This document shows positions 1 to 64,000 of a stretch of DNA of 64,000 nt, one piece after another. The stretch spans positions 124,001 through 188,000 of the forward strand of contig MAAO01000004.1 in NCBI GenBank assembly GCA_002163155.1, read 5' to 3'. The notes under the pieces are model-generated. The model had not been told where the DNA came from. It was given only the letters and a program-made list of their open reading frames with translations, and ran no database searches. Each line of letters starts with the position of its first letter. The first letter of the stretch is position 1. The position numbers were made by a program, and so were the translations under genes. The DNA is from Halobacteriovorax marinus. GTDB taxonomy: Bacteria > Bdellovibrionota > Bacteriovoracia > Bacteriovoracales > Bacteriovoracaceae.

Positions 1-871
1 TCTCACCCACCTGCACCCAACTGGCCATATCACCCACAGGATATTTAATAATGGGCATGAGTCTTCTGGAGAGATTTGTAAAAATAAGTTTTCCTACTCT
101 TCCCTCCTCTTCAATAAGTTCACCAGTATCAGCATCAACTATTTCTATAATGGTTGAGGGAAAAACCTTATGTTCACTAGCACTACATTCAGAGTCCACG
201 TATCCTAATTGACCACCATCCACACTGGCATAACCTATGGATGAGATATAGGCATTGGGAAATGCTTTTAAGAGGGATTCTCGCTGATCATCAAATAATG
301 GCTCTCCACCATAATAGATCTGATCGACACAAGTAATAGGTTCACTAGTAAGTGCGGCCATATTAATCAAAGAAGTTGGAACTCCAAAGAGTACATTAAC
401 TTTGTAATCAGTAATTATTTTTAAGCTAACATCTATTTCAGTTTGACCAGTTATAGGAAATTGAGTCACTTTAGTCTGCATTTGCTCAACACTCTTATTG
501 ATAAACAAAAATGAAGCATAGAGATCTCCTGAATAGAAGAGATTGGCACACAGATCTCCGTCTCTCATTCTTAACTGATCCATTCCAAAACCAAAATCAA
601 GTGTGAACTTATTCCACTCCGACTTAGTAAAGTAACTGAACTTAGGATTACCGGTAGTTCCTCCGCTTTTAAAAATGACTCCATCACTAGTCTTATCTGT
701 GAGAACAGAGTTATTCGAAAAGGAATTATGTTTCCAGTATTCATCTTGATTGGTAATAGGAAGATCTGAAACTCTAAATCCACTTGTTGGTAAATGTGCG
801 TAAAGATCTCTGAAGAACTTTGAGTTCTCTCTTACATATGTAATGAGTTCATGAAAATCATATGTACTCAT
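1..871 (-). CDS. AMP-dependent acyl-activating enzyme, PaaK/LuxE-like (3' end outside window)
   Basis: The frame is open from an ATG at 871 to the left edge, giving about 290 codons and no stop, so the C-terminus is missing. Residues about 67-77 (FKSGGTTGNPK) form the glycine/serine/threonine phosphate-binding loop of adenylate-forming enzymes. Further on, a FGVPTSL stretch and a YGGEPL stretch match the core of phenylacetate-CoA-ligase-like proteins. Its ATG overlaps the TGA of the upstream gene by four bases (ATGA), so the two are translationally coupled. Family knowledge predicts activation of a carboxylic acid as acyl-AMP; the substrate cannot be read from the sequence. It is the third adenylating module in a row in this operon. 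Confidence 0.8.
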   Translation of the reverse strand, partial: MSTYDFHELITYVRENSKFFRDLYAHLPTSGFRVSDLPITNQDEYWKHNSFSNNSVLTDKTSDGVIFKSGGTTGNPKFSYFTKSEWNKFTLDFGFGMDQLRMRDGDLCANLFYSGDLYASFLFINKSVEQMQTKVTQFPITGQTEIDVSLKIITDYKVNVLFGVPTSLINMAALTSEPITCVDQIYYGGEPLFDDQRESLLKAFPNAYISSIGYASVDGGQLGYVDSECSASEHKVFPSTIIEIVDADTGELIEEEGRVGKLIFTNLSRRLMPIIKYPVGDMASWVQVGE

Positions 872-3276
872 AGTTTTCTCTCATCGATAACTCTTAATAT
901 TTTTCCACTATTTTTTGAATGAACAAATGACTCAACATTTGAAACAATAATTTCAAAATCCAACGTAAGCTCTCTAGTGACAGCTTCATTTAAGTCTTGA
1001 AAGACATTCATCAACTTTGACTTTTCAATCAAGTCAGTCGTTAAGTAAAGACTAAGTCTATCAATATTAGATTGTGAAGACTCATTAGATATTTTAATTT
1101 GAATGAGGTCAGCGTAATCGAAGTGATCTAAGAGAACCTTTTGAAACTTCATATAATTAAAAAATGTTCCACCGGCACGAAAAATATCCCCATGCCTTCC
1201 TAGTAATTCAAATTTTCTATTCGTTCTACCACAATCACAATTTTCTAGAACCCAACGACCAAGGTCACCTAAGTCATATCGTTCTATCTTTACACAATCA
1301 CGTGCCTTGGAAGTAAAAACTAATCTTCCAATTTCATCACCAGAAACTTTTTCATCACTGTCGATTCTTAGAATCTCTAAGTCCTGAATACTTTCATTTA
1401 AATGATGTTCTCCCTTCACGCAACTTGGACATTGAAACCCAAGCGGACCAGCGTCAACTGACCCATAACTCGCCGAACGGATAATTTGAATTCCAAACTC
1501 TTGAACTAGCCAATCTCTTTGCTTTTGTCCAAAGTGCTCTCCTCCAAAATAGATTTTCTCTACTTTAGATTTCTTAAGAACTTCTGCGTGATTTGAGAAT
1601 AACTCAATTATATATGAGGGCATACCTACGATGACATTGATATCATTTGAAGCGAGAACTTCTGCTACAAAATTCTTATCTTCATAGGCAGCTATAGGAT
1701 ATTGAACAATTTCAAGTTTTTCTAAAATAGTATAGAAGCTTAGAAATCCTCCATAGAGTCCACCACCAAAGAAGAGATTAGCCACCTTATCTACCAAAGG
1801 ATCTAGTCCTGCAGCAAAGAGACCTTCCGCGGCAGCTTGCATTTGTCTGTGATAAGCGTTGTAAGAGAAGGGAGAGATTGCTGTTTTCCCAGAACTTCCC
1901 CCACTTCTAAAAAAGAGATGCGCTAACTCTTCGTTTGGCGTTAGCGCTTGAAAATCTTCTTTAGACATAACTTGTGCTGTACGCTCTACAACTTGTGATT
2001 TTTGTGATAATTCATTCAAACGAAAATGATCTTCCAAACCTGTAAGATCAATACTTATTTTTTTAACAAATCTACTCAGTGCTAATTCACCATCATGTGG
2101 CTCTCCAGCATAGGAGTTTTGCATATCTCCCAAGTTACGAACTCGTAACATTCCAGCCTTTAAAAGCTCATTAATGACTTGAAATTCATTTGAGTTTAGA
2201 TCTATACCTACGGTTTGTAAGTGAATTCTATGGTGTTTTAGAGTTGGGAGAATGGATTCTACAGTAATAGGTTTTAACCAAATGGTTCTCTTTAAAGGTG
2301 AGGCCTTAAAAGTTTCGTCCTCTTCAATATATATGCGCCAATCATTTGTTGGACTCTCAACAACTTGTTTATTTTCAATTAAAGACTCTAACTTTAATAA
2401 CTGATTAAAGTTTGTAAGTTCAGCTTGTTCTTGAATATCTAACTCTCCAAGCGGTTTATCCTTAGAAAGAACTTCAAGCTCAACGGCAAGATCTTTAGCA
2501 ATAGAGAGAAGTTCATCAAACTCTGCATCTAACACATAACAGACTTGCGGAGCTGAGCAGGCCAATTGGTCATATTGAAATATATCTCTTGCCAGTTTCT
2601 TTAATCCTTCTCTCTTTGCTGATTCTAGATCCATTAAGGAAAAGGAAATCTTATGCCCCCAAGGGATGAATCTCTTTGAAGCTGGTACTGATTTTCTAAT
2701 CGTATCAATTGCAGCGTCACCTCCCCAACAAGAAACCACATCACTCAACTCGCTAAGTTTCTCTATTTCATAGGGAGCATCTTGAATAATGAATATTTTC
2801 TTAAGTAGAACTTCTGTTTGATCGCAGGCGATAAGTTTTTGCGCTAACACAAAACAATCATCACCATCTCTGCGACTGAGTTTAACTATATTAGAATTTA
2901 AGCCTAGGAGGGATTCAACTAAAGCGAGAAAGGCCAGTCCAGGAGAATTTGCAGGAGTCACATGCAGTGCGACCCCAAGTGGATAATAAGCCTCCATAGG
3001 TCTAGACTTAAAATCGTTCTTCTTTATATCAAAGGCATCAATTGAACCAAGTTCACTGATAACTTTTTTTTCAAGTTCTTCTTTAGAACAGAACTTTACT
3101 ACTTCTTTTTTGATTTCATCAGAAATTTCTAAATCAGCAAGACCTTTTGAAAATTGATCTAAGCAAATAATAAGTTCTTCTAATTTAAGTTCGTATTTTA
3201 AAGAGTTTTCAACTTTAAGAGAGAAATCTTCAAATGATAGATTGTCGTAAATTTCACCATGGGCCAGAACTTTCAT
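868..3276 (-). CDS. Fused LuxC-type acyl-CoA/acyl-protein reductase and PaaK-like adenylating enzyme
   Basis: Two enzymes in one chain of about 802 residues. Residues about 85-420 resemble LuxC acyl reductases (YYPLGVALHVTPANSPG near 98, candidate catalytic Cys240 in QLACSAPQ). These reduce a thioester-bound acyl group to an aldehyde with NADPH. Residues about 435-802 are a PaaK-like adenylation module with the loop FRSGGSSGKT at 456-465 and late CPSC and CDCGR pairs that may bind zinc. The in-frame GTG one codon upstream (3279) overlaps the stop of the preceding gene; ATG 3276 is preferred. LuxC alone is usually under 500 residues, so the fusion is real or a lost stop. No luxA/luxB is present. 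The aldehyde's fate is unknown. Confidence 0.82.
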   Translation of the reverse strand: MKVLAHGEIYDNLSFEDFSLKVENSLKYELKLEELIICLDQFSKGLADLEISDEIKKEVVKFCSKEELEKKVISELGSIDAFDIKKNDFKSRPMEAYYPLGVALHVTPANSPGLAFLALVESLLGLNSNIVKLSRRDGDDCFVLAQKLIACDQTEVLLKKIFIIQDAPYEIEKLSELSDVVSCWGGDAAIDTIRKSVPASKRFIPWGHKISFSLMDLESAKREGLKKLARDIFQYDQLACSAPQVCYVLDAEFDELLSIAKDLAVELEVLSKDKPLGELDIQEQAELTNFNQLLKLESLIENKQVVESPTNDWRIYIEEDETFKASPLKRTIWLKPITVESILPTLKHHRIHLQTVGIDLNSNEFQVINELLKAGMLRVRNLGDMQNSYAGEPHDGELALSRFVKKISIDLTGLEDHFRLNELSQKSQVVERTAQVMSKEDFQALTPNEELAHLFFRSGGSSGKTAISPFSYNAYHRQMQAAAEGLFAAGLDPLVDKVANLFFGGGLYGGFLSFYTILEKLEIVQYPIAAYEDKNFVAEVLASNDINVIVGMPSYIIELFSNHAEVLKKSKVEKIYFGGEHFGQKQRDWLVQEFGIQIIRSASYGSVDAGPLGFQCPSCVKGEHHLNESIQDLEILRIDSDEKVSGDEIGRLVFTSKARDCVKIERYDLGDLGRWVLENCDCGRTNRKFELLGRHGDIFRAGGTFFNYMKFQKVLLDHFDYADLIQIKISNESSQSNIDRLSLYLTTDLIEKSKLMNVFQDLNEAVTRELTLDFEIIVSNVESFVHSKNSGKILRVIDERKL

Positions 3277-3278
3277 CA

Positions 3279-4433
3279 CTACACCTTGTCCAGTAATTCA
3301 CTAGCAGCAACAGCGCAGCTCTTATTCTTAGAAATACCTGCTCTTCCCAAGATCTCAAACCAAGGTGAGTTTAGCTCACATGAGCAATCACTATGTAATC
3401 TTGCTAGATCTCCCATCAATACATTATTGGCAGGAACCGAAGTGATGTAGGGAGAAATAAAATTAAGATAGCCAACTTCTCCCTCTTCTAACACTTGTAA
3501 TGTTTTAACATCCCTAATCAGAACTCTTGACCAAACGGGAACATGGAAATGATGATTCTCACACTCTATATAAGGGATACAGTGTTCTACTGACCCAAAC
3601 CCATCCCTAAGGCGAGCATTGGGAATCCCTAACATCTCTTCACAAAGAGCATAGAATTCAGTTTTAGAAATGGCCTTATTTTGATGACCTTTCCAACCTC
3701 CACCAAGAAAAACAAGAGAATCCTTATTTAACTTGAGAGGCTCAATTCCTAATTCTTTCATTTTCTCTAAAGTGAAATAGAAGAAAGAGGGAAAACCAAA
3801 TATTCTAACGGGTCTGCCTTCTTTTTCAAATTGTTTTAAAGCTTCTATACAACCAAAGACATCAAACTTGTGTCCAAGGTCTTTACCTAAAAACCTAAGT
3901 CCGTACTTCACACTCTTAATGGGAGCATACTTACAGAGGAAGTTATCAGTGTAGGCCGTACCTAACTTACTTCCCTCTTCAGGTTCATATGTAAAGAGTA
4001 AGTAATTTGTCTCTTCCTTACTTACCCATTGATGTTTCTCATAAATCCAATCCACCATTTTTTGAGCGGAGCCAATGGTCCACTCATCAAAGAAGATTTG
4101 AGACTTCTGACCAGTAGTTCCAGAAGAAGTTAAATGAAGAGAAACCTCTTTTTCACTAATTGATTTAACAACATGGTGTTTAAAGAAGTTTGCAATGATG
4201 TATGGAATTTTCTCTAGGTCTTCAATTGTATTTAAAGAGTTTACATCAAAGCCTTCTGACTCAACGAGCTTTTTATAGAAGTCATTATTTGAAGTGTGCC
4301 AAAGAATATTTTGTTTCATGGCCCTTAAGAATAATTCATGACTTTGTTCAAAGTTTGCGTAGGGCGCTTTTATTTCGCACAACTCTTGCACGAAGTTTAA
4401 TTGCTCAGAGTTAGGAACATTTAAATCACTCAT
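3279..4433 (-). CDS. LuxE-family acyl-protein synthetase
   Basis: This 384-residue protein matches the LuxE acyl-protein synthetase/acyl-CoA-reductase-like family in length and layout. The ATP-binding loop LTSSGTTGQK is at residues 101-110, DGFGSVEHC lies in the core, and the C-terminus has an SCAVAASELL stretch where LuxE carries its acyl-accepting cysteine (here about Cys373). In luminous bacteria LuxE activates a fatty acid and passes it to LuxC; the LuxC-type gene is immediately downstream, with no gap. The upstream GNAT gene ends one base before this ATG. By inference it activates the acyl chain that the next protein reduces. The natural substrate is unknown. Confidence 0.85.
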   Translation of the reverse strand: MSDLNVPNSEQLNFVQELCEIKAPYANFEQSHELFLRAMKQNILWHTSNNDFYKKLVESEGFDVNSLNTIEDLEKIPYIIANFFKHHVVKSISEKEVSLHLTSSGTTGQKSQIFFDEWTIGSAQKMVDWIYEKHQWVSKEETNYLLFTYEPEEGSKLGTAYTDNFLCKYAPIKSVKYGLRFLGKDLGHKFDVFGCIEALKQFEKEGRPVRIFGFPSFFYFTLEKMKELGIEPLKLNKDSLVFLGGGWKGHQNKAISKTEFYALCEEMLGIPNARLRDGFGSVEHCIPYIECENHHFHVPVWSRVLIRDVKTLQVLEEGEVGYLNFISPYITSVPANNVLMGDLARLHSDCSCELNSPWFEILGRAGISKNKSCAVAASELLDKV

Positions 4434-5594
4434 CTAGTCTACCTTTAGAATATTTAAATGCATCCCTATCCACTGCTTTGCGTATTGATCAAGATAGGGT
4501 TTGAAAGAATTATCGATTGAGATCTCACTAAAGTCTAGAGGAACCATGGTTCTAGTTAGGAGAACATAATCTTGCATCACTCCATCTTCTTCTCTCATAG
4601 CGGGATACATGGCCGAAGGAAGAAAGTTATTCTCAGTGAGAAAACAAATAGGATCGAAGCGGTCTGATCTCACCATTGTTTCAACGTAGTAGATCCCGTG
4701 TTCTTTCATTGCAAAGAGCATTTTATTAAATTTATCACCCATTGAAGTAATGCTCTTGTTGGAAGTAATGATCACGCAGTAGTGATCCTTCTTACTAAAA
4801 CTAGCAAAAATTTCAATGCCTTCTTCCATATTTGAAATGATTAAATTTGGTCTATGAAAGGGATAGAAAACAGATTCCTTATCATTTTTAAATGTTTCAT
4901 CAAATCTCTTTTGTACAAATTGAGAAGCGAAGATAAATTCAAACTCTCCTTCTTTAGATGAAAGGTCATGAAATGAATTTTGTTTCTTTAATTCGCATTT
5001 TCTATGATCATAACTAAACTCTTTTCCAGAGACTTCCCTTTCAACTAAAGAAAGAAAAGGAGATATAGAACTTGGTAATACTTCGGCCCTTTTTCTCTTC
5101 TCCAAAACATCATCAGAAAAGATAGCTAGTAACGCTAAGGTTTCGTAGGTTTTAATTTTTCTGCAATTTGGAAAGAAGCCGAGGGGAATAAATCCATTCT
5201 TCATCAGCATTGTTTGTGAAGCCTTAGATATAGTTCTAGCGGTGGCATAAATTGAATTCACTTTCTTTTCAACTCTTAATACATCATTAACCGCGTGAGC
5301 AATAAGTTTAGTGGCAAGGGATTTCCCCCTAAAGTTTGCATGAACCGCAACTCCAGAAAGTTTGGCTATTTTATTTACTGGTTCTAGGTGAATAATTCCA
5401 GAGGCCGCTATTTTCTTGGTCTCAGGGCATCTCATAAGATACCAACAGTTGAGTTCCGGACTCTCTAAGGCACTCACCATAACCGAGCGCTTAGTTCCAA
5501 CTTCTAGTGGATAGTCTTCACCATAAACTGATAGATACAAGTACAGTAGCTCATCAACATCGTTTAATGTGGCCTTCTCAATTAGTAGCTGCAT
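4434..5594 (-). CDS. Two-part GNAT-family acetyltransferase heading the LuxE/LuxC-like operon
   Basis: 386 residues. The first 150 or so look like a GNAT N-acyltransferase: LSGVAVHANFRGKSLATKL at about 77-95 has the acetyl-CoA pyrophosphate-binding pattern (R-G-x-x-x-A), followed by a typical MLMKNGF segment. The second half (about 200-386) has no motif I recognise, but its strand/helix pattern and a FLTENNFLPS segment suggest a second, degenerate GNAT fold. It is the first gene of a four-gene minus-strand operon with tight junctions. Acyl transfer from an acyl-CoA to an amine is the family role. Whether its target is a small molecule or one of the partner enzymes cannot be told. Confidence 0.7.
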   Translation of the reverse strand: MQLLIEKATLNDVDELLYLYLSVYGEDYPLEVGTKRSVMVSALESPELNCWYLMRCPETKKIAASGIIHLEPVNKIAKLSGVAVHANFRGKSLATKLIAHAVNDVLRVEKKVNSIYATARTISKASQTMLMKNGFIPLGFFPNCRKIKTYETLALLAIFSDDVLEKRKRAEVLPSSISPFLSLVEREVSGKEFSYDHRKCELKKQNSFHDLSSKEGEFEFIFASQFVQKRFDETFKNDKESVFYPFHRPNLIISNMEEGIEIFASFSKKDHYCVIITSNKSITSMGDKFNKMLFAMKEHGIYYVETMVRSDRFDPICFLTENNFLPSAMYPAMREEDGVMQDYVLLTRTMVPLDFSEISIDNSFKPYLDQYAKQWIGMHLNILKVD

Positions 5595-5732
5595 TCTTCT
5601 CCATTAGGCGAAATTTTCTCACTTAAAATATTCTTAGATGCCATGTATCATAATCCTAGGTTGCCCCAAGTATTATTGAAAAAAATTTAGGGTCAAACTC
5701 AGACGACTTCACCTATTTTCAGATGGTTAGCT

Positions 5733-6170
5733 ATGAAACAAATCAGTAAACAATTAATTATCTTCCTCTTTCTCACACTAGTGACGTCCTCTATGGCCTT
5801 TGCCAGAAAGCCTGCAGTAGAGCCTGTGACGGGAATTTCGATTGATCAATACGATGATGTTTCACCATCCAAGGCCACTCCCTTTAGTTTTGGCCAAGCG
5901 AAAACTAAGAACCTAGCGCCAGCAAAAACAAAGAAAGAAGTAAAACAAACTTCTCTTAAACAAACGAGTGAGAGTGGAAGTCAAACCAACAAGATCATTG
6001 TCATCCTCATGGTTTGCTTGTTACCGATTGCAGTTTGGTTAGGTCTTATGAAAGGAATCAAAGACCTAGATCAAGAGGAAATGAATAATGTTGTTGATCT
6101 CAATTCTAAGAGAAAAGATACTCTCGATAAGAGTGATGATGATGACATGGATATTCCTAAAGCTTCTTAA
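5733..6170 (+). CDS. Unknown small membrane protein with signal sequence
   Basis: 145 residues, not recognised. Residues 1-24 look like a signal peptide or N-terminal anchor (LIIFLFLTLVTSSMAFA). A Lys/Thr/Ser-rich linker follows at about 45-85, then a second hydrophobic helix at about 88-109 (IIVILMVCLLPIAVWLG), and the C-terminus is strongly acidic (DKSDDDDMD). If the signal is cleaved, the linker lies in the periplasm and the acidic tail in the cytoplasm. It is transcribed alone, divergent from the GNAT operon and convergent with the next gene. The ATG at 5733 has no strong Shine-Dalgarno sequence. Confidence 0.6.
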   Translation: MKQISKQLIIFLFLTLVTSSMAFARKPAVEPVTGISIDQYDDVSPSKATPFSFGQAKTKNLAPAKTKKEVKQTSLKQTSESGSQTNKIIVILMVCLLPIAVWLGLMKGIKDLDQEEMNNVVDLNSKRKDTLDKSDDDDMDIPKAS

Positions 6171-6189
6171 TTTCCCTATTAAATAAAAG

Positions 6190-6212
6190 AGGGAGTGAAT
6201 TCATCACTCCCT
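6190..6212 (-). terminator. Hairpin between convergent genes
   Basis: A perfect 9 bp stem (AGGGAGTGA / TCACTCCCT) with a 5-base loop lies between the stops of two converging genes. Reading leftward on the minus strand it is followed by a T-rich run (CTTTTATTT), so it most likely ends the 6248-8146 transcript. On the plus strand the downstream T-run is poor. Confidence 0.7.
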
Positions 6213-6247
6213 ACTCTAGATTCTCATATAACTATATTTCTTATATT

Positions 6248-8146
6248 CTATTCTTTAACCTGAGGAATATCTTTTACTGATTCTTCCAAAATATAATCTG
6301 GAATCTCAATATCAATATCTTCTACTTTGATATACTCATTTCCATTTTCATCAAAAGATTTCTCTACTGAAACTTTTGTTTTAACACCACTATCATATTC
6401 AGTAATATAGATGTCAGTATCTTCATCAAAAGATTCTACTCTCGTATCGCCATTTAAATCTTCATCACCAGGATGATCATAACCTGCGATCTCTAAATAT
6501 TTAGGTAAAACATGGTAGCGCCAAATCTCATTGAAACTCCAACTATCATAGTACTCACTTCCACCTGACAAGCTTAAATTCATCACACTAAGGCCAGCAA
6601 TCGAAGTTGCAAGTACACCAGTTTTAGTTTGAATCATAGCCGCGAGTTTTGGAATTACTTTATATTTAAGAGGATTCATAATGGCGACATTCTTAAGTCC
6701 ACCAAGAACTCCTGACCACATAAACATAAACGGAAGTAATTTAATTTGTTCTTGAAGAGAGTCTGAATTCTCAACAGGATGTCCTAGCGAAGCGTACAAT
6801 TCATTGTAACCCATACCAAGTCCCACAAGACTAACTCCACCAACAAGACTCACTCCAGCTACCCTTCTCCAACTTTTTAAGAAGTGTCTAATTTTTGAAG
6901 GTTGCTTAGCAATATTAATTGCTCCACCAAAAGCATTTCTTGTTTGAAATGAAGACTGACAATTTACTTCTGCCATAATGGGAGCAAAGATCAGTCCGTT
7001 AGTGACGACTTCCCAAGGGAAGCGGCTAAATTCTTCTTCATTAGATTTATACAAGTGACCGAGCATCGCCCACGTGACAACAAAGTCTGCATACATAGCA
7101 TTTCTTGCTTGAGGAAAGCGTCTTAGACAACTGAAATTCTTCTTGAGTCTTTCTGTGCTAAATATTTTCTGAAAGAAAGTCCTAGACTCTCTAGCAATAC
7201 AATCAGCATCATCACCACAGGCCTCGACGGCAGTTTTCTTCTTAGTAAACATTTCTAGAATAACACCTTGAATTTTCTCTCTAATAGATCTCTTAGGAGT
7301 TAAAGGCTTCTTGGCAAAAGGAAGGAATTCAGAATAATTACCAGCGAGGTAATCACCAAGTTTTTGTCCCTTCTCTACATCTGTTTGCATTTTCTTAAAA
7401 AAATCTCGTGATAAGATATCCTGCTCAGTAAGCCATCTAATGAAATCATCTCCTTGAAAGTTAGATTCAAAAGAATGAAAATTTGAAATGGCACTAGTTA
7501 CGTCTGCAAGAAAATCATCATAACTATCATAACTAGAAAGATCTCTCGCGATTAGACTATTGTAGTCACCCATAGAGGATTCTTTAGCGAGTTTTAAAGA
7601 CATTTTCTGATCGGCAGTCATTCTCTTTAGTTTCGTCATATTTTTAAATGAGAATCCATTTTCTTTATGCCAACTTTTAAATTTTGGAATTAGATCTTCA
7701 TATGTTTTCTTAAGTGTATCAGTACGATTAAAGTCTTCACTCAAATCATCAATGTGAGTTTTAAACCATAGGTTAAATTCAACAGCATCAATATCTCTTG
7801 AAGAGTCTGCTGCAATTTTTGAATAAGCATAACTTTGAAGTTTATTTGGAAATTCAATATCTGAGAGCTGATTTATTTTTACTGAACCTGTCTGAGCTGC
7901 AAAACGTTTCACTTGTGAGAGTTGTGCTGGCAGAAATGATTTCTTAGGATTAAAGAGAAAGCTCAACCCTTTCTTATGTACAATTTTTCGACCGGAAATA
8001 AAGGACTTGATAACTTGTGAACAACTCCCCTTCTCTGTTGGTGCTACAACATCTAGCGAAGCCACTTCCCTATTATTGGGTCTTGTTGTGGAACAAGCTC
8101 CTAATATGAGAAAGAGTGATAGAATGAGAATTTTCTTAAAAACCAT
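6248..8146 (-). CDS. Orphan lipoprotein with internal membrane segments and an acidic C-terminus
   Basis: 632 residues, no family recognised. The N-terminus has a lipobox (LILGACSTT, lipidated Cys about residue 18). Residues about 20-330 are polar and helix-rich. Several hydrophobic stretches follow between about 350 and 530 (for example VAGVSLVGGVSLVGLGMG and LLPFMFMWSGVLGGL), which is unusual for an outer-membrane lipoprotein. The tail is very acidic and contains a DLNGDTRVE loop resembling calcium-binding DxNxD motifs; the next gene downstream of the same strand region carries a near-identical loop. It could be a lineage-specific envelope protein. The 632 residues contain no catalytic signature I could see. 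Confidence 0.6.
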   Translation of the reverse strand: MVFKKILILSLFLILGACSTTRPNNREVASLDVVAPTEKGSCSQVIKSFISGRKIVHKKGLSFLFNPKKSFLPAQLSQVKRFAAQTGSVKINQLSDIEFPNKLQSYAYSKIAADSSRDIDAVEFNLWFKTHIDDLSEDFNRTDTLKKTYEDLIPKFKSWHKENGFSFKNMTKLKRMTADQKMSLKLAKESSMGDYNSLIARDLSSYDSYDDFLADVTSAISNFHSFESNFQGDDFIRWLTEQDILSRDFFKKMQTDVEKGQKLGDYLAGNYSEFLPFAKKPLTPKRSIREKIQGVILEMFTKKKTAVEACGDDADCIARESRTFFQKIFSTERLKKNFSCLRRFPQARNAMYADFVVTWAMLGHLYKSNEEEFSRFPWEVVTNGLIFAPIMAEVNCQSSFQTRNAFGGAINIAKQPSKIRHFLKSWRRVAGVSLVGGVSLVGLGMGYNELYASLGHPVENSDSLQEQIKLLPFMFMWSGVLGGLKNVAIMNPLKYKVIPKLAAMIQTKTGVLATSIAGLSVMNLSLSGGSEYYDSWSFNEIWRYHVLPKYLEIAGYDHPGDEDLNGDTRVESFDEDTDIYITEYDSGVKTKVSVEKSFDENGNEYIKVEDIDIEIPDYILEESVKDIPQVKE

Positions 8147-8245
8147 TAAATTTCCGTTTTCTTTAGTAATACACTATAGAAGTTATCGGAAAATTTGCTC
8201 TTCAGCTTGAACAGAAAAAGGGACTTTTATACTTGAACAATTCGC

Positions 8246-8878
8246 TCAGAAATGAATCCACTCACCCAGGCCTTTGTACATGTAGACACTTGCACTATTT
8301 CCCTGTTTGATAAGAAGTTCTTTTACACCATTTTTATTTAAATCTATAAAACTTAATTTATTTGGTCTCTGGTGATAATGCCCTTGCAGGGTTCTCTTCT
8401 CTTCCCAGAAAATAGGTCCTTTGTAAAAATGCATCTGTTTAAAGTCTCTCTTATCAATTGTGAGAAAGTATAAGCGCACTGTTGAATTCACTTCAATGTA
8501 CTTAGTTAAACCCTCATAGTAGAAAACGATAAGGCTTAGCGTATCTCTCGATAAGTGTCTGACTCTAATTTTATAAATTCTAGCACCAGTACCATTGGGC
8601 TCTAACTTAAAAGACTTAATTCTCTTTTCATCGTAGGCAAGCAGATGCAGCCAAGATTCACCATCTTTAGTTTCATAGAAAATTGATTCCTTTCTATTGT
8701 CACCATTTAAATCGATTTTATATAAGGGAGTGTGTGCAACAAAGTGATACTTCTTAGTTGATTCTTTCCTTATATCTTTATCTAGCTCAGCCGAAAAAAG
8801 CTCTCTAAACTGCCTCTCATCTTGCGATAAGCAATTCAATGAAAGTGAAAATAGAAAGATAAATAGGCATAACTTCAT
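8246..8878 (-). CDS. Secreted protein with two FG-GAP/VCBS-like DxNxD loops
   Basis: 210 residues with a clear signal peptide (LFIFLFSLSLNCLSQ; cleavage or lipidation near residues 16-18). Two loops, DLNGDNRKES at about 55-64 and DLNKNGVKEL at about 181-190, fit the D-x-N-x-D/N-x-x-x-E pattern seen in FG-GAP/VCBS-type repeats and calcium-binding loops. The first is followed by strand-rich sequence, and the protein may be a small two-blade domain. It lies 99 bases upstream of the 6248-8146 lipoprotein gene on the same strand, and that protein also carries a DLNGD loop. The function is unknown; surface or periplasmic location is inferred. Confidence 0.6.
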   Translation of the reverse strand: MKLCLFIFLFSLSLNCLSQDERQFRELFSAELDKDIRKESTKKYHFVAHTPLYKIDLNGDNRKESIFYETKDGESWLHLLAYDEKRIKSFKLEPNGTGARIYKIRVRHLSRDTLSLIVFYYEGLTKYIEVNSTVRLYFLTIDKRDFKQMHFYKGPIFWEEKRTLQGHYHQRPNKLSFIDLNKNGVKELLIKQGNSASVYMYKGLGEWIHF

Positions 8879-9039
8879 AAGATTATTTTAACATATATTC
8901 ATTTTTTGACACTAAGCTGTAAAATGTCACTTTTTTCCCATAAAATAAGGTCTAAAGTCCCTTCAAACATTCACATTCAGCATGTCTTAAGCTAGAATTT
9001 TAAACAATTTGTAATAGCTAAATACGACAGGACACACAC

Positions 9040-9801
9040 ATGGAATTCAATCTAGGATTTATTAAATCTGATAATCAATTTTTATTAAAATCATTTAATA
9101 ATAATGCTGATGATAACGGAAAGATATTAGACCTTAGTGAATTAAAAAGTACTAACCTCCAGGCCCTTTTCTATGATGAAAACCATCTTGAAAATGAAGA
9201 TCTAAAGTCTTCACTCCTTGAAGATAGTAAGTTTTTTCCTATTCGTTCCACTAGCGATATTAAAGTTGATTTTGAAAATTTTGAGAAGATGCCATTTGAA
9301 GATGTACTCTCTCTATTTACAAAAGTTCATGACAATTGGTTACTACAAAATAATGTCACTCTCTTAGAAGAATTATTTAAAGTGATCAAACATCTCAATG
9401 CTCTCTGGCCAAATGATAGGACGACATTCTTTGAAGAATTATGGTTTGTCTTAAAATCAAATTTAGGAGCAAAATCATTGCGAATTATTTTCAATGATAT
9501 TGAAATGGGTAAGAAAGAACATGAAAAGAATAAATTAATCCAAGTTAAAATTGAAGGTGATAAATTTCCTAACCCTACTGCAGGGGGAGAACTTGAAGCT
9601 AAAATTATGGCCAGCTATGAAAAAGACTTCTCAAATCAATTAGAAATTTTAGAGTACTCTGCCGATAAAGGGCAACTTGTCATGACTACAACTATTAAGA
9701 AAAGTCCTGTGGTTATTATGGCGGAAGTATACGAACTCACAAGAATGCAAAAAGCTATTCTTGGAACTCTCTTCACTGGCCTCTCAGAAAACATTCAATA
9801 A
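9040..9801 (+). CDS. Unknown cytoplasmic protein
   Basis: 253 residues with no signal peptide, membrane segment or motif that I recognise. The N-terminus is Asn/Asp/Leu-rich, the middle (about 85-150) looks helical with several Trp and Phe residues, and the C-terminus contains a strand-rich VMTTTIKKSPVVIMAEVYEL stretch. The start ATG has an AGGA eight bases upstream. It is a single-gene unit followed by a good intrinsic terminator. Its codon use and AT content look like its neighbours, so there is no sign of recent transfer. Confidence 0.6.
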   Translation: MEFNLGFIKSDNQFLLKSFNNNADDNGKILDLSELKSTNLQALFYDENHLENEDLKSSLLEDSKFFPIRSTSDIKVDFENFEKMPFEDVLSLFTKVHDNWLLQNNVTLLEELFKVIKHLNALWPNDRTTFFEELWFVLKSNLGAKSLRIIFNDIEMGKKEHEKNKLIQVKIEGDKFPNPTAGGELEAKIMASYEKDFSNQLEILEYSADKGQLVMTTTIKKSPVVIMAEVYELTRMQKAILGTLFTGLSENIQ

Positions 9802-9803
9802 AT

Positions 9804-9835
9804 AAAGCTCCGAAAGGAGCTTTTTACTTTTTCTT
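9804..9835 (+). terminator. Intrinsic terminator after the 9040-9801 gene
   Basis: An 8 bp perfect stem AAAGCTCC / GGAGCTTT is closed by a GAAA tetraloop and followed by a T-rich tract running through 9835. It sits three bases after the stop codon. Its mirror side also has an A-rich run, so it may serve the converging gene too. Confidence 0.85.
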
Positions 9836-9847
9836 TTTTAATTCATT

Positions 9848-11434
9848 CTAATAACTAATAAACACATTCATTCGTCTCTGAGTACCTATTATAGAATCAA
9901 AACTTGTAGGAGAGAAACTCTTTAAATATTCTTGAATATAAGTTCTAGTTGTTCCATTTCCCCCTCGAGAAATATGACGTAAATGACAAGCGCCTAGATC
10001 TTGAGCAATATTGACTTCCTTTAATGAATCAAGAATTGTGATCTCAACAACTCTCCTGTGCGCAAGGCCCACAAAAGGAAATATCTCTACATTAATGATT
10101 CCCTCAGCAAGATAGAAATCTCCTAGTTTTTCTTTCTTAAATTCCTTTAGAGAGTAAGTTCTCTCTCCTATTCTAATTCGATACATGTCTATTACTAATG
10201 AAGCATCATAGGTCATTTGATACTCCTCTACTCTTCTTCTATAGACATCACAGCTCCTTTCTACGGGTAGCTCACGATAAGTCATACAAACGCCACTACG
10301 AATATTACAGTGCACCTCTTCTGTTCTGTAAACGGGGTGAAGCTCATTCCATTTCACCACTTTGTACTCTGTAGCATTTCCTTGAATAAAAACATTGGCA
10401 GAATCATTCTTATTTTGAATAAATGAGACAATCTCTTCTTCAGTCATTTGAAGAATGGTTTTTGTTTTAGGCAGCTCCTCGCTCTGATCATTTAAAAATA
10501 ATCCGATGACTTTTCCAGCAGAAAGGGATTCTACAAGATTCTGACTTCCAATAATTTTCCAATCACCACTTTTTGCAAATACTTTTTTAACATTCCCATT
10601 GATTGAACTTTCAAATGAGCTATCAACTCGCCCTAAAGCGTTTAATAAAGACTCTCCGTCATTTATATAAATGACTTTTTCAAAGTCTTTAGCTGACACG
10701 AGCAGAAGACTTTTCTTTTTTAGAACTTCTCTCTTCCATTTTTTTAATGAAAGTCCTTCAAAAATAAAATCTTCTATTTCATAAATAATAAAGTGATTAG
10801 AAATGAGCTTATTACCTATTTGTCCAAAATGTATTTCATTTGATTTAAGTTCATAACTCTTTCCCCCTTCCTTAGACAATTGAATCTCTTCATCATGATT
10901 TTCATAGCGGTAGAGATCAAAGTAATCTTTATCAAAGAAGTCGTTTCTAATATTGTTATAAAGAGAAATACTATATGAGAGATGATTTACACTGCCTTTA
11001 TAAACAGAATTAAAGTTAAAATTTGTATTCCACCAAACGAGATTCTTATTCACTTCTTCAAAGCGCAGACCAGAAAAGAGTTCAGTTTTACTTTGTTCTG
11101 TTAAATGAATTTCAAAACGGTTTAAGTCGTTAATAGAGAGCTTCTCAGAGGAATTGGAATCAATAATCCTCTTCATCTTTGATCTAAGGAATGAGTTTTG
11201 TTTTAAATTGAGAGTTTTCTTCTTCAAGCTTTCCGTTTCCAGATTACTAATAGTAAAAGTCATTTCCTTATGACTTTTTAATTTTAAAATGGGAAAGCTC
11301 ACAAGTCTGTGACTCGAATTTTCTTGCTGCTCAACTTCATGATTTTGATTGAGAGGTCTGGGCCCTTTTAGCTCATTTTTCTTTGAGCAAGAGGTGATCA
11401 TAAGTAATAGTGATAAAGTAATGAGAAATTTCAT
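9848..11434 (-). CDS. Orphan lipoprotein, 528 residues
   Basis: The N-terminus is a lipoprotein signal (LLLMITSCSKK, lipidated Cys about residue 16). No family is recognised. The rest is hydrophilic with alternating strand and helix, and Cys residues cluster in two pairs at about 374-392 (HCNIRSGVCMTY, RSCDVYRR), suggesting disulphides in the periplasm. The gene stands alone between a converging gene and the HIT/murA operon, and its start is preceded by AAGGAG. Envelope location is inferred from the lipobox only. The sequence gives no clue to activity. Confidence 0.6.
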   Translation of the reverse strand: MKFLITLSLLLMITSCSKKNELKGPRPLNQNHEVEQQENSSHRLVSFPILKLKSHKEMTFTISNLETESLKKKTLNLKQNSFLRSKMKRIIDSNSSEKLSINDLNRFEIHLTEQSKTELFSGLRFEEVNKNLVWWNTNFNFNSVYKGSVNHLSYSISLYNNIRNDFFDKDYFDLYRYENHDEEIQLSKEGGKSYELKSNEIHFGQIGNKLISNHFIIYEIEDFIFEGLSLKKWKREVLKKKSLLLVSAKDFEKVIYINDGESLLNALGRVDSSFESSINGNVKKVFAKSGDWKIIGSQNLVESLSAGKVIGLFLNDQSEELPKTKTILQMTEEEIVSFIQNKNDSANVFIQGNATEYKVVKWNELHPVYRTEEVHCNIRSGVCMTYRELPVERSCDVYRRRVEEYQMTYDASLVIDMYRIRIGERTYSLKEFKKEKLGDFYLAEGIINVEIFPFVGLAHRRVVEITILDSLKEVNIAQDLGACHLRHISRGGNGTTRTYIQEYLKSFSPTSFDSIIGTQRRMNVFISY

Positions 11435-11515
11435 ACCGACTCCTTTTGGAACCGGTATAGCTAAATATTGATTTGAAGTAATTTATTTTCTTAGAAATCT
11501 ATTCGAGTTTTTCAA

Positions 11516-11860
11516 CTATGAACCAAAGTGGCCCAATCTTTCTCCGCCCAGTACATGAAAGTGCGTATGAAACACTGTCTGACCAGCATTTGGCCCCACA
11601 TTTGTAACGACTCTAAAACCTTCTCGCTCTAAATCAGACTCTTTGGAAAATTTTGAGATCGCCAGATAAACGTCAGCAAGCTGCTTAGGAGAAGTTTCCA
11701 CCAATTCATTCACATTACCTGTATGTTCTTTATGCACAAATAGGTGGTGAATTTTGGCCATAGGGTTTAAATCTTTGAAACCAAAAACAAAGTCATCTTC
11801 ATAAATTTTCTGAGAAGGGATATCACCCTTAATAATTTTACAAAATAGACAATCGCTCAT
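11516..11860 (-). CDS. HIT-family nucleotide hydrolase (HinT-like)
   Basis: 114 residues, the usual size for HinT. The histidine triad HTHFHVLGG places His98, His100 and His102 as the nucleophile site, and the N-terminal CLFCKI pair (Cys4, Cys7) is common in this subfamily. Members hydrolyse adenosine phosphoramidates and acyl-adenylates. The ATG overlaps the murA TGA by four bases (ATGA), so this is the last gene of the rho-prfA-prmC-murA transcript. One could speculate about a link to acyl-adenylates from the adenylating enzymes elsewhere in the window, but nothing here supports it directly. Confidence 0.92.
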   Translation of the reverse strand: MSDCLFCKIIKGDIPSQKIYEDDFVFGFKDLNPMAKIHHLFVHKEHTGNVNELVETSPKQLADVYLAISKFSKESDLEREGFRVVTNVGPNAGQTVFHTHFHVLGGERLGHFGS

Positions 11861-13116
11861 GACTCTTCCGATACTCTTTGAATATTAGCACCTAACTTTT
11901 TAAATTTCTGATCTAAGTTCTCATAACCTCTATCAAGGTGATAAACGCGAGAGATTTCAGTTTCACCGTGAGAAGTTAGAGCAGCTATAATAAGAGCAGC
12001 AGAGGCCCTTAAGTCTGTACACATAACAGGAGCTCCAATGAGTTTAAGACCGCCTTCAATAACGGCGGTATTTCCCTTGAGCTCAATTTTTGCCCCTAAT
12101 CTAATTAACTCGGGTACATGCATGAATCTATTTTCAAAAATATGTTCAGTTATAATTGAACTACCTTCTACTTGAGTCACTAAGGCCATCATCTGTGCTT
12201 GAACATCAGTAGGAAATCCAGGGAAGGGAGCTGTATCAACCTTCGCTAAACTAAGTGTACTTGGTTCCACTTGTACAAAGTCGGCACCAACTTCTATATT
12301 GGCACCCATGTTTTTTAGAAGATTAATGACAAAGTCTAAGTGTTTTGGATTAAATCCATCAACTCTTACACTCGATTTAGTAGCAAGTGCCGCCATAATA
12401 TAAGTAGCAGCTTCAATACGATCTCCAATGGCCGTATATTCAACTTCTTTAAATTCTTTCACACCATCAATCACTAGACGATTCGTTCCAATTCCTGAAA
12501 CTTTACCACCCATAGCATTTAGAAAATTTGCGAGGTCATCAATTTCAGGCTCAAGAGCTGCGTTTTCAATAACGGTTTGTCCCTCAGCGAGAGAGGCGGC
12601 CATCATTAAATTTTCCGTGGCCCCAACAGAAGGAAAAGCTAGAACTAAGTGAGCTCCTTGCAAAGGTCCATCAGTTTCAGCGTAGACGTATCCACCTTCT
12701 AGAGTAATTTTGGCACCCATTTTTTCTAAGTTAGATAAGTGTAAATCAATAGGTCTCGTTCCAATGGCACAACCACCTGGCAGAGAAACTTTTGCTTTAT
12801 GTAATCTTGTAAGGATTGGTCCCAGTGTAAAAATTGAGGCCCTCATTGTTTTCACAAGATCATAAGTTGCCTCATGAGAGTTTAAAAGAGCAGGCTCTAG
12901 TTCAATAGTTTTACCATCGCGCTTAACTCCTACACCTAAGTTCCCTAGAAGCTTAAGCATAGTATTAATATCTCTAAGATTTGGAACTTCATTAAGAGTG
13001 ATCTTCTTATTACTTAAGAGAACACCTGCCAATATAGGAAGATAAGCATTCTTAGCTTTTGAAATTGTTACTGATCCAGATAGTTTACACGGACCATTTA
13101 TTATTATTTTATCCAT
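11857..13116 (-). CDS. murA: UDP-N-acetylglucosamine 1-carboxyvinyltransferase MurA
   Basis: 419 residues, full length. MurA transfers enolpyruvate from phosphoenolpyruvate to UDP-GlcNAc, the first committed step of peptidoglycan synthesis in the cytoplasm. Lys22 in the AKNA motif and catalytic Cys116 in PGGCAIGTRPIDLH are both present, so fosfomycin sensitivity would be expected. The RDI and GYENLD segments also match. It lies 11 bases after prmC and overlaps the HIT gene by four bases. The first codons of the strand repeat at the start look complete, and the ATG fits the family N-terminus. Confidence 0.97.
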   Translation of the reverse strand: MDKIIINGPCKLSGSVTISKAKNAYLPILAGVLLSNKKITLNEVPNLRDINTMLKLLGNLGVGVKRDGKTIELEPALLNSHEATYDLVKTMRASIFTLGPILTRLHKAKVSLPGGCAIGTRPIDLHLSNLEKMGAKITLEGGYVYAETDGPLQGAHLVLAFPSVGATENLMMAASLAEGQTVIENAALEPEIDDLANFLNAMGGKVSGIGTNRLVIDGVKEFKEVEYTAIGDRIEAATYIMAALATKSSVRVDGFNPKHLDFVINLLKNMGANIEVGADFVQVEPSTLSLAKVDTAPFPGFPTDVQAQMMALVTQVEGSSIITEHIFENRFMHVPELIRLGAKIELKGNTAVIEGGLKLIGAPVMCTDLRASAALIIAALTSHGETEISRVYHLDRGYENLDQKFKKLGANIQRVSEES

Positions 13117-13127
13117 TTTTAATTTCC

Positions 13128-14027
13128 TTATTTCTTAGCAAGTATAAATCGGTTTCGATTTGTGTAGTCTTGCAATACTTCTACAGTGGAGAATCCAATA
13201 TTTTGACAAAGATCTGCAAGGTTCTCAAGATGATCCTCATGCCCTTCCATCAAAAACATTCCCTCTTCATAGAGTGAGTTGTGTACTTGTTTAAATAAAT
13301 CTACAAACCATAAATCATAGGTTTCATCTTTTAAATAGAGAGCTAAGTGTGGTTCATAGCTATCCACTTGATCGTGAACAAATTCACGGTCATTCTCTTC
13401 TTTAATATATGGGGGATTACTTACAATAACGTGAAATTTTTCACTAGAGAGATCTTTCATTCGATCAGTATAAATGAGATTTAGTGAAGACTCTCTAGGA
13501 ATAGTAAAACGCAAATTAAAATAGTTTCTTCTAGCGACTAAAAGAGCTTCTTTAGAAATATCTGTAGCAAAGGCCTCTATAGGTCTTTCGAACTCTTGCA
13601 ATAGTGAAATTATAATTGCACCACTACCCGTTCCAATATCTAAAACTCTTATGATTTCATCAGATTTTCTTGTCCACTCTTTAACAAGCTCAACAGATTT
13701 TTCAACTAAGATTTCTGTTTCATTTCTTGGAATAAGAACAGAAGGTGTGACATCAAATTCTGATTTATAAAAATGCGCTCTTCCCCTAATATACTCCAAA
13801 GGATAAGCCTTCATAAGACAATCAAAGAAATAAGTTATGGGGTTTTTTCCACTGGGAATATATTGAGACTCAAAGAGGTCATCCACATTCACAAGCTTTT
13901 GCAGAGCGAATTGTTCTAACTCATCTTTTAATCGCTGTTTAGATAGACCCGGATAAGATTTAGCTAAGAAATCTTCTCTCTCTTGGTAAAAATTATCCGT
14001 GAATGTTCCTAAACTCTTTGAGTTCAT
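13128..14027 (-). CDS. prmC: Release factor glutamine methyltransferase PrmC (HemK)
   Basis: 299 residues. It methylates the glutamine of the GGQ motif of release factors. The SAM-binding loop DIGTGSG is at residues 130-136, the substrate-binding NPPY at 204-207, and RNETEILVE at about 101-109 is the typical PrmC-specific segment. Its ATG overlaps the last base of the prfA stop, so enzyme and substrate gene are coupled, as in many bacteria. The N-terminal helical domain (about 1-90) is present. Confidence 0.95.
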   Translation of the reverse strand: MNSKSLGTFTDNFYQEREDFLAKSYPGLSKQRLKDELEQFALQKLVNVDDLFESQYIPSGKNPITYFFDCLMKAYPLEYIRGRAHFYKSEFDVTPSVLIPRNETEILVEKSVELVKEWTRKSDEIIRVLDIGTGSGAIIISLLQEFERPIEAFATDISKEALLVARRNYFNLRFTIPRESSLNLIYTDRMKDLSSEKFHVIVSNPPYIKEENDREFVHDQVDSYEPHLALYLKDETYDLWFVDLFKQVHNSLYEEGMFLMEGHEDHLENLADLCQNIGFSTVEVLQDYTNRNRFILAKK

Positions 14028-15100
14028 TAATCTTCTTGGCCTTTAAGTAGTTCTGCTTGATTGTGAGCAATCAAGGCCTCTGTTACTGCGCCCATATCCC
14101 CTTCAATAATCTTATCTAGAGAATAGAGAGTTAAGCCAATTCTGTGATCTGAAAGTCTTCCTTGAGGATAGTTATAAGTTCTAATTCTCTCAGATCTGTC
14201 ACCAGTCCCAATTAGTCCTTTTCTTTCAGCAGCTTCAACAGCATTTTTCTCTTGCAGCATCTTATCGTAGATTCTGTTTTTAAGAATTTTAAGAGCTTTT
14301 TCTTTGTTTTTTAACTGAGACTTCTGATCCTGGTTAGCTACAACTGTTCCCGTAGGAATGTGAGTTACCCTTACAGCAGAATCTGTCGTGTTAACTGACT
14401 GCCCACCTGCTCCACCAGAGCGGTAAACATCAATACGAACTTCGTTCATATCAAGTTCAAATTCGAGATCATCTGTTTCAGGCATTACTGCCACTGTAAT
14501 AGTCGAAGTATGTACACGTCCCTGAGATTCCGTTTTTGGAACTCTTTGAACTCTGTGTACTCCTGATTCATATTTTAATTTTGAATAAACTTTTTCACCA
14601 GAGACAGAGAAGATAACTTCTTTAATCCCTTCATCACTTTCAGAGATTGAAACTTGTTCAGATTTAAAACCTAGATCTCTGAAGTAGTTAAGATACATTC
14701 TATAAACATTTTCAACAAAAATAGAAGCCTCGTCACCACCGGCACCTGCTCTAATTTCCATCATAACGTTTCTATCATCTAACGGATCTCTTGGAAGAAG
14801 AAGAATAGTAAGTCTATCTTCCATAACTTGAATTTGAGGTTCATTTTCATTTAGGATTTCTTTAGCCATCTCCCTCATGTCTTCGTCTTTTTCGTTTTTT
14901 AGAATATCTTTCGCTTCATCAATATCTTCTTTAATTTGCTTATATTCTTTAAACGCGACAACAACTTCTTCAAGATTGGCCCTTTCGCTTGAGATTTTTT
15001 TAAATTCTGCTTGTCTGTCATAGATTGTAGGATCAGCTAACTTTTCAGTTAGTACTTCAAACCTGTCAACTACACCATCAAGCTTATTAAAAATAGACAT
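14027..15100 (-). CDS. prfA: Peptide chain release factor 1
   Basis: 357 residues. It ends translation at UAA and UAG. The codon-reading tripeptide is PKT at 188-190 (a PxT variant that fits RF1 rather than the SPF of RF2), and the peptidyl-hydrolysis GGQ is at 232-234 within GGAGGQSVN. The helical N-terminal domain (1-100) is intact. It follows rho by 65 bases, which include a terminator-like hairpin, and is coupled to prmC downstream. Confidence 0.97.
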   Translation of the reverse strand: MSIFNKLDGVVDRFEVLTEKLADPTIYDRQAEFKKISSERANLEEVVVAFKEYKQIKEDIDEAKDILKNEKDEDMREMAKEILNENEPQIQVMEDRLTILLLPRDPLDDRNVMMEIRAGAGGDEASIFVENVYRMYLNYFRDLGFKSEQVSISESDEGIKEVIFSVSGEKVYSKLKYESGVHRVQRVPKTESQGRVHTSTITVAVMPETDDLEFELDMNEVRIDVYRSGGAGGQSVNTTDSAVRVTHIPTGTVVANQDQKSQLKNKEKALKILKNRIYDKMLQEKNAVEAAERKGLIGTGDRSERIRTYNYPQGRLSDHRIGLTLYSLDKIIEGDMGAVTEALIAHNQAELLKGQED

Positions 15101-15107
15101 AGGTTAT

Positions 15108-15143
15108 TCCTTAAAACTAAAACGCCCAACGTAAAGAAGGGCG
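15108..15143 (-). terminator. Terminator/attenuator between rho and prfA
   Basis: On the minus strand a CGCCC / GGGCG stem with an 11-base loop (15123-15143) is followed by TTTTAGTTTT down to about 15112. It sits just after the rho stop and eight bases before prfA. It could end most rho transcripts while letting some pass into prfA. The stem is short, so readthrough is likely. Confidence 0.6.
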
Positions 15144-15165
15144 CATAGGTAATTCATTTCTTTAT

Positions 15166-16413
15166 TTAAGAGTTCATCGACTCTAAGAACTCAGCATTCG
15201 TCTTAGATTTCGTTACTCTTTGGAGCATAAACTCCATGGCATCAATTGTAGACATTGGGTGAAGCACTTTTCTAAGAACGTAAGTTCTTTGTAGATCAAG
15301 TGGATCCATCAGCAGGTCTTCTTTACGAGTTGATGACTTATTAATATCTAGAGCTGGGAAGATTCTCTTCTCTAGTAGTTTTCTGTCTAGTTGAATTTCA
15401 GAGTTACCAGTTCCTTTGAATTCCTCAAAGATAACCTCATCCATTCTTGAACCAGTATCAACTAGTGCAGTTGCAATAATTGTTAGAGATCCACCATTTT
15501 CAATATTTCTAGCGGCTCCAAAGAATCTCTTTGGTCTGTGAAGAGCATTTGAGTCAACCCCACCAGAAAGAATTTTTCCAGATGGTGGAACAACAGTGTT
15601 ATAAGCACGAGCTAGACGAGTAATTGAATCAAGAAGAACAATAACATCGTCACCAGCTTCAGTAAGTCTCTTAGCTTTTTCAAGAACCATTTCTGCCACT
15701 TGAACGTGACGGTTAGCAGGTTCATCAAAAGTAGAAGAAACAACTTCTGCTTTTACGTTTCTCTTCATATCTGTAACTTCTTCCGGTCTTTCATCGATAA
15801 GAAGAACAATGAGTTTAGCATTTGGATGATTATCAGAAATCGAGTTGGCCATCTCTTGGATAAGCATTGTCTTACCAGCTTTAGGAGGGGCTACAATTAA
15901 ACATCTCTGACCAAAACCTTGAGGAACAAAGAGGTTAATCATTCTTGTAGAATAATTAGTTGGCTTTGACTCAAGATTGATTTTCTTTTCAGGGTACAGA
16001 GGAGTTAAGTTATCAAAGAGAACCGTCTTCTTGTGAGCTTCTGGAGTCTGACCATTAATAGTTTGAACTTTTAATAGAGCAAAGTATCTCTCGTTATCTT
16101 TTGGTGGTCTAATTTGACCTTCAATCGAGTCACCCTTTCTAAGACCGAATCTCCTAATCTGACTTGGTGATACGTAAATATCATCCGCACCCGGTAGATA
16201 GTTATATCCAGGAGATCTTAGAAACCCAAAACCATCCGGTAGAATTTCTAAAACACCTGATCCAAAAATATCTTCGTTATTTTTAGCTGATGTTTTTAGT
16301 AGTGCAAAAATAAGCTCATGAGTTTTCATTCCTGAAGCATTTTCTACTTTTAGTTTTTCACCCAATTTATTGAGTTCTTTAACTTCCATTTCTCTTAGGT
16401 CATTAAGGTGCAT
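15166..16413 (-). CDS. rho: Transcription termination factor Rho
   Basis: 415 residues. Rho is an RNA-dependent hexameric helicase. The N-terminal helical domain (1-45) is followed by the RNA-binding cold-shock-like fold with GFGFLRSP at 61-68, and the ATPase has the P-loop APPKAGKT at 175-182 and a Walker [14 protein letters not shown] segment. The strand before the P-loop reads VPQGFGQR where most Rho proteins have PIGKGQR or PIGRGQR, an unusual substitution. It is the first gene of a five-gene operon with a good sigma-70-like promoter about 130 bases upstream. Confidence 0.96.
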
Positions 16414-16537
16414 TAAGCGTATCTCCTGATAATTTTATTTTTTGGATTTTATTTAGTGAAGTTCTCTTAGCCCCGACGTGCTTTTTTGAAAATTAATTTC
16501 GAGGGAAAATTTTGAAACTGTTAGATTTGTTAAAACC

Positions 16538-16567
16538 ATTATCCTTGATAATGAATAAAATTGTCAA
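16538..16567 (-). promoter_or_regulatory. Sigma-70-like promoter of the rho operon
   Basis: On the minus strand TTGACA (16562-16567) and GATAAT (16538-16543) are separated by 18 bases, close to the housekeeping consensus. The predicted start lies about 120 bases before the rho ATG, leaving a leader long enough for autoregulation, as is known for rho in other bacteria. The leader shows no clear regulatory hairpin. Confidence 0.7.
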
Positions 16568-16578
16568 GATGATATTGG

Positions 16579-16608
16579 TTGCCATAGTGCGCTATTTTAA
16601 TCTATATA
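16579..16608 (+). promoter_or_regulatory. Possible promoter giving a leaderless ruvX transcript
   Basis: TTGCCA (16579-16584) and TATATA (16603-16608) are 18 bases apart. The -10 box ends only nine bases before the ruvX ATG at 16618, so transcription would begin at or next to the start codon. There is no Shine-Dalgarno sequence in front of this ATG. Both observations fit a leaderless mRNA, but the boxes are only partly matched. Confidence 0.4.
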
Positions 16609-16617
16609 ACTAAGTGC

Positions 16618-17085
16618 ATGATAAACTTCAAAGACTACCCAAATTTCAATAAATTCAAAGGTTTAAATATCCTCTCCGTAGACTATGGACTCAAAGTCAC
16701 CGGTTTGGCCCAGTTTTGCCCCGGTCGAGAACCTTTTCCCCAGGCCCTGGGCAGAGTTATTTATCAAAGTGACGAGCAACTCATAGAAGAACTTAAGATA
16801 TATATTGAGGATGAGTTCTTTGAAGTGATCGTGCTAGGAATCCCTTTCTATCTGGATGGCAACGAATCCAAGATGACCAAAACCGTACGTGCCTTTCACG
16901 ACAAGTTAAAACTAGCACTACCAGACCAAGCTCTCTACCTACAGGATGAAACTCTCAGCTCTTCTGCCGCTCAAGATCGCATGATGAATTCTCCACAATA
17001 TAACTTTAAGGTTGATCCCAAGAGGATTGACGAAGTGGCCGCGACAATTATCCTTGAAGACTTTATGACAAAAACAACTCTTTAG
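16618..17085 (+). CDS. ruvX: Putative pre-16S rRNA nuclease / Holliday junction resolvase-like RuvX (YqgF)
   Basis: 155 residues with the RNase H-like fold of the YqgF/RuvX family: LSVDYGLKVTG at about 19-29 carries the first acidic residue, LGIPFYLDG the second strand, DETLSS at about 114-119 the Glu, and KRIDEVAATIILEDF near 136-150 the last Asp. In E. coli the protein processes the 5' end of 16S rRNA. Divergent from rho and 41 bases before mltG. The start lacks a ribosome binding site and lies just after a TATA-like box, hinting at leaderless translation. Confidence 0.9.
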   Translation: MINFKDYPNFNKFKGLNILSVDYGLKVTGLAQFCPGREPFPQALGRVIYQSDEQLIEELKIYIEDEFFEVIVLGIPFYLDGNESKMTKTVRAFHDKLKLALPDQALYLQDETLSSSAAQDRMMNSPQYNFKVDPKRIDEVAATIILEDFMTKTTL

Positions 17086-17126
17086 GGGTTGTCTCACCTT
17101 GCGAAGCCTTATATCCTAATTTCACT

Positions 17127-18170
17127 ATGACAAAAAAACATCTCTTTATCTTTTTAGTATTTGGCCCACTGCTTGGAATCTTAGGCGCTGGTGTTAAGGT
17201 TTATCACTCTATCGCTCTTTGGGAATATGAAGGTGAAGAAAAATCCTTCATTATTAAACCCGGAGAAGGTTTTGGTAAAATTAACTACCGCTTAAAAAAA
17301 CAAGAACTCATAAGCAGTTCAAAGCTTTTTTATCGCTACAATAAAATCAATAACAACATGAGTAAGTTTAAAACTGGGAATTACATCATTAAGCCTGGTA
17401 CGAATATGCTTACGATTATCGATATTCTGACTAAAGGAAAGAGTGTCACTATTAGTGTTACAGTTCCTGAAGGCAAGAACCTGTTTGAAATTGCTAAAAT
17501 TTTAAGCAAGAAGAGCATCACTAATGCAGCTGACTTCATTAAATATGCAAAAGATCCAGACTTTGTCTCAGAGCTTGGAATTCCTGCTTCCAGAATTGAA
17601 GGTTATCTCTACCCTGAGACCTATAAGTTCTCAAAGAATTCTCCGGCGAAACTTGTTATTAGAACAATGGTGCACACTTTTCAAAATAAAACTAAAGACA
17701 TCGACTTCTCTAGCTCTGCTCTTTCAAAGCATTCTATTATTATCTTAGCCTCAGTGGTTGAGAAAGAAACTGGTGCCAGCTTTGAGCGACCTCAAATTGC
17801 GGGAGTCTTTCACAATAGATTAAAGAAACGAATGAGACTTCAATCTGATCCCACAACCATATATGGAATTTGGGAATCTTATAATGGGAATTTAAGAAAG
17901 AGACACTTACTTGAAAAGACTCCTTATAATACTTATAAGATCCCAGCGCTGCCAAAGGGACCTATTTCTAATCCAGGTCTTGAATCAATCAACGCTGTTC
18001 TAAATCCCAATTCTCATAGCTTTCTCTACTTTGTTAGCAAGAATGATGGAACCCATGTCTTCTCTAAGAGTTACCGCGACCACATAAAAGCGGTGAATGA
18101 GTTTCAAAAGAACTCTAAGAATAGAAAAGGTAAATCTTGGCGTGATTTAAAGAAGAAAAAGAAGAACTAA
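17127..18170 (+). CDS. mltG: Endolytic murein transglycosylase MltG
   Basis: 347 residues. MltG cleaves nascent glycan strands at the inner membrane. An N-terminal membrane anchor (about 5-25) is followed by a LysM-like region and the YceG domain, with catalytic Glu in ILASVVEKETG (about residues 208-218) and the SDPTTIYG and family ALPKGPISNPG segments. The C-terminus is Lys-rich. It runs with ruvX, a common pairing, and its stop abuts the stop of the converging gene at 18171 with no spacer. Confidence 0.93.
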   Translation: MTKKHLFIFLVFGPLLGILGAGVKVYHSIALWEYEGEEKSFIIKPGEGFGKINYRLKKQELISSSKLFYRYNKINNNMSKFKTGNYIIKPGTNMLTIIDILTKGKSVTISVTVPEGKNLFEIAKILSKKSITNAADFIKYAKDPDFVSELGIPASRIEGYLYPETYKFSKNSPAKLVIRTMVHTFQNKTKDIDFSSSALSKHSIIILASVVEKETGASFERPQIAGVFHNRLKKRMRLQSDPTTIYGIWESYNGNLRKRHLLEKTPYNTYKIPALPKGPISNPGLESINAVLNPNSHSFLYFVSKNDGTHVFSKSYRDHIKAVNEFQKNSKNRKGKSWRDLKKKKKN

Positions 18171-19919
18171 TTATTGGTTTACTACTTTTCCTCTAGAGAA
18201 ATAATATCCAGCATCGTTAATCCCTCTCCATGCGAGAAAGAGTAAGGCCGCTTCAATCTTGGCCTTCTTGGGATTAACTGTCGCACACAACTTATCAAAA
18301 ATTAACATATTTGCGTAGATATCGAGAGGAAAACTCGTCACGTCCCACACGCGGTGAAACCAGAATCTATCCATTCCCTGGTTACCTGTAGTGATGTAAT
18401 CACCCTTAACATCGTCGTAGAGTTTTTCAGTGAATAGACTTAGAAAAACCTCAGTTCCTTCAGGGGAGAAGAAATCTTCTTCCTTTAAATTCTGCAGATC
18501 AGTTAAAGTGAGTTTTTCGCCCGCTTCACCGCCACCCTTAGCAACAAGTTCCAAGAGTTTCTCTTCAAATTTAGGATCAACTTTACTTTCAATAATGTAG
18601 GTTAAAAATTCATTTAACTTTTCTCGTTGGGCTTCATCAGTCACTAGAAGTTTTAACTTTTCTTTTCTCTCTTCTTCGCTGGGAGAGAAAATTCCATTGT
18701 AAGCAGGAGAAGTGATTAAATCCACTGCCCCGTAGAAACTCATGGCCTTCACTAGTTTTTTGAAATGACCATCCCCTGCTCCGGTTAAGAGTTTACCGGC
18801 ATAGAAGTTTAGAAAAGTTGCCACGACTATATCGTAGGCAATTCCTTTAAACCAAAGGTCATCCTTCTCTTTGTCCCAATTCATAATGGAGTATGAAGCA
18901 CCTGCGGTAAGAGGAGCTAACGTTAGGATATATTTCCCGTAGGTCTTAGAGGCCCTTAATTGCACCTTAGTTGAATTCGTATTCTTACAGCCGTAGTAGA
19001 GTTTCTCGTAGAGCTTGGCCACTTCATCTGCGTGCTTATCAGCATTTTTAAAAATCTCTTCATCGGGAGACTTGTGTTTTTTTAAATACTTCTTTCGATG
19101 TTTGTCTTTAAAGTCATCAAGTTTTTTTCGGTCATCTGTAAACTTCTTCATCCACTTTCTTTGATTTCCTTCCGTGTAAACTTCGTGGGCATGCTCAAGA
19201 GCAATCAGCCGATCATTATCAGGTAGAGTTCTAGAAAAAGAGAGATATCTTCTAAGCGCTTTCATCTCACTATGATCATGAGTGAAGTGCTTTTTTATAA
19301 TCATCACTTCTTCTTCAGAGATATCAGAAAACCATCTCAGGTAAACTTCCATTCGTTCCTCTGGAAATTCTTTAGAGGCAAGTGCCCTCCCTAAGATGAC
19401 AGGAGCTTCCGATAATTTCTTTTCCGCATTACGATTAATAATAACCTTTCCAGCTTTATTAACCTTTAACCTAATGGGACTTTTATTGGAGTGATTCACA
19501 ATTTTTTTAAGCGTCACCCTATTTAGAATTTTTCTTCTCTTGGCTTCATTTAGTAATTTAACGTAAGCGTTATTTAACTCGCGGCTTGTTCCACGAAAAT
19601 CACTCAATTGAACCAGAGACTTTCTTTGTCCCCTATCGTCTAGCTTCCTAAGCTCCCCTAGAAATTTAGCTTGATGCTTTTTATAACTAAGAGTTCCCAC
19701 AGAATATTTGGGAAGATTGTAACCCTTATGCTGATCTAGAAAACTCAGCACAGCTCCTTTACAACTTTTAATTAGCCCAAGCGCCGCAGGTTCTCGCGAA
19801 ACTTTTATAGCAGGCCTCAGAGTATCCAAATACCAAGAAAGACTTAGAAAGAAGACCAGAAAGAATGTGAGTTTATTCTTATAATAAGACACGCCTTCTT
19901 TTCGGAGTAAAATATTCAA
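18171..19919 (-). CDS. Large orphan membrane-associated protein
   Basis: 582 residues, no family recognised. An N-terminal hydrophobic segment (LTFFLVFFLSLSWYL, about 18-32) is a signal or anchor. Residues about 35-340 are highly basic and helical, including a Lys-rich DDFKDKHRKKYLKKHK stretch. Weakly hydrophobic segments follow at about 355-400 and a second set near the C-terminus (about 530-575). In overall size and plan (signal, long charged helical part, late hydrophobic part) it recalls the 6248-8146 lipoprotein, but I see no alignable sequence. Single-gene unit, converging directly on mltG. Confidence 0.6.
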   Translation of the reverse strand: MNILLRKEGVSYYKNKLTFFLVFFLSLSWYLDTLRPAIKVSREPAALGLIKSCKGAVLSFLDQHKGYNLPKYSVGTLSYKKHQAKFLGELRKLDDRGQRKSLVQLSDFRGTSRELNNAYVKLLNEAKRRKILNRVTLKKIVNHSNKSPIRLKVNKAGKVIINRNAEKKLSEAPVILGRALASKEFPEERMEVYLRWFSDISEEEVMIIKKHFTHDHSEMKALRRYLSFSRTLPDNDRLIALEHAHEVYTEGNQRKWMKKFTDDRKKLDDFKDKHRKKYLKKHKSPDEEIFKNADKHADEVAKLYEKLYYGCKNTNSTKVQLRASKTYGKYILTLAPLTAGASYSIMNWDKEKDDLWFKGIAYDIVVATFLNFYAGKLLTGAGDGHFKKLVKAMSFYGAVDLITSPAYNGIFSPSEEERKEKLKLLVTDEAQREKLNEFLTYIIESKVDPKFEEKLLELVAKGGGEAGEKLTLTDLQNLKEEDFFSPEGTEVFLSLFTEKLYDDVKGDYITTGNQGMDRFWFHRVWDVTSFPLDIYANMLIFDKLCATVNPKKAKIEAALLFLAWRGINDAGYYFSRGKVVNQ

Positions 19920-20001
19920 GTCTTTAGAATATTAAACTACCCGACGAAAAGCATCGCCTATTACCATAAACAGGCTCAGTTTACCCTGCAAAATTTTTCT
20001 C

Positions 20002-20031
20002 TTGATAAGAGTTCGGGTTATAGTTTAAAAT
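20002..20031 (+). promoter_or_regulatory. Possible promoter of the dksA-like gene
   Basis: TTGATA (20002-20007) and TAAAAT (20026-20031) are 18 bases apart, about 65 bases before the ATG at 20096. The leader that follows has a short CTCAGTAGTGAG inverted repeat. The match to consensus is moderate and other pairings in this AT-rich stretch are possible. Confidence 0.4.
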
Positions 20032-20095
20032 ATCTTGTGGGACCATCCATGCTCAGTAGTGAGAACTAACTGACGCGTATTCAAGGAGGAATAGT

Positions 20096-20467
20096 ATGGG
20101 AAAGGTCAATCTCGATCATTTTAAAAAAATTCTACTTAAAAAACGTCAAGAGATCCTAAACGGTGGGCTACTTAAGTCTACAGAAGATCTCCATATTTCA
20201 CCTGATGACCTACCTGATGAAGCAGATCTTGCTCAAAGTGTAATCAATCAGCAAGTGACTTTTAATATGAGACAAAGAGAAATTACTAAACTTCGCTCTA
20301 TTGAAGAAGCACTAGAGAGAGTTGAAGAGGGAACTTACGGGCACTGCGAAGATTGTGATGATCCAATCGCTACAAAGCGTCTAGAGAACCAACCTTGGGC
20401 GACAATGTGTATCACTCACGCTGAAGAGCAAGAGCGTGAACAAAATAGATTCACAAGAATTAGCTAA
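20096..20467 (+). CDS. DksA/TraR-family regulator
   Basis: 123 residues. DksA-type proteins bind RNA polymerase through the secondary channel and act with ppGpp. The coiled coil carries DEADLA at 41-46, matching the DxxDxA tip motif, and the zinc finger has Cys84, Cys87, Cys105 and His108 (CEDC ... CITH), so the last ligand is His instead of Cys. The start has a strong AAGGAGG seven bases upstream. It is a single-gene unit ended by a clear terminator. It is shorter than E. coli DksA (151), so it could be a DksA paralogue. Confidence 0.88.
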   Translation: MGKVNLDHFKKILLKKRQEILNGGLLKSTEDLHISPDDLPDEADLAQSVINQQVTFNMRQREITKLRSIEEALERVEEGTYGHCEDCDDPIATKRLENQPWATMCITHAEEQEREQNRFTRIS

Positions 20468-20493
20468 AAATACCACAATTTTGAATATATACA

Positions 20494-20515
20494 GGGAGCG
20501 TAAGCTCCCTTTTTT
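20494..20515 (+). terminator. Intrinsic terminator of the dksA-like gene
   Basis: GGGAGC / GCTCCC stem with a GTAA tetraloop followed by six T. It is 26 bases after the stop codon. Confidence 0.88.
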
Positions 20516-20602
20516 ATTACCCTCTACCCTTCTTGGGTAAAAATATTGTAAAAAGCCACCACTCCATTTCTCGTTTCAACAAATCAGCGATATATTGTCT
20601 TT

Positions 20603-21241
20603 ATGAATAGAACTAACGTAAGCGGATATTCCCAGAAAGAAGAATTTATAAATTTCCTTACTCACGGAATTGGTGCAGTTCTCTCAGTTATTGGAGTGAT
20701 CTTTCTACTGATCAATGCTTTCAGCGCAAATAATCCTCTAATGATTGTTAGCTACCTGATTTACGGACTCTCGCTAATCTCATTGTATTCAGCTTCATCT
20801 TTCTATCACCTCGCAAAAGATGAATCCCAGAAACTAAAATTCAAGAAGCTAGATCATATTTGTATCTACTATCTCATCGCAGGAACCTACACTCCACTCA
20901 TGCTAAATAATCTTGGTGGACAAGTAGGAATTGGAACAACAATTGGGGTTTGGGTTATTGCTCTTTTTGGAACTATTTATAAATTGAAATCTAAGAAACA
21001 AAATAAATTCATCTCAACTGGTGCTTACCTTCTCATGGGTTGGGTAGTTCTTTTCATCTGGCCACAATTAAAAGCTGGTCTCAATGAAGCCGTTCTCGAA
21101 TGGCTTATTATCGGTGGACTCTTCTACAGTGTAGGAGTCATCTTCTACGTCATGAAGAAAGTCCCCTACACTCACGCTATCTGGCATCTCTTTGTCCTAG
21201 CGGGAAGCATCTCCCACTTCATCTCAATCACCCTCGCCTAA
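20603..21241 (+). CDS. Hemolysin III / PAQR-family seven-helix membrane protein
   Basis: 212 residues with about seven hydrophobic helices. Diagnostic pieces are SSFYHLAKDES at about 65-75, LDHICIYYLIAGTYTP at about 83-98 and HAIWHLFVLAGSISH near 191-205; the Ser, Asp and His residues in these form the metal site in this superfamily. Bacterial members (YqfA/hemolysin III) sit in the inner membrane and their biochemical role is not settled. The ATG starts a single-gene unit. The stop lies seven bases before the inverted repeat that opens the 21248-21634 element. Confidence 0.9.
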   Translation: MNRTNVSGYSQKEEFINFLTHGIGAVLSVIGVIFLLINAFSANNPLMIVSYLIYGLSLISLYSASSFYHLAKDESQKLKFKKLDHICIYYLIAGTYTPLMLNNLGGQVGIGTTIGVWVIALFGTIYKLKSKKQNKFISTGAYLLMGWVVLFIWPQLKAGLNEAVLEWLIIGGLFYSVGVIFYVMKKVPYTHAIWHLFVLAGSISHFISITLA

Positions 21242-21365
21242 TCCTTTTAGGTACGCGGTTACTTTTCTAAAAATTAGCTAGTTAGTTTTAGAACTTTCAA
21301 AAATGAAATACTTCAAATCAGTATTCAAGAATCTATTTATCTAAATGAATTTTTAGAGTAGATAA

Positions 21366-21439
21366 ATGAAGTCCTCGGTTATCTCTAAACCCTCAATGAT
21401 GAGGGCCTTAATCTAAGGAGAGGTCATGGAGGACTTCAT
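21366..21439 (+). promoter_or_regulatory. Inverted-repeat leader that can hide the peptide's ribosome binding site
   Basis: ATGAAGTCCTC (21366-21376) and GAGGACTTCAT (21429-21439) pair perfectly over 11 bases. Between them are a CCCTC / GAGGG hairpin (21390-21394 with 21401-21405) and the Shine-Dalgarno AAGGAGAGG (21415-21423). The start ATG (21426) sits at the foot of the stem. In the folded mRNA the start region would be largely closed, a design known for type I toxin mRNAs. The folding is read by eye. Confidence 0.6.
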
Positions 21440-21506
21440 AAGGGTGATTACCATAATCATTCTTTGTTTGCAGTTGGTAACTGCGATCATTGAATTTTTA
21501 AAGTAA
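21426..21506 (+). CDS. 26-residue hydrophobic peptide, type I toxin-like
   Basis: ATG at 21426 with AGGAG five bases upstream opens a 26-codon frame ending TAA at 21504-21506. The peptide has a short polar start (MEDF), one hydrophobic helix (residues about 7-23: VITIIILCLQLVTAIIE) and a Lys end, the plan of Fst/Ldr/TisB-type membrane toxins; I see no sequence match to any one of them. An in-frame TAA four codons upstream fixes the start. The leader folds over the start and a GC-rich hairpin follows the stop. The antisense RNA expected for type I systems is not proven. It could instead be a small membrane regulator. Confidence 0.55.
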   Translation: MEDFIRVITIIILCLQLVTAIIEFLK

Positions 21507-21512
21507 TCTTTA

Positions 21513-21539
21513 GGGGTAAGTGTACCAAGCACTTGCCCC
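21513..21539 (+). terminator. Stem-loop after the hydrophobic-peptide gene
   Basis: GGGGTAAGTGT (21513-21523) pairs with GCACTTGCCCC (21529-21539) over 11 positions with two G-U type pairs and a 5-base loop. There is no T-run, so it is either a weak terminator or a 3' stabilising structure; a second ATGAATT / AATTCAT hairpin lies just beyond. Confidence 0.5.
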
Positions 21540-21644
21540 ACCTTATGAATTTTATCATGAAATAATTCATGAAATCAAATCAAGAAAAGTGAATTGGTAA
21601 GTTGTTAGAACTACGAAAAGTAACCGCGTACCTATTTGGCGTAC

Positions 21645-22451
21645 CTATTTGCAGGCGAGAGGTTTAAATGCAAAACCGTGTTTTTGAATGATCTCTTTCA
21701 ATTTTCCGCTCTTACATAGTTTATTGTAGGCAGCTGAGTATCTCTTCATAATTTCTTTCTTATGAGGATTCGTTTTTAAAATAGCTGGTGAAGACAGCTC
21801 TTTTCTAAGCAGTGGTTCTAGTTGAATGATATTACTCTTTCGTTCTTCACTAAAAGTTTTTAGAATAACTTCTACTCTTTGCGGTTCAGAAATAAATAGG
21901 TCAATTCTCTTAGCGAGTAACATATTTATTTTTTGTCTATCGTTACGAACAAAGACCATGTCCACAGATTTATTCTTTAAAATAGATTCATCATAACCAC
22001 CGTGGATATGAGCACCGAGAGACACCTTTCCCATTTTCTTAATATCTGAAGTTTTTATTTTTGAACTTTTTAATGTAAAAAGCGCGACACTTTCATTATT
22101 AGTCGCCTCTAGAAAATCAAAGTCTCTGACATGTTGATCAACATTATTCCACATGGCAAAGAGCATATCGTATTGCTTCTTTCTCACACCTTCCCTACAC
22201 CTTGACCAAGGAATGAAGAGAATCTTAGCAGTAAAGCCTGCCTCTAACATGACAGTTCTTACGAACTCCGCCACTAGGCCACCATTTTCAAGACTTGCAC
22301 TGGCATAAGGTAGGCCCTCATGCCAACACATGGAAATTTTCTTGGGAACTTCTTTACTTGACCAGGTCTTGGAAACAAAACCATCGTCTTGAGCTTTAAT
22401 GGTAAAGCTCACGCAAGTGAGAAGAATGAGTGACAGAAATATTTTCTTCAT
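21645..22451 (-). CDS. Periplasmic solute-binding protein, family 3-like
   Basis: 268 residues with a signal peptide (residues 1-20, LILLTCVSFTIKAQ). The body resembles family 3 extracellular solute-binding proteins: GLPYASASLENGGLVAEFVR near 46-65, WSRCREGVRKKQYDMLF near 82-98 and FISEPQRVEVIL later. Members bind amino acids or similar small molecules in the periplasm. No permease or ATPase gene is nearby, so it may be an orphan binding protein or a sensor. The stop codon lies inside the second copy of the 13-base repeat next to the TIR element. No Shine-Dalgarno stands out. Confidence 0.75.
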   Translation of the reverse strand: MKKIFLSLILLTCVSFTIKAQDDGFVSKTWSSKEVPKKISMCWHEGLPYASASLENGGLVAEFVRTVMLEAGFTAKILFIPWSRCREGVRKKQYDMLFAMWNNVDQHVRDFDFLEATNNESVALFTLKSSKIKTSDIKKMGKVSLGAHIHGGYDESILKNKSVDMVFVRNDRQKINMLLAKRIDLFISEPQRVEVILKTFSEERKSNIIQLEPLLRKELSSPAILKTNPHKKEIMKRYSAAYNKLCKSGKLKEIIQKHGFAFKPLACK

Positions 22452-22539
22452 TAGTACCAGTCTAAAGTTAAATAATTGAATTAACTATAAAAGCGTTATC
22501 ACTATATTACTAGAGTTACTAATGATGATTATGAAGATT

Positions 22540-22761
22540 TTAGAGGTTCGCTTGCGCCGCCACGTTAGTCATAGACTTCGTTCTATTGGCAGAATGAACA
22601 ATCTTCATCACTTGCGACTCGATACTATAATCATCAGAATATACAATTTCACTTCTTATATCGTAAGAATTAATTGCTCTTTGTGCTCCAAGGTTCTGAC
22701 ACGAGGCCATAGTAAAGAGAAGACCAAAAATAAATAATAGAGATAATAGTACTGATTTCAA
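22540..22761 (-). CDS. Small lipoprotein with TTG start
   Basis: 73 residues from a TTG at 22761, chosen because AAGGA lies seven bases upstream (22769-22773) and the resulting N-terminus is a proper lipoprotein signal (MKSVLLSLLFIFGLLFTMASC, Cys about 21). A longer frame would put 26 polar residues before the signal. The mature part is short and polar and matches nothing I know. A GGATCA / TGATCC hairpin (22788-22804) lies just upstream, possibly an operator. Confidence 0.55.
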   Translation of the reverse strand: MKSVLLSLLFIFGLLFTMASCQNLGAQRAINSYDIRSEIVYSDDYSIESQVMKIVHSANRTKSMTNVAAQANL

Positions 22762-22787
22762 ATTAACATCCTTGTTATTTCTGACTT

Positions 22788-22905
22788 GGATCATTCCTTG
22801 ATCCTGCCCTCTATAAAGCAAGGGATATGCCAAAACCATGCTTCTATTTTCGGGCTCTTAAGCTAGAAATCTCGCCCCTAGGGTCAAATTGTCGGCGAAA
22901 TTGTC
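22788..22905. other. Inverted and direct repeats in the 379 bp gap before the subtilase gene
   Basis: The gap 22762-23140 holds no gene that I can support. It contains a GGATCA/TGATCC inverted repeat at 22788-22804 and an 8-base direct repeat AAATTGTC at 22886-22893 and 22898-22905, spaced 12 bases centre to centre. Both could be regulator sites for the divergent lipoprotein and protease genes. No convincing promoter pair could be fixed. Confidence 0.35.
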
Positions 22906-23140
22906 ACTAAAATGACGATGTAAGACTGTCCAAAAAGCATGTAAGAAGGTGAGAAAAACGTCTTATTTTTATACACCCTGTCAGCAGATAGGCAGTTTCC
23001 TAGACACTTTCTTAGCTAAGTCCATGTTTTCATATGGGTCTTGTTGGCCCAATCCTTGCTTTAATTATAGGAAATAAGGGAATGCTCACTTATGAGACAT
23101 TTCTGGGGAAATCGATTAATATTCGCATGGAGCTTAATCA

Positions 23141-24391
23141 ATGTCACACAACTTGAAGACACACGTATCTAAAAAACTTCTAAGTATCGGTCTTTCACTG
23201 GCGCTACTTTCTTTCTCGACTTTGGCAGGACCTGCTAAGACTAGAAAGTCGAGTCTAAGCCCACAGATGATGAAGAAGATTACTAAGAAGAAGTACTTCA
23301 AAGCATCTACTGCTGTAGTAAGACACAAAGATTCGATTGACCTAACTCAATTAAAATCAAACTACGCTAGTTGGGGAATTGATCCTGACAATCATAGCTC
23401 TTCTATTAACCTTATTCAGGCATGGAAAAATTATAAGAAAACTAAAAACATAGTTGTTGCTGTTATCGATACAGGAATTGATCCAGACCATCCATTTCTT
23501 AAAGATAATATTCATGTTCTTCAAGGACGTGCCAGTCAACTTAACTACGGACTAGATTTTTCTAAAGGAAAGTCTGCTGTAAATAAGCCACTTGATGATC
23601 ACGGTCACGGAACACACGTTGCCGGTATCGTAAAAAGTGTTTTTCCAAAAGTTAAACTACTTACACTTAAATATTATAATAGAACTGCCAATGGACAAGA
23701 TAACTTAAACTCTACTATTCAAGCACTAGAGTACGCAGTAAACATGGGTGTTGATGTAATCAATTACTCAGGTGGAGGGCCAGAGCCAGACAGAAGAGAG
23801 CTTGAGATCCTAAAGAAAGCAGAAGAAAAAGGGATTCTTGTTGTAGCAGCAGCTGGAAACGAAGAATCAAATATTGATAATAAAGATAATGCTTATTACC
23901 CAGCAAGTTACGGACTAAAGAATATTATTACTGTAACGGCTCATGACCAAAGTAAGAAGGTTTTAACCTCTTCAAACTACGGTAAAATAACTGTTGATAT
24001 CTCGGCACCTGGTTATAGAATTAAATCTGCTCTACCTAATAGAAGATCAGGTTATCTAACAGGAACAAGTCAGGCGACAGCATTTGTTTCAGGAGTAGCA
24101 GCACTAGTTAAGTCTCACTACCCGAACCTTAGCGCAGAAGAACTTAAGATGATTATCAAGAAGTCTGCTAAGAAAGAAATAACACTGATGGGTAAATGTG
24201 CTTCAGGTGGTCGTCTAGATGCTTCAAAAGCTCACACGATTGCAGCTCAGTACACAAAAGAGAAAGGACAAAAAAGAGGAATTGCAGTTAGAAGTAAACT
24301 TAAAAGAGAAGTTGCTCAAAAGTTTAACTCAAAGAAAAAGACTGGAAAGATTTACTACAGAGGAAATAAGACACAAAGTTCTGCAAACTAA
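23141..24391 (+). CDS. Secreted subtilisin-like serine protease (S8)
   Basis: 416 residues: signal peptide (about 1-29, ending FSTLAGPA), a short pro-region (30-80), then an S8 catalytic domain with Asp110 in VIDTGIDPDHP, His156 in DDHGHGTHVAG, oxyanion Asn240 in AAGN and nucleophile Ser310 in GTSQATAFVSG. The last 50 residues are Lys/Arg-rich and hold no known domain. By inference it is exported to the periplasm or outside; a predator could use it on prey protein. It is a single-gene unit, and its stop overlaps that of the converging gene by four bases. Confidence 0.93.
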   Translation: MSHNLKTHVSKKLLSIGLSLALLSFSTLAGPAKTRKSSLSPQMMKKITKKKYFKASTAVVRHKDSIDLTQLKSNYASWGIDPDNHSSSINLIQAWKNYKKTKNIVVAVIDTGIDPDHPFLKDNIHVLQGRASQLNYGLDFSKGKSAVNKPLDDHGHGTHVAGIVKSVFPKVKLLTLKYYNRTANGQDNLNSTIQALEYAVNMGVDVINYSGGGPEPDRRELEILKKAEEKGILVVAAAGNEESNIDNKDNAYYPASYGLKNIITVTAHDQSKKVLTSSNYGKITVDISAPGYRIKSALPNRRSGYLTGTSQATAFVSGVAALVKSHYPNLSAEELKMIIKKSAKKEITLMGKCASGGRLDASKAHTIAAQYTKEKGQKRGIAVRSKLKREVAQKFNSKKKTGKIYYRGNKTQSSAN

Positions 24392-25053
24392 TAATTAAAA
24401 ATCATATACCGGTAAAAAGATAGCGCAGCTGAAATTATACCAAAGCTCCCTAAGAACGTTACAGCTATCGACCCGAGTCTCATAAAACCAAAGACCTTAT
24501 AATTCAAAAGACTAAGAACAAAAGAAGAGGCTTCCTCTTTTTCTTTGTTTCCAAGAACAATCGCTGCTTGAATTTTCTGATACATGAGATGCAGATGATT
24601 ATCTTCAGAGTCCGAATCAATTTTTTGCCACAATTCACTCTCACTCACACCATATCTCACCAATTCAATAATGAGATCAGTGAACTCTTGCAGATAGAGG
24701 TTGCGGTCATTTAATCTAAATTCAGTTTGATCATATAGGTAATCCAAGAGCACATTATATCTAAAAAGAAGTTTTCTCTTGTATCGATTAAATTTCTTTG
24801 GATCAAGGGATTCAAAATCTTCATGCAACTTAGAAATGGGACCTAAATTCTCCCAATAACTCTCTCTAATTGAGTAGAAACTCTTCTCACCTAGCGGATC
24901 TCCTAGAAAATCAAAACCTATTTGATAGCCACAGGACTCACATTCATTATTATCGAGAAAGATTGACTCACACTGAGGACATCTTTGAATCTCTCTTTGT
25001 GGTCTTTGTAGAAATGAAGAAGATCCTGTCCTTGGATCACTATTTACTTGCAT
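24388..25053 (-). CDS. Zinc-ribbon protein with C-terminal membrane anchor
   Basis: About 221 residues from the ATG at 25053; an in-frame TTG at 25089 would add 12 residues, and neither start has a clear ribosome binding site. Near the N-terminus CPQC and CESC (about residues 26-42) form a zinc ribbon. The middle is helical and acidic, and residues about 190-215 are hydrophobic (FMRLGSIAVTFLGSFGIISA), a single membrane anchor near the C-terminus. Unknown function. Converges on the subtilase gene, overlapping it by four bases. Confidence 0.6.
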   Translation of the reverse strand: MQVNSDPRTGSSSFLQRPQREIQRCPQCESIFLDNNECESCGYQIGFDFLGDPLGEKSFYSIRESYWENLGPISKLHEDFESLDPKKFNRYKRKLLFRYNVLLDYLYDQTEFRLNDRNLYLQEFTDLIIELVRYGVSESELWQKIDSDSEDNHLHLMYQKIQAAIVLGNKEKEEASSFVLSLLNYKVFGFMRLGSIAVTFLGSFGIISAALSFYRYMIFNY

Positions 25054-25143
25054 ATCTAAATTGTACCTATAAATTCCTAAAATTGGCAATTTTCTATTTT
25101 GATTAGTATTATTATAGAAAATTAAAAACGAAACGAGTTAATT

Positions 25144-26769
25144 ATGAATACACCTTTTGCGCATAAATGGATCCCCTCACTCTTTCTCCCTTTTATTGGA
25201 GGAATGATTTATGCAACAAGTTTTCCCATGACCTTTGCCCCTACGTTCTTCTTTGGAACAATTATCGGAATGTCTCTTCTCTTTTACGCTCTAGCATTTT
25301 CTAAAGAAGAGATGGATGAGCAATCCGTATGGAGAGAAATATTTAGTGTGCTGGCCTTCAGTGCTGGTTACAACCTACTTGGTTACTACTGGATCCCTGA
25401 AACACTTAAAGTCTTTGGCTCCATCAGCTTTCCTCTTAATTGGTTTCTAGGTTTTTTCTTTTCACTTATCATTAGCCCTCACTTAATTATCTTTGTTCTA
25501 CTGCACAGAGGTTATAAGAAACTCTCTGTAAAAAGTAGCTCCGTAGTCTCAAGCGTCTCCAGTCGAAATATTGTCTACGCCCTGGCACTTACATTGGTTG
25601 AATACTACACTCCCCAACAATTTCCAGCGCACATGGGACACAGCTGGATGAGTTTAGCTCCTCATCTTGGACTCGCCCCTATTTTTGGAGCTCCCCTCTA
25701 TTCTTTTCTCAATTTCTGGTTGGCGCTCTCGCTTATTTCAAGAATTAAACAAGCAAAGACTGACTACTTATGCCTAAGCACTTTCATATTAGTTCTCATT
25801 TTAAACTTTAGTTTTCCTCTGAAAGATCTAGCGAAACAAAGTGAAATGAAGCACAACTTAAGACTTGTACAACCAAATATTGGAAATTTTCTAAAAGTTA
25901 GTTCTGAAAATGGAAAGGTTTACGCTTTTAAAGAAGTCTATGATCTCTACTTGGATTTAAGTACTAAAAGTAGTGACAAGAAAATTGATCTCATTGTCTG
26001 GCCAGAAACCGCCTACCCAAGACTACTCAACTCTACCAGAATGAAAAAGGACCCACGCTTTACTCCGCGCCTTATTAGAGAAGTTATTTCAAGAACCGGC
26101 TCTGAACTCTTCACAGGTGGTTATGATAAATCGAGTATTCAAAATGAAATGTTCTTTGAAACGGAATACAATAGTGCCTTTCACTTTCAAAGGGACGGGA
26201 AATTAAAAGATATTTTCCACAAAATGAAACTCATTCCCTTTGGAGAGGGACTTCCTTTTGGTCCATTCAATCAATATCTCGCAAGATATATTCAAAACAT
26301 CTCCTTCTTTGCCAGCGGAGATAAGTTCACTCTCTTTCACACCAATAGAGGAACTCCCTTTGGTGCGGCCATCTGTTATGAGATCCTCTTCTCTTCTTTT
26401 ATTAGGGACAATTTAAATAGCGTCAAAGAACAACCTGACTTTCTCATAAACTTAACAAATGACAGTTGGTACGGCAGAACCGCAGAACCTGAACAACACC
26501 TCTTCCTTGCCAAGTGGCGCGCTCTAGAATTTCAATTGCCCATCGTACGCATGACAAACACAGGAATCACTTCCATCATTTATCCAAATGGAAGTGAAAC
26601 AAAGAGATCTAAATTATTTGAGATTGCTGTGCAAGATGTAGAGATTTCGACAGACAAGAGAGAGAAGACAGTCTTTCAAAAAGTTGGAATTCTCTCAACT
26701 CTTTTACTGGTAGCACTCTTAGCGTTAATCGCTCTCGCTCTTTCAAAGTTTAAGACTTTGAAGAGCTGA
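25144..26769 (+). CDS. lnt: Apolipoprotein N-acyltransferase
   Basis: 541 residues. Lnt adds the third acyl chain to the N-terminal Cys of lipoproteins at the inner membrane. The first 230 residues hold about six membrane helices. The nitrilase-like domain follows with Glu288 in WPETAYP, Lys360 in FHKMKLIPFGEG and Cys411 in AAICYE, the expected catalytic triad. A last helix is at about 515-535. It suits the many lipoproteins in this window. Its 3' end overlaps kdsD on the opposite strand by 20 bases. The start ATG is preceded by a weak A-rich region. Confidence 0.94.
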   Translation: MNTPFAHKWIPSLFLPFIGGMIYATSFPMTFAPTFFFGTIIGMSLLFYALAFSKEEMDEQSVWREIFSVLAFSAGYNLLGYYWIPETLKVFGSISFPLNWFLGFFFSLIISPHLIIFVLLHRGYKKLSVKSSSVVSSVSSRNIVYALALTLVEYYTPQQFPAHMGHSWMSLAPHLGLAPIFGAPLYSFLNFWLALSLISRIKQAKTDYLCLSTFILVLILNFSFPLKDLAKQSEMKHNLRLVQPNIGNFLKVSSENGKVYAFKEVYDLYLDLSTKSSDKKIDLIVWPETAYPRLLNSTRMKKDPRFTPRLIREVISRTGSELFTGGYDKSSIQNEMFFETEYNSAFHFQRDGKLKDIFHKMKLIPFGEGLPFGPFNQYLARYIQNISFFASGDKFTLFHTNRGTPFGAAICYEILFSSFIRDNLNSVKEQPDFLINLTNDSWYGRTAEPEQHLFLAKWRALEFQLPIVRMTNTGITSIIYPNGSETKRSKLFEIAVQDVEISTDKREKTVFQKVGILSTLLLVALLALIALALSKFKTLKS

Positions 26770-27736
26770 GTCCTGCTTTTAAGAGATCGTGAAGACGTAA
26801 GAAACCAAAGAACTTTCCCTTCTCGACTACAGGGAGAACTGCGATGGGGTTTTCTCTTTCTTCCATTAATTTTAAGGCATCAAAGGCCAGAGTATCTCTA
26901 GTCACAGAGATTGGCTTAGCATTTAAAATATCAGTTACAGAAGTATCTAGATGACCATGGTATTCAGAAAGACTTCTTCTTATATCACCTTCAACTATAA
27001 GACCTGTAAACTTATCAGCATCTATCACTGCACAGGCTCCAAGCGGCTTATTCGTCATTTCCAAGACAACATCTTTAAGAGTCTTATCACTTGTGACAAT
27101 TGAACATTCAGAAGCTTTACACAGGAGATCCTGCACCTTCATGCTCAAACTCTTTCCAAGAAATCCTCCTGGATGATTCTTAGCAAAACCTTCTTTTGAA
27201 AGATTAACAATATTTTCAAAATACACTGCCAGAGCATCTCCCATGGCAATGGCCACAGTTGAACTTGTTGTTGGCGCTTGATTATTAATACAGGCTTCTT
27301 TTTCTACAGAGCAATCAAAGAAGATTCCACAATTCTTTCCAATCTCACTTCCTATAGCACCGAGAAGACCAATAACTCTCGTTACATTCATTGGCAGATA
27401 GGGAATAATTTTTAATATTTCTTCAGTCGTTCCTGACTTACTTAAAAATACAATGGCATCTCTTTCACTCAACCTTCCAAGATCTCCGTGTAGAGCTTCG
27501 GTAGGATGTAAGAAGAAAGACTTAAGACCTAGTGAAGTAAATGTTGATGCGAGCTTTGTTCCAATATGCCCAGATTTTCCCACTCCACAAAAAACCAAGT
27601 GCCCACCATTTTCAATTAAATCAGAAAACAACTCTCCTGCGAGGGAAACATCCTCTTCTCTTAAACGGCTGGCCGCAATTTCTATGGATTTAGCCTCTAA
27701 AGCGAGAACATTTTTTAAAATTTGTACATTACTCAT
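26750..27736 (-). CDS. kdsD: Arabinose 5-phosphate isomerase KdsD
   Basis: 328 residues: an N-terminal SIS sugar-isomerase domain (about 25-175; CGVGKSGHIG at 50-59, LHPTEALHGDLG at about 78-90) and two CBS domains (about 205-325). It makes arabinose 5-phosphate from ribulose 5-phosphate, the first step to Kdo. Other kds genes are not in this window. Overlaps lnt at the 3' end and diverges from the BamC-like gene after 54 bases, so they likely share a promoter region. Confidence 0.9.
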   Translation of the reverse strand: MSNVQILKNVLALEAKSIEIAASRLREEDVSLAGELFSDLIENGGHLVFCGVGKSGHIGTKLASTFTSLGLKSFFLHPTEALHGDLGRLSERDAIVFLSKSGTTEEILKIIPYLPMNVTRVIGLLGAIGSEIGKNCGIFFDCSVEKEACINNQAPTTSSTVAIAMGDALAVYFENIVNLSKEGFAKNHPGGFLGKSLSMKVQDLLCKASECSIVTSDKTLKDVVLEMTNKPLGACAVIDADKFTGLIVEGDIRRSLSEYHGHLDTSVTDILNAKPISVTRDTLAFDALKLMEERENPIAVLPVVEKGKFFGFLRLHDLLKAGLSSSKS

Positions 27737-27790
27737 TTCTTTTCCAATATTTACTTGGGTGTATTAATTATCTGAGTTAAAATTATAACA

Positions 27791-28357
27791 ATGTTAAAAC
27801 AACTTTATTATCAAATTCTTACTAAAAATAGACTAAAAAAGGGAGGACTTCTCTTTTTAATGCTTCTATCGGTTAATTTTAGCAGTTGCTCTAGTTATCA
27901 GCAGTTTCAATACATTGCTGAAGAATTTGAAATTCCATCAAAGTTATTTAAAACGAATTACAATCAGGCCTGGCAGGCAGTGCTACAAGTTATGCAGAAG
28001 TATGACTTGGCGCTACAAAGCCAGGAAGGCGGAGTCATCAAAACGAGATGGATTGATAACACTCTCCAACTTAACTTCGCCGACTCTTTTGGGAGTCGTG
28101 ATTCAGTTAAATCTGCTCGCTTCAAACTCATAGTGAATGTCGTAAAAGGTTTCAGTGGATCAAGAGAAGTTTCTAAGGTTACAGTCTTTAAAAGACAAAT
28201 GATTGAGCAAGACTTTCTACAAGGTTGGAAGGTTGAACGAAGTGACGGGATCCTAGAGCAATCCCTACTCTATCGAATCGAACGAGTGATCACTATCGAT
28301 AACAAACTCAAGAAGATCGAAGAAAAACGAAGTAAAGAACTCGAAGAATCTTTCTAG
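27791..28357 (+). CDS. BamC-like outer-membrane lipoprotein
   Basis: 188 residues with a lipoprotein signal: after an N-terminal basic stretch, LMLLSVNFSSCSS places the lipid Cys at about 33. The mature part (YNQAWQAVLQVMQKYDLALQ, GGVIKTRW) resembles the NlpB/BamC-type fold in which a helix of about 20 residues precedes paired strands. BamC belongs to the BAM complex that inserts outer-membrane proteins; assignment rests on a few motifs only. The long N-terminus before the lipobox may mean a later start. Its stop overlaps the left target repeat of the 28364 element. Confidence 0.55.
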   Translation: MLKQLYYQILTKNRLKKGGLLFLMLLSVNFSSCSSYQQFQYIAEEFEIPSKLFKTNYNQAWQAVLQVMQKYDLALQSQEGGVIKTRWIDNTLQLNFADSFGSRDSVKSARFKLIVNVVKGFSGSREVSKVTVFKRQMIEQDFLQGWKVERSDGILEQSLLYRIERVITIDNKLKKIEEKRSKELEESF

Positions 28358-28587
28358 ATTTCTAGGTACGCCGGTACCTATCGTGATTACCAATAATTAC
28401 AAACTACTTTTATTAAATTTATAGAGTGAATCAGCTTCAAAAGCTGAAAGATTGCGCACTCACGCTAGGAATGAATACTTTTCATTCAGAAATTCTTAAT
28501 AACTAGTGACTGAAGGGTGAAGTCGAGAGAAAGAAATCTTTAACTAATTGTTATCACCATAGGTACCCCCGTACCGCAGAGATTTCT
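28356..28587. mobile_element. MITE-like element with 8 bp target duplication
   Basis: AGATTTCT occurs at 28356-28363 and again at 28580-28587, flanking a 216 bp insert (28364-28579). The insert ends in imperfect inverted repeats of about 28 bases: GGTACG, two mismatches, GGTACCTAT, one mismatch, GTGAT, one mismatch, AC, matched on the opposite strand at the right end. Removing the insert and one repeat would leave a short spacer between the stops of two converging genes. It encodes nothing; hairpins CAGCTT/AAGCTG and GAATGAA/TTCATTC lie inside. The 5' TAGGTACGC also opens the element at 21248. Confidence 0.7.
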
Positions 28588-28588
28588 T

Positions 28589-29362
28589 TTAAAAAGTCTT
28601 CTCAGTAATGGCAATCTTGCTCCAATACCTTTTCTTAACTTTCATAGAACCTGCAGGAGATTTCCTACCTGTAATTTTAGCAAGAGACTTGTCCATCTCT
28701 GCAAAAATATCATCATACTTTCTATTCTTAATCATTGAGAGTAGTGGCTTCTTAGCTTTTTGAAACTTTAGCTCACCCACAGTCACAATAACTTTCTTAA
28801 TGATATTCGTTCTTTTTAAATTCTTAATTTTCTTATTCTTACCTTTTGGCTGGTAGTAGTTTCTCTTATCATAGAGCATCTGCCAAACAAAAGGAGCTTC
28901 ATCAGTTAATTTCAAAGTAGCAATATTATCTAACGCCTGAAATCTCACAATCATAGATTTATCTTTTAAGGCCGTACTAAACTTGCGTCCATACTCTCTT
29001 CCCTTTAGGGCAAGAAGTGTCTTAAGTGAAGCCATTCTCATGACCCAACTAGGATGTTTTAAAAACTTTGAAATAAAAGGAGCAGACTTCTTCCCCATCA
29101 CTTTTCCAAGCATGAAAGTTGCCACCCATCTATTTTTTTCAGGATATTTTCCGTTCTTCATAACTTCAACTAAAGCAGGAACAGACTTTCCATTATAAGA
29201 GAGTACTTCCTTCTTCAATTTTATGAGATCAGCTTTTGTAGATTTCTTTGAAAATTTCTTTAAGAGAGATTGAGTAATGACCTTATTAGTGGCAGAGGCA
29301 TCAACACTTGCATAAGAGGATGAAAATGAAAGAAACAAACTTATTAGTAAAATATTTTTCAT
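28589..29362 (-). CDS. Secreted HEAT-repeat-like protein
   Basis: About 257 residues from ATG 29362, where AAGGA lies five bases upstream; an ATG two codons earlier falls inside this site. Signal peptide at 1-19 (LFLSFSSSYA). The body has repeated helical pairs typical of HEAT/PBS-type repeats (VPALVEVMKNGKYPEKNRWV, SAPFISKFLKHPSWVMRMAS, STALKDKSMIVRFQALDNIA) and is highly basic. Such repeats usually serve as a protein-binding scaffold; the partner is unknown. It follows the coiled-coil gene at 29381 by 18 bases and may share its transcript. Confidence 0.7.
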   Translation of the reverse strand: MKNILLISLFLSFSSSYASVDASATNKVITQSLLKKFSKKSTKADLIKLKKEVLSYNGKSVPALVEVMKNGKYPEKNRWVATFMLGKVMGKKSAPFISKFLKHPSWVMRMASLKTLLALKGREYGRKFSTALKDKSMIVRFQALDNIATLKLTDEAPFVWQMLYDKRNYYQPKGKNKKIKNLKRTNIIKKVIVTVGELKFQKAKKPLLSMIKNRKYDDIFAEMDKSLAKITGRKSPAGSMKVKKRYWSKIAITEKTF

Positions 29363-29380
29363 AATCATCCTTAAAACTAA

Positions 29381-30373
29381 TTAACCAAGCATTTTTTCAA
29401 ATTCAGAAAGTAGCTCTTCAGCAGACTTCTGTTCACCTTCATTTGTAGGAACTCCATCTTCAGCTGGAGCTTCTTCCTCGGCAGGAGGTGTATCAGTAAT
29501 GGCCGCGGCCATCTGAGCTTCTAGATCTTCTCCACCTTCAGGTGATTCTTCAGGAGCAGCTTCTGAAATTTCTTCAGCAACTGGTTCAGCAACTGGTTCA
29601 GGTTCTGGAGCAGCAGCTTCAGGTTCCGCAGGAGCTTCAGCGGCAGGTGCACTACCACCAGCTTGTAATTCAGCAATTGTTTTCTTAAGTTCATCATTTT
29701 CTTGTTGAAGTCTTTTTAAGTTCGCAAGATCTTCTTCAATGATTTCATATTCCATGAGTCTTTCTTTTAACTCATCTCTTTCTTTTGTTACGTCCGCTAA
29801 TTGACCAGCAAGAGCTTCATCGCCACCACTTGCAACTGGAGCAGCATTTTTTAAAGCTTCTATCTCAGCTCTAAGCTTTTCAATTTCAGCTTGTAGAATG
29901 GCTACTTCTTCAGAGTTATCACCACCACCAGAAGAAAGAGAAGCAGCTTGTGCATCTCTTAACTTACTATCGAGTTCAGTAATTTGTCTGTCTTTGTCAG
30001 CGAGTCTTTGCGTAAGAGAAGAACACTCCGCAATTTTTTGATTCAACTCTTCAGAGCTATCTCCAACTGTAATATTCCCTGAAGGTAAACTACCTACCGG
30101 AACAACTGAAGGAATACCATCTCCAATATCTAATCCACCACCTCTAAAAAGTGAAGACTTTAAAGACGTAGAGTTTTGAATAATAGAATCCAAATACGAC
30201 TTCAAAACACTTGCTGGGATTTGATGAGAAAGTTGATGAAACTTCTTCTTATTGTAATGCCAATAAACAACAAGAATTACTAAAACTAAAATTAAAATGG
30301 ACAAGGTAATTATAAGTGTCTCGTCACTAAAGTGAGCGATTTCTCTTACGAACCTCTTAATTGTTTCTGTCAC
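29381..30373 (-). CDS. Membrane-anchored coiled-coil protein with Ala/Glu/Pro-rich tail
   Basis: 330 residues: one membrane helix at about 18-40 (ETLIITLSILILVLVILVVY), a low-complexity region, a coiled coil at about 115-240 (heptad-like SLTQRLADKDRQITELDSKL and IEKLRAEIEALKNA), then an Ala/Pro/Glu-rich acidic tail (240-325). Anchored in the inner membrane with most of the chain in the cytoplasm or periplasm. The tail is repetitive by composition only. No family call; the sequence resembles structural or scaffold proteins. Confidence 0.65.
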   Translation of the reverse strand: MTETIKRFVREIAHFSDETLIITLSILILVLVILVVYWHYNKKKFHQLSHQIPASVLKSYLDSIIQNSTSLKSSLFRGGGLDIGDGIPSVVPVGSLPSGNITVGDSSEELNQKIAECSSLTQRLADKDRQITELDSKLRDAQAASLSSGGGDNSEEVAILQAEIEKLRAEIEALKNAAPVASGGDEALAGQLADVTKERDELKERLMEYEIIEEDLANLKRLQQENDELKKTIAELQAGGSAPAAEAPAEPEAAAPEPEPVAEPVAEEISEAAPEESPEGGEDLEAQMAAAITDTPPAEEEAPAEDGVPTNEGEQKSAEELLSEFEKMLG

Positions 30374-30464
30374 GCATCCATCCTTGGAATACTAATGATT
30401 ATATCTACCTAGAATTATAGAGAGGTTATGGATTTTTGTAAATAGGAGTTAATGTCCCCTACTC

Positions 30465-31319
30465 TTAAAATTGTTTTTTTAATTCGTTATAGAAAGGAGC
30501 TCTTGCAGCGATGATAGATTCAGTGAATGGTTGGAACTTCCGACCTTTATAGTCTGTTACTTTTACACCACTTTGAATACATATTAAACCTGCCGCGGCC
30601 ATATCCCAGGGAGCCAATCCCTTCTCCCAAAAACCGTCGAAAGATCCGCTAGAAACAAGACATAGATCAAGGGCAGCACTGCCCATACGTCGAATACCAC
30701 GGGACTTTTTAATCATTTTCATAAAGTGAGCAAACTCATCATCTAGATAAGTTCCCTTTACGGAAACAAAACCTGTACTTAATAAACACTGATTTAATTT
30801 CTTAGTATTTTTGTCAGAGAAGAGTTTTCTCGCTCTCGTCCCCTCTTTTAAATTGCTCAACTTGCTCTCTGTTTCTGAAGTGGCAAAGAAACAATCTCCG
30901 TTTGTTGGTCTATAAACGACACCTAAAACAGGTTCACCATAGTGCAGTAGAGAAATACAAATAGCGTAGTAATCTAGTCCGTTAAGGTAATTATTTGTTC
31001 CATCTAAAGGATCTATAACCCAAGTCCAGGTTTTATCTTTAAAAACTTCATAAGCTTCTTTCTTATCACCAAACTGTGCGTAGGCTTTTTCTTCTGCCAG
31101 AATTTCATGATCAGGATATTTCTTAGAAATTTTCTTTAAAATGAATTTTTCAGAAGCAAGGTCAGCACTTGAGGCTACTCCCTGCGCTTGCTTAGAAGTA
31201 ATCGTGAGCAAGCTTAATTTCTTTTGATGCTTAAGGAGAATTTTTCCCGCATCAAAGGCCAGATCCATTGAGAATTTTAAGGCCTCATTAATATTTTTCT
31301 TATTCTTCGTCATCGTCAT
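30465..31319 (-). CDS. Inositol monophosphatase-family enzyme
   Basis: About 284 residues from ATG 31319; an ATG two codons later is also possible. Metal-binding motifs are complete: EE in ILAEEKAY, DPLDGTNNY (WVIDPLDGTNNYLNG) and WDMAAAGLI in the last third (SuhB/CysQ/IMPase family). Family members hydrolyse sugar phosphates such as inositol phosphate or PAP; which applies cannot be seen. It overlaps the 3' end of the YacG-like gene by 20 bases, so the three genes 32344-30465 form one transcript. Confidence 0.88.
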   Translation of the reverse strand: MTMTKNKKNINEALKFSMDLAFDAGKILLKHQKKLSLLTITSKQAQGVASSADLASEKFILKKISKKYPDHEILAEEKAYAQFGDKKEAYEVFKDKTWTWVIDPLDGTNNYLNGLDYYAICISLLHYGEPVLGVVYRPTNGDCFFATSETESKLSNLKEGTRARKLFSDKNTKKLNQCLLSTGFVSVKGTYLDDEFAHFMKMIKKSRGIRRMGSAALDLCLVSSGSFDGFWEKGLAPWDMAAAGLICIQSGVKVTDYKGRKFQPFTESIIAARAPFYNELKKQF

Positions 31320-31554
31320 AGAAATTTCCAAACCCTTGATCCATTTCATCGATATCAAATTCATCGATATTTATATGATCATCCGGTGTTCCTTTTACAG
31401 GTACAGTATAACTCTCATCAAGCCATTGTCCCATATCGATCATTTTACACCTCTCCGTACAAAAGGGGCGAAATTCTGAACTATAGTAATTAAATGTCTT
31501 CTTACAATTTGGACATTTAACTTTTAAAACTTTCTTGCTCTTAACTTTACTCAT
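31300..31554 (-). CDS. YacG-like zinc-finger protein
   Basis: 84 residues from ATG 31554 (an in-frame GTG two codons earlier overlaps the previous stop codon). The four Cys ligands are in CPNC and FCTERC, followed by MIDMGQWL, matching the YacG/DUF329 zinc-finger pattern. E. coli YacG binds DNA gyrase and inhibits it. The C-terminus here is unusually long and acidic (ending DDDEE). Overlaps the aminotransferase gene by eight bases. Confidence 0.8.
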   Translation of the reverse strand: MSKVKSKKVLKVKCPNCKKTFNYYSSEFRPFCTERCKMIDMGQWLDESYTVPVKGTPDDHINIDEFDIDEMDQGFGNFYDDDEE

Positions 31555-32344
31555 ACTCACTCACAAAGTTTTTAAATTTTTCTTGAAGCTTAGCCCAAGT
31601 CTCATTTAAATACTCTTTACCAGAATATTTCTTGATAGACCTAACGCCTTTTACACTATTGGTGAGCCAAACTTCTGAGCTATCCAATACATCACTCTCT
31701 AAGAGAGTTGTTTCCTTCACTGGAATATTTTCTTCTCTTAGAAATTGTAAAAGTAAACTTCTTGTCACTCCGTCTAAGATTCCAGGAATAAGTGCTGGAG
31801 TGTAAACAACACCGTCTTTTAAAAGAAAGATATTACTCGTGCCACATTCTAATAAATGATTTTCAAAGTTATAATAAACAAACTCATTAAAATCTGTTCT
31901 CTCTTTTAATTCCAATGTGTATTCAAGAAAGTTCCCTACTTTTAAAAAGTTCGGCAGATTAGTCTTTCCTCTAATGACATTCGATTTTTCTAGAACCAGC
32001 TCATCTTCTTGATTTACGTACGGCATTTTATAAATAAAGAAATCAATTTCACCATTTAAAGTCTTAGTGAATGTAATACGAAAGTAGTACTCACCTGAAT
32101 TCTCATGCAGCTTATTCAAACCTTCTTCAACTTCTTCTCGGTAATCTGAGAGATTTACTCCAAAGAGAAACTCAAGAGATTTATCTAGTCTTCTAAAATG
32201 GAGATCTACGCCCTGATAACTCCCATCAACCAACTTCAGCGAAGTAAAGGGAGACTCTCCAAAAAAGAGTCCTCTATTGAGAGAAAATCCAGACCAGAGG
32301 TGCGGTTCACAAATTTGATTTTGATGATAAATACATGCTTTCAC
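31547..32344 (-). CDS. Class IV aminotransferase (aminodeoxychorismate lyase or branched-chain type)
   Basis: 265 residues of the PLP fold type IV family. GVDLHFRRLDKSLEFLFG at about 45-62, a candidate PLP Lys in NFLKVGNFLEY, and LECGTSNIFLLKDG near 168-181 are family marks, and GILDGVTR follows. PabC (folate) and IlvE (branched-chain) cannot be separated by eye; the short length favours a PabC-like enzyme. First gene of a three-gene transcript with yacG-like and IMPase genes, divergent from the pantothenate cluster. Confidence 0.8.
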   Translation of the reverse strand: MKACIYHQNQICEPHLWSGFSLNRGLFFGESPFTSLKLVDGSYQGVDLHFRRLDKSLEFLFGVNLSDYREEVEEGLNKLHENSGEYYFRITFTKTLNGEIDFFIYKMPYVNQEDELVLEKSNVIRGKTNLPNFLKVGNFLEYTLELKERTDFNEFVYYNFENHLLECGTSNIFLLKDGVVYTPALIPGILDGVTRSLLLQFLREENIPVKETTLLESDVLDSSEVWLTNSVKGVRSIKKYSGKEYLNETWAKLQEKFKNFVSEYE

Positions 32345-32410
32345 TTAGCGACCTTTATTGAAAACCTAGGTCAATAATGATAGCTATTTGAATCAGCAAA
32401 GGAAAGACAA

Positions 32411-33352
32411 ATGAAGAACATTGTTATCATTGGATATGGCTCACAGGCCAAAGCTTGGGCACTCAATCTTAGAGACTCCGGATATGAAGTCACTATTGCT
32501 CTTAGAAAGAATTCTGCGTCTTTTGAACTCGCCAAGAAGAAGGGATTTTCCACCATCGAGCTTGAGTCGAGCGATTTACAAGAACACTCTACTTTTGCTC
32601 TATTAACACCTGACCACACACATAAATTAACCTTAAAAGAGAATCAGTCCTTCTTCCCAGAGAGGGCCAATATCATCTACGCCCACGGCTACAGCTATAC
32701 GGCATTTGATTTTAAAACTCACTACCCAGAGTTTAACCACCTCCTGCTGGCACCTAAGGCCATTGCCAGTGAAGTGAGATTTCAATTTGAAAATGACGGA
32801 AAACTTGGCGCTGCTTATTCTCTAGAAGATATAACTGCAGAAAAAAAACGAGATCTTTTTGAACTGATTAAATCAGTGGCCACTGGTATTGGAATTACCG
32901 CTGGTCCCTATGAGACCACATTTCTAGAAGAGACCAATGCTGATCTCTTTAGTGAACAATCTCTACTATGCTCTCTACTGCCCTATGGCGCACTGCACTC
33001 ATATAATAAACTAAGAGAAAAGGGTGTTAAACGTGAAATCGCTTACTTAGAGTGCTGGCTGGAAGTTAAGCTCATCGCGGATGCCATGGTAAAAATGGGT
33101 CCTGTGGAATTTTTCAAGCTCATCAGCCCTAACGCCTTGATAGGAGGCGAAAAGGCCCGCGAGATGCTCTTTGACAAGGACTATCACAACAAACTAGATT
33201 CACTACTCAATGATATTTGGAACCAAGACTTTTTTACAGAATGTGAAAGTGTTGATTTTAATAAATTGCGCGATGGTGTAATAGAGAGATGGTCAAAGGA
33301 AGAGCTGACTCAGACTCATGCCGACTTAGCTGATAGTTTAATAAATCGATAG
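32411..33352 (+). CDS. Ketol-acid reductoisomerase-like enzyme, probable ketopantoate reductase
   Basis: 313 residues. The N-terminal Rossmann part has GYGSQAKAWALNLRDSG at 8-24 and LRKNSASFELA (NADPH-type loop). The C-terminal part keeps the two-metal site: Asp178 and Glu182 in NADLFSEQ, Glu214 and Glu218 in YLECWLEVK, and Ser239. These are the ligands of class I KARI (IlvC). The next gene is panB, and coaX, coaBC and panC follow, while no ilvB/ilvD is present. KARI can reduce ketopantoate, so this copy likely gives the PanE step. Good Shine-Dalgarno (AAAGGAAAG). Confidence 0.85.
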   Translation: MKNIVIIGYGSQAKAWALNLRDSGYEVTIALRKNSASFELAKKKGFSTIELESSDLQEHSTFALLTPDHTHKLTLKENQSFFPERANIIYAHGYSYTAFDFKTHYPEFNHLLLAPKAIASEVRFQFENDGKLGAAYSLEDITAEKKRDLFELIKSVATGIGITAGPYETTFLEETNADLFSEQSLLCSLLPYGALHSYNKLREKGVKREIAYLECWLEVKLIADAMVKMGPVEFFKLISPNALIGGEKAREMLFDKDYHNKLDSLLNDIWNQDFFTECESVDFNKLRDGVIERWSKEELTQTHADLADSLINR

Positions 33353-33361
33353 GATTTTTAA

Positions 33362-34168
33362 GTGAAGAAACTAACAACGTTAAAAATTAAGGACCACAAA
33401 CTTAAAGAAAAGAAAGTTCCTTTGCAAATGCTAACTTGCTACGACTTTCAAACAGCTCAAATGTTAAATCAAACAGAGCTGGATTTAATTTTAGTGGGAG
33501 ATAGTGTTGGGAATGTTGTTCTTGGATACGACACTACTATCCATGTATCACTCGATGAAATGAAAATATTTGTTGCCGCTGTAAAAAGAGGGGCTCCGGA
33601 TAAGTTCATCGTTGCAGATCTTCCTTTTGGAAGTTACTCAACTGTTGAACAAGGATTAACTAGTGCCGTTGAATTATTTCAATACACTGGTGCTGAATCA
33701 GTAAAACTTGAAGGTGCTTTTCCTTATCAATTAGAATTAATTGAAAGACTAACTCAAATTGGAATTCCCGTAATGGGACATATTGGTTTAACTCCTCAAT
33801 CTGTACATGAACTTGGTGGTTACTATGTTCATGGAAAAGATGAAGACTCTGCAAATAAACTAGTTCAAGAAGCGCTTAAGCTACAAAAGGCCGGTTGCTT
33901 TGCCGTTGTGCTAGAGTGTGTACAAAAAGATATTGCCACTCTTATTACAAACGAGCTCTCTATTCCAACTATTGGAATTGGAGCTGGAGATAAAACAGAC
34001 GGACAAGTGCTAGTGTTCAATGACCTATTACAAATGGGACCTAAGAGACCACCAAAATTCTGTACTCCTGTTGCCAACTTGTTTGAACTTAAGAAAGAAT
34101 TAATTGAACAATATTTAACAGATAAAAAGAAAGTGAAAAATGTTGAAGAAGAATCTTCAGTCCATTGA
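33362..34168 (+). CDS. panB: 3-methyl-2-oxobutanoate hydroxymethyltransferase PanB
   Basis: 268 residues from a GTG start at 33362. PanB makes ketopantoate from 2-oxoisovalerate and methylene-tetrahydrofolate. LTCYDFQTAQMLNQTELDLILVGDS carries the metal/substrate region in the first third, VGNVVLGYDTTIHVSLDEM follows, KLEGAF is at about 117 and the late GIGAGDKTDGQVLVFNDLL is diagnostic. It sits nine bases after the KARI-like gene and overlaps coaX by 29 bases, so it is in the middle of a tight operon. Confidence 0.97.
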   Translation: MKKLTTLKIKDHKLKEKKVPLQMLTCYDFQTAQMLNQTELDLILVGDSVGNVVLGYDTTIHVSLDEMKIFVAAVKRGAPDKFIVADLPFGSYSTVEQGLTSAVELFQYTGAESVKLEGAFPYQLELIERLTQIGIPVMGHIGLTPQSVHELGGYYVHGKDEDSANKLVQEALKLQKAGCFAVVLECVQKDIATLITNELSIPTIGIGAGDKTDGQVLVFNDLLQMGPKRPPKFCTPVANLFELKKELIEQYLTDKKKVKNVEEESSVH

Positions 34169-34838
34169 TAATGGAAATACTAACCCTCATGTAGGGTTAT
34201 TCATTAAGGGAGAGCTAACTTCAGTGACTCCCCTATCTCTCTATACATTCGATTCAGAAATAGAATCCATAGCTTCAAGTGTTGGACCTGAAAAAAATCT
34301 ACAAGGTATAAAACATATAAACCTTAAAGAATATAGATTGAAAGATTCCTTTCTTGATATGCCGGTAAATTATGAAATGGCTTTAGGGGAAGATCGACTT
34401 CACCAAGGTTATTATATTTTTAATAAGAGAGAAAAAGGATTAAGCGTTTTAATTGATGCTGGTACTTTTACGACTGTTGATTTCATAAGTGAAGAGGGTT
34501 TAAAGGGAGGGTTTATTTTTCCAGGTCTTCAGACTTTTTTAAACTCCTATTCCTACGGTGAAAAACTCCCAACTCTTGAGACTACAGAAACACTTATTCC
34601 CGATCTAGACATTCCCCACTCTACTAGTGCGGCCATCACCAATGCCATGAAATATACCCAAGTTTCTTGGTTAGAGAAACTTCTTAAGGATCATGATATT
34701 CAAAAGATATACTTAAGTGGTGGTTACAGCTCCTTATTTTACGAAGTGTTACAAGATAGATTTAATGGACAAATTGTCCACGAAGAAAACTTTATCCACT
34801 ACGCCCTATTTGAAATATACTCTTATATAAAGAGGTAA
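34140..34838 (+). CDS. coaX: Type III pantothenate kinase (CoaX-like)
   Basis: 232 residues. CoaX phosphorylates pantothenate. It has the phosphate-binding DNGNT (about 10-14), GEDRLHQGYYI (pantothenate/ATP loop), DAGTFTT and GGFIFPGLQ, in the order expected for the ASKHA-fold type III enzyme. It is shorter than most CoaX proteins (about 255) and the N-terminal MLKKNLQS is unusual, but the ATG overlaps the panB gene in another frame, which is the only reasonable start. It is the step after PanC/PanB products. Confidence 0.85.
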   Translation: MLKKNLQSIDNGNTNPHVGLFIKGELTSVTPLSLYTFDSEIESIASSVGPEKNLQGIKHINLKEYRLKDSFLDMPVNYEMALGEDRLHQGYYIFNKREKGLSVLIDAGTFTTVDFISEEGLKGGFIFPGLQTFLNSYSYGEKLPTLETTETLIPDLDIPHSTSAAITNAMKYTQVSWLEKLLKDHDIQKIYLSGGYSSLFYEVLQDRFNGQIVHEENFIHYALFEIYSYIKR

Positions 34839-34841
34839 CCA

Positions 34842-35666
34842 ATGACTCAAAAATCAGACTTCCCCTATCTTCACGGTTTCAGTAACACTGAACAGGAACG
34901 ACTTTCGAAACAAGCTAAGTTTGCTGAACACACTGTTTATAAAAATATAAATTTCTCTGAACAAAGAAATATCTTAGAAGTTGGAAGTGGTGTTGGAGCT
35001 CAGACAGAAATCCTACTTAGAAGATTTCCTGATTTAAAAGTTACCGGAATTGATAGAAGTAAAGAACAACTTGCTACCGCCAAGAAGTTCTTAGAATCAA
35101 AGAATGAACTTACAGGAAGATTTGAATTTAAGTCCATGGATGCCACCAAAATGAAATTTGATGGCGAGAACTTTGATGGAGCTTTCCTATGTTGGGTACT
35201 AGAACACATCCCTAGACCCGAAAGAGTTCTAAGCGAAGTGAGAAGAGTTCTTCGTCCTGGATCTCCAGTTTATATTACAGAAGTTTTAAACTCCTCCTTT
35301 CTACTCGACCCCTACTCTCCCAACGTTTGGAAGTACTGGATGGCCTTTAACGATTACCAATACGACATGAAAGGTGATCCCTTTATTGGTGCCAAATTAG
35401 GAAATCTTTTATTGCAACAAGGCTTCAAAGATATTCAAGTGGAAACTGTCACGTGGCATTTAGATAATAGAAGACCGAAACAAAGAAAAGAATATATCGA
35501 TTTTTGGCATGAACTACTTTTTTCCGCATCCGATCAATTGCTGGAGGCCGGTAGAGTTACTGAGGAAATTGTCGAGGGAATGAAGAGAGAGATGGAGCAA
35601 GTGGCGAGTGATCCCAATGCTGTTTTCTATTATTCATTTATTCAAGCTAAAGCGAAAGTTTATTAA
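34842..35666 (+). CDS. SAM-dependent class I methyltransferase
   Basis: 274 residues. The SAM-binding motif ILEVGSGVGAQTEILLRRF is at about 44-62 with acidic GIDRS at the end of strand 2; GAFLCWVLEHIP is the post-motif. Substrate unknown. Three bases after coaX and on the same strand, so co-transcribed, but no pantothenate step needs it. The C-terminal third is helical and may form the substrate pocket. Related to the small-molecule (UbiE-like) class more than to rRNA enzymes, by eye. Confidence 0.82.
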   Translation: MTQKSDFPYLHGFSNTEQERLSKQAKFAEHTVYKNINFSEQRNILEVGSGVGAQTEILLRRFPDLKVTGIDRSKEQLATAKKFLESKNELTGRFEFKSMDATKMKFDGENFDGAFLCWVLEHIPRPERVLSEVRRVLRPGSPVYITEVLNSSFLLDPYSPNVWKYWMAFNDYQYDMKGDPFIGAKLGNLLLQQGFKDIQVETVTWHLDNRRPKQRKEYIDFWHELLFSASDQLLEAGRVTEEIVEGMKREMEQVASDPNAVFYYSFIQAKAKVY

Positions 35667-35686
35667 AACCTTCGCTTCATAGTAGA

Positions 35687-35911
35687 TTAATTTTCAAAGA
35701 AAACGTGCAGAGAATCAGGAATTTCGATGGCACGGTACTTCTTACCATTGGTCGTTCTAATCCAAAAACCTTCCACAATCTTATCCTCTAGAGGAATTTG
35801 GATAGGTTTTACTGAAACGACGTGATCTAGATTTAGAAGTATAATTTCATCCGTTGTCCCCAAGGCCTGAACATCTCTCTGACTAATCACAGTAAACTTA
35901 GCAAAATTCAT
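35687..35911 (-). CDS. Small unknown protein
   Basis: 74 residues from ATG 35911 with GGAG seven bases upstream (a TTG start at 35923 would fall inside that site). Mostly strand-rich, with no motif that I recognise. It lies on the minus strand inside the otherwise plus-strand pantothenate cluster, and its stop sits 20 bases from the end of the converging methyltransferase gene. Short, but a clear ribosome binding site supports it as real. Confidence 0.5.
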   Translation of the reverse strand: MNFAKFTVISQRDVQALGTTDEIILLNLDHVVSVKPIQIPLEDKIVEGFWIRTTNGKKYRAIEIPDSLHVFFEN

Positions 35912-36048
35912 AATTTTCTCCAAAAGTAGATTTAAATATGGCCCTAAATAGGTGAAATGTGAATAGGGCAGTTATTTTTCCCTGTGCAATAACGCTAGTA
36001 GTCTACTCATTTTGACACCTCGGGTTTATAAACTTCTCTGGAAGAAAA

Positions 36049-37281
36049 ATGAAAGTATTATTAGGCGTTTGCGGCTCTATCGCTGCATATAAAACATTCG
36101 ATCTCGCAAGACTGCTAGTCAATAACGGGCACGTAGTAAAAGTTGTTCTCTCAAGAGGAGCTGAAGAATTCGTGCGCCCAATGGTCTATAAATATCTTGG
36201 TGTAAAAGAAGTTTACTCGGCCTCTAGTGATTTTATCTATCCTGAAAATAAAAATGATGTGGGAACTGTTCTTCACATTGAACTTGCCAAGTGGGCCGAC
36301 AAATTTATTGTGGCACCCTTATCAGCAAATACTATTTCTAAATTTGCCCACGGCCGTTCTGATGACTTACTCAGTTCAATATTCCTAGCGATTGAGCAAA
36401 CAAAACCTATTCTGCTCTTTCCTGCGATGAATACAAATATGCTCACTCACCCCTTTGTGAAAGAAAATCTTGAGAGACTTGAGAAAATAAAAACTCTCCC
36501 GCAAGTTTATGTCAGCAGTACTATGACTGGAGAGCTCGCTTGTGGTGACGTGGGAGCTGGAAAACTTCCAAGCATTGAATCCATTCAAGACTTAATAGAA
36601 ACATTTTCTTTTAATGCGAACTCTAAGAAAGTTGTCATCACTACAGGTGCCACTATTTCTTCAGTGGATCCCGTTCGTTACCTGACTAATGCTTCCACAG
36701 GAAAAACTGGTTACGAACTCGCTAAGGACTTTTTAAGCGCAGGATTTAGCGTGAGTATGATTGCTGGCAAGAATGCCACATCCCTACTTGATCAGCTAGA
36801 CAATCACCCTCGCTTTAATATGAAAAGAGTTGTCTCAACGAGAGATATGCTCAAAGTCGCAAAGCAGGAAACAATAGATGCTACTGCCTATATTTCAGCG
36901 GCGGCCATATCTGATATTGAATTTGTTCAAGAAGATGGCAAATTAAAGAAATCAAAAATGCAGGACTCACTTCCCATTCTTATGGCGCCAGATGTTCTGC
37001 AAACTATATTAAATGAAAGAAGTGATGATTTAAAAGTTATAGGTTTTGCAGCTGAAACAGATCTCACAAAAGAAATTCTACTAGAGAAATGGAATCGCAA
37101 GAAAGTTGATCTCTTAGTGGGAACTCATGTGAGTAGTGGATTATCTACAAACTCAAATGAGACGCACGGTTTTTCAAATGATAGTGCTCATTATAGCCTG
37201 ATGAAAGATGGTGATATTATTCATACGGGTGAGCTTTCAAAAAGTGACCTTGCAAAAATTATCCTAGAGGAGGTTCAATGA
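36049..37281 (+). CDS. coaBC: Bifunctional phosphopantothenoylcysteine decarboxylase/synthase CoaBC
   Basis: 410 residues. The CoaC flavoprotein half starts LLGVCGSIAAYKTFDLARLL and contains LHIELAKWADKFIVAPLSAN (His of the active site), PAMNTNM, and the GELACGDVGAGKLP Cys loop at about 163-176. The CoaB half starts at about 190 with VVITTGATISSVDPVRYLTN and includes STGKTGYELA. It makes 4'-phosphopantetheine from phosphopantothenate and Cys with CTP. It overlaps panC by four bases (ATGA), confirming the CoA operon. Confidence 0.96.
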   Translation: MKVLLGVCGSIAAYKTFDLARLLVNNGHVVKVVLSRGAEEFVRPMVYKYLGVKEVYSASSDFIYPENKNDVGTVLHIELAKWADKFIVAPLSANTISKFAHGRSDDLLSSIFLAIEQTKPILLFPAMNTNMLTHPFVKENLERLEKIKTLPQVYVSSTMTGELACGDVGAGKLPSIESIQDLIETFSFNANSKKVVITTGATISSVDPVRYLTNASTGKTGYELAKDFLSAGFSVSMIAGKNATSLLDQLDNHPRFNMKRVVSTRDMLKVAKQETIDATAYISAAAISDIEFVQEDGKLKKSKMQDSLPILMAPDVLQTILNERSDDLKVIGFAAETDLTKEILLEKWNRKKVDLLVGTHVSSGLSTNSNETHGFSNDSAHYSLMKDGDIIHTGELSKSDLAKIILEEVQ

Positions 37282-38144
37282 TCTCTCTCTTTAATAGCGT
37301 AAATGAATTTACTGAATATAGAAATTCTCTTGCAACAGATTCTATAGGTCTAGTGCCTACCATGGGAAATCTTCACGATGGGCACTTAAGTCTAATCAAG
37401 AAGTCTATTTCTGAAAATCAATATACAATCGTGACTATTTTCGTAAATCCGCTGCAGTTTGGACCAAACGAAGATTTTGATAAGTATCCACGTACACTAA
37501 CAGCAGATGTAGAAAAAATTAAAAGTCTAAAAATTGAAGGGAAAGAGATTATAGTCTTGGCCCCTAGTTCAGTGAATGAAATATTCCCTAAGAATTTTAA
37601 AACAACAATTTCCGTAAAAGACTTAACGAATACACTCTGTGGAGCTAGTCGACCTGACCACTTTGATGGTGTCACTACAATAGTTTACAGACTCTTTGCC
37701 CTGGCTAAGGCCTCTAAGTCTTACTTCGGACAAAAAGATTACCAACAAGTTCTAGTTATTAGGCGAATGGTTGAAGACCTACTCATACCTACAGAAGTTA
37801 TTGCTCTTCCTATAAATAGAGAAGAATCTGGACTCGCTAGATCGAGTCGCAACCAATTCCTTTCAGAGTCAGGTAGAGTTGAAGCACTTGAGCTTTCAGG
37901 TACGATATTAAAAATCTCACGTCTTCTGAAAGAAAAGTCTTTTCAAGAAGCAGGAATAGAAATTAATGATATATTAGAAGTCGTTTTAAGGGATCAACGT
38001 TGGGACTATTTAGAAGTTCTTGATGCTGAAAACCTAGAAGCAGTAAATATAAACACTCAACAAGTTGTCATTGCCGGTGCTCTTAAAATTGAAGAGACAC
38101 GTTTAATAGATAACCATTTAACAAAGATTTCCTATGCTAGATAA
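37278..38144 (+). CDS. panC: Pantothenate synthetase PanC
   Basis: 288 residues. PanC joins pantoate and beta-alanine using ATP. The ATP-binding VPTMGNLHDGHLSLIKKS is at 23-40, FVNPLQFGPNEDFDKYPRT near 55-73, and PDHFDGVTTIV and YFGQKDYQQ are present. The aspartate decarboxylase panD that supplies beta-alanine is not in this window. Overlaps coaBC by four bases and hflX by 11 bases. Confidence 0.96.
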   Translation: MISLFNSVNEFTEYRNSLATDSIGLVPTMGNLHDGHLSLIKKSISENQYTIVTIFVNPLQFGPNEDFDKYPRTLTADVEKIKSLKIEGKEIIVLAPSSVNEIFPKNFKTTISVKDLTNTLCGASRPDHFDGVTTIVYRLFALAKASKSYFGQKDYQQVLVIRRMVEDLLIPTEVIALPINREESGLARSSRNQFLSESGRVEALELSGTILKISRLLKEKSFQEAGIEINDILEVVLRDQRWDYLEVLDAENLEAVNINTQQVVIAGALKIEETRLIDNHLTKISYAR

Positions 38145-39462
38145 TGAATTCCATATTTCCATTGATGCCAGAGCATCTCTCGTCTCCTTAGTCTGCCCTA
38201 AGTTTCAAGAACATAAGACAGAAAAAGATACACTGAGATCTTTAGCGGAACTTAGAGAACTATTAAATACTCTTGGTATTGAAAATGGTGACCAATATGT
38301 TCAAAATAAGAAGTCTGTTGATCCAGCGACGATCCTAGGATCAGGAAAACTGGAAGAGATCGCCGATGCAGCAAAAGCAGAAGGTTCAAGTCTACTTGTT
38401 TTTGACTGTGAACTCACGGCCTCGCAAATTAGAAATATAAAGAATCTGACCGGACTTTCAGTTGTTGATAGATGCCACGTCATTCTTGAAATCTTCTCAC
38501 AACATGCCAGAACTAAAGAAGCGAAAATTCAAATTGAAATTTCTCGTCTGCAATACGTACTTCCAAGACTCTCTGGTTTTTGGACTCACCTTTCTCGTCA
38601 GAAAGGTGGTATTGGTGTTCGCGGTGGTGAAGGAGAGCAACAGATTGAGCTGGATAGAAGAATCATTCGAGAGAGAATTGAATTCTATAAGAGAGAGCTA
38701 AAAGACGTTACAAAATCTCGTGAACAACAAAAGAAGAAGAGACAGAATAAAGCTGTGACTGCTGCTCTTGTAGGTTATACCAACGCAGGTAAGTCTTCTG
38801 TGATGAATAGGCTTTGTGATGTGAATGTCTTAGAAGAAAACAAACTCTTCGCTACACTTGACTCAACTTATCGAATGTTAAACCCTGATACGCAACCGCC
38901 TATGATTTTGATTGATACGGTTGGGTTTATCTCTAACCTTCCCAATAGTTTGATTGAAGGATTTAAGACAACTCTTGAATCGGCGATTGAAGCGGACCTA
39001 CTTGTCATCGTCTGTGATATCTCAGACCCTAATTACCAACTTCACTTAGAAGTGACTAAGAAAGTTCTAGGTGAACTTGGTGTTCATGATAAAGATCAAA
39101 TCATAATTTTCAATAAGAAAGATCTTCACGACGATCCTTTAAAACAAAAAATAATTTTAAGATCAACTCCTGATAGTCATCTTGTATCAACTCATGACAA
39201 ACAAGACATGATTGATCTAAAAGCTACGATTATAAATCACTTTCTTGAAAAACAAGCTCACTACGACCTCTTCATCCCTTATACAGCTGGAGAAGCTCAT
39301 TCAAAAGTGATCTCAAAGACAAATGTCATTGCCACTCATAATCACGAGCTGGGAATTTTCTATAGAGTGAGAGCACCAGACTTTATTTTTCATCCTCTAG
39401 ATCTTGGAGACTTTATTTTAGCTCCAGAAGATCCTATGAACGAAGAATTTACTTTCGAATAA
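38134..39462 (+). CDS. hflX: GTPase HflX
   Basis: 442 residues. HflX is a ribosome-splitting GTPase of stress conditions. The N-terminal glycine-rich hairpin domain is present (GFWTHLSRQKGGIGVRGGEGE near 150-170), then the GTPase: P-loop GYTNAGKSS at about 215-223, switch DTVGF, and NKKD. A C-terminal extension of about 70 residues follows. Overlaps panC by 11 bases, so it is the last gene of the CoA operon, although it has no role in that pathway. Confidence 0.94.
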   Translation: MLDNEFHISIDARASLVSLVCPKFQEHKTEKDTLRSLAELRELLNTLGIENGDQYVQNKKSVDPATILGSGKLEEIADAAKAEGSSLLVFDCELTASQIRNIKNLTGLSVVDRCHVILEIFSQHARTKEAKIQIEISRLQYVLPRLSGFWTHLSRQKGGIGVRGGEGEQQIELDRRIIRERIEFYKRELKDVTKSREQQKKKRQNKAVTAALVGYTNAGKSSVMNRLCDVNVLEENKLFATLDSTYRMLNPDTQPPMILIDTVGFISNLPNSLIEGFKTTLESAIEADLLVIVCDISDPNYQLHLEVTKKVLGELGVHDKDQIIIFNKKDLHDDPLKQKIILRSTPDSHLVSTHDKQDMIDLKATIINHFLEKQAHYDLFIPYTAGEAHSKVISKTNVIATHNHELGIFYRVRAPDFIFHPLDLGDFILAPEDPMNEEFTFE

Positions 39463-39470
39463 GAGTATTA

Positions 39471-40493
39471 TTAGGGGCGACAAGCTAAACCACCAGAAGG
39501 CGGTCTAAAGCACGTCCCCCTTAGTCTTCCTCTCGGCGTAATAAATCCACATGTATTTCCTACACTCTTTCCCGCGCAAGCATTCATAGCGGCCTGTGGA
39601 GGTCTGTGACCTCTACGTGGATGTCGACTATGAGTTTGTCCTTGCTGCTGATTCCCTCCAGCACGTCCTCTTCTAAAACTAGAGTCAGGCGTTCCACGAA
39701 AACATCTTGGGATAATAGGAAAAGAGTTTGTTAAAAAGTAAGCATAACTTCCATTGAAGACCATTCCATTACACTCATCGAGAGTTCCACTTCCTGCAAT
39801 ATATTCGTAATCGACGACAAAAGTTCCATCGTGTTTTCCACCGATGGCCCTTTGTCCTTTTTTTAATTTGTAACTTGAAGTCATCTCTTTGCCGGCCTCA
39901 CCGTAAAGAGCATAGATCTTAAAGCCATCAGCGGCGTAACCAATGAGTGGCGAAGGAGATCCTTTTACTAGTCCGAGATTTTTTAAAAGCTTCGAAGGTT
40001 TTCCATGATAGTGATAAGCACCAGTTGGTTGAACATGAGCGTGGTTTTCATCTACTCCTAAAGCTACCGCTCCAGAAAGCGCTTCATATTGCCACAAAGA
40101 GTTTCTCTCACCCTTGTACCACTCGGCTGCACCCGGATCAAAGGGAACACCGTTTAGAGCGATTCCAAAATCAAAGGCCATCTCTAATTTTGTAGAACGA
40201 GAATTTCTTTTAGGATGTCTTGCAACTTTATAATTATAACTTTGCACAGAAATCTGATGGGGGTTTCCAGGATTTGGAAAAGCTCCAACTTGATGGTTGG
40301 GGATTCCATTAGCCACAATATAAATAAACTGAGAGTCTTTGGTGATTTTTATTTTTGAATAACCTGGCGCTTTTTGATTAGCCGCCACGGTTGTACTGCC
40401 ACTAGACTGTAGAGTTGTGTGATGTCGTGTATGCCTCTGTGCCCAGAGGCTTACGGAAATAAAGAGGAAAAACAGAAGAGCTTTTTTAATCAT
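39471..40493 (-). CDS. Secreted YHYH-domain protein
   Basis: 340 residues with a signal peptide (FFLFISVSLWAQ, about 1-18). The YHYH domain is seen at about 150-290: HAHVQPTGAYHYHGKPSKL, GYAADGFKIYALYG and the DYEYIAGSGTLDECNG segment. The C-terminus has Cys pairs and an Arg/Gly-rich linker (about 275-300). Function of YHYH proteins is not settled. It lies 12 bases downstream of udk in the uracil operon, so it may be co-transcribed, though a role there is not evident. Confidence 0.75.
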   Translation of the reverse strand: MIKKALLFFLFISVSLWAQRHTRHHTTLQSSGSTTVAANQKAPGYSKIKITKDSQFIYIVANGIPNHQVGAFPNPGNPHQISVQSYNYKVARHPKRNSRSTKLEMAFDFGIALNGVPFDPGAAEWYKGERNSLWQYEALSGAVALGVDENHAHVQPTGAYHYHGKPSKLLKNLGLVKGSPSPLIGYAADGFKIYALYGEAGKEMTSSYKLKKGQRAIGGKHDGTFVVDYEYIAGSGTLDECNGMVFNGSYAYFLTNSFPIIPRCFRGTPDSSFRRGRAGGNQQQGQTHSRHPRRGHRPPQAAMNACAGKSVGNTCGFITPRGRLRGTCFRPPSGGLACRP

Positions 40494-40505
40494 AATCTCT
40501 AACCT

Positions 40506-41114
40506 TTAAAGATTAGAGATCAGCTTCTCTAACCACTTCTCAACTTTCTCATCAAAATTTTCAACATTAATGATATCGCAGGCCTTCTCTTTTGAAGGCT
40601 CTACAAATTCATCATGCATGGGTTTTACTTGTTTATAGAATTGATTTGTCACACCCTCTTCAGTTCTACCACGTTCTTTTACATCGCGATTTAACCTTCT
40701 AGAAAATCTTAAATCTTCCGGACAATCAATGTAGAGCATATGGTCTAGATACCTTACAACTTGGGGCTGTGAGAAGATAAGAATTCCATCTACAAAGACA
40801 ATTTTTGAAGGCTTCATAGGAATGGCTTCTTTACTTCTAGAGTGTGTGGCAAAGTCGTAGATGGGAACCTGTATTTCAGAGCCACTTTTTAATTGTTTAA
40901 GATGCTCACTCATAAGATCAAAATCTAACGAGTTTGGATGATCAAAGTTCACCGCTCCACCATCGTGATCAAACTTATTAGATTGATCAATATAGTAACT
41001 ATCCTGCCCTAGAACACAGCAATTCTCTTCACCTACTTTTTCTTTTAATCTCGCGGCAAAAGTTGTCTTTCCAGACCCACTTCCACCAGCTACTCCAACA
41101 ATTAAAACGCTCAT
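40506..41114 (-). CDS. udk: Uridine kinase
   Basis: 202 residues. It phosphorylates uridine and cytidine. P-loop GGSGSGKTTF is at about 10-19, VPIYDFATHSR near 80-90, and FVDGILIF and DCPEDLRFSRRLNRDVKERGR carry the rest of the family marks. It lies six bases after upp. In this operon it would bring nucleosides into the UMP pool that the URC genes draw on, an inference from position. Confidence 0.93.
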   Translation of the reverse strand: MSVLIVGVAGGSGSGKTTFAARLKEKVGEENCCVLGQDSYYIDQSNKFDHDGGAVNFDHPNSLDFDLMSEHLKQLKSGSEIQVPIYDFATHSRSKEAIPMKPSKIVFVDGILIFSQPQVVRYLDHMLYIDCPEDLRFSRRLNRDVKERGRTEEGVTNQFYKQVKPMHDEFVEPSKEKACDIINVENFDEKVEKWLEKLISNL

Positions 41115-41120
41115 AAAATC

Positions 41121-41750
41121 CTACTTTGTACTATAGAGTCTATCACCCGCGTCACCAAGACCAGGAAGAAGATAACCTTTTTCGTTAAGACCTTTTTCTT
41201 TACTTACAGTATAGATAATTACATCTGGATGAAAGTGGTGAAGCCTCTCTAAACCTTCTGGACTCACGAGAACAGTCAACATAGTAATTTTTCCAACACC
41301 GTATTGCTTTAATCTATCAATGGCCGCAATGGCCGTATCTCCAGTAGCAAGCATTGGATCTAGTAGAAGAATATCTCTTCCATCACACTTCTCAGGAAGT
41401 TTAAAATAATACTCAACCGTATTATTAATAAATTTGTCTCTATACATTCCAACAAAACCAACGGCCGAGAATGGTAGCGTATCTAGAACTCCATCAAGTA
41501 AACCATTTCCTGCTCTTAATACAGAAACGACTATAGGGTACTTCTCAATATAATCAGCAGTTGTAGCTTCAATTGGTGTAGTAACTTCCATTTGCTTAGT
41601 TGGAAGCTCTTTAGTTGATTCATAAGCAAGAAATCTTCCAATTTCGTTCATGATATCTCTAAACGCTCTAGAGTTTGTGTTTACATCTCTAAGTAGAGTA
41701 AGTTTATGTTGCAGCACCGGGTGCTTAATTTCGTAAAATTCGTTTGCCAT
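41121..41750 (-). CDS. upp: Uracil phosphoribosyltransferase
   Basis: 209 residues. It makes UMP from uracil and PRPP. The PRPP-binding loop is LLDPMLATGDTAIAAI at about 130-145, with VSVLRAGNGLLDGVLDTLPF upstream and PGLGDAGDRLYSTK at the end, all typical of Upp. Uracil phosphoribosyltransferase (URC6) is the entry step of the URC uracil-degradation route described in yeast, and this gene sits directly between URC4-like and udk genes, supporting the operon's role. Confidence 0.96.
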   Translation of the reverse strand: MANEFYEIKHPVLQHKLTLLRDVNTNSRAFRDIMNEIGRFLAYESTKELPTKQMEVTTPIEATTADYIEKYPIVVSVLRAGNGLLDGVLDTLPFSAVGFVGMYRDKFINNTVEYYFKLPEKCDGRDILLLDPMLATGDTAIAAIDRLKQYGVGKITMLTVLVSPEGLERLHHFHPDVIIYTVSKEKGLNEKGYLLPGLGDAGDRLYSTK

Positions 41751-41775
41751 TATATACTCCTAAAATATATTTTTC

Positions 41776-42975
41776 TTAAAATACTGTTCCGTCACTATCA
41801 AGTTTCAAAGGAGGAGATAAGTCCTCTCTCTTCTCTTTAGCCAATTTTCTACCTGCCCACCAAGTTCCACCTTCTAAAACTTTAGCTAGTGGAAAATCGT
41901 CTTCTGAGAAATTTAACTTTGCTCTAATAACATCTGCGATTTGATCAAGTAGCGTCACTGTCAGTGCTCGCCATTCAATAATAATTTCACTGTCTGGTTT
42001 ATGTGCTACAGCAGCCAGAGAGGGGTCCCTTAAAGTAATGAGTCCCGAATCTAATAACAACCCACCATTTCTATACTCAGCAAGCCCTGTCATATTATTC
42101 ACTGAATGAATAACACATCCTGCTTCCTCGAAAGGTTCAATAAGAGAATAAGTTAACCATTGTGATAATTTATGAAAAGCCACTAGAGAATTAAGATCAT
42201 CTTTCTCTCCCAGTGCTGGGTGATTCCAAACATCACCTAGACTAACTCCGTCCACAGTTATTCTTGAAGGCCAGATATCACCAAAGTGAATAAGTACGGC
42301 TTCAAGTAGATCAGTGGCAGCAAATTTCTTACCGTGTTTTTCAAGCATGTAGTCTAGAATATTTCCAGGCCTTCCATCTTTAAAAATATCACTCTTAGAA
42401 TTCACGCATTTTCCAAGACTCACCTGCAGTCCTGCACGACCAGCAATACCAATTAGAGGATTACCATCTTTAACTTGAAAAGATTTTTCAATATCACCAG
42501 CAGTAACCGACATGAGTTTACTGCAGTCAGCTTTCAGTGATCCATCATTTGAGAAAGCTCCATCCATAAACATATGCCAACTAGCAACGCCTAGCCCTTC
42601 ACTTCTTGTGAAAGTTGTCCCATCTTCAACGTACTTCCAAGTTGGACCTGCTCCAGCATCAAGAAGAACAGAAGTGATCACAAGATCAAGTTTAATTCTC
42701 GCTCTCTCTAATTGATCTTTATCTTTAATGAGGGCATCAAGTTTTGAATTCCTATCAATGTCACCCACTTGAAAATGTCCCCATCTCGAATGAAATGGAA
42801 TTTCTAAAGTTGGATAGTTATCTTTAATGACTTCTATAACAAAGTCACAAACTTCAGTTAATTTATCTTCATGAATTTCAAAATGAGTTTTTCCCGCTTT
42901 TGAAAGGTCATAAATTTTCTTAGTTCTATCTCTTACGGCCTTAGCGCTTAGAAGATATTTTAATTCTTCTCTCAC
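41776..42975 (-). CDS. URC4/DUF1688 uracil-degradation protein
   Basis: 399 residues of the DUF1688 family, whose yeast member URC4 is required for uracil breakdown by the URC pathway; its reaction is not known. Features that fit are LLSAKAVRDRTKKIYDLSKAG near the start, FHSRWGHFQVGDIDR near 60-75, ATSWHMFMDGAFS-like segments around 130-140, and EWRALTVTLLDQIA and TWWAGRK near the C-terminus. It lies two bases after the URC1-like gene, consistent with co-transcription. No close alternative family. Cytoplasmic; no signal. Confidence 0.9.
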   Translation of the reverse strand: MREELKYLLSAKAVRDRTKKIYDLSKAGKTHFEIHEDKLTEVCDFVIEVIKDNYPTLEIPFHSRWGHFQVGDIDRNSKLDALIKDKDQLERARIKLDLVITSVLLDAGAGPTWKYVEDGTTFTRSEGLGVASWHMFMDGAFSNDGSLKADCSKLMSVTAGDIEKSFQVKDGNPLIGIAGRAGLQVSLGKCVNSKSDIFKDGRPGNILDYMLEKHGKKFAATDLLEAVLIHFGDIWPSRITVDGVSLGDVWNHPALGEKDDLNSLVAFHKLSQWLTYSLIEPFEEAGCVIHSVNNMTGLAEYRNGGLLLDSGLITLRDPSLAAVAHKPDSEIIIEWRALTVTLLDQIADVIRAKLNFSEDDFPLAKVLEGGTWWAGRKLAKEKREDLSPPLKLDSDGTVF

Positions 42976-42977
42976 AA

Positions 42978-44240
42978 CTACTCCTCGAGCTCACGACCAA
43001 CAACTTTATCTAAATCGTTTCCGTCTTTGATTTCACCATCTGTAAAATAACCAGCAGCTTTCTTAGCTTCCATTTCAACCTGCGCATCAGCAGGAATAAG
43101 ATCATCTGGAATAGAAACTCTATTTACCACTTCAATACCACTCTTAGTGATAGCATCGTATTTCATATTACTCATTGAATGAAGATTATGAATTTTTGTG
43201 ATTCCAAAATATTGAAGAATATCTGGCATGAATTCTTGGAAACGTGCATCTTCAACACCAGCAACACACTCAGTTCTCTTAAAGTAAGTTGCAGCAGAAT
43301 CTCCACCCTCCTGTCTCTTTCTTGCGTTATAGACTAAGAATTTTGTCACTTCACCAAGTGCTCTACCTTCTTTTCTATAATATACAATAAGTCCGACACC
43401 ACCATTTTGAGCAGTCTTAGTTGCATGCTCAATTCCGTAAGTAAGGTAAGGACGACAAGTACAAATATCAGAACCAAAAACGTCCGACCCATTACACTCA
43501 TCGTGAACACGACAACTTAATTCAACTTCAGGATTAGAAAGATTATTAATATCACCAAAAATATAAGCTGTTGTTGAGCCAATTGGTGGAAGTAGAACTT
43601 TTAGATCTGGTCTTGTCACAAGCTCAGGAAACATTCCTCCTGTTTCATTAAAGAGAATTTTTCTAAGTTCTCCCTCATCAACACCGAGTCTTTTAGCGAT
43701 TCCAGGTAAGTACCACACTGGCTCAAAGGCAACCTTAGTCACTTTAACTGAACCATCTTTTGCTATGATATCTCCATCAATTTCTAAGCGACCTTTTTCA
43801 ATGGCATCAAAGATTTCAGGGATATGAAGTCTGGCCTGAGTGACAGCAATAGTAGGTTTAATATTGTAACCTTCTTTGATGTAGTCACCATACATTTCTT
43901 GAATATGTGCTCCCCAAGGATCAATCGCCACCATTTTCTCTGGATCAAACCAAGAGGCCTGAGGTTTTACTTCAACTGGTGAGTGAGTATTTTCTAACTC
44001 TGGTCTGTGATCTTTTGGAAAGTCTCCGTTTGCAATTGAGAGTGCTCTATAAACTGTATAAGAACCACTGTGAGTTCCAATGGCATTTCTATTTTCTTTT
44101 TCAGAAATGGTAGCGATTACCGGTCCTCTTTCTTTTGCATTATCTGCTCCCCACTTGATAGGAAGAGATTCTTTAAAGATTTGATTGCTATGTGAAGTTA
44201 AGACTACGTGACTAGCTCTTTCAAATTTCTTGTTACTCAT
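42978..44240 (-). CDS. GTP cyclohydrolase II-like URC1 protein
   Basis: 420 residues. The C-terminal half matches GTP cyclohydrolase II: Cys249, Cys260 and Cys262 in VHDECNGSDVFGSDICTC have exactly the spacing of the zinc ligands of RibA, and YYRKEGRALGEVTK matches its Arg/Glu loop. An added N-terminal part (about 1-200) is unlike RibA but typical of URC1-type proteins of uracil degradation. The upstream gene is a methylmalonate/malonate semialdehyde dehydrogenase and the downstream gene is URC4. It probably acts on a pyrimidine nucleotide rather than GTP, an inference from context. Confidence 0.9.
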   Translation of the reverse strand: MSNKKFERASHVVLTSHSNQIFKESLPIKWGADNAKERGPVIATISEKENRNAIGTHSGSYTVYRALSIANGDFPKDHRPELENTHSPVEVKPQASWFDPEKMVAIDPWGAHIQEMYGDYIKEGYNIKPTIAVTQARLHIPEIFDAIEKGRLEIDGDIIAKDGSVKVTKVAFEPVWYLPGIAKRLGVDEGELRKILFNETGGMFPELVTRPDLKVLLPPIGSTTAYIFGDINNLSNPEVELSCRVHDECNGSDVFGSDICTCRPYLTYGIEHATKTAQNGGVGLIVYYRKEGRALGEVTKFLVYNARKRQEGGDSAATYFKRTECVAGVEDARFQEFMPDILQYFGITKIHNLHSMSNMKYDAITKSGIEVVNRVSIPDDLIPADAQVEMEAKKAAGYFTDGEIKDGNDLDKVVGRELEE

Positions 44241-44261
44241 TATTTCTCCTATGGAATAAGC

Positions 44262-45740
44262 TTAGCTCATCCAGTTATGATCGTTTTGCATTTGCCATTT
44301 TGTCGTAACCTTCTTAGTGTGCGACCAGAAGTTCAGACTATTTTCACCAGTTATGTCTCCATAACCAAATTTTGAATCGTTTATTCCACCAAAACTAAAT
44401 GGTTCTCTTGGAACAGGTACTCCAATATTAATTCCAACCATTCCCGCACTGGCAGCACTGGCTACCATTTCAGCAAGTGATCCATTACTAGTAAATACAC
44501 TGGCAGCATTTCCATACTCATTGGCGTTTTCAATTTCTAAAGCTTTTGAAATATTTTTACAACGAATGATACTGATGATTGGACCAAAGAGCTCTACTTT
44601 TGAAGCTTCTGATTCTGGATCGACATTGTCTAAGATAGTTGGCCCTAACCAGTAACCACCTTCATAACCCTCAGCAGCTTTAGGATTTCTTCCATCAAGA
44701 AGAATTTTAGCTCCAGCTTTCTCGGCCTTATCAATGGCTGAATTCAAAAAATCAACTTGATCTTTAGTGATAATTGCACCCATATTATTTCCAAGAGAAG
44801 CAGTTTTCGCTCTCTCAATAATAGCTTCAATTTGTTTCTCACTATCCCCAACTGCCAGAAGAACAGAAGCGGCCATACATCTTTGTCCTGCACATCCTGT
44901 GAAAGAATCTGCAATCCCTGCTCCTGCCATTTCAACATCAGCATCAGGAAGAAGAATTATATGGTTCTTAGCTCCACCGAGACAAAGTGCCCTCTTACCA
45001 AGTGCCGTTGTTCTTTGATAAACAAGTTTTGCAATTTTCGAAGACCCAACAAAACCCACGGCCTTAACATCTTGGTGATCTATAATTGAATTCACACAAT
45101 CACTAGTACCATTAAGTATTGTTAAAACCCCTGCCGGTAATCCTGCCTCAATTAAAGCTTCACCAATTAGAGTTGCAGTAAGAGGAGTTTTTTCTGAAGG
45201 CTTCCACACATAGGAATTTCCCAGCGTAATAGCAATAGGAATTGTCCACATAGGAACCATCGCCGGAAAGTTAAAAGGAGTAATAGAAGCAACTACACCA
45301 AGAGGCTCTCTTCTATATTCACATTGAACACCACGAGACACTTCCATTTTCGAACCTGCATCAAGGTTTTGTAAACTGATAGCATATTCTAAAACTTCAA
45401 TCCCTTTCATGATTCCAGCTTTTGATTCACCAAGAATTTTTCCATTTTCAATAGAAACAACATTAGCAATTTTATCTATATCTCTTAATAGAATTTCTCT
45501 GAAGCGGAACATAACTTTTGTTCTTTCTTTTACTGGAGTATTTCCCCAGGCCACTTGAGCAGAACTAGCTTTTGTAATCGCTAGCTCAACTTCATTCGCT
45601 GTTGCCGAGTTAGTAGTTCCAACTACGCTTCCATTATATGGAGAATAAACGTCAATTTTTTCGCCTTGGCCGTTAGACCATTCTCCACCAATAAGGTTTG
45701 GTGCTTCCATAAGGGAAGTCGGTAGAGTTATTTTATTCAT
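44262..45740 (-). CDS. CoA-acylating (methyl)malonate-semialdehyde dehydrogenase
   Basis: 492 residues of the MmsA/IolA aldehyde-dehydrogenase branch. The catalytic Cys288 lies in TGCAGQRCMA, GGAKNHIILLPDAD near 255-268 is characteristic of CoA-dependent MMSDH, and the NAD fold GFVGSSKIAKLVYQ is at about 229-242. It turns (methyl)malonate semialdehyde to acetyl- or propionyl-CoA. First gene of the uracil operon, with GGAG five bases before its ATG. If the URC route yields malonate semialdehyde here, this enzyme would drain it to acetyl-CoA. It may instead serve valine or inositol breakdown. Confidence 0.93.
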   Translation of the reverse strand: MNKITLPTSLMEAPNLIGGEWSNGQGEKIDVYSPYNGSVVGTTNSATANEVELAITKASSAQVAWGNTPVKERTKVMFRFREILLRDIDKIANVVSIENGKILGESKAGIMKGIEVLEYAISLQNLDAGSKMEVSRGVQCEYRREPLGVVASITPFNFPAMVPMWTIPIAITLGNSYVWKPSEKTPLTATLIGEALIEAGLPAGVLTILNGTSDCVNSIIDHQDVKAVGFVGSSKIAKLVYQRTTALGKRALCLGGAKNHIILLPDADVEMAGAGIADSFTGCAGQRCMAASVLLAVGDSEKQIEAIIERAKTASLGNNMGAIITKDQVDFLNSAIDKAEKAGAKILLDGRNPKAAEGYEGGYWLGPTILDNVDPESEASKVELFGPIISIIRCKNISKALEIENANEYGNAASVFTSNGSLAEMVASAASAGMVGINIGVPVPREPFSFGGINDSKFGYGDITGENSLNFWSHTKKVTTKWQMQNDHNWMS

Positions 45741-45887
45741 AGTTACTCCGATTTTTTTAAAAACTAAAATAGCCGCTTATTATAGGACAAATACACGGTT
45801 CTCAAATACGAATCGCATCAAAGTGTTGAAATTAAACGAGACTAATACTAGAGATTAGAGGAACCTAAATGAATTTCAATGGCAAAA

Positions 45888-45980
45888 TTAGAATAACCCA
45901 CTACGAAAGTAGATAGTGACGATGATTATTAACAATATAAATACTAGTGAGCCAATAATGACTACGAGTTCTTTATCCAT
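45888..45980 (-). CDS. Possible 30-residue single-helix membrane peptide
   Basis: ATG at 45980 opens a 30-codon frame ending TAA at 45888-45890. The peptide has a charged start (MDKE), one hydrophobic helix (about residues 6-24, VVIIGSLVFILLIIIVTI) and a basic end (YFRSG). No strong ribosome binding site is seen. In the 266-base gap between the receiver-like gene and the uracil operon, so it could be a small membrane protein or chance. Confidence 0.35.
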   Translation of the reverse strand: MDKELVVIIGSLVFILLIIIVTIYFRSGLF

Positions 45981-46006
45981 AGATCTATTATGATTCAAGA
46001 ATGGAG

Positions 46007-46348
46007 CTAGGGAAAGACCTTTTTTAACAAGGACTTAGCCTCAAGAGGCTTATCTAAAATCAGAGTAGCTCTCTCTTGCCACGGCTTAGGAACTTGAACC
46101 TGGGGGTCAATAGTGAGACCAAAAGGAATCTGCGTAACACTATTCAGCTCAACCAACAGCTTTTCTTGATACTCAGCAATAGTTGCCCAATCAATTAAGA
46201 TGAAATCTGGCTTTAAGTCATTAAAAAAGTATAAACTCTCACGCCCCTCATCAGTTGTATAACACTCGAAATCAGAGTTTTGCTTGCAGAGCCCCTCTAC
46301 CATATCCCTTAGAAAGGTTTCTTGTTCAATATAATAAAGTTTTTTCAT
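46007..46348 (-). CDS. Degenerate response-regulator receiver domain
   Basis: 113 residues, a stand-alone receiver-like domain: an N-terminal acidic patch (YIEQE), the phospho-accepting position Asp in DFILIDWA at about 50-57, and Lys in ILDKPLE at about 97-103. The Thr/Ser switch position is not well matched. It has no output domain, so would act by protein contact, like CheY or Spo0F. A hybrid kinase with its own receiver is encoded 1 kb away; a direct link is only a guess. Confidence 0.65.
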   Translation of the reverse strand: MKKLYYIEQETFLRDMVEGLCKQNSDFECYTTDEGRESLYFFNDLKPDFILIDWATIAEYQEKLLVELNSVTQIPFGLTIDPQVQVPKPWQERATLILDKPLEAKSLLKKVFP

Positions 46349-46423
46349 TTCTTCGGAATCCCTGTCATGCTAAAGTGCTGTAAGGGGTTTTTAACAAAAC
46401 CGAATCTAGAGGGAAAGCAAAAT

Positions 46424-46723
46424 ATGTCAAAAAATAGAATCAAAGTTATTGAAGCTCAGTCAGGCGAAGTACTCTTTGAGTGTGACTTTGAAGATCATGA
46501 CAAGGCATTTGATTATGCTCATAGAATGGAAGATATGGGGATTGAGATAAAGATCCATGCCCCCTCTCTAACAGAAACCCTCGCAGAGAGCCTCGGTGCT
46601 AACGAAGAAGAACTTAGTGCCATGAGAGGCGAAATAGACGATGAAATCGCCAGCCACATCCACACAGATGAACTAGGTTGTGTCGTATGCATGCCTGAAG
46701 ACCCCAACCTTCCTAAACAGTAA
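46424..46723 (+). CDS. Small unknown acidic protein
   Basis: 99 residues from the ATG at 46424 (GAGGGAAAG upstream); a frame extending to 46322 has an unlikely hydrophobic start and is not chosen. The protein is acidic with alternating helix and strand. Its C-terminus carries HTDELGCVVCMPEDP, with a C-x-x-C pair that could bind metal. No family is recognised. Its end overlaps the converging gene by 11 bases. Confidence 0.55.
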   Translation: MSKNRIKVIEAQSGEVLFECDFEDHDKAFDYAHRMEDMGIEIKIHAPSLTETLAESLGANEEELSAMRGEIDDEIASHIHTDELGCVVCMPEDPNLPKQ

Positions 46724-47258
46724 GTTCCAAGACTTCAAAGTCTGAAGTCTCAACTCTAGCATTAATTAAAATATGAGGAATATAGGGAAACCATAGAAGT
46801 TTCCCTCCTTGATCAATGGCCCTTTTCCAAAAAATCTTTGTAAGTTCTGGGACTTCATAAATCTCTTGATAGTTTTCTTTATTTAAATACACCACTTCTG
46901 ACTCATCTATCTTAAAATTTCCTCTACCCTTTCCAACTTTTTTATTGAAAATAACTCCTGAGTACAGCTCATGTACTTCATCAATAGAGATTTTAAAGTA
47001 CTTGCTTCTCGCTAGAGAAATGTTTGGCTGAATTTTTTTCAGTTCATTAACAATTTTTTGAGGATCTAGCGCCGAAAATTGGACTACATCATTCCACTTA
47101 CAATTGAGTTTTGGAATAATCTCTTCCATTAGACTTTCACGACCTAAGTATTTCCTAGCGTGACTTTGATAGAGTTCACCTTCTTTATCCATTTGATTTA
47201 AAGGAATGAGCTCACTTCCCACAAAGGGATCAGGTATCATGTGGTAAAAGTATTTCAT
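46713..47258 (-). CDS. Unknown 181-residue protein
   Basis: No signal peptide, membrane segment or motif that I can name. The N-terminus (MKYFYHMIPDPFVGSELIPL) and a central YLGRESLMEEIIPKLNC segment look like conserved blocks of a widespread 'unknown function' family rather than like a lineage orphan. The gene is 40 bases downstream of the hybrid kinase on the same strand, so it may be in its operon. Its 3' end overlaps the converging gene at 46424. Confidence 0.5.
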   Translation of the reverse strand: MKYFYHMIPDPFVGSELIPLNQMDKEGELYQSHARKYLGRESLMEEIIPKLNCKWNDVVQFSALDPQKIVNELKKIQPNISLARSKYFKISIDEVHELYSGVIFNKKVGKGRGNFKIDESEVVYLNKENYQEIYEVPELTKIFWKRAIDQGGKLLWFPYIPHILINARVETSDFEVLELTV

Positions 47259-47298
47259 TATTTTTATATATGAAAGTTAATGACAAAGTTCAAATGAA

Positions 47299-48885
47299 TT
47301 ATGCAATTTTCTCTAACTTATCTAAATTAAAAAATTTTTCTAAGACTTTTTTAAGATCATCAACCGTAACAGGTTTTGCCAGAAAGCCATCCATCCCCAC
47401 TTCAAAACACTTTTCCATATCTTCTTTAAAGGCGTTGGCCGTAATAGCGACTATTTTTGGACGATCATCTCCATAGAGTTCAATTATTTTCTCTGTCGCT
47501 TCGATGCCATCCATATTAGGCATTTGAATATCCATAAAGATCATCGAATATTTTTTCTCTTTTTGATTCTTGAGCGCCGCTAATGCCTCTAATCCATCCG
47601 TTGCTAAATCACACTTATAACCAAGTTTTTCTAACATCATGATAGCAATTTTCTGATTAATTAAATTATCTTCTACCAATAAAATGTTGTGTGGAAATAA
47701 TTCAGCACAAGATATATTTACACTTCCATTATTTATCTTTTGCAAACTATTGTTTTTTTCCTCAGACTGTCCAACTTCTAAGTTTAAATACAAACTAAAA
47801 GTGGACCCTTCACCTTCTTTACTCTCAATTCCTACTCTTCCACCCATTAAACTAGCCAGATTACTACAAATTGCTAATCCAAGACCTACTCCTCCAAACT
47901 TTCTTGTAGTACTAGTATCTACTTGAGAAAATGATTTAAAGATTTTTTCTTGAGCATGCTTCGGAATACCCATTCCAGTATCCTTTACGTGAATGGCGAT
48001 ATCTGACTTTCCCTCTTTAGCTTCTTCAACAACAATTAAAAGAGAAACTTCACCTTTCTGAGTAAACTTTATGGCATTGGATAAGAGATTTACAATGATT
48101 TGGCGAATTCTTGTGACGTCTCCTCTAAACCAATGCTCTTGTTCAAAGTGTCTTTCGAATCTCAAACATATCTTTTGTTCTGTTACTTGATGTGAAAAAA
48201 GATCCGCAGTACTTTCAATACATTTATGTAAATCAAAATTCACAATTTCTAGTTCAATTTTTTCAGATTCAATTTTTGATATAGTTAAAATATCATTTAA
48301 AATAGTGAGAAAGCTATCTCCACAAGAGTGAATAGTTTCAACCATATCTCTTTGATCCACATTAAGCTCTGTTCCACTTAAGAGCTGAACCATTCCCAAG
48401 ATTCCATTCATAGGAGTACGAATTTCATGGGACATATTGGCAAATAACTCAACCTTAGCTGCTGCCGTTTGCTCCGCTTTCTCTATCGCAACACTTAATT
48501 CCTCGTTCTTTCTTTCAAGCAAAGAAGTAATAGTCTTATTGACTGAATTTAATTCCTTTTTGTAAGAAATATCAATGGCAGAAATAATTAGATATTCAAT
48601 TCCTTCAATGAATTCATAATTGAAGTTTAATTCCACTATAAAATCTAGAGTATGAGATAGACGACTTTCTACTTCTGTTTTAAAACGTCCTCGCTTTGAA
48701 AGTGCTTTCAAACATCTCTCAGAGTTAGATAGTTTTAAATAAGATAATATATCTTCATTTGCTCTATCGCCAAAGAAATGCTCCATCTGTCTACTTACGT
48801 AGAGAACTTCACGTTTGTCTTTGGAGCAGATTGCAAATCCTTCCTTTCCAAGATTTAAATATATTTCTAAGTTCTTTTTGTTCAA
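47299..48885 (-). CDS. Soluble hybrid histidine kinase (PAS-HisKA-HATPase-receiver)
   Basis: 528 residues without a membrane segment. A PAS-like sensor lies at about 5-110, the dimerisation/phosphoacceptor helix has His153 in NMSHEIRTPMN, the ATPase carries NLLSNAIKFT (267-276), DTGMGIP (302-308) and GVGLGLAI (332-339), and a C-terminal receiver has the phospho-Asp452 in FMDIQMPNMDG. Receiver and kinase in one chain imply phosphorelay to a separate partner. The truncated haemoglobin gene lies just three bases upstream on the same transcript, which suggests oxygen or nitric-oxide sensing, an inference. Confidence 0.95.
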   Translation of the reverse strand: MNKKNLEIYLNLGKEGFAICSKDKREVLYVSRQMEHFFGDRANEDILSYLKLSNSERCLKALSKRGRFKTEVESRLSHTLDFIVELNFNYEFIEGIEYLIISAIDISYKKELNSVNKTITSLLERKNEELSVAIEKAEQTAAAKVELFANMSHEIRTPMNGILGMVQLLSGTELNVDQRDMVETIHSCGDSFLTILNDILTISKIESEKIELEIVNFDLHKCIESTADLFSHQVTEQKICLRFERHFEQEHWFRGDVTRIRQIIVNLLSNAIKFTQKGEVSLLIVVEEAKEGKSDIAIHVKDTGMGIPKHAQEKIFKSFSQVDTSTTRKFGGVGLGLAICSNLASLMGGRVGIESKEGEGSTFSLYLNLEVGQSEEKNNSLQKINNGSVNISCAELFPHNILLVEDNLINQKIAIMMLEKLGYKCDLATDGLEALAALKNQKEKKYSMIFMDIQMPNMDGIEATEKIIELYGDDRPKIVAITANAFKEDMEKCFEVGMDGFLAKPVTVDDLKKVLEKFFNLDKLEKIA

Positions 48886-48888
48886 CTT

Positions 48889-49257
48889 TTAAGCAGCCTT
48901 CTTAGTTACTATCTGATCCTGTAGCCCCGAAACAATACTAATGATTGTTGCTATATCAGCTTCTTCCACTCCCGCCTCATCAAGAGTTTCTTCTAAATAA
49001 CCTGCCACAATACTAAAGTCTCTATTAGAAATATCCATCACTTCGTGGGCAACTTTAACATCTCTTCCAGCATATTCATTCGGACCTCCCAATGCGAAGG
49101 CCAAGAAATTTGTTTGATGTTCCATAAGCTTATCCATCTCTACATCTTCAAAGAAATGAGCGACAGTTTTATCATTCAAAACTTTCTTATAAAATTCAAC
49201 CACGAGTTTTCCCAAAGTTGAAAAACCACCATATTTTTCAAATAAACTCTCTGCCAT
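48889..49257 (-). CDS. Truncated haemoglobin (group I-like)
   Basis: 122 residues from ATG 49257, preceded by AAGGGG; an ATG seven codons upstream is less likely. Truncated 2-over-2 globins bind oxygen or NO. Proximal His71 lies in VAHEVMDISNRDF, distal Tyr23 in EFYKKVL, and FLAFALGGPNEYAG is the loop before the E helix. Three bases separate it from the hybrid histidine kinase. Role may be NO detoxification or supply of a gas signal to the kinase. Confidence 0.9.
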   Translation of the reverse strand: MAESLFEKYGGFSTLGKLVVEFYKKVLNDKTVAHFFEDVEMDKLMEHQTNFLAFALGGPNEYAGRDVKVAHEVMDISNRDFSIVAGYLEETLDEAGVEEADIATIISIVSGLQDQIVTKKAA

Positions 49258-49395
49258 AAAGAACCCCTTTGTGTTCAAGTTGTTAATAGTATTAATGAAT
49301 ATTTATCGGAATTTAAAAGAGATCTAATTGCCTAAAGTAAAAACTTCATCTTAAATTGAGTTTGAAGATTTTAAATTGGAACTTGAATTAGTCAG

Positions 49396-50145
49396 TTATT
49401 TTAAGTTTGAATAAATTGAATCAATAACTGCTTCTGAAGGAATCGGAATATGAGGAATATCATTACAAATGATTGAGACCCCTTCTTCTTGAAACTTCGC
49501 TGCTTTTTTATCTATTCTAGAGAATATCTTGAGAGACATAGCTTGTATTTTAATATTATTTTCTAATAATTTCTTAGGTGATTTCATACCTATCATTTCT
49601 GAAGCTTGTATGTAATGAGGAGCTAGAAATGCACTTCTTTGAATGGATTCAAGAACATGCTTGGCAAGACAGTTATATTTTTTTTCTTCTTCAAAGTTTT
49701 TAAGTTCTAATTGCATGTAATCTTGAACACCTTTAAAGCTTCTCTTCTTTAATGATTTTTTAATATTTGCAATGATCTCTTTAGTATTAATTTTTTCAAG
49801 GGACTCATATTTATACTCAGGTACTTCACTACCAGCTTGAAAATCAGCAATCTCTTTCATGTCTATGAAGTCTAGACAGAAGAGAGGAATTCCTCTTTTT
49901 TGATACTTCTTAGCACTAAGGTCAAAGATAAAAGCATAACTTAGTGACAGTTTCTCTGAGAAAATAAGACTATTTGAAAGCTTCTTCGACTTTCCATCCG
50001 TTAACGCCTTATATAGAGGCCTTCTTTTTTTATTAATTTTAATGGCGTCTTTTAGGTGCTGTCTTATACACTTCGTTTGAATTTCTGTTGCAGAAATAGC
50101 GATGCTTATAATGAATAGAGATAAAGTAATGAATAATCTGTTCAT
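49396..50145 (-). CDS. Unknown exported basic protein
   Basis: 249 residues from ATG 50145, which gives a signal peptide (LFITLSLFIISIAISA, about 4-19); a longer frame to 50253 crosses a strong terminator hairpin and would put 36 odd residues ahead of the signal, so it is not used. The mature protein is Lys-rich and helical (QHLKDAIKINKKRR) with four Cys residues that could form disulphides. No family recognised. Single gene, 132 bases downstream of the protease on the same strand. Confidence 0.55.
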   Translation of the reverse strand: MNRLFITLSLFIISIAISATEIQTKCIRQHLKDAIKINKKRRPLYKALTDGKSKKLSNSLIFSEKLSLSYAFIFDLSAKKYQKRGIPLFCLDFIDMKEIADFQAGSEVPEYKYESLEKINTKEIIANIKKSLKKRSFKGVQDYMQLELKNFEEEKKYNCLAKHVLESIQRSAFLAPHYIQASEMIGMKSPKKLLENNIKIQAMSLKIFSRIDKKAAKFQEEGVSIICNDIPHIPIPSEAVIDSIYSNLK

Positions 50146-50204
50146 AAATTTATAATGCCTTTTTATTGAGTAGATTTCAACTAAGGCCATAAAGATTACC
50201 CAAA

Positions 50205-50230
50205 AAAAAGACCTCTTTCGAGGTCTTTTT
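50205..50230 (-). terminator. Strong bidirectional terminator after the S1 protease gene
   Basis: An 11 bp stem AAAAAGACCTC / GAGGTCTTTTT with a TTTC loop; both sides end in A/T runs. It sits between the S1 protease stop (50278) and the next gene's start (50145), so it mainly ends the protease transcript. Confidence 0.85.
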
Positions 50231-50277
50231 ATATTCAAGAGGTCACGACACAATTTGTGGTTCGTTTAACCTGTTGT

Positions 50278-51303
50278 TTAGTTATTTACGACTACTGCCG
50301 GTGCTTCTGGAGTCGAATCCACATCAGTTGTACTCTCTGTGGCATCTGCTGTTGCGACTGCTTCATTTTCAGCTATTACCGCTTCAATTCCTACGTGAAC
50401 AATTCTAGTTACTGCTTCTCCACCGCAACCATACTCTCCAACACCTGCTTCACAGTAATTTACTGTTATACAAGTCACTTCATTTCCTTCTTCATCTTTC
50501 TTAGTCACTTCAGTGTAATCTTTAGCTCCTCGAACTAAGATACCTTCGATTTCACCTGTTCTAGCATTAAAGACTGCAGAACCTGAGTTACCACCAAAAG
50601 TATCAAGGTCGGCATCAAAGTACGTTCCATGATCATTGGACTGTACTGTTGAATCTCCAGCAATTTTTAGAGGTAATCCAGAGGGAGAACCAATAACAAA
50701 TACACCTTCACCTAAACCGATCTTTCCATCTTTTCTAAATTTCAAAGGCTCTCTGTCAGTTACGGCCCTATCTAATTCAATTATAGCATAGTCCATTGAA
50801 TCTTCACTCGTTAGCTTTTGCTTAAGGATTTTCTTACAAGAATAAACCTTGCTTGCTTCCATTTTTAAATCTTCAACTTCACCCTTCTTATAATCAAATA
50901 CCCACTTAGAATCAGCACAGTCGCTTTCTGAAGTCATACAGTGACCAGCAGTTACTAGGTACTTCTCACCAACTAAAAATCCTGAACAATTTCCGATGGC
51001 CAATTGATTTTCAAACTCCTCTCCCTTACAAAGTGGAGTTCCCTCAGGATTCCACCAGGAAGCAGTAAGCTGTGGCATAAACTCAGCGAGAGTCATGTTC
51101 TTTAAGGCATATGATTCTTTGTCTTCAGATAACGTTAGGTTTTTATTTGGAATTTGAGTGGCAGTAGATATAGATAAATTCTTTCTAAAAGAATTTCTAC
51201 TATCAACAACATCAATTCTATTATCTTCTCCATAAGCTACTTTCTGAGTCGCTAATGTATTTAAAGATGTGCAGGCCACTGCAAGTAAAATTATTTTCTT
51301 CAT
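50278..51303 (-). CDS. Secreted trypsin-like serine protease
   Basis: 341 residues. A signal peptide (1-18, LLAVACTSLNTLA) precedes the S1-type fold. The catalytic triad is His121 in TAGHC, Asp171 in DYAIIELD and Ser240 in GGNSGS. Several Cys residues (92, 106, 122 and others) suggest disulphides. The last 30 residues are low-complexity Thr/Ala/Asp. Exported to the periplasm or outside; prey degradation is a reasonable but unproven role. Single-gene unit, divergent from 51554. Confidence 0.93.
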   Translation of the reverse strand: MKKIILLAVACTSLNTLATQKVAYGEDNRIDVVDSRNSFRKNLSISTATQIPNKNLTLSEDKESYALKNMTLAEFMPQLTASWWNPEGTPLCKGEEFENQLAIGNCSGFLVGEKYLVTAGHCMTSESDCADSKWVFDYKKGEVEDLKMEASKVYSCKKILKQKLTSEDSMDYAIIELDRAVTDREPLKFRKDGKIGLGEGVFVIGSPSGLPLKIAGDSTVQSNDHGTYFDADLDTFGGNSGSAVFNARTGEIEGILVRGAKDYTEVTKKDEEGNEVTCITVNYCEAGVGEYGCGGEAVTRIVHVGIEAVIAENEAVATADATESTTDVDSTPEAPAVVVNN

Positions 51304-51553
51304 TTTGTATTCTCCCCATTTTCTTGAATAAAAACAAAGTACAAAACCATGTTTAATCGGTCATTCTTACTTTTCTTAAACGTGAAAATAGTTCATGCAA
51401 TGTAAGAAATGGTAAGTTTAGTGTCAGAAAAATACAGTTGAGCTTAGTCTGTTTCAAATATGAAACACATAAGCAGCTGTTTTTACATAAAACCTTTGGC
51501 ATTGCTCATGCAATATCTCAAGTGACTTAATTATCTTACACAGGAGTAATACT

Positions 51554-52288
51554 ATGAAGAAAATCCTTACAATCGCGGCGCTTACAGTTATGACAATGAG
51601 TTCTGGCTTTGCGGCCAGTAAAACAATCACTCATAACATTGAAGAAACTAAGAAAGCGAGCAATGCATTTTCTAACCATACAGATGGTGTGAGAATTTCT
51701 ATGGGATTTTCTGTATTAAATTATTCAAAAGCAAAAAGTAATTCAGGAGAATGGGATCTTAATAGTAATGATAATAGCGCCTACAGTGACTCAGTCTCTA
51801 CTCACGTCCCCTTAGAGTTTAAAATAGAGAAGTCGTTTAGTGTTAATCACAGACTTTCCACTTCTACTGCACTCAGGTACGCCACAGCAGGCTCTAGTAC
51901 TGAAAGCAAAGGAGACTATAATGAAAGTAGCTGGAATAGAGAAAAACTAGAAACAAAGTATAATGAATATGGACTTGAACAAAGAATCCATTTAAATCTA
52001 GGTAATGGACCGCGCTTTAGACCCTTTATTGCTTTTCAGGTTGGAATCACTTCTATCAAAACAAAAGACATGGATTCAAGTAACTACTTAGAGCTAAAAG
52101 GTATTCACACTAATATTAAAACAGGTGGAGAGCTGTGCTGGAAGTCAGGCTGGTACATTGAAACAAGTATCGCTTACACTAGATTCAATGTGAATAAGAT
52201 CTCGGATAATGATGAGTCCACATCTGAAACAAACAACTTAAAGTTAACGGGATTTAATGCTGGTTTTAACTTCGGCTTCGCTTTCTAA
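51554..52288 (+). CDS. Unknown exported protein, likely outer-membrane beta barrel
   Basis: 244 residues. Signal peptide at 1-20 (ALTVMTMSSGFA). The mature part is built of alternating amphipathic strands (FKIEKSFSVNHRLSTSTALRY, QRIHLNLGNGPRFRPFIAFQ, GWYIETSIAYTRF) and ends in a Phe (FNFGFAF), the usual C-terminal signal for barrel insertion. Likely a small eight-strand barrel porin or adhesin-like protein; no specific family. Strong AGGAG before the ATG. Confidence 0.65.
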   Translation: MKKILTIAALTVMTMSSGFAASKTITHNIEETKKASNAFSNHTDGVRISMGFSVLNYSKAKSNSGEWDLNSNDNSAYSDSVSTHVPLEFKIEKSFSVNHRLSTSTALRYATAGSSTESKGDYNESSWNREKLETKYNEYGLEQRIHLNLGNGPRFRPFIAFQVGITSIKTKDMDSSNYLELKGIHTNIKTGGELCWKSGWYIETSIAYTRFNVNKISDNDESTSETNNLKLTGFNAGFNFGFAF

Positions 52289-52308
52289 ACAGTCTCTTCC
52301 AAAAAAGA

Positions 52309-52333
52309 AAGGCCCGCTATAAAAGCGGGCCTT
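52309..52333 (-). terminator. Terminator of rpsA
   Basis: 10 bp perfect stem AAGGCCCGCT / AGCGGGCCTT with a 5-base loop. On the minus strand it is followed by TTTCTTTTTT, and lies 25 bases after the rpsA stop. It also closes the converging 51554 gene from the other side. Confidence 0.88.
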
Positions 52334-52358
52334 ATATAAAGATAAAAATTAATTAAAA

Positions 52359-54092
52359 TTATTCTTCGTCTTTAATTGAAAAACCTTTGAACTTATCAGC
52401 AAGTGTAGCTGCTTTCACAGTAGATGCTGAGTAAGAACCGCTGGCAGCTGCAGAAGCAGCAGATTTAATTGAAAGTGCAATTTTCTTAGCATCTTTATCA
52501 ATTGAAATTACCATAGCTTTTGTTACTTCACCTTTTTTGATTACATCTTCAGGCTTATCAACTCTTTCTTCAGAAAGTTCAGAAATATGAACTAATCCTT
52601 CGATTCCAGTTTCAAGCTCAACGAATGCACCAAAGTCAGTTACTCTAACTACTTCAGCTTCAACTACAGTTCCAACAGGAAATCTTGTTTCGATTTTCTT
52701 CCAAGGATCTTCGTGAAGTTGCTTAATTCCTAAACAGAATTTAGAATTTTCTTTATCAACAGAAAGTACAACTGCATCGATATCAGATTCTTCTTTGTAT
52801 TCTTCGTTTAGGTTTGTATTTTTCTTAGTCCAAGAAATATCAGATACGTGGATTAATGCATCAACATCTTCACCAAGATCAATAAACATTCCAAACTCAA
52901 CAATTGACTTAACTTTACCAGTTACTTTAGTCCCTACAGGGTACTTAGCTTCAATTGCTTCCCAAGGATTGTCTTGAAGTTGCTTAAGTCCAAGAGAAAT
53001 TCTCTTATTCTCAACATCAACGTCAAGTACTTGTGCTTCAATTCTTTCTCCAGCAGTGAAGTGCTTAGCAGGATTTTTGATTTTCCCAGTCCAAGACATT
53101 TCAGAAACGTGGATAAGACCTTCAATTCCGTCGTCAAGCTCAATGAATACACCGTAATCTTTAACAGAAACGATTTCTCCACCAACTTTAGAACCAGTCG
53201 TGTAAGTATCTTTTGCTTTTTCCCAAGGGTTAGGAAGAACTTGCTTAAGACCAAGAGAAACTCTTTCTTTTTCAGAGTCAAACTTAAGGATCTTAACGTC
53301 AATTTCGTCACCCATGTTAAGAAGGTTAGAAGGATGCTTAACTCTTCCCCATGACATATCTGTAATGTGAAGAAGTCCATCAATTCCACCAAGATCAATG
53401 AATGCACCGTAATCAGTGATATTTTTAACAATACCTTTAACGATCATTCCTTCTTGAATTTGATCAAGAATTTCTTGTCTCATTTTTCCACGTTCTTCTT
53501 GAAGAATAGCTCTTCTAGAAAGTACGATGTTCCCTCTTTTCTTATTGAACTTGATAACTTTGAATTCCATCTTTTTACCGATGTACTTATCAAGGTATCT
53601 AGTTGGTCTAAGATCAATTTGAGAACCTGGTAAGAATGCCTTAACACCGATATCAACCGATAGACCACCCTTAACTTTTGCGATAACTGTTCCTTCAAGA
53701 GGAGTTCCTTTTTCACAAGCTTCTGAGATCTTATCCCATGCTTTAAGGATTTCAGCTTTGTCTTTAGAAAGAACAAGGTTACCCATTGAAGACTCTAGCT
53801 TATCTAGATAAACTTCAATTTCATCACCTTCTTTAATTTTTAAAGAACCGTCATAGTTTTGGAATTCTCTAACTGAAACAAGACCTTCTTGCTTATAACC
53901 GATATCGATCATTACATAGTCTTGACCAATAGAAATAACAGTTCCCATGAAAACTTCACCTTCTTCGAAGTTTTTAGTAGTTGTTGTTTCTAAAAGTTTA
54001 GAAAATTCTGTAGTTTCTTTTGTTTCAACGTCTTCGCCGAATACAACTTCGAAACCTTCCATCCATTTTTGCTTTAATTCTTGAGTAGTCAT
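52359..54092 (-). CDS. rpsA: 30S ribosomal protein S1
   Basis: 577 residues from ATG 54092, which has GGGAGG six bases upstream; a frame reaching 54218 has no such site and an odd N-terminus. Six S1 RNA-binding domains lie end to end (from about 45), with recurring GLxHxSxMSW and DxxxxRISLGLKQ blocks in domains three to five. S1 brings mRNA to the 30S subunit. Its 180-base leader (54093-54271) is rich in GC and hairpin-forming sequence. A perfect terminator follows. Confidence 0.97.
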   Translation of the reverse strand: MTTQELKQKWMEGFEVVFGEDVETKETTEFSKLLETTTTKNFEEGEVFMGTVISIGQDYVMIDIGYKQEGLVSVREFQNYDGSLKIKEGDEIEVYLDKLESSMGNLVLSKDKAEILKAWDKISEACEKGTPLEGTVIAKVKGGLSVDIGVKAFLPGSQIDLRPTRYLDKYIGKKMEFKVIKFNKKRGNIVLSRRAILQEERGKMRQEILDQIQEGMIVKGIVKNITDYGAFIDLGGIDGLLHITDMSWGRVKHPSNLLNMGDEIDVKILKFDSEKERVSLGLKQVLPNPWEKAKDTYTTGSKVGGEIVSVKDYGVFIELDDGIEGLIHVSEMSWTGKIKNPAKHFTAGERIEAQVLDVDVENKRISLGLKQLQDNPWEAIEAKYPVGTKVTGKVKSIVEFGMFIDLGEDVDALIHVSDISWTKKNTNLNEEYKEESDIDAVVLSVDKENSKFCLGIKQLHEDPWKKIETRFPVGTVVEAEVVRVTDFGAFVELETGIEGLVHISELSEERVDKPEDVIKKGEVTKAMVISIDKDAKKIALSIKSAASAAASGSYSASTVKAATLADKFKGFSIKDEE

Positions 54093-54271
54093 TTTGACCT
54101 CCCTAGGTTCTGACAAGGCTTGGATATCCCTAATCATCGCCATAATTTTGATAACGCTGGTAAGACCCGCGTCCCTTTGTCCGCCACTGCGGCATAAGAG
54201 ATATTTGATTTGAAACAAGTTAACTGATGCACCGTCTAAAGTACAGTTAAAATAACTAAAATATTAAGGAT

Positions 54272-55441
54272 TTACAGTGACTTGAAAGATCTTTTACTCG
54301 CCAACCTTTCACGTTTGGTTAAGATCTTCTCATAGGCTTTAAGTAACTGTTTTTTGTAGAATTCAATACCAAACTCGGCGATAAGTTCAGATTTTTGATC
54401 CGTAATAGTCTGACAATAGAACTTATAGTTTTTAAATATTTTCTCTATCTTTTCTCTCATCTCTCGAGCGTCACCGGACTTATAGGTTTCCCCCAGGGAT
54501 CCTCGCTTTCGAAAGAGCTCCATTGTGGCATAAGTCCTAGGAGCAATTGAAGGAGTGTCATTTAAGATTGAGTTTAAAAGAAGATCCTCAATCGGCTCTC
54601 GCACATCAAGACCTACCCAAGCATCTACTTTCAAACACGACTCTACTAGTGAGTCTGTGTACTCTAGAAAAATATGGTCATTGCCATTTAATGATTTAAT
54701 CAGGTCTTTGGTAGGTTTATGCAGTAGAAACTTTTCCCATTTTTTTTCAGAATAAATAAGAAGTTTAACTTTCTTATTTAACGTTCCTTTAATATTCAAA
54801 GAATTTACTGCACTTATAATCGGCCTTAGAAAATCAATTTTCTTCTCATGGCCACCTACTGCGCATCCGATAAACCAAGAACCACTACTCTTATGTTCAC
54901 TTGATTTTTTTAAGTATTCACACACGCCAAGGCCCGTATATTCAAATTTTCTTATGGGAACATCGAGATGTCCATGAACACCATCGGCCATTTCTTTAAT
55001 AGGTAATAGAATTTGATCGATTCTTCTAATTAAACTCTTATGCCAAAATCTCTTATAGAATTTTTCAATTTCATGATTAAAAGTAAATACCAATGGAATT
55101 TGAATTCTTCTTTTTAAGTAAAAACTTGCTGGGAATAAAAAGGAAAGATCATAACAATGAACTAGCCTGATATCGAATTTGGAAAGGTTTTGAACGAAAT
55201 CATTAAGTCGATGCCACTTAAGGAAATTTAATGAAAGTCCGCCGCTGTGATAGAGACAATCAATTGCCCTTTCTTTTGCCTTTAAGTTTATAATTGAATC
55301 TTTTAAACAATAAAGAAAAACATTATGTCCCGTTTCTTTAGCAATTAAACAGTCTTTAAGTGCCATCCTTTCTCTTGTACCCCAGCTATCACCGAGACAG
55401 ACGTACAAAATATTTTGTTGATCTCGAAAGATATTGGCCAT
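54272..55441 (-). CDS. Glycosyltransferase-like protein
   Basis: 389 residues. The N-terminal half has the GT-B look: ILYVCLGDSWGTRERMALKD, a DIRLVHCYDLSFLFPASFYL strand-loop and VFTFNHEIEKFYKRFW. The second half has DHIFLEYTDSLVESCLKVDAWVGL and TPSIAPRTYATMELFRKRG, resembling the nucleotide-sugar side of GT4-like enzymes, but the classic E-x7-E is not obvious. It overlaps the DUF3108 gene by one base and is the last gene of the lipid A transcript before rpsA, so a role in lipopolysaccharide or surface sugar is plausible. Confidence 0.65.
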   Translation of the reverse strand: MANIFRDQQNILYVCLGDSWGTRERMALKDCLIAKETGHNVFLYCLKDSIINLKAKERAIDCLYHSGGLSLNFLKWHRLNDFVQNLSKFDIRLVHCYDLSFLFPASFYLKRRIQIPLVFTFNHEIEKFYKRFWHKSLIRRIDQILLPIKEMADGVHGHLDVPIRKFEYTGLGVCEYLKKSSEHKSSGSWFIGCAVGGHEKKIDFLRPIISAVNSLNIKGTLNKKVKLLIYSEKKWEKFLLHKPTKDLIKSLNGNDHIFLEYTDSLVESCLKVDAWVGLDVREPIEDLLLNSILNDTPSIAPRTYATMELFRKRGSLGETYKSGDAREMREKIEKIFKNYKFYCQTITDQKSELIAEFGIEFYKKQLLKAYEKILTKRERLASKRSFKSL

Positions 55442-56583
55442 TAATACTGTCCAGGTATAACATCAGTTTTAGTAATTCTCTTATCGCCTTTTGTGTATTC
55501 AACAAGTTCACCCTCTACAGCACCTATTTTAATGTTCGCCTTGAACTTTAAAATTTTTCTATATTTATCAGTGCTAAACCAGAAGATGATATCTCCCTTC
55601 TTACTTAAGATTCCAGGAAATCTCGTTTCTGCAGTTATACGATAAGCTTTTATCCACTTACCCATTATTTTAATTTCTTCTATTTTTTCCACATGCATCT
55701 TCATGAGCCATAATTTTGCTCTCGTTATTATAGGAAATTCATAACGACTTCCTATCTTCATATCCAGACCTCTTACAAAATAAAGAGCTGCAAAAGAGTC
55801 TTGAAAATATTTTGGAATAAATTCATTCTTTTCAACTTTTTTAATTTTCCCTTTCTTTAGTCGCTTGTACCAAAAGTAAGTTTTAAAAGCTTCAGAATCA
55901 AAGAGTTGAAGGTCGTCTACATCTTGACCAGATTCTCTTTGAACAAGAGTGTATTTGATTGGTAAGAAAGTTGTAGCGTCCACATAACTCTCGACCCAAT
56001 CTTCTACTTCATAAATATAGCTATAAAAACTAGCAGACTTTAGTGATGCTTTAAAATGAAAGGCTTTTTTCCCTGCGACATTCACCATAGGAAGAGTTTC
56101 TAGTTTAGCATGCCCAACAGTAATTCCAAGATAACTTGCTTTTAGTAAAAACCTTTCGTTTTCAAAGAAAAAAGGTTCAACACTATCCCAAACGTACTTA
56201 TATTTTAAATTATAATTTTTAAATTTTTCAGGGTAATCATCAGGGTATTCATCAGAGCTTTCTTTATTGGAGGTCACGACAGGCTCGTCTGAAGTAGCTT
56301 CTACTTTTTTAAACTTCTTGGATTTATTAGAAACTTTTTTAGAAACTTTTTTCTTAGACTTCTTTGGTGTTTTTTTAACTTTAGTCTGTTTTTTATCTTC
56401 AACTGTAACGACGACTTCTTTTGAAACTTCTAATATTTTGAATTTTTCAAATTTGTCATCTTTCAAATCGAAAGTTTCTACAAGTTCAATCGAAACTTGA
56501 TCACTGAATTTCTTATCCTTTGTCGTTGAACAAGAGGTAAATATAATGGTTAAAGATAAAACAAGATAAAAAGCATACTTCAT
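55441..56583 (-). CDS. DUF3108-type lipoprotein
   Basis: 380 residues with a lipoprotein signal (SLTIIFTSCSTTK, Cys about 18). A Lys-rich low-complexity linker (about 60-100) precedes the DUF3108 fold: FENERFLLKASYLGITVGHA near 138-157, FHFKASLKSASFYSYIYEVEDWVESYVD and the terminal strand. DUF3108 proteins are periplasmic with unknown function. In lipid A gene neighbourhoods they are common. Upstream of the next gene is a 20 bp perfect palindrome. Confidence 0.82.
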   Translation of the reverse strand: MKYAFYLVLSLTIIFTSCSTTKDKKFSDQVSIELVETFDLKDDKFEKFKILEVSKEVVVTVEDKKQTKVKKTPKKSKKKVSKKVSNKSKKFKKVEATSDEPVVTSNKESSDEYPDDYPEKFKNYNLKYKYVWDSVEPFFFENERFLLKASYLGITVGHAKLETLPMVNVAGKKAFHFKASLKSASFYSYIYEVEDWVESYVDATTFLPIKYTLVQRESGQDVDDLQLFDSEAFKTYFWYKRLKKGKIKKVEKNEFIPKYFQDSFAALYFVRGLDMKIGSRYEFPIITRAKLWLMKMHVEKIEEIKIMGKWIKAYRITAETRFPGILSKKGDIIFWFSTDKYRKILKFKANIKIGAVEGELVEYTKGDKRITKTDVIPGQY

Positions 56584-56602
56584 AAAGTTAATTCCACTTG
56601 AT

Positions 56603-56622
56603 CAATGGATTTAAATCCATTG
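56603..56622. repeat. 20 bp perfect palindrome
   Basis: CAATGGATTTAAATCCATTG reads the same on both strands, in the gap between lpxK (stop 56679) and the DUF3108 start (56583). It could be an operator for a dimeric regulator or an RNA hairpin. No T-run follows, so it is not a simple terminator. Confidence 0.55.
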
Positions 56623-56678
56623 AAAATACTATAAAGAACTATTTTATCGCTGTTACTTATTGAAAGAAAGAGGAAAAA

Positions 56679-57737
56679 CTAATTAAATGCAGTAGAAATG
56701 ATATCTTTCGTCTCTTTTTCTCCCTCTAGAAAATGTATTTTAATTTCCATGTAGAGAATTCGCTCACTATCAGCGACACGCCTAATTTTTACTATATCTT
56801 TCTCAGTTGTTAAAATATATGCATCTTCTTTTTCAGCCATTTCAATTAACTGATCAATTTCCTCTGTTTTAAAGTAGTGATGATCAGGAAAAGAGGCTTG
56901 ATGGATAACCTCTATCCCCAACATTTCAATATTCTTAAAAAATGAGTACGGAGATGCAATGCCAGCAACACAAATAACTCTTTTACCAACAAGGTACTCT
57001 ATATCAAATGCTCTCTCGTATGAGATATTGAAAAAGCCTGTTGCCCTATAACAAATCTCTGCAAAAGATATTCTATGATTATATTTCTTTATTACCCTTT
57101 TGAGAGAATCTAGCTTATGCCTCGTTACTAAATCTGCTCTTCCAAGAACCACAAGATCAGCATCTTTAAGGGCGGAAAATCCCTCTCTCATATAACCTCT
57201 AGGCGCCACTTTGTATTTTTCGAGAGACATTAAACTATCAAATAATACAATATTAAGGTTTCTATTTAATTTTAAGTGTTGATGACCATCGTCTAGCAGC
57301 ACAACATCGGGAGAGACCGATTCAAAATAGTGTTCAAGGTTTTCACTTCTCTTTTTCCCGACTGCAATAAAAGTATTTTTTAATCTTCGAGCCAGAACAA
57401 GGGCTTCATCACCATACTCAAAAGGGTTATAACCTAGCCTTGCCCCACTTTTAAGCAGTCCACTTCCGTGCTCAAGGTTTCCCTTATATCCTCTCATTAA
57501 AACGAGAACTCTCATATCTTTGGAACCTAAGTATTCTGATAACCAAAGAGTAAAGGGAGTTTTCCCCGTTCCACCAAAGGTTAAGTTTCCAATAGAAATG
57601 ATGGGTACTTGAAAGTAATTCTGTTTAAGTAGTCCATAATTGAACATAAACCTTCTAATTCTATAAACCCATTCCCACAGTAAAGATAAAGGTAGAAGAA
57701 GTGTTTGAAATATTTTTGCGAAGGAACTAGTTGCCAT
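56679..57737 (-). CDS. lpxK: Tetraacyldisaccharide 4'-kinase LpxK
   Basis: 352 residues. LpxK phosphorylates the 4' position of the lipid A precursor at the inner membrane. The P-loop is in ISIGNLTFGGTGKTPF at about 47-62, DDGHQHL (about 145-151) is typical, and FPDHHYF near 290 matches the family. A hydrophobic N-terminus may sit at the membrane. Overlaps lpxB by 11 bases. Confidence 0.95.
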   Translation of the reverse strand: MATSSFAKIFQTLLLPLSLLWEWVYRIRRFMFNYGLLKQNYFQVPIISIGNLTFGGTGKTPFTLWLSEYLGSKDMRVLVLMRGYKGNLEHGSGLLKSGARLGYNPFEYGDEALVLARRLKNTFIAVGKKRSENLEHYFESVSPDVVLLDDGHQHLKLNRNLNIVLFDSLMSLEKYKVAPRGYMREGFSALKDADLVVLGRADLVTRHKLDSLKRVIKKYNHRISFAEICYRATGFFNISYERAFDIEYLVGKRVICVAGIASPYSFFKNIEMLGIEVIHQASFPDHHYFKTEEIDQLIEMAEKEDAYILTTEKDIVKIRRVADSERILYMEIKIHFLEGEKETKDIISTAFN

Positions 57738-58863
57738 AAGCTTCCTCTATGACTTTTCCCATGTACTCTCCAGCATCAAAGTCACCTCCACTAATGAGGC
57801 TTTTGGTTTTTGCTAGAGTCATTATTTTGTCATCATATATTGATTGATTAGAGATAATTTTTTTCAATTCCATTGTCATATTATAAGTTGAAGCCCGCTC
57901 TTGGGTTAATTCACTAAAGACTTCTTCTTCATGAACAATGTTAGCTAAAGAAATAAATCCTTCATAAGATAGAAATGTATAATAAATGAAGGCATTTAAC
58001 AGTGAACCTACATAAGTTACAACTGTTGGAACATTAAAGAGCGCAGTAGCCAGAGTAACAGTTCCACTGGCCGCAAGAGAGCAATCGGCCCACTTTAAAG
58101 CAGAACTTAATTCTTCATTTTTCCAGATATAATCAACCTGATCTAAATAAGGTTCTACTAGTTCTTTTTTTACATTTGAAGAAACGACCAGCCCTACTTC
58201 AAGGTTGAACTCTTTTTCAAGCTCTCTCTTTGTTGCAATAAAGCTAGGAAGAAGATTTTTAACTTCAAAATTTCGACTACCTGGAAGTAGTAATAACCGT
58301 GTTTTAGATTTGACCTCACTATAAGGTCGTTTTTTAGGGAGATCCTTCAATTCATCTTTGTAAGTTAACCACAATGGATGGGCAACAGAGTGAACTCTAG
58401 TAACTCCCCGATCTTGAAACCATTTCTTTTCAAAAGGAATAATTGTAAATAACGAGTGAACGCAACCTTCTATGACTTTTGCCCTATAAGCTTTCCATGC
58501 CCATGCTTGTGGAGCGACATAGTAGAGTACTTTGATTCCATTTTTATTAAGTTTCTTTGCAAGGCGCATATTAAAATCTTGAAAATCAATAAGTATTGCA
58601 ACTTTACATTTCTTTTCAAAAGCTAATTTTTCAATAGTTTTCAAAGCATTAAAGTAAAAAGGAATTTTTCCTATAACTTCACTAAATCCAAATGAAGAGA
58701 ACTCTCTTAAGTGATAGATTAATTCCATCCCTTCTTTTTCTAATTCATCGCCACCGACACCCCAATATTTACAACCAGGAGAAATTTCTTTCATACTACT
58801 CATAAAGCTAAGAGCATGTTCCTCTCCAGACTTCTCACCAGCAATAATTAGGCAATTCTTCAT
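57727..58863 (-). CDS. lpxB: Lipid-A-disaccharide synthase LpxB
   Basis: 378 residues. LpxB joins UDP-diacylglucosamine and lipid X. The N-terminal IAGEKSGEEHALSFM, the GVGGDELEKEGMEL and YYVAPQAWAWKAYRAKVI segments, and LLLPGSRNFEVKNLLPS are diagnostic of the GT19 fold. Its ATG shares the last base of the oxidoreductase stop codon. Full length. Confidence 0.97.
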   Translation of the reverse strand: MKNCLIIAGEKSGEEHALSFMSSMKEISPGCKYWGVGGDELEKEGMELIYHLREFSSFGFSEVIGKIPFYFNALKTIEKLAFEKKCKVAILIDFQDFNMRLAKKLNKNGIKVLYYVAPQAWAWKAYRAKVIEGCVHSLFTIIPFEKKWFQDRGVTRVHSVAHPLWLTYKDELKDLPKKRPYSEVKSKTRLLLLPGSRNFEVKNLLPSFIATKRELEKEFNLEVGLVVSSNVKKELVEPYLDQVDYIWKNEELSSALKWADCSLAASGTVTLATALFNVPTVVTYVGSLLNAFIYYTFLSYEGFISLANIVHEEEVFSELTQERASTYNMTMELKKIISNQSIYDDKIMTLAKTKSLISGGDFDAGEYMGKVIEEAYGN

Positions 58864-59810
58864 TAAAGCGTAACCTCTGAGTTTTTCATAAGGCTCTCTA
58901 AAACTTTATCTATAACTTCAACGGCCAGAAGGCCATCACGGTAATTAACAAAAATCTCATCACCATTTAAAATTGAATTATAGAATTTTTCCTGCTCAAT
59001 ATAGAGGTGATCTCTTTTTTCATAAGGAACAACTTCAGTAAAATCTTCCGTAGCTCTACCTGAGCCAACAATGAGTTCATTGGAAAATAAATCAAAGAAG
59101 AGTGTTCCTTCTTGGTTTATCACCTCAACATTTCTCATCTCTTTAACATGGTTTCGACCTACTGTAATATTGGCCTTTAATCCACTTTTGAAATAAAAGT
59201 CAGTACTAACATGGTCCCACTTATCTGTTCTAATTTTATAACCAGTTGATCTTAGAGAGACAGGGGTCTCCTTAAAGAGATAGAGAAGTAAATCAATGTC
59301 ATGAATCATTAAATCTTGCACTACATCTACATCTGTCGCTCTTCCTTTAAAAGCCGCGACTCTATTTATACGAACAGTTGGAGCATTTTCAAAATAACTC
59401 TTATATTCTTCTCTTCGCTCCCAAATCTGATGACACCTTTCACTGTGTCCTACTTGAAAAATGAGACCTTTCTTTTCATCTAAGATCTTTCCAATAGATT
59501 TCGCCTGTTCTGGCGTCGAAGTCATTGGTTTTTCGCAAAAAACATGAATATCATTTTCAAGTAGCTCTTTAACAACTTCGTAGTGAAATGAAGTTGGAGT
59601 TACAACAATAGCAGCATCAATTTTTCCCAAAAGATCACTAACTTTTGAAACGACTTGGCACTCAGGATGCGACTCCTGTGCTTTCTTCGCTGACTCTGTA
59701 AAGGGCTCAACAATATATGCGAGATGACTTTGAGTTAAGGCCTGAACCTTATCAGCATGCCATTTTCCAAGATGTCCAAAACCAACTACTGCGACATTTA
59801 ATTTCTTCAA
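58863..59810 (-). CDS. Gfo/Idh/MocA-family oxidoreductase in the lipid A cluster (GnnA-like?)
   Basis: 315 residues with the family fold: VAVVGFGHLGKWHADKVQAL Rossmann motif at the start, VTPTSFHYEVVKELLENDIH and CEKPMTSTPEQA, the catalytic-type Lys in EKP, and a C-terminal sugar-binding domain. Position between lpxA and lpxB is the place of gnnA in bacteria that use UDP-GlcNAc3N to make amide-linked lipid A. No GnnB aminotransferase is near, so that assignment is only a possibility. Overlaps lpxB by one base and is 11 bases after lpxA. Confidence 0.75.
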   Translation of the reverse strand: MKKLNVAVVGFGHLGKWHADKVQALTQSHLAYIVEPFTESAKKAQESHPECQVVSKVSDLLGKIDAAIVVTPTSFHYEVVKELLENDIHVFCEKPMTSTPEQAKSIGKILDEKKGLIFQVGHSERCHQIWERREEYKSYFENAPTVRINRVAAFKGRATDVDVVQDLMIHDIDLLLYLFKETPVSLRSTGYKIRTDKWDHVSTDFYFKSGLKANITVGRNHVKEMRNVEVINQEGTLFFDLFSNELIVGSGRATEDFTEVVPYEKRDHLYIEQEKFYNSILNGDEIFVNYRDGLLAVEVIDKVLESLMKNSEVTL

Positions 59811-59821
59811 ATTTTACTCCA

Positions 59822-60613
59822 CTAGAGGAATGGGGCGATCCCAATCTCACTCGTTCTAATTCCATCACACATTTCATCAATTAACTCGTTGCCTTTGTAC
59901 TCTTCCAAATACTCTGGATGGTCAACGAATGCTCTTGGAGAAAGAGGAGAAGCTTCCATTGTTCTGTAGAAATCAACAAGTTCAGAAATGATTCTCTTTT
60001 CATAACCTTGTCTTCTAAGACCAATGATATTAATACCTTTTAATTTACATCTATTTCCATATGCTGTTCCGTAAATAGGAACATCCTTATCGATTGCCGA
60101 AGCTCCGCCAATATAGGCTCCTCGACCAAGAGTTACAAATTGAGAAATATTTGTTCCTCCCCCAATAATAACTTTATCACCAATTTTGACATGACCTGCA
60201 AAGTTAGTTGAGTTTGCGATAATACAATTGGAACCAAAGACTACATCATGTCCCATATGAACATAGGCCATGAAGAAGTTATCACTCCCAATAGTAGTTT
60301 CCTCGCGATCTTTCATTGTTCCTCTATGTATAGAGTTAAACTCTCTAAATACATTATTGTCGCCAATCACAACTCTTGTTGGCTCTCCCTTATAGGAAAG
60401 ATCTTGAGGGGCTGCTCCAATAGAACAATACTGGAAGAACTCATTGCACTTTCCAACTCTAGTATGACCTTCAATTGTCACATGGTGATGAACAACAGTG
60501 TCGTCACCTATTTCTACATCTTCACCTATTATTGAATAGGCTCCAATTTTAATATTTTTACCAAGCTTTGCCTTGGGAGAAACAAGAGCTGTTTCATGAA
60601 TTGTGTTTTCCAT
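59822..60613 (-). CDS. lpxA: Acyl-ACP:UDP-sugar acyltransferase LpxA
   Basis: 263 residues of a left-handed beta helix built of hexapeptide repeats. The catalytic His is in AYVHMGHD (about His122), and GYEKRI with the C-terminal helices are as in LpxA. It transfers a 3-hydroxyacyl chain to UDP-GlcNAc (or UDP-GlcNAc3N) at the start of lipid A synthesis. The Gfo/Idh/MocA neighbour raises the question of which sugar is used. Ten bases after fabZ. Confidence 0.96.
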   Translation of the reverse strand: MENTIHETALVSPKAKLGKNIKIGAYSIIGEDVEIGDDTVVHHHVTIEGHTRVGKCNEFFQYCSIGAAPQDLSYKGEPTRVVIGDNNVFREFNSIHRGTMKDREETTIGSDNFFMAYVHMGHDVVFGSNCIIANSTNFAGHVKIGDKVIIGGGTNISQFVTLGRGAYIGGASAIDKDVPIYGTAYGNRCKLKGINIIGLRRQGYEKRIISELVDFYRTMEASPLSPRAFVDHPEYLEEYKGNELIDEMCDGIRTSEIGIAPFL

Positions 60614-60623
60614 TTAATTTCTC

Positions 60624-61109
60624 CTATATTCTCACTGATGCCATAACAGTACATTCAGATAATAACTGGTCACCTTGCAATAAGCGACAATGACTCTCAA
60701 CCATAGGTCCTCTTACTTTGGCACATTCTGTTTCAATAATAAGATCCATTCCAGGAGATACTGGTTTTCTAAACTTTGCATTGCTTACTGAAACCAAGGC
60801 CACATCCATATTCATTTCAAAAGGTTTATCAGTGGCATTTATATAAATGAAGCTAGATGCTTGTGCCATCATTTCAATTTGAGTTACTCCTGGAAAAATA
60901 GGATTTCCTGGGAAGTGACCTTCAAAAATAGGATGGTCAGCACGAACATGAAAGTGGGCCTTAACTTTTGAACCTACAAGTTCTTTAATTGCTAAAACTT
61001 CACCATCCGCTAACTCCTTAGGAGGTGTCACAGACTCGACAGAATCAACAAAGAAAAATGGTTCTCTATGAGGTAAAATCTTCATTACAAATTCTTTATT
61101 TATTAACAT
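60624..61109 (-). CDS. fabZ: 3-hydroxyacyl-ACP dehydratase FabZ
   Basis: 161 residues of the hot-dog fold; His65 in [12 protein letters not shown] and Glu79 in TQIEMMAQ form the active site, both present. It dehydrates 3-hydroxyacyl-ACP in fatty acid elongation and so competes with LpxA for the same substrate. Overlaps lpxD by 14 bases. A common neighbour of lpxA and lpxD. Confidence 0.96.
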
Positions 61110-62148
61110 TTTTTTCTCCTTTCTTAAGTGACTCTTTACGAACGAAGGCCAATCCCTTCATCCACTCTTTTACTGGTCTTGCTGGATGACCTCCAACAAT
61201 AACACTATCTGGCCAATCACAATTGACTAATCCACCACCTGCAACTTGAACACCCTTACCTAAAGTAAAGTTATCACCAATAGCGGACTTTCCACCCATG
61301 ACACAATAGTCACCCAGAATGGCACTACCACCAATTGCTACGTGACCACAAATAATAACACCAGCTCCAAGTTGAACGTTATGTCCTACCTGAACATGAT
61401 TATCGATTTTTGTTCCGTCACCAATTTCTGTAGATGAGAAAGTTCCTCTATCTACACAACTATTGGCTCCGATTTCTACATTGCTTCCAATAATTACATT
61501 ACCTAAATGCCAAACTTTCAAATGAACACCTTGGTGAAAATTATAACCAAAGCCATCAGCTCCAATAACTGTCCCTGCATGGATTCGACAATTTTTACCA
61601 ATAGTCGTAAATGGGTACAGGACAACGTTAGAAAAAATTTCTGATCCCTCTGCAATTTTACACCCAGACATTATTCTTGCTCCTGAATGAATTCTCACAT
61701 CTGCAGAGATTTCCACATCTTCGGCAATGAAAACACCTTGAGCAATCCAAGTTGTCGGATGAATAGAATCAGATCCCATCTGCCTACCATCAACAACTTC
61801 ATTGAGCTGAGAAAATTTAATGTCCCAGAAAGGTTTAGAAATATACGACATTGAGATAGAAGTATCCTCACAAGTTGCAATACTTCCAAACATTGAGATC
61901 AAATAATTCAAATCAGGTTGGTCCAGCTTGTCCCAAAACTTCTTTTCAACAAGCAAAATATTTTCTTTTAGAGGATTTTGAAGCTGATCTTTTAATTTAA
62001 GATAGTTTTTTTTGTTTTTTAGAAATAATAAGCAACCTTCTTCAAGTCCCCTACCGTCCGTCACACCGGAAACTAAAAGGTCTCCATTAGAGGTAGAGAC
62101 TATTTCAATAGATGGATCATAATTTTTTAAATTATCTAGAGAAAACAT
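61096..62148 (-). CDS. lpxD: UDP-3-O-acylglucosamine N-acyltransferase LpxD
   Basis: 350 residues: an N-terminal uridine-binding domain (about 1-110), then a hexapeptide beta helix with GADGFGYNF and catalytic His in HNVQLGAG (about 240-260), and a C-terminal helix. It adds the second acyl chain of lipid A. Follows skp by 92 bases, which contain a hairpin, and overlaps fabZ. Confidence 0.96.
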
Positions 62149-62168
62149 GGCCCTCCCTTATACGAAGA

Positions 62169-62201
62169 AAGGGAACAATGTCTTTTGGACTTTGTTCCCT
62201 T
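62169..62201 (-). terminator. Hairpin between skp and lpxD
   Basis: 10 bp perfect stem AAGGGAACAA / TTGTTCCCTT with a 13-base loop, followed on the minus strand by TTTCTTC. It sits 20 bases upstream of lpxD. It could be a terminator that lets part of the transcript through, giving more skp than lpxD. Confidence 0.6.
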
Positions 62202-62240
62202 GTAATTCAAATAATCAGTTAAAAATAGAGTCGCTCGGGT

Positions 62241-62744
62241 CTACTTATGCTTCTTATTAAAAGCAGCAATAACTTCATTAGTTAAATCTTTTTCAGATTT
62301 AGCATAAATGATTGGAGCCGTAGCAGACTCAATTGTAATATCTACGCCTGCTTTCTTAGAAACAGAAGTAATGATTCCTTTAATCTTTTCAAATAAAGGC
62401 TTCTTAAATTTTTGCTCAAGTTCTTGAATTTCTCTTTGGTATCCAGCTGTTTTTTGTTGAAGCTTGATAATACTTTCTTGAATTTCTTTCTGCTTTTGCC
62501 CTTTGGCTTTTTCATTCATTACAAGACTTTGCTTCTTGAAGTTTTCTTGCATCTTTCTAATTTTATTTTCTTCTTTTTTGAGAATTTTTTGTTTCTCATC
62601 AAATTTCTTTTTTAACTTATTCTTAATCATCTTCCCTTCATTTACAGAAATGATAACTTTTTGAACATCTACTTTTCCTACAACAATTGCTAAGGTCTGA
62701 GCAGACATAATCATTGCTGCTAATAAAACTAATATTTTCTTCAT
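62241..62744 (-). CDS. OmpH/Skp-family periplasmic chaperone
   Basis: 167 residues from ATG 62744, which has AAGGAG seven bases upstream (an in-frame TTG falls inside that site). Signal peptide at 1-19 (LVLLAAMIMSAQTLA), then long charged helices (about 45-120) with two short strands, the Skp jellyfish fold. Skp carries unfolded outer-membrane proteins to BAM. Directly after bamA, 28 bases apart, the usual order. Confidence 0.9.
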   Translation of the reverse strand: MKKILVLLAAMIMSAQTLAIVVGKVDVQKVIISVNEGKMIKNKLKKKFDEKQKILKKEENKIRKMQENFKKQSLVMNEKAKGQKQKEIQESIIKLQQKTAGYQREIQELEQKFKKPLFEKIKGIITSVSKKAGVDITIESATAPIIYAKSEKDLTNEVIAAFNKKHK

Positions 62745-62772
62745 TGAAAACTCCTTCAATTAATAAACAAAA

Positions 62773-64000
62773 TTAAAATAATTGTCCTATATCAAAATGG
62801 AATTGGCTACCTTCATCTTCACCTTTTCCAATTGGGTAACCAAATTCAAAACGAAGTACGCCAATTGGCGAGAACCATCTAAATCCAAATCCGTAATCCA
62901 TCTTCAGATCAAATTCGTCAAGTTTTGAAGCATCACCCGCATCAAAGAAGAGAACCCACTTTAAGCCAGCTTCTCTGGCTAAAGGATGCTCTAGCTCAAT
63001 TTGAGTATAAGCAGAAAAGGGAGAACCTGAATTAAAAGTAATGGTCTCACTCTTACCGTCGATAATAGCGTTAACCGTTTTCTTTGGACCAATATCTTCG
63101 TAAGAGTATCCTCTAAGGTTCCTAGAACCACCTAGAGTATAAAGTTCAGTTCTTGGAACCTGTCTTCCACTAGAGTCAATTTTTCCAGCAAATAGTCTTG
63201 AACGAAGAACTAAGTCTCCTACGATTTTATGAAAGTACCTGCCATCAAATTCATTTCTAAACCACTTCTTATCGCCACCAATACCTGCGTACTCAGTAGA
63301 GAAAGAAAGATAATACCCTTTAGAGGCTTCCATTCTGTTATTTCTCTTATCTTTTAGGATTGAGGACCTAATAGAAGAAGCAATTCCATTTTCCACTGAA
63401 GGATCAATAGTGGGATCATTTACTTTTTCAAGCTGAGTGTCTTCAAATTTATAAGTTACAAAGAGACGTGTGTATTCAAATACAGGATACCCAACTCTAA
63501 TATCAAAACCTTTTCTCTTATAATCATAAGAACTCGACTGCTGATCATTGGTGACAAAAATATCTCCACCGGCTGTCCACTTTGAATCAAAGAGATACGG
63601 CTCAGTAAATCCAACATTAAAAGTCTTATTATTCTTTGCCATATTCAAAGAGAAAGAAAGATTTTGTCCTAACCCTCGAAAGTTATTCTGAGCGATTGAC
63701 GCTTGAAGAAATGCACCTGTTGCCGTTGAGTAACCTGCACCAAGTGAGATTTGCCCAGTATTTCTTTCTTTTACCTGAATTTCGACATCTAGAACGTCAT
63801 CACGCCCTTGAGGAGACACTGTATTGAATACTATACTTCCTGGCTCGAAGAAACCAAGACGATTAACATTCTCTTTAGACTCTCTAAGAGATGTCCCTGA
63901 AAACATCGATCCTTCACGAATCTTCAACTCTCTTCGAACAACCTTATCTCTAGTTTTAGTATTTCCGATAACAGTAATCTTACCAAAATAAGCAATTTTA
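62773..64000 (-). CDS. bamA: Outer-membrane protein assembly factor BamA (5' end outside window)
   Basis: The frame is open to the right edge, about 409 codons visible. The first residues (KIAYFGKITVIGNTKTRDKVV) are the last POTRA repeat, after which the sequence turns into the beta barrel: repeated amphipathic strands (QISLGAGYSTATGAFLQASI), the loop VPRTELYTLGG with NLRGY (the VRGF/Y-type motif), and the C-terminal FHFDIGQLF ending in Phe. BamA inserts outer-membrane proteins. First gene in this window of the envelope cluster that runs to rpsA. Confidence 0.95.
   Translation of the reverse strand, partial: KIAYFGKITVIGNTKTRDKVVRRELKIREGSMFSGTSLRESKENVNRLGFFEPGSIVFNTVSPQGRDDVLDVEIQVKERNTGQISLGAGYSTATGAFLQASIAQNNFRGLGQNLSFSLNMAKNNKTFNVGFTEPYLFDSKWTAGGDIFVTNDQQSSSYDYKRKGFDIRVGYPVFEYTRLFVTYKFEDTQLEKVNDPTIDPSVENGIASSIRSSILKDKRNNRMEASKGYYLSFSTEYAGIGGDKKWFRNEFDGRYFHKIVGDLVLRSRLFAGKIDSSGRQVPRTELYTLGGSRNLRGYSYEDIGPKKTVNAIIDGKSETITFNSGSPFSAYTQIELEHPLAREAGLKWVLFFDAGDASKLDEFDLKMDYGFGFRWFSPIGVLRFEFGYPIGKGEDEGSQFHFDIGQLF

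What the first reader, a model, noticed from the sequence alone, without database searches (positions are those of the whole stretch)
21248..21634. TIR-bounded element that carries a type I toxin-like peptide locus
Exact 20 bp terminal inverted repeats flank a 26-residue single-helix peptide gene, with its own 5' inverted repeat and 3' hairpin and no other gene. Toxin-like cargo in an element without transposase would be unusual. A second, separate element in this window (28364) starts with the same TAGGTACGC end. I can see the repeats and the frame directly; toxicity, an antisense RNA and mobility are inference.
Basis: partly seen in the sequence, partly recalled or inferred. Interest (0 to 1): 0.78.

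Follow-up and report, generated by a model that had tools for sequence, protein, structure and literature searches.

The report
Mobile element carrying toxin-like antisense locus
A short repeat-bounded DNA element carries a tiny membrane-peptide gene that looks like a built-in toxin silenced by its own antisense RNA, and about 90 relatives of it are scattered through 35 related bacterial genomes, often beside the ends associated with a single-strand DNA transposase.

Summary
Window 21248-21634 has exact 20-bp inverted ends, the only such pair within 1.5 kb in the window, around a 26-codon frame (21426-21506). It is one of eight copies in its own genome; a covariance model finds about 90 relatives in 35 genomes of 12 genera of the same taxonomic family and none in other families of the phylum. 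Four features point to a type I toxin-antitoxin-like locus: (i) a peptide under purifying selection, (ii) a strongly covarying mRNA fold that buries the ribosome site and start codon, (iii) a conserved antisense promoter motif just past the RNA 3' end, (iv) sub-threshold TisB matches that shuffled peptides lack. The ends are RAYT-type (Y1/HuH transposase): the same 19-mer flanks a RAYT gene that shares one unit with another toxin copy, a second genus has RAYT + toxin + end together, and in a third lineage 20 of 36 toxin loci sit beside the repeat that abuts RAYT genes (0.01 expected). Three congeners lack the insert at the syntenic site. Toxicity, the antisense RNA and transposition are inferred, not shown. 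Verdict: a new type I TA-like family that rides on RAYT/TIR elements.

The parts
21248..21267 (-). left terminal inverted repeat (RAYT-type end, 19-mer core)
   Evidence: the same 19-mer flanks the RAYT unit G000:C13:501234-502359
21615..21634 (+). right terminal inverted repeat; the same end lies at the 3' side of 6 of the 8 toxin copies of the genome (degenerate in C13:2288, absent in C15:363659)
21626..21651 (+). 13-bp tandem duplication of the right end (GCGTACCTATTTG x2), reaching beyond the exact TIR
21369..21550 (+). conserved structured RNA (covariance models R1/R2), toxin-like mRNA
   Evidence: CM scores 200 and 161 bits; covariation
21366..21386 (+). 5' arm of the stem that buries the start codon (pairs with 21419-21439)
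21406..21418 (+). hairpin CCTTA...TAAGG covering the first bases of the Shine-Dalgarno AAGGAG (21415-21420)
21426..21506 (+). 26-codon frame MEDFIRVITIIILCLQLVTAIIEFLK, toxin-like membrane peptide
   Evidence: pN/pS 0.24, frame open in 65 of 70 copies
21436..21443 (+). coding-start arm of the long-range helix with 21541-21548 (the 3' end folds back on codons 4-6)
   Evidence: helix 4, covarying
21513..21539 (+). 3' hairpin of the mRNA; its complement would be the 5' hairpin of the antisense RNA
21541..21548 (+). 3' arm of the long-range helix (CCTTATGA segment)
21549..21557 (-). antisense extended -10 (TGATAAAAT read on the - strand)
21573..21578 (-). antisense -35 (TTGATT), 18 bp from the -10

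Best explanation
The element is a short non-autonomous RAYT/TIR-type mobile element whose cargo is a type I toxin-antitoxin-like locus. A 26-aa hydrophobic membrane peptide is encoded on an mRNA whose full-length fold hides the ribosome site and AUG in a branched stem and closes its 3' end back onto the coding start (inert like full-length hok or aapA mRNA). A promoter just beyond the mRNA 3' end fires an antisense RNA back over the 3' hairpin and the coding frame, as antitoxin. The peptide, if released, would sit in the inner membrane and depolarise it, as TisB does. The element is or was mobilised in trans by a Y1/HuH RAYT transposase that recognises the ends; a full unit of ends + RAYT + toxin sits elsewhere in the genome. 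Shown: copies, ends, RNA fold, selection on the peptide, conserved antisense promoter motif, RAYT linkage. Inferred: translation, toxicity, antisense transcript, transposition and any addiction role.
For: Eight copies in the genome in unrelated flanks, none in four congeners. About 90 CM hits in 35 genomes and 12 genera, none in other families of the phylum. Covariation: 87% of cells paired against 71% shuffled and 44-50% slid; 693 cells with changes on both sides against 203; same sign on the unfitted 8-sequence alignment. pN/pS 0.24 in close pairs; frame open in 65 of 70 copies against 1 and 23 in the other frames. Antisense extended -10 in 37 of 70 copies at the RNA 3' end, against 0-5 in non-overlapping windows and 2 on the sense strand; in the own genome TTGATT-18-TAAAAT in 7 of 8 copies and TTGAAT in the frameshifted one. 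TisB sub-threshold hits in 3 of 22 peptides, none in 20 shuffles. RAYT in the same unit as a toxin copy in the own genome and RAYT + toxin + end in genome G094. 20 of 36 toxin loci lie within 150 bp of a repeat that also abuts RAYT genes in several of these genomes, 0.012 expected. Three congeners lack the insert.
Against: No transcript, translation or toxicity data. The sense promoter is not identified. The antisense promoter is a motif and is not clear in the four G128 copies and one G030 copy. Most copies have an end on the 3' side only. 12 of 35 toxin-carrying genomes show no RAYT, some of them incomplete. The congener gap includes the neighbouring gene 21645-22451, so it is not a clean empty site for the element alone. 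The TisB hits are far below the family cut-off (17.3 against 25 bits).
Confidence: 0.72

Rival explanations
1. Chromosomal type I toxin-antitoxin-like family spread by duplication and recombination; the RAYT ends are neighbours only because both occupy intergenic space, and toxin loci are not cargo.
For: Tandem arrays without clear ends (G030, G128); 12 of 35 toxin genomes without RAYT; many copies with an end on one side only.
Against: Homology between own-genome copies stops at the 3' end motif; linkage 20 of 36 against 0.012 expected; two genera have RAYT and toxin in one unit; one copy of genome G018 has both ends.
Confidence: 0.17
2. The peptide is not a toxin but a benign small membrane protein, regulator or defence effector that happens to be controlled like a type I toxin.
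For: Toxicity was not tested; the sequence alone does not separate a toxin from a benign small membrane protein.
Against: A start codon buried in a covarying fold plus a conserved antisense promoter is the layout of type I toxins (own knowledge; abstracts of PMC8309996 and PMC3919570); multiple copies with some decayed (C13:219888 frameshift, C1:365224 deletion) fit a selfish or addictive locus.
Confidence: 0.2
3. The RNA itself is the functional product (for example a transposition-related or regulatory RNA) and the frame is incidental.
For: The fold is very strongly conserved, including inside the coding region.
Against: pN/pS 0.24 and an open frame in 65 of 70 copies with conserved residues; Rfam has no match.
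Confidence: 0.06
4. The 20-bp ends are only a stem of one RNA and the locus is not an element.
For: The ends can pair.
Against: The end motif occurs at 18 places, many without any toxin locus, and flanks a RAYT gene.
Confidence: 0.02

Closest known systems
TIRtrons / TIRYT and REPtrons / RAYT (Y1 HuH transposase genes flanked by inverted repeats or REPs; PMC3733652, PMC6006769, PMC2817692)
   Same: Y1_Tnp gene above the Pfam cut-off flanked by inverted copies of a cognate short repeat; solo repeats and inverted pairs dispersed in intergenic space; several RAYTs per genome, each with its own end type.
   Different: The ends show no consistent GTAG tag and most are weak hairpins on their own; low copy number; some units and many repeat-bordered loci carry a coding cargo, which is not described for REPINs or TIRs in the papers read.
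REPINs (PMC3116915)
   Same: Inverted doublets of a RAYT-associated repeat (window 28363-28577; G015 pairs with about 170-190 bp between motifs).
   Different: A REPIN spacer is non-coding; the window element has a 347-bp spacer with a toxin-like locus.
Type I toxin-antitoxin systems, in particular TisB/IstR-1, hok/Sok, aapA/isoA, ldr/Rdl
   Same: 20-30 aa hydrophobic peptide, sequestered translation start, antisense promoter overlapping the mRNA, tandem and dispersed paralogues; sub-threshold TisB profile match.
   Different: No family match above cut-off in Pfam or NCBIfam and no Rfam match; the antisense promoter lies at the mRNA 3' end; linked to RAYT ends.
Toxin-antitoxin pairs in Tn3-family transposons (PMC7157771)
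   Same: A TA locus as part of a transposon.
   Different: Those are TA gene pairs in large Tn3 transposons; here an RNA-controlled peptide in a 0.4-1.1 kb HuH-type element.

Membership tests
type I toxin-antitoxin system | small hydrophobic peptide under purifying selection | tested here: met
   55 distinct peptides of 22-31 aa, best 16-aa hydropathy mean 2.62; pN/pS 0.24
type I toxin-antitoxin system | antisense RNA that pairs with the toxin mRNA | tested here: inconclusive
   conserved antisense promoter motif at the RNA 3' end in 37 of 70 (extended -10) or 57 of 70 (TAnnAT) copies; no transcript data
type I toxin-antitoxin system | translation start hidden by mRNA structure (common, not universal) | tested here: met
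   covarying stems around SD and AUG
type I toxin-antitoxin system | peptide toxic, toxicity relieved by the antitoxin RNA | not testable with these tools
   needs expression experiments
TisB family (PF13939 / TIGR04459) | profile score above the curated cut-off | tested here: not met
   best 17.3 bits against 25; 3 of 22 members below E 1, 0 of 20 shuffled peptides
RAYT / TIRYT element (TIRtron) | Y1_Tnp gene flanked by inverted cognate repeats | tested here: met
   met for G000:C13:501234-502359 and C9:54288; Pfam cut-off passed, NCBIfam NF047646 60.9 against 80 not passed. The window copy itself lacks the gene
RAYT / TIRYT element (TIRtron) | transposase acts on these ends | not testable with these tools
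   needs binding or cleavage assay
GTAG REP | GTAG/GTGG tetranucleotide next to a stable hairpin | tested here: not met
   most ends of this type fold weakly as DNA; no consistent GTAG tag by inspection
REPIN | inverted REP doublet with a non-coding spacer | tested here: not met
   the window spacer is coding; 28363-28577 fits by anatomy only

The most novel reading that the evidence does not exclude
RAYT/TIR elements of this bacterial family use a type I toxin-antitoxin locus as an addiction module: loss of the element is punished by the longer-lived toxin mRNA, which would help explain why small RAYT-repeat elements persist. It would be the first RNA-controlled toxin cargo of a HuH single-strand element, and a shared end system that moves a type I TA locus between sites.
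Probability: 0.35. Interest if true: 0.85.

Novelty: new variant of a known kind. Interest (0 to 1): 0.7.

Why it matters
Type I toxins are hard to find because the genes are tiny; here covariation gives an unusually clear family with about 90 members and no entry above cut-off in Pfam, NCBIfam or Rfam. Why RAYT repeats persist is an open question, and a toxin-antitoxin cargo gives a directly testable answer. The own genome supplies the full unit, cargo-only copies, solo ends and decayed copies side by side.

Tried and rejected
TAGGTACGC as a genome-wide tag: 10 sites against 15 control, so the 9-mer is not the signature. Hits in genomes G006 and G017 with the whole element are short pieces inside other sequence; G019 was at first also a short piece but later gave weak CM hits. 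The exact 19-mer in genome contigs found one Ferruginibacter record; about 2 chance matches are expected in 257 Gb, so it was not followed. Rfam: nothing at gathering score, only chance hits below it. Phage and plasmid collections: no peptide match. PDB: none. An upstream ATG in the 5' arm (a mok-like leader) is not conserved outside the own genome (sequences). Integron attC and tRNA-like readings dropped: no such motif by eye, no tRNA. A hunt for an empty site at the C13 composite found only paralogues. Organism names could not be obtained; the genomes carry handles only.

Full report
OBSERVATION. The exact 20-bp inverted repeat at 21248-21267 / 21615-21634 is there and is the only exact 20-bp inverted pair within 1.5 kb in the window. 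Between the arms lies a frame of 26 codons, 21426-21506, MEDFIRVITIIILCLQLVTAIIEFLK. The flanks are a hemolysin III/TrhA family gene (20603-21241) and a weak substrate-binding-protein-like gene (21645-22451). RNA 21358-21556 folds with z -8.5.

COPIES. A DNA search of the own genome gives 8 related loci over 200-390 bp at 69-100% identity, in different contexts, and none in 4 congeners. Homology between copies runs up to the right end motif and stops. The end motif CGAAAAGTAACCGCGTACC occurs 11 times exactly and 18 times within 3 mismatches, control 1; several copies are solo ends in intergenic space, some in tandem. Two toxin copies are decayed (C13:219888 frameshift, C1:365224 deletion in the frame).

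TRANSPOSASE. The genome has three Y1_Tnp (RAYT) genes. One, C13:501553-501807, lies between two tandem inverted end motifs (501234-501284) and a toxin copy that closes with the right end motif (502340-502358): ends + RAYT + toxin in 1.1 kb, with HYH and Y motifs present by eye. The RAYT at C9 is flanked by a different end, GTACCCCCGTACC, which is the end type of the second window element at 28363-28577. In genome G094, another genus, a RAYT frame of 165 aa is followed about 40 bp later by a toxin locus and an end AAAAAGGTTCCTGGACACCTT. In genus g24 (and one g4 genome) the repeat AAAAGGTGCCAGGT, found 2-12 times per genome above a low control, directly precedes RAYT genes in G136, G113 and G122 and lies within 150 bp downstream of 20 of 36 toxin loci in 12 genomes, 0.012 expected. 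In genome G018 one copy (L086) has both inverted ends with another end sequence, GAAAAGGAAGCG(C/T)GTACC.

FAMILY. A covariance model from 8 sequences searched in 129 genomes of the taxonomic family finds about 100 matches in 35 genomes of 11 genera; a second model from 68 sequences gives 35 genomes of 12 genera and nothing in the other families among 369 genomes of the phylum. Outside the own genus the best E-values are 1e-25 to 1e-31. Arrays occur (G030 three copies at 361-bp spacing; G128, G094).

RNA. Each of the eight copies folds by itself into the same architecture: a stem that pairs the 5' leader with the AUG region, enclosing a hairpin with loop AATGA and a hairpin CCTTT/AAAGG on the Shine-Dalgarno; then a helix between codons 4-6 and the 3' end, enclosing the coding region and the 3' hairpin. 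On 68 sequences 87.0% of cells pair (shuffled 70.9, slid 44-50) and 693 cells have changes on both sides (shuffled 203). That alignment was fitted to the model, so it leans towards the structure; the unfitted 8-sequence alignment gives the same sign, 92.9% against 84.0% and 39 against 12.8.

PEPTIDE. The frame is open over 22 codons in 65 of 70 copies, the other frames in 1 and 23; pN/pS is 0.24 in pairs of at least 85% identity and rises to 0.5 in the most distant pairs. Synonymous sites are also held by the fold, which makes the estimate conservative. Majority sequences are of the types MEEMIRVLTLFILLLQLAVILRMN and MEDFIRVLTLIxLILQLIVAVLELxK. Pfam TisB_toxin is matched below threshold by 3 of 22 peptides, best E 0.0063, 17.3 bits against 25; NCBIfam TisB by 3, best 0.017. 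Twenty shuffled peptides gave no hit. The aligned part is residues 10-25, so this is a shared design at most.

ANTISENSE PROMOTER. On the - strand, just past the RNA 3' end, the own-genome copies have TTGATT-18-TAAAAT (TTGAAT in the frameshifted one) with diverged spacers; G018 has TTGATT-18-TATAAT (one copy TTGCAT). Over 70 copies an extended -10 TGnTAnnWT is in that 37-nt window in 37, against 0-5 in non-overlapping windows and 2 on the sense strand; TAnnAT in 57. It would start an RNA whose 5' hairpin is the complement of the mRNA 3' hairpin. No sense promoter was found; a palindrome TTTCAn3-7(T/A)GAA some 45-90 bp upstream of the RNA is present in 19 of 71 copies against 0-2 in other windows.

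SYNTENY. In G001, G003 and G004 the gene order around the hemolysin III gene is conserved (81-86% protein identity at 17127, 20096 and 23141), and its stop is followed almost at once by sequence whose counterpart in the window lies downstream of about 22500; the window has about 1.3 kb extra, which is the element plus gene 21645-22451. This shows a gain in the window lineage (or loss in the others) at block level, not for the element alone.

MECHANISM. Shown: a structured locus with a selected frame and an antisense promoter motif, dispersed, with RAYT ends. Inferred: full-length mRNA is silent, processing or escape from the antisense RNA frees the start, the peptide inserts in the membrane, the antisense RNA prevents this, and RAYT moves single-stranded copies between intergenic sites. 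Nothing here shows toxicity or movement.

COMPARISON. Papers on RAYT/TIRYT (PMC6006769, PMC3733652), REPINs (PMC3116915) and TA systems in mobile elements (PMC7157771 by abstract, PMC12548467) were checked by keyword; searches combining RAYT or REPIN with toxin or antitoxin gave no report of such cargo. The library lacks most subscription papers, so this is not proof of absence.

Noticed in passing
window 28363-28577: Second inverted-repeat element (GGTACGCCGGTACCTATCGTGAT ... GTTATCACCATAGGTACCCCCGTACC), REPIN-like, without the toxin RNA; its ends match the RAYT at G000:C9:54288.
   Followed up: partly
window 21626-21651; L011:835-884: Tandem duplications of the end motif at element edges (13 bp and 30 bp), possibly repeated end cleavage or slippage.
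   Followed up: no
L017, L019, L020, L018, L023 around base 1000: Solo end motifs, some between convergent genes a few bases from stop codons and often followed by TTTTAG; may mark a target preference.
   Followed up: no
45-90 bp upstream of the RNA in many copies (e.g. window 21286-21305): Palindrome TTTCAn3-7(T/A)GAA in 19 of 71 copies against 0-2 elsewhere; operator or promoter of the toxin mRNA, unexplained.
   Followed up: partly
L078 744-945, L079 744-944, L080 701-911 (genome G015): REPIN-like inverted pairs about 200 bp long with non-coding spacers; each RAYT of that genome has its own end sequence.
   Followed up: partly
L175 779-1381 (genome G136): Three tandem units of about 295 bp, each with AAAAGGTGCCAGGT, directly upstream of a RAYT gene.
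   Followed up: no
L131 (genome G030), 3973, 4334, 4695: Three tandem toxin-like loci at 361-bp spacing with identical peptides, in a genome with no detected RAYT.
   Followed up: no
window 21645-22451: Substrate-binding-protein-like gene with several weak paralogues in the genome, gained or lost together with the element relative to congeners; its stop codon lies in the duplicated end repeat.
   Followed up: partly
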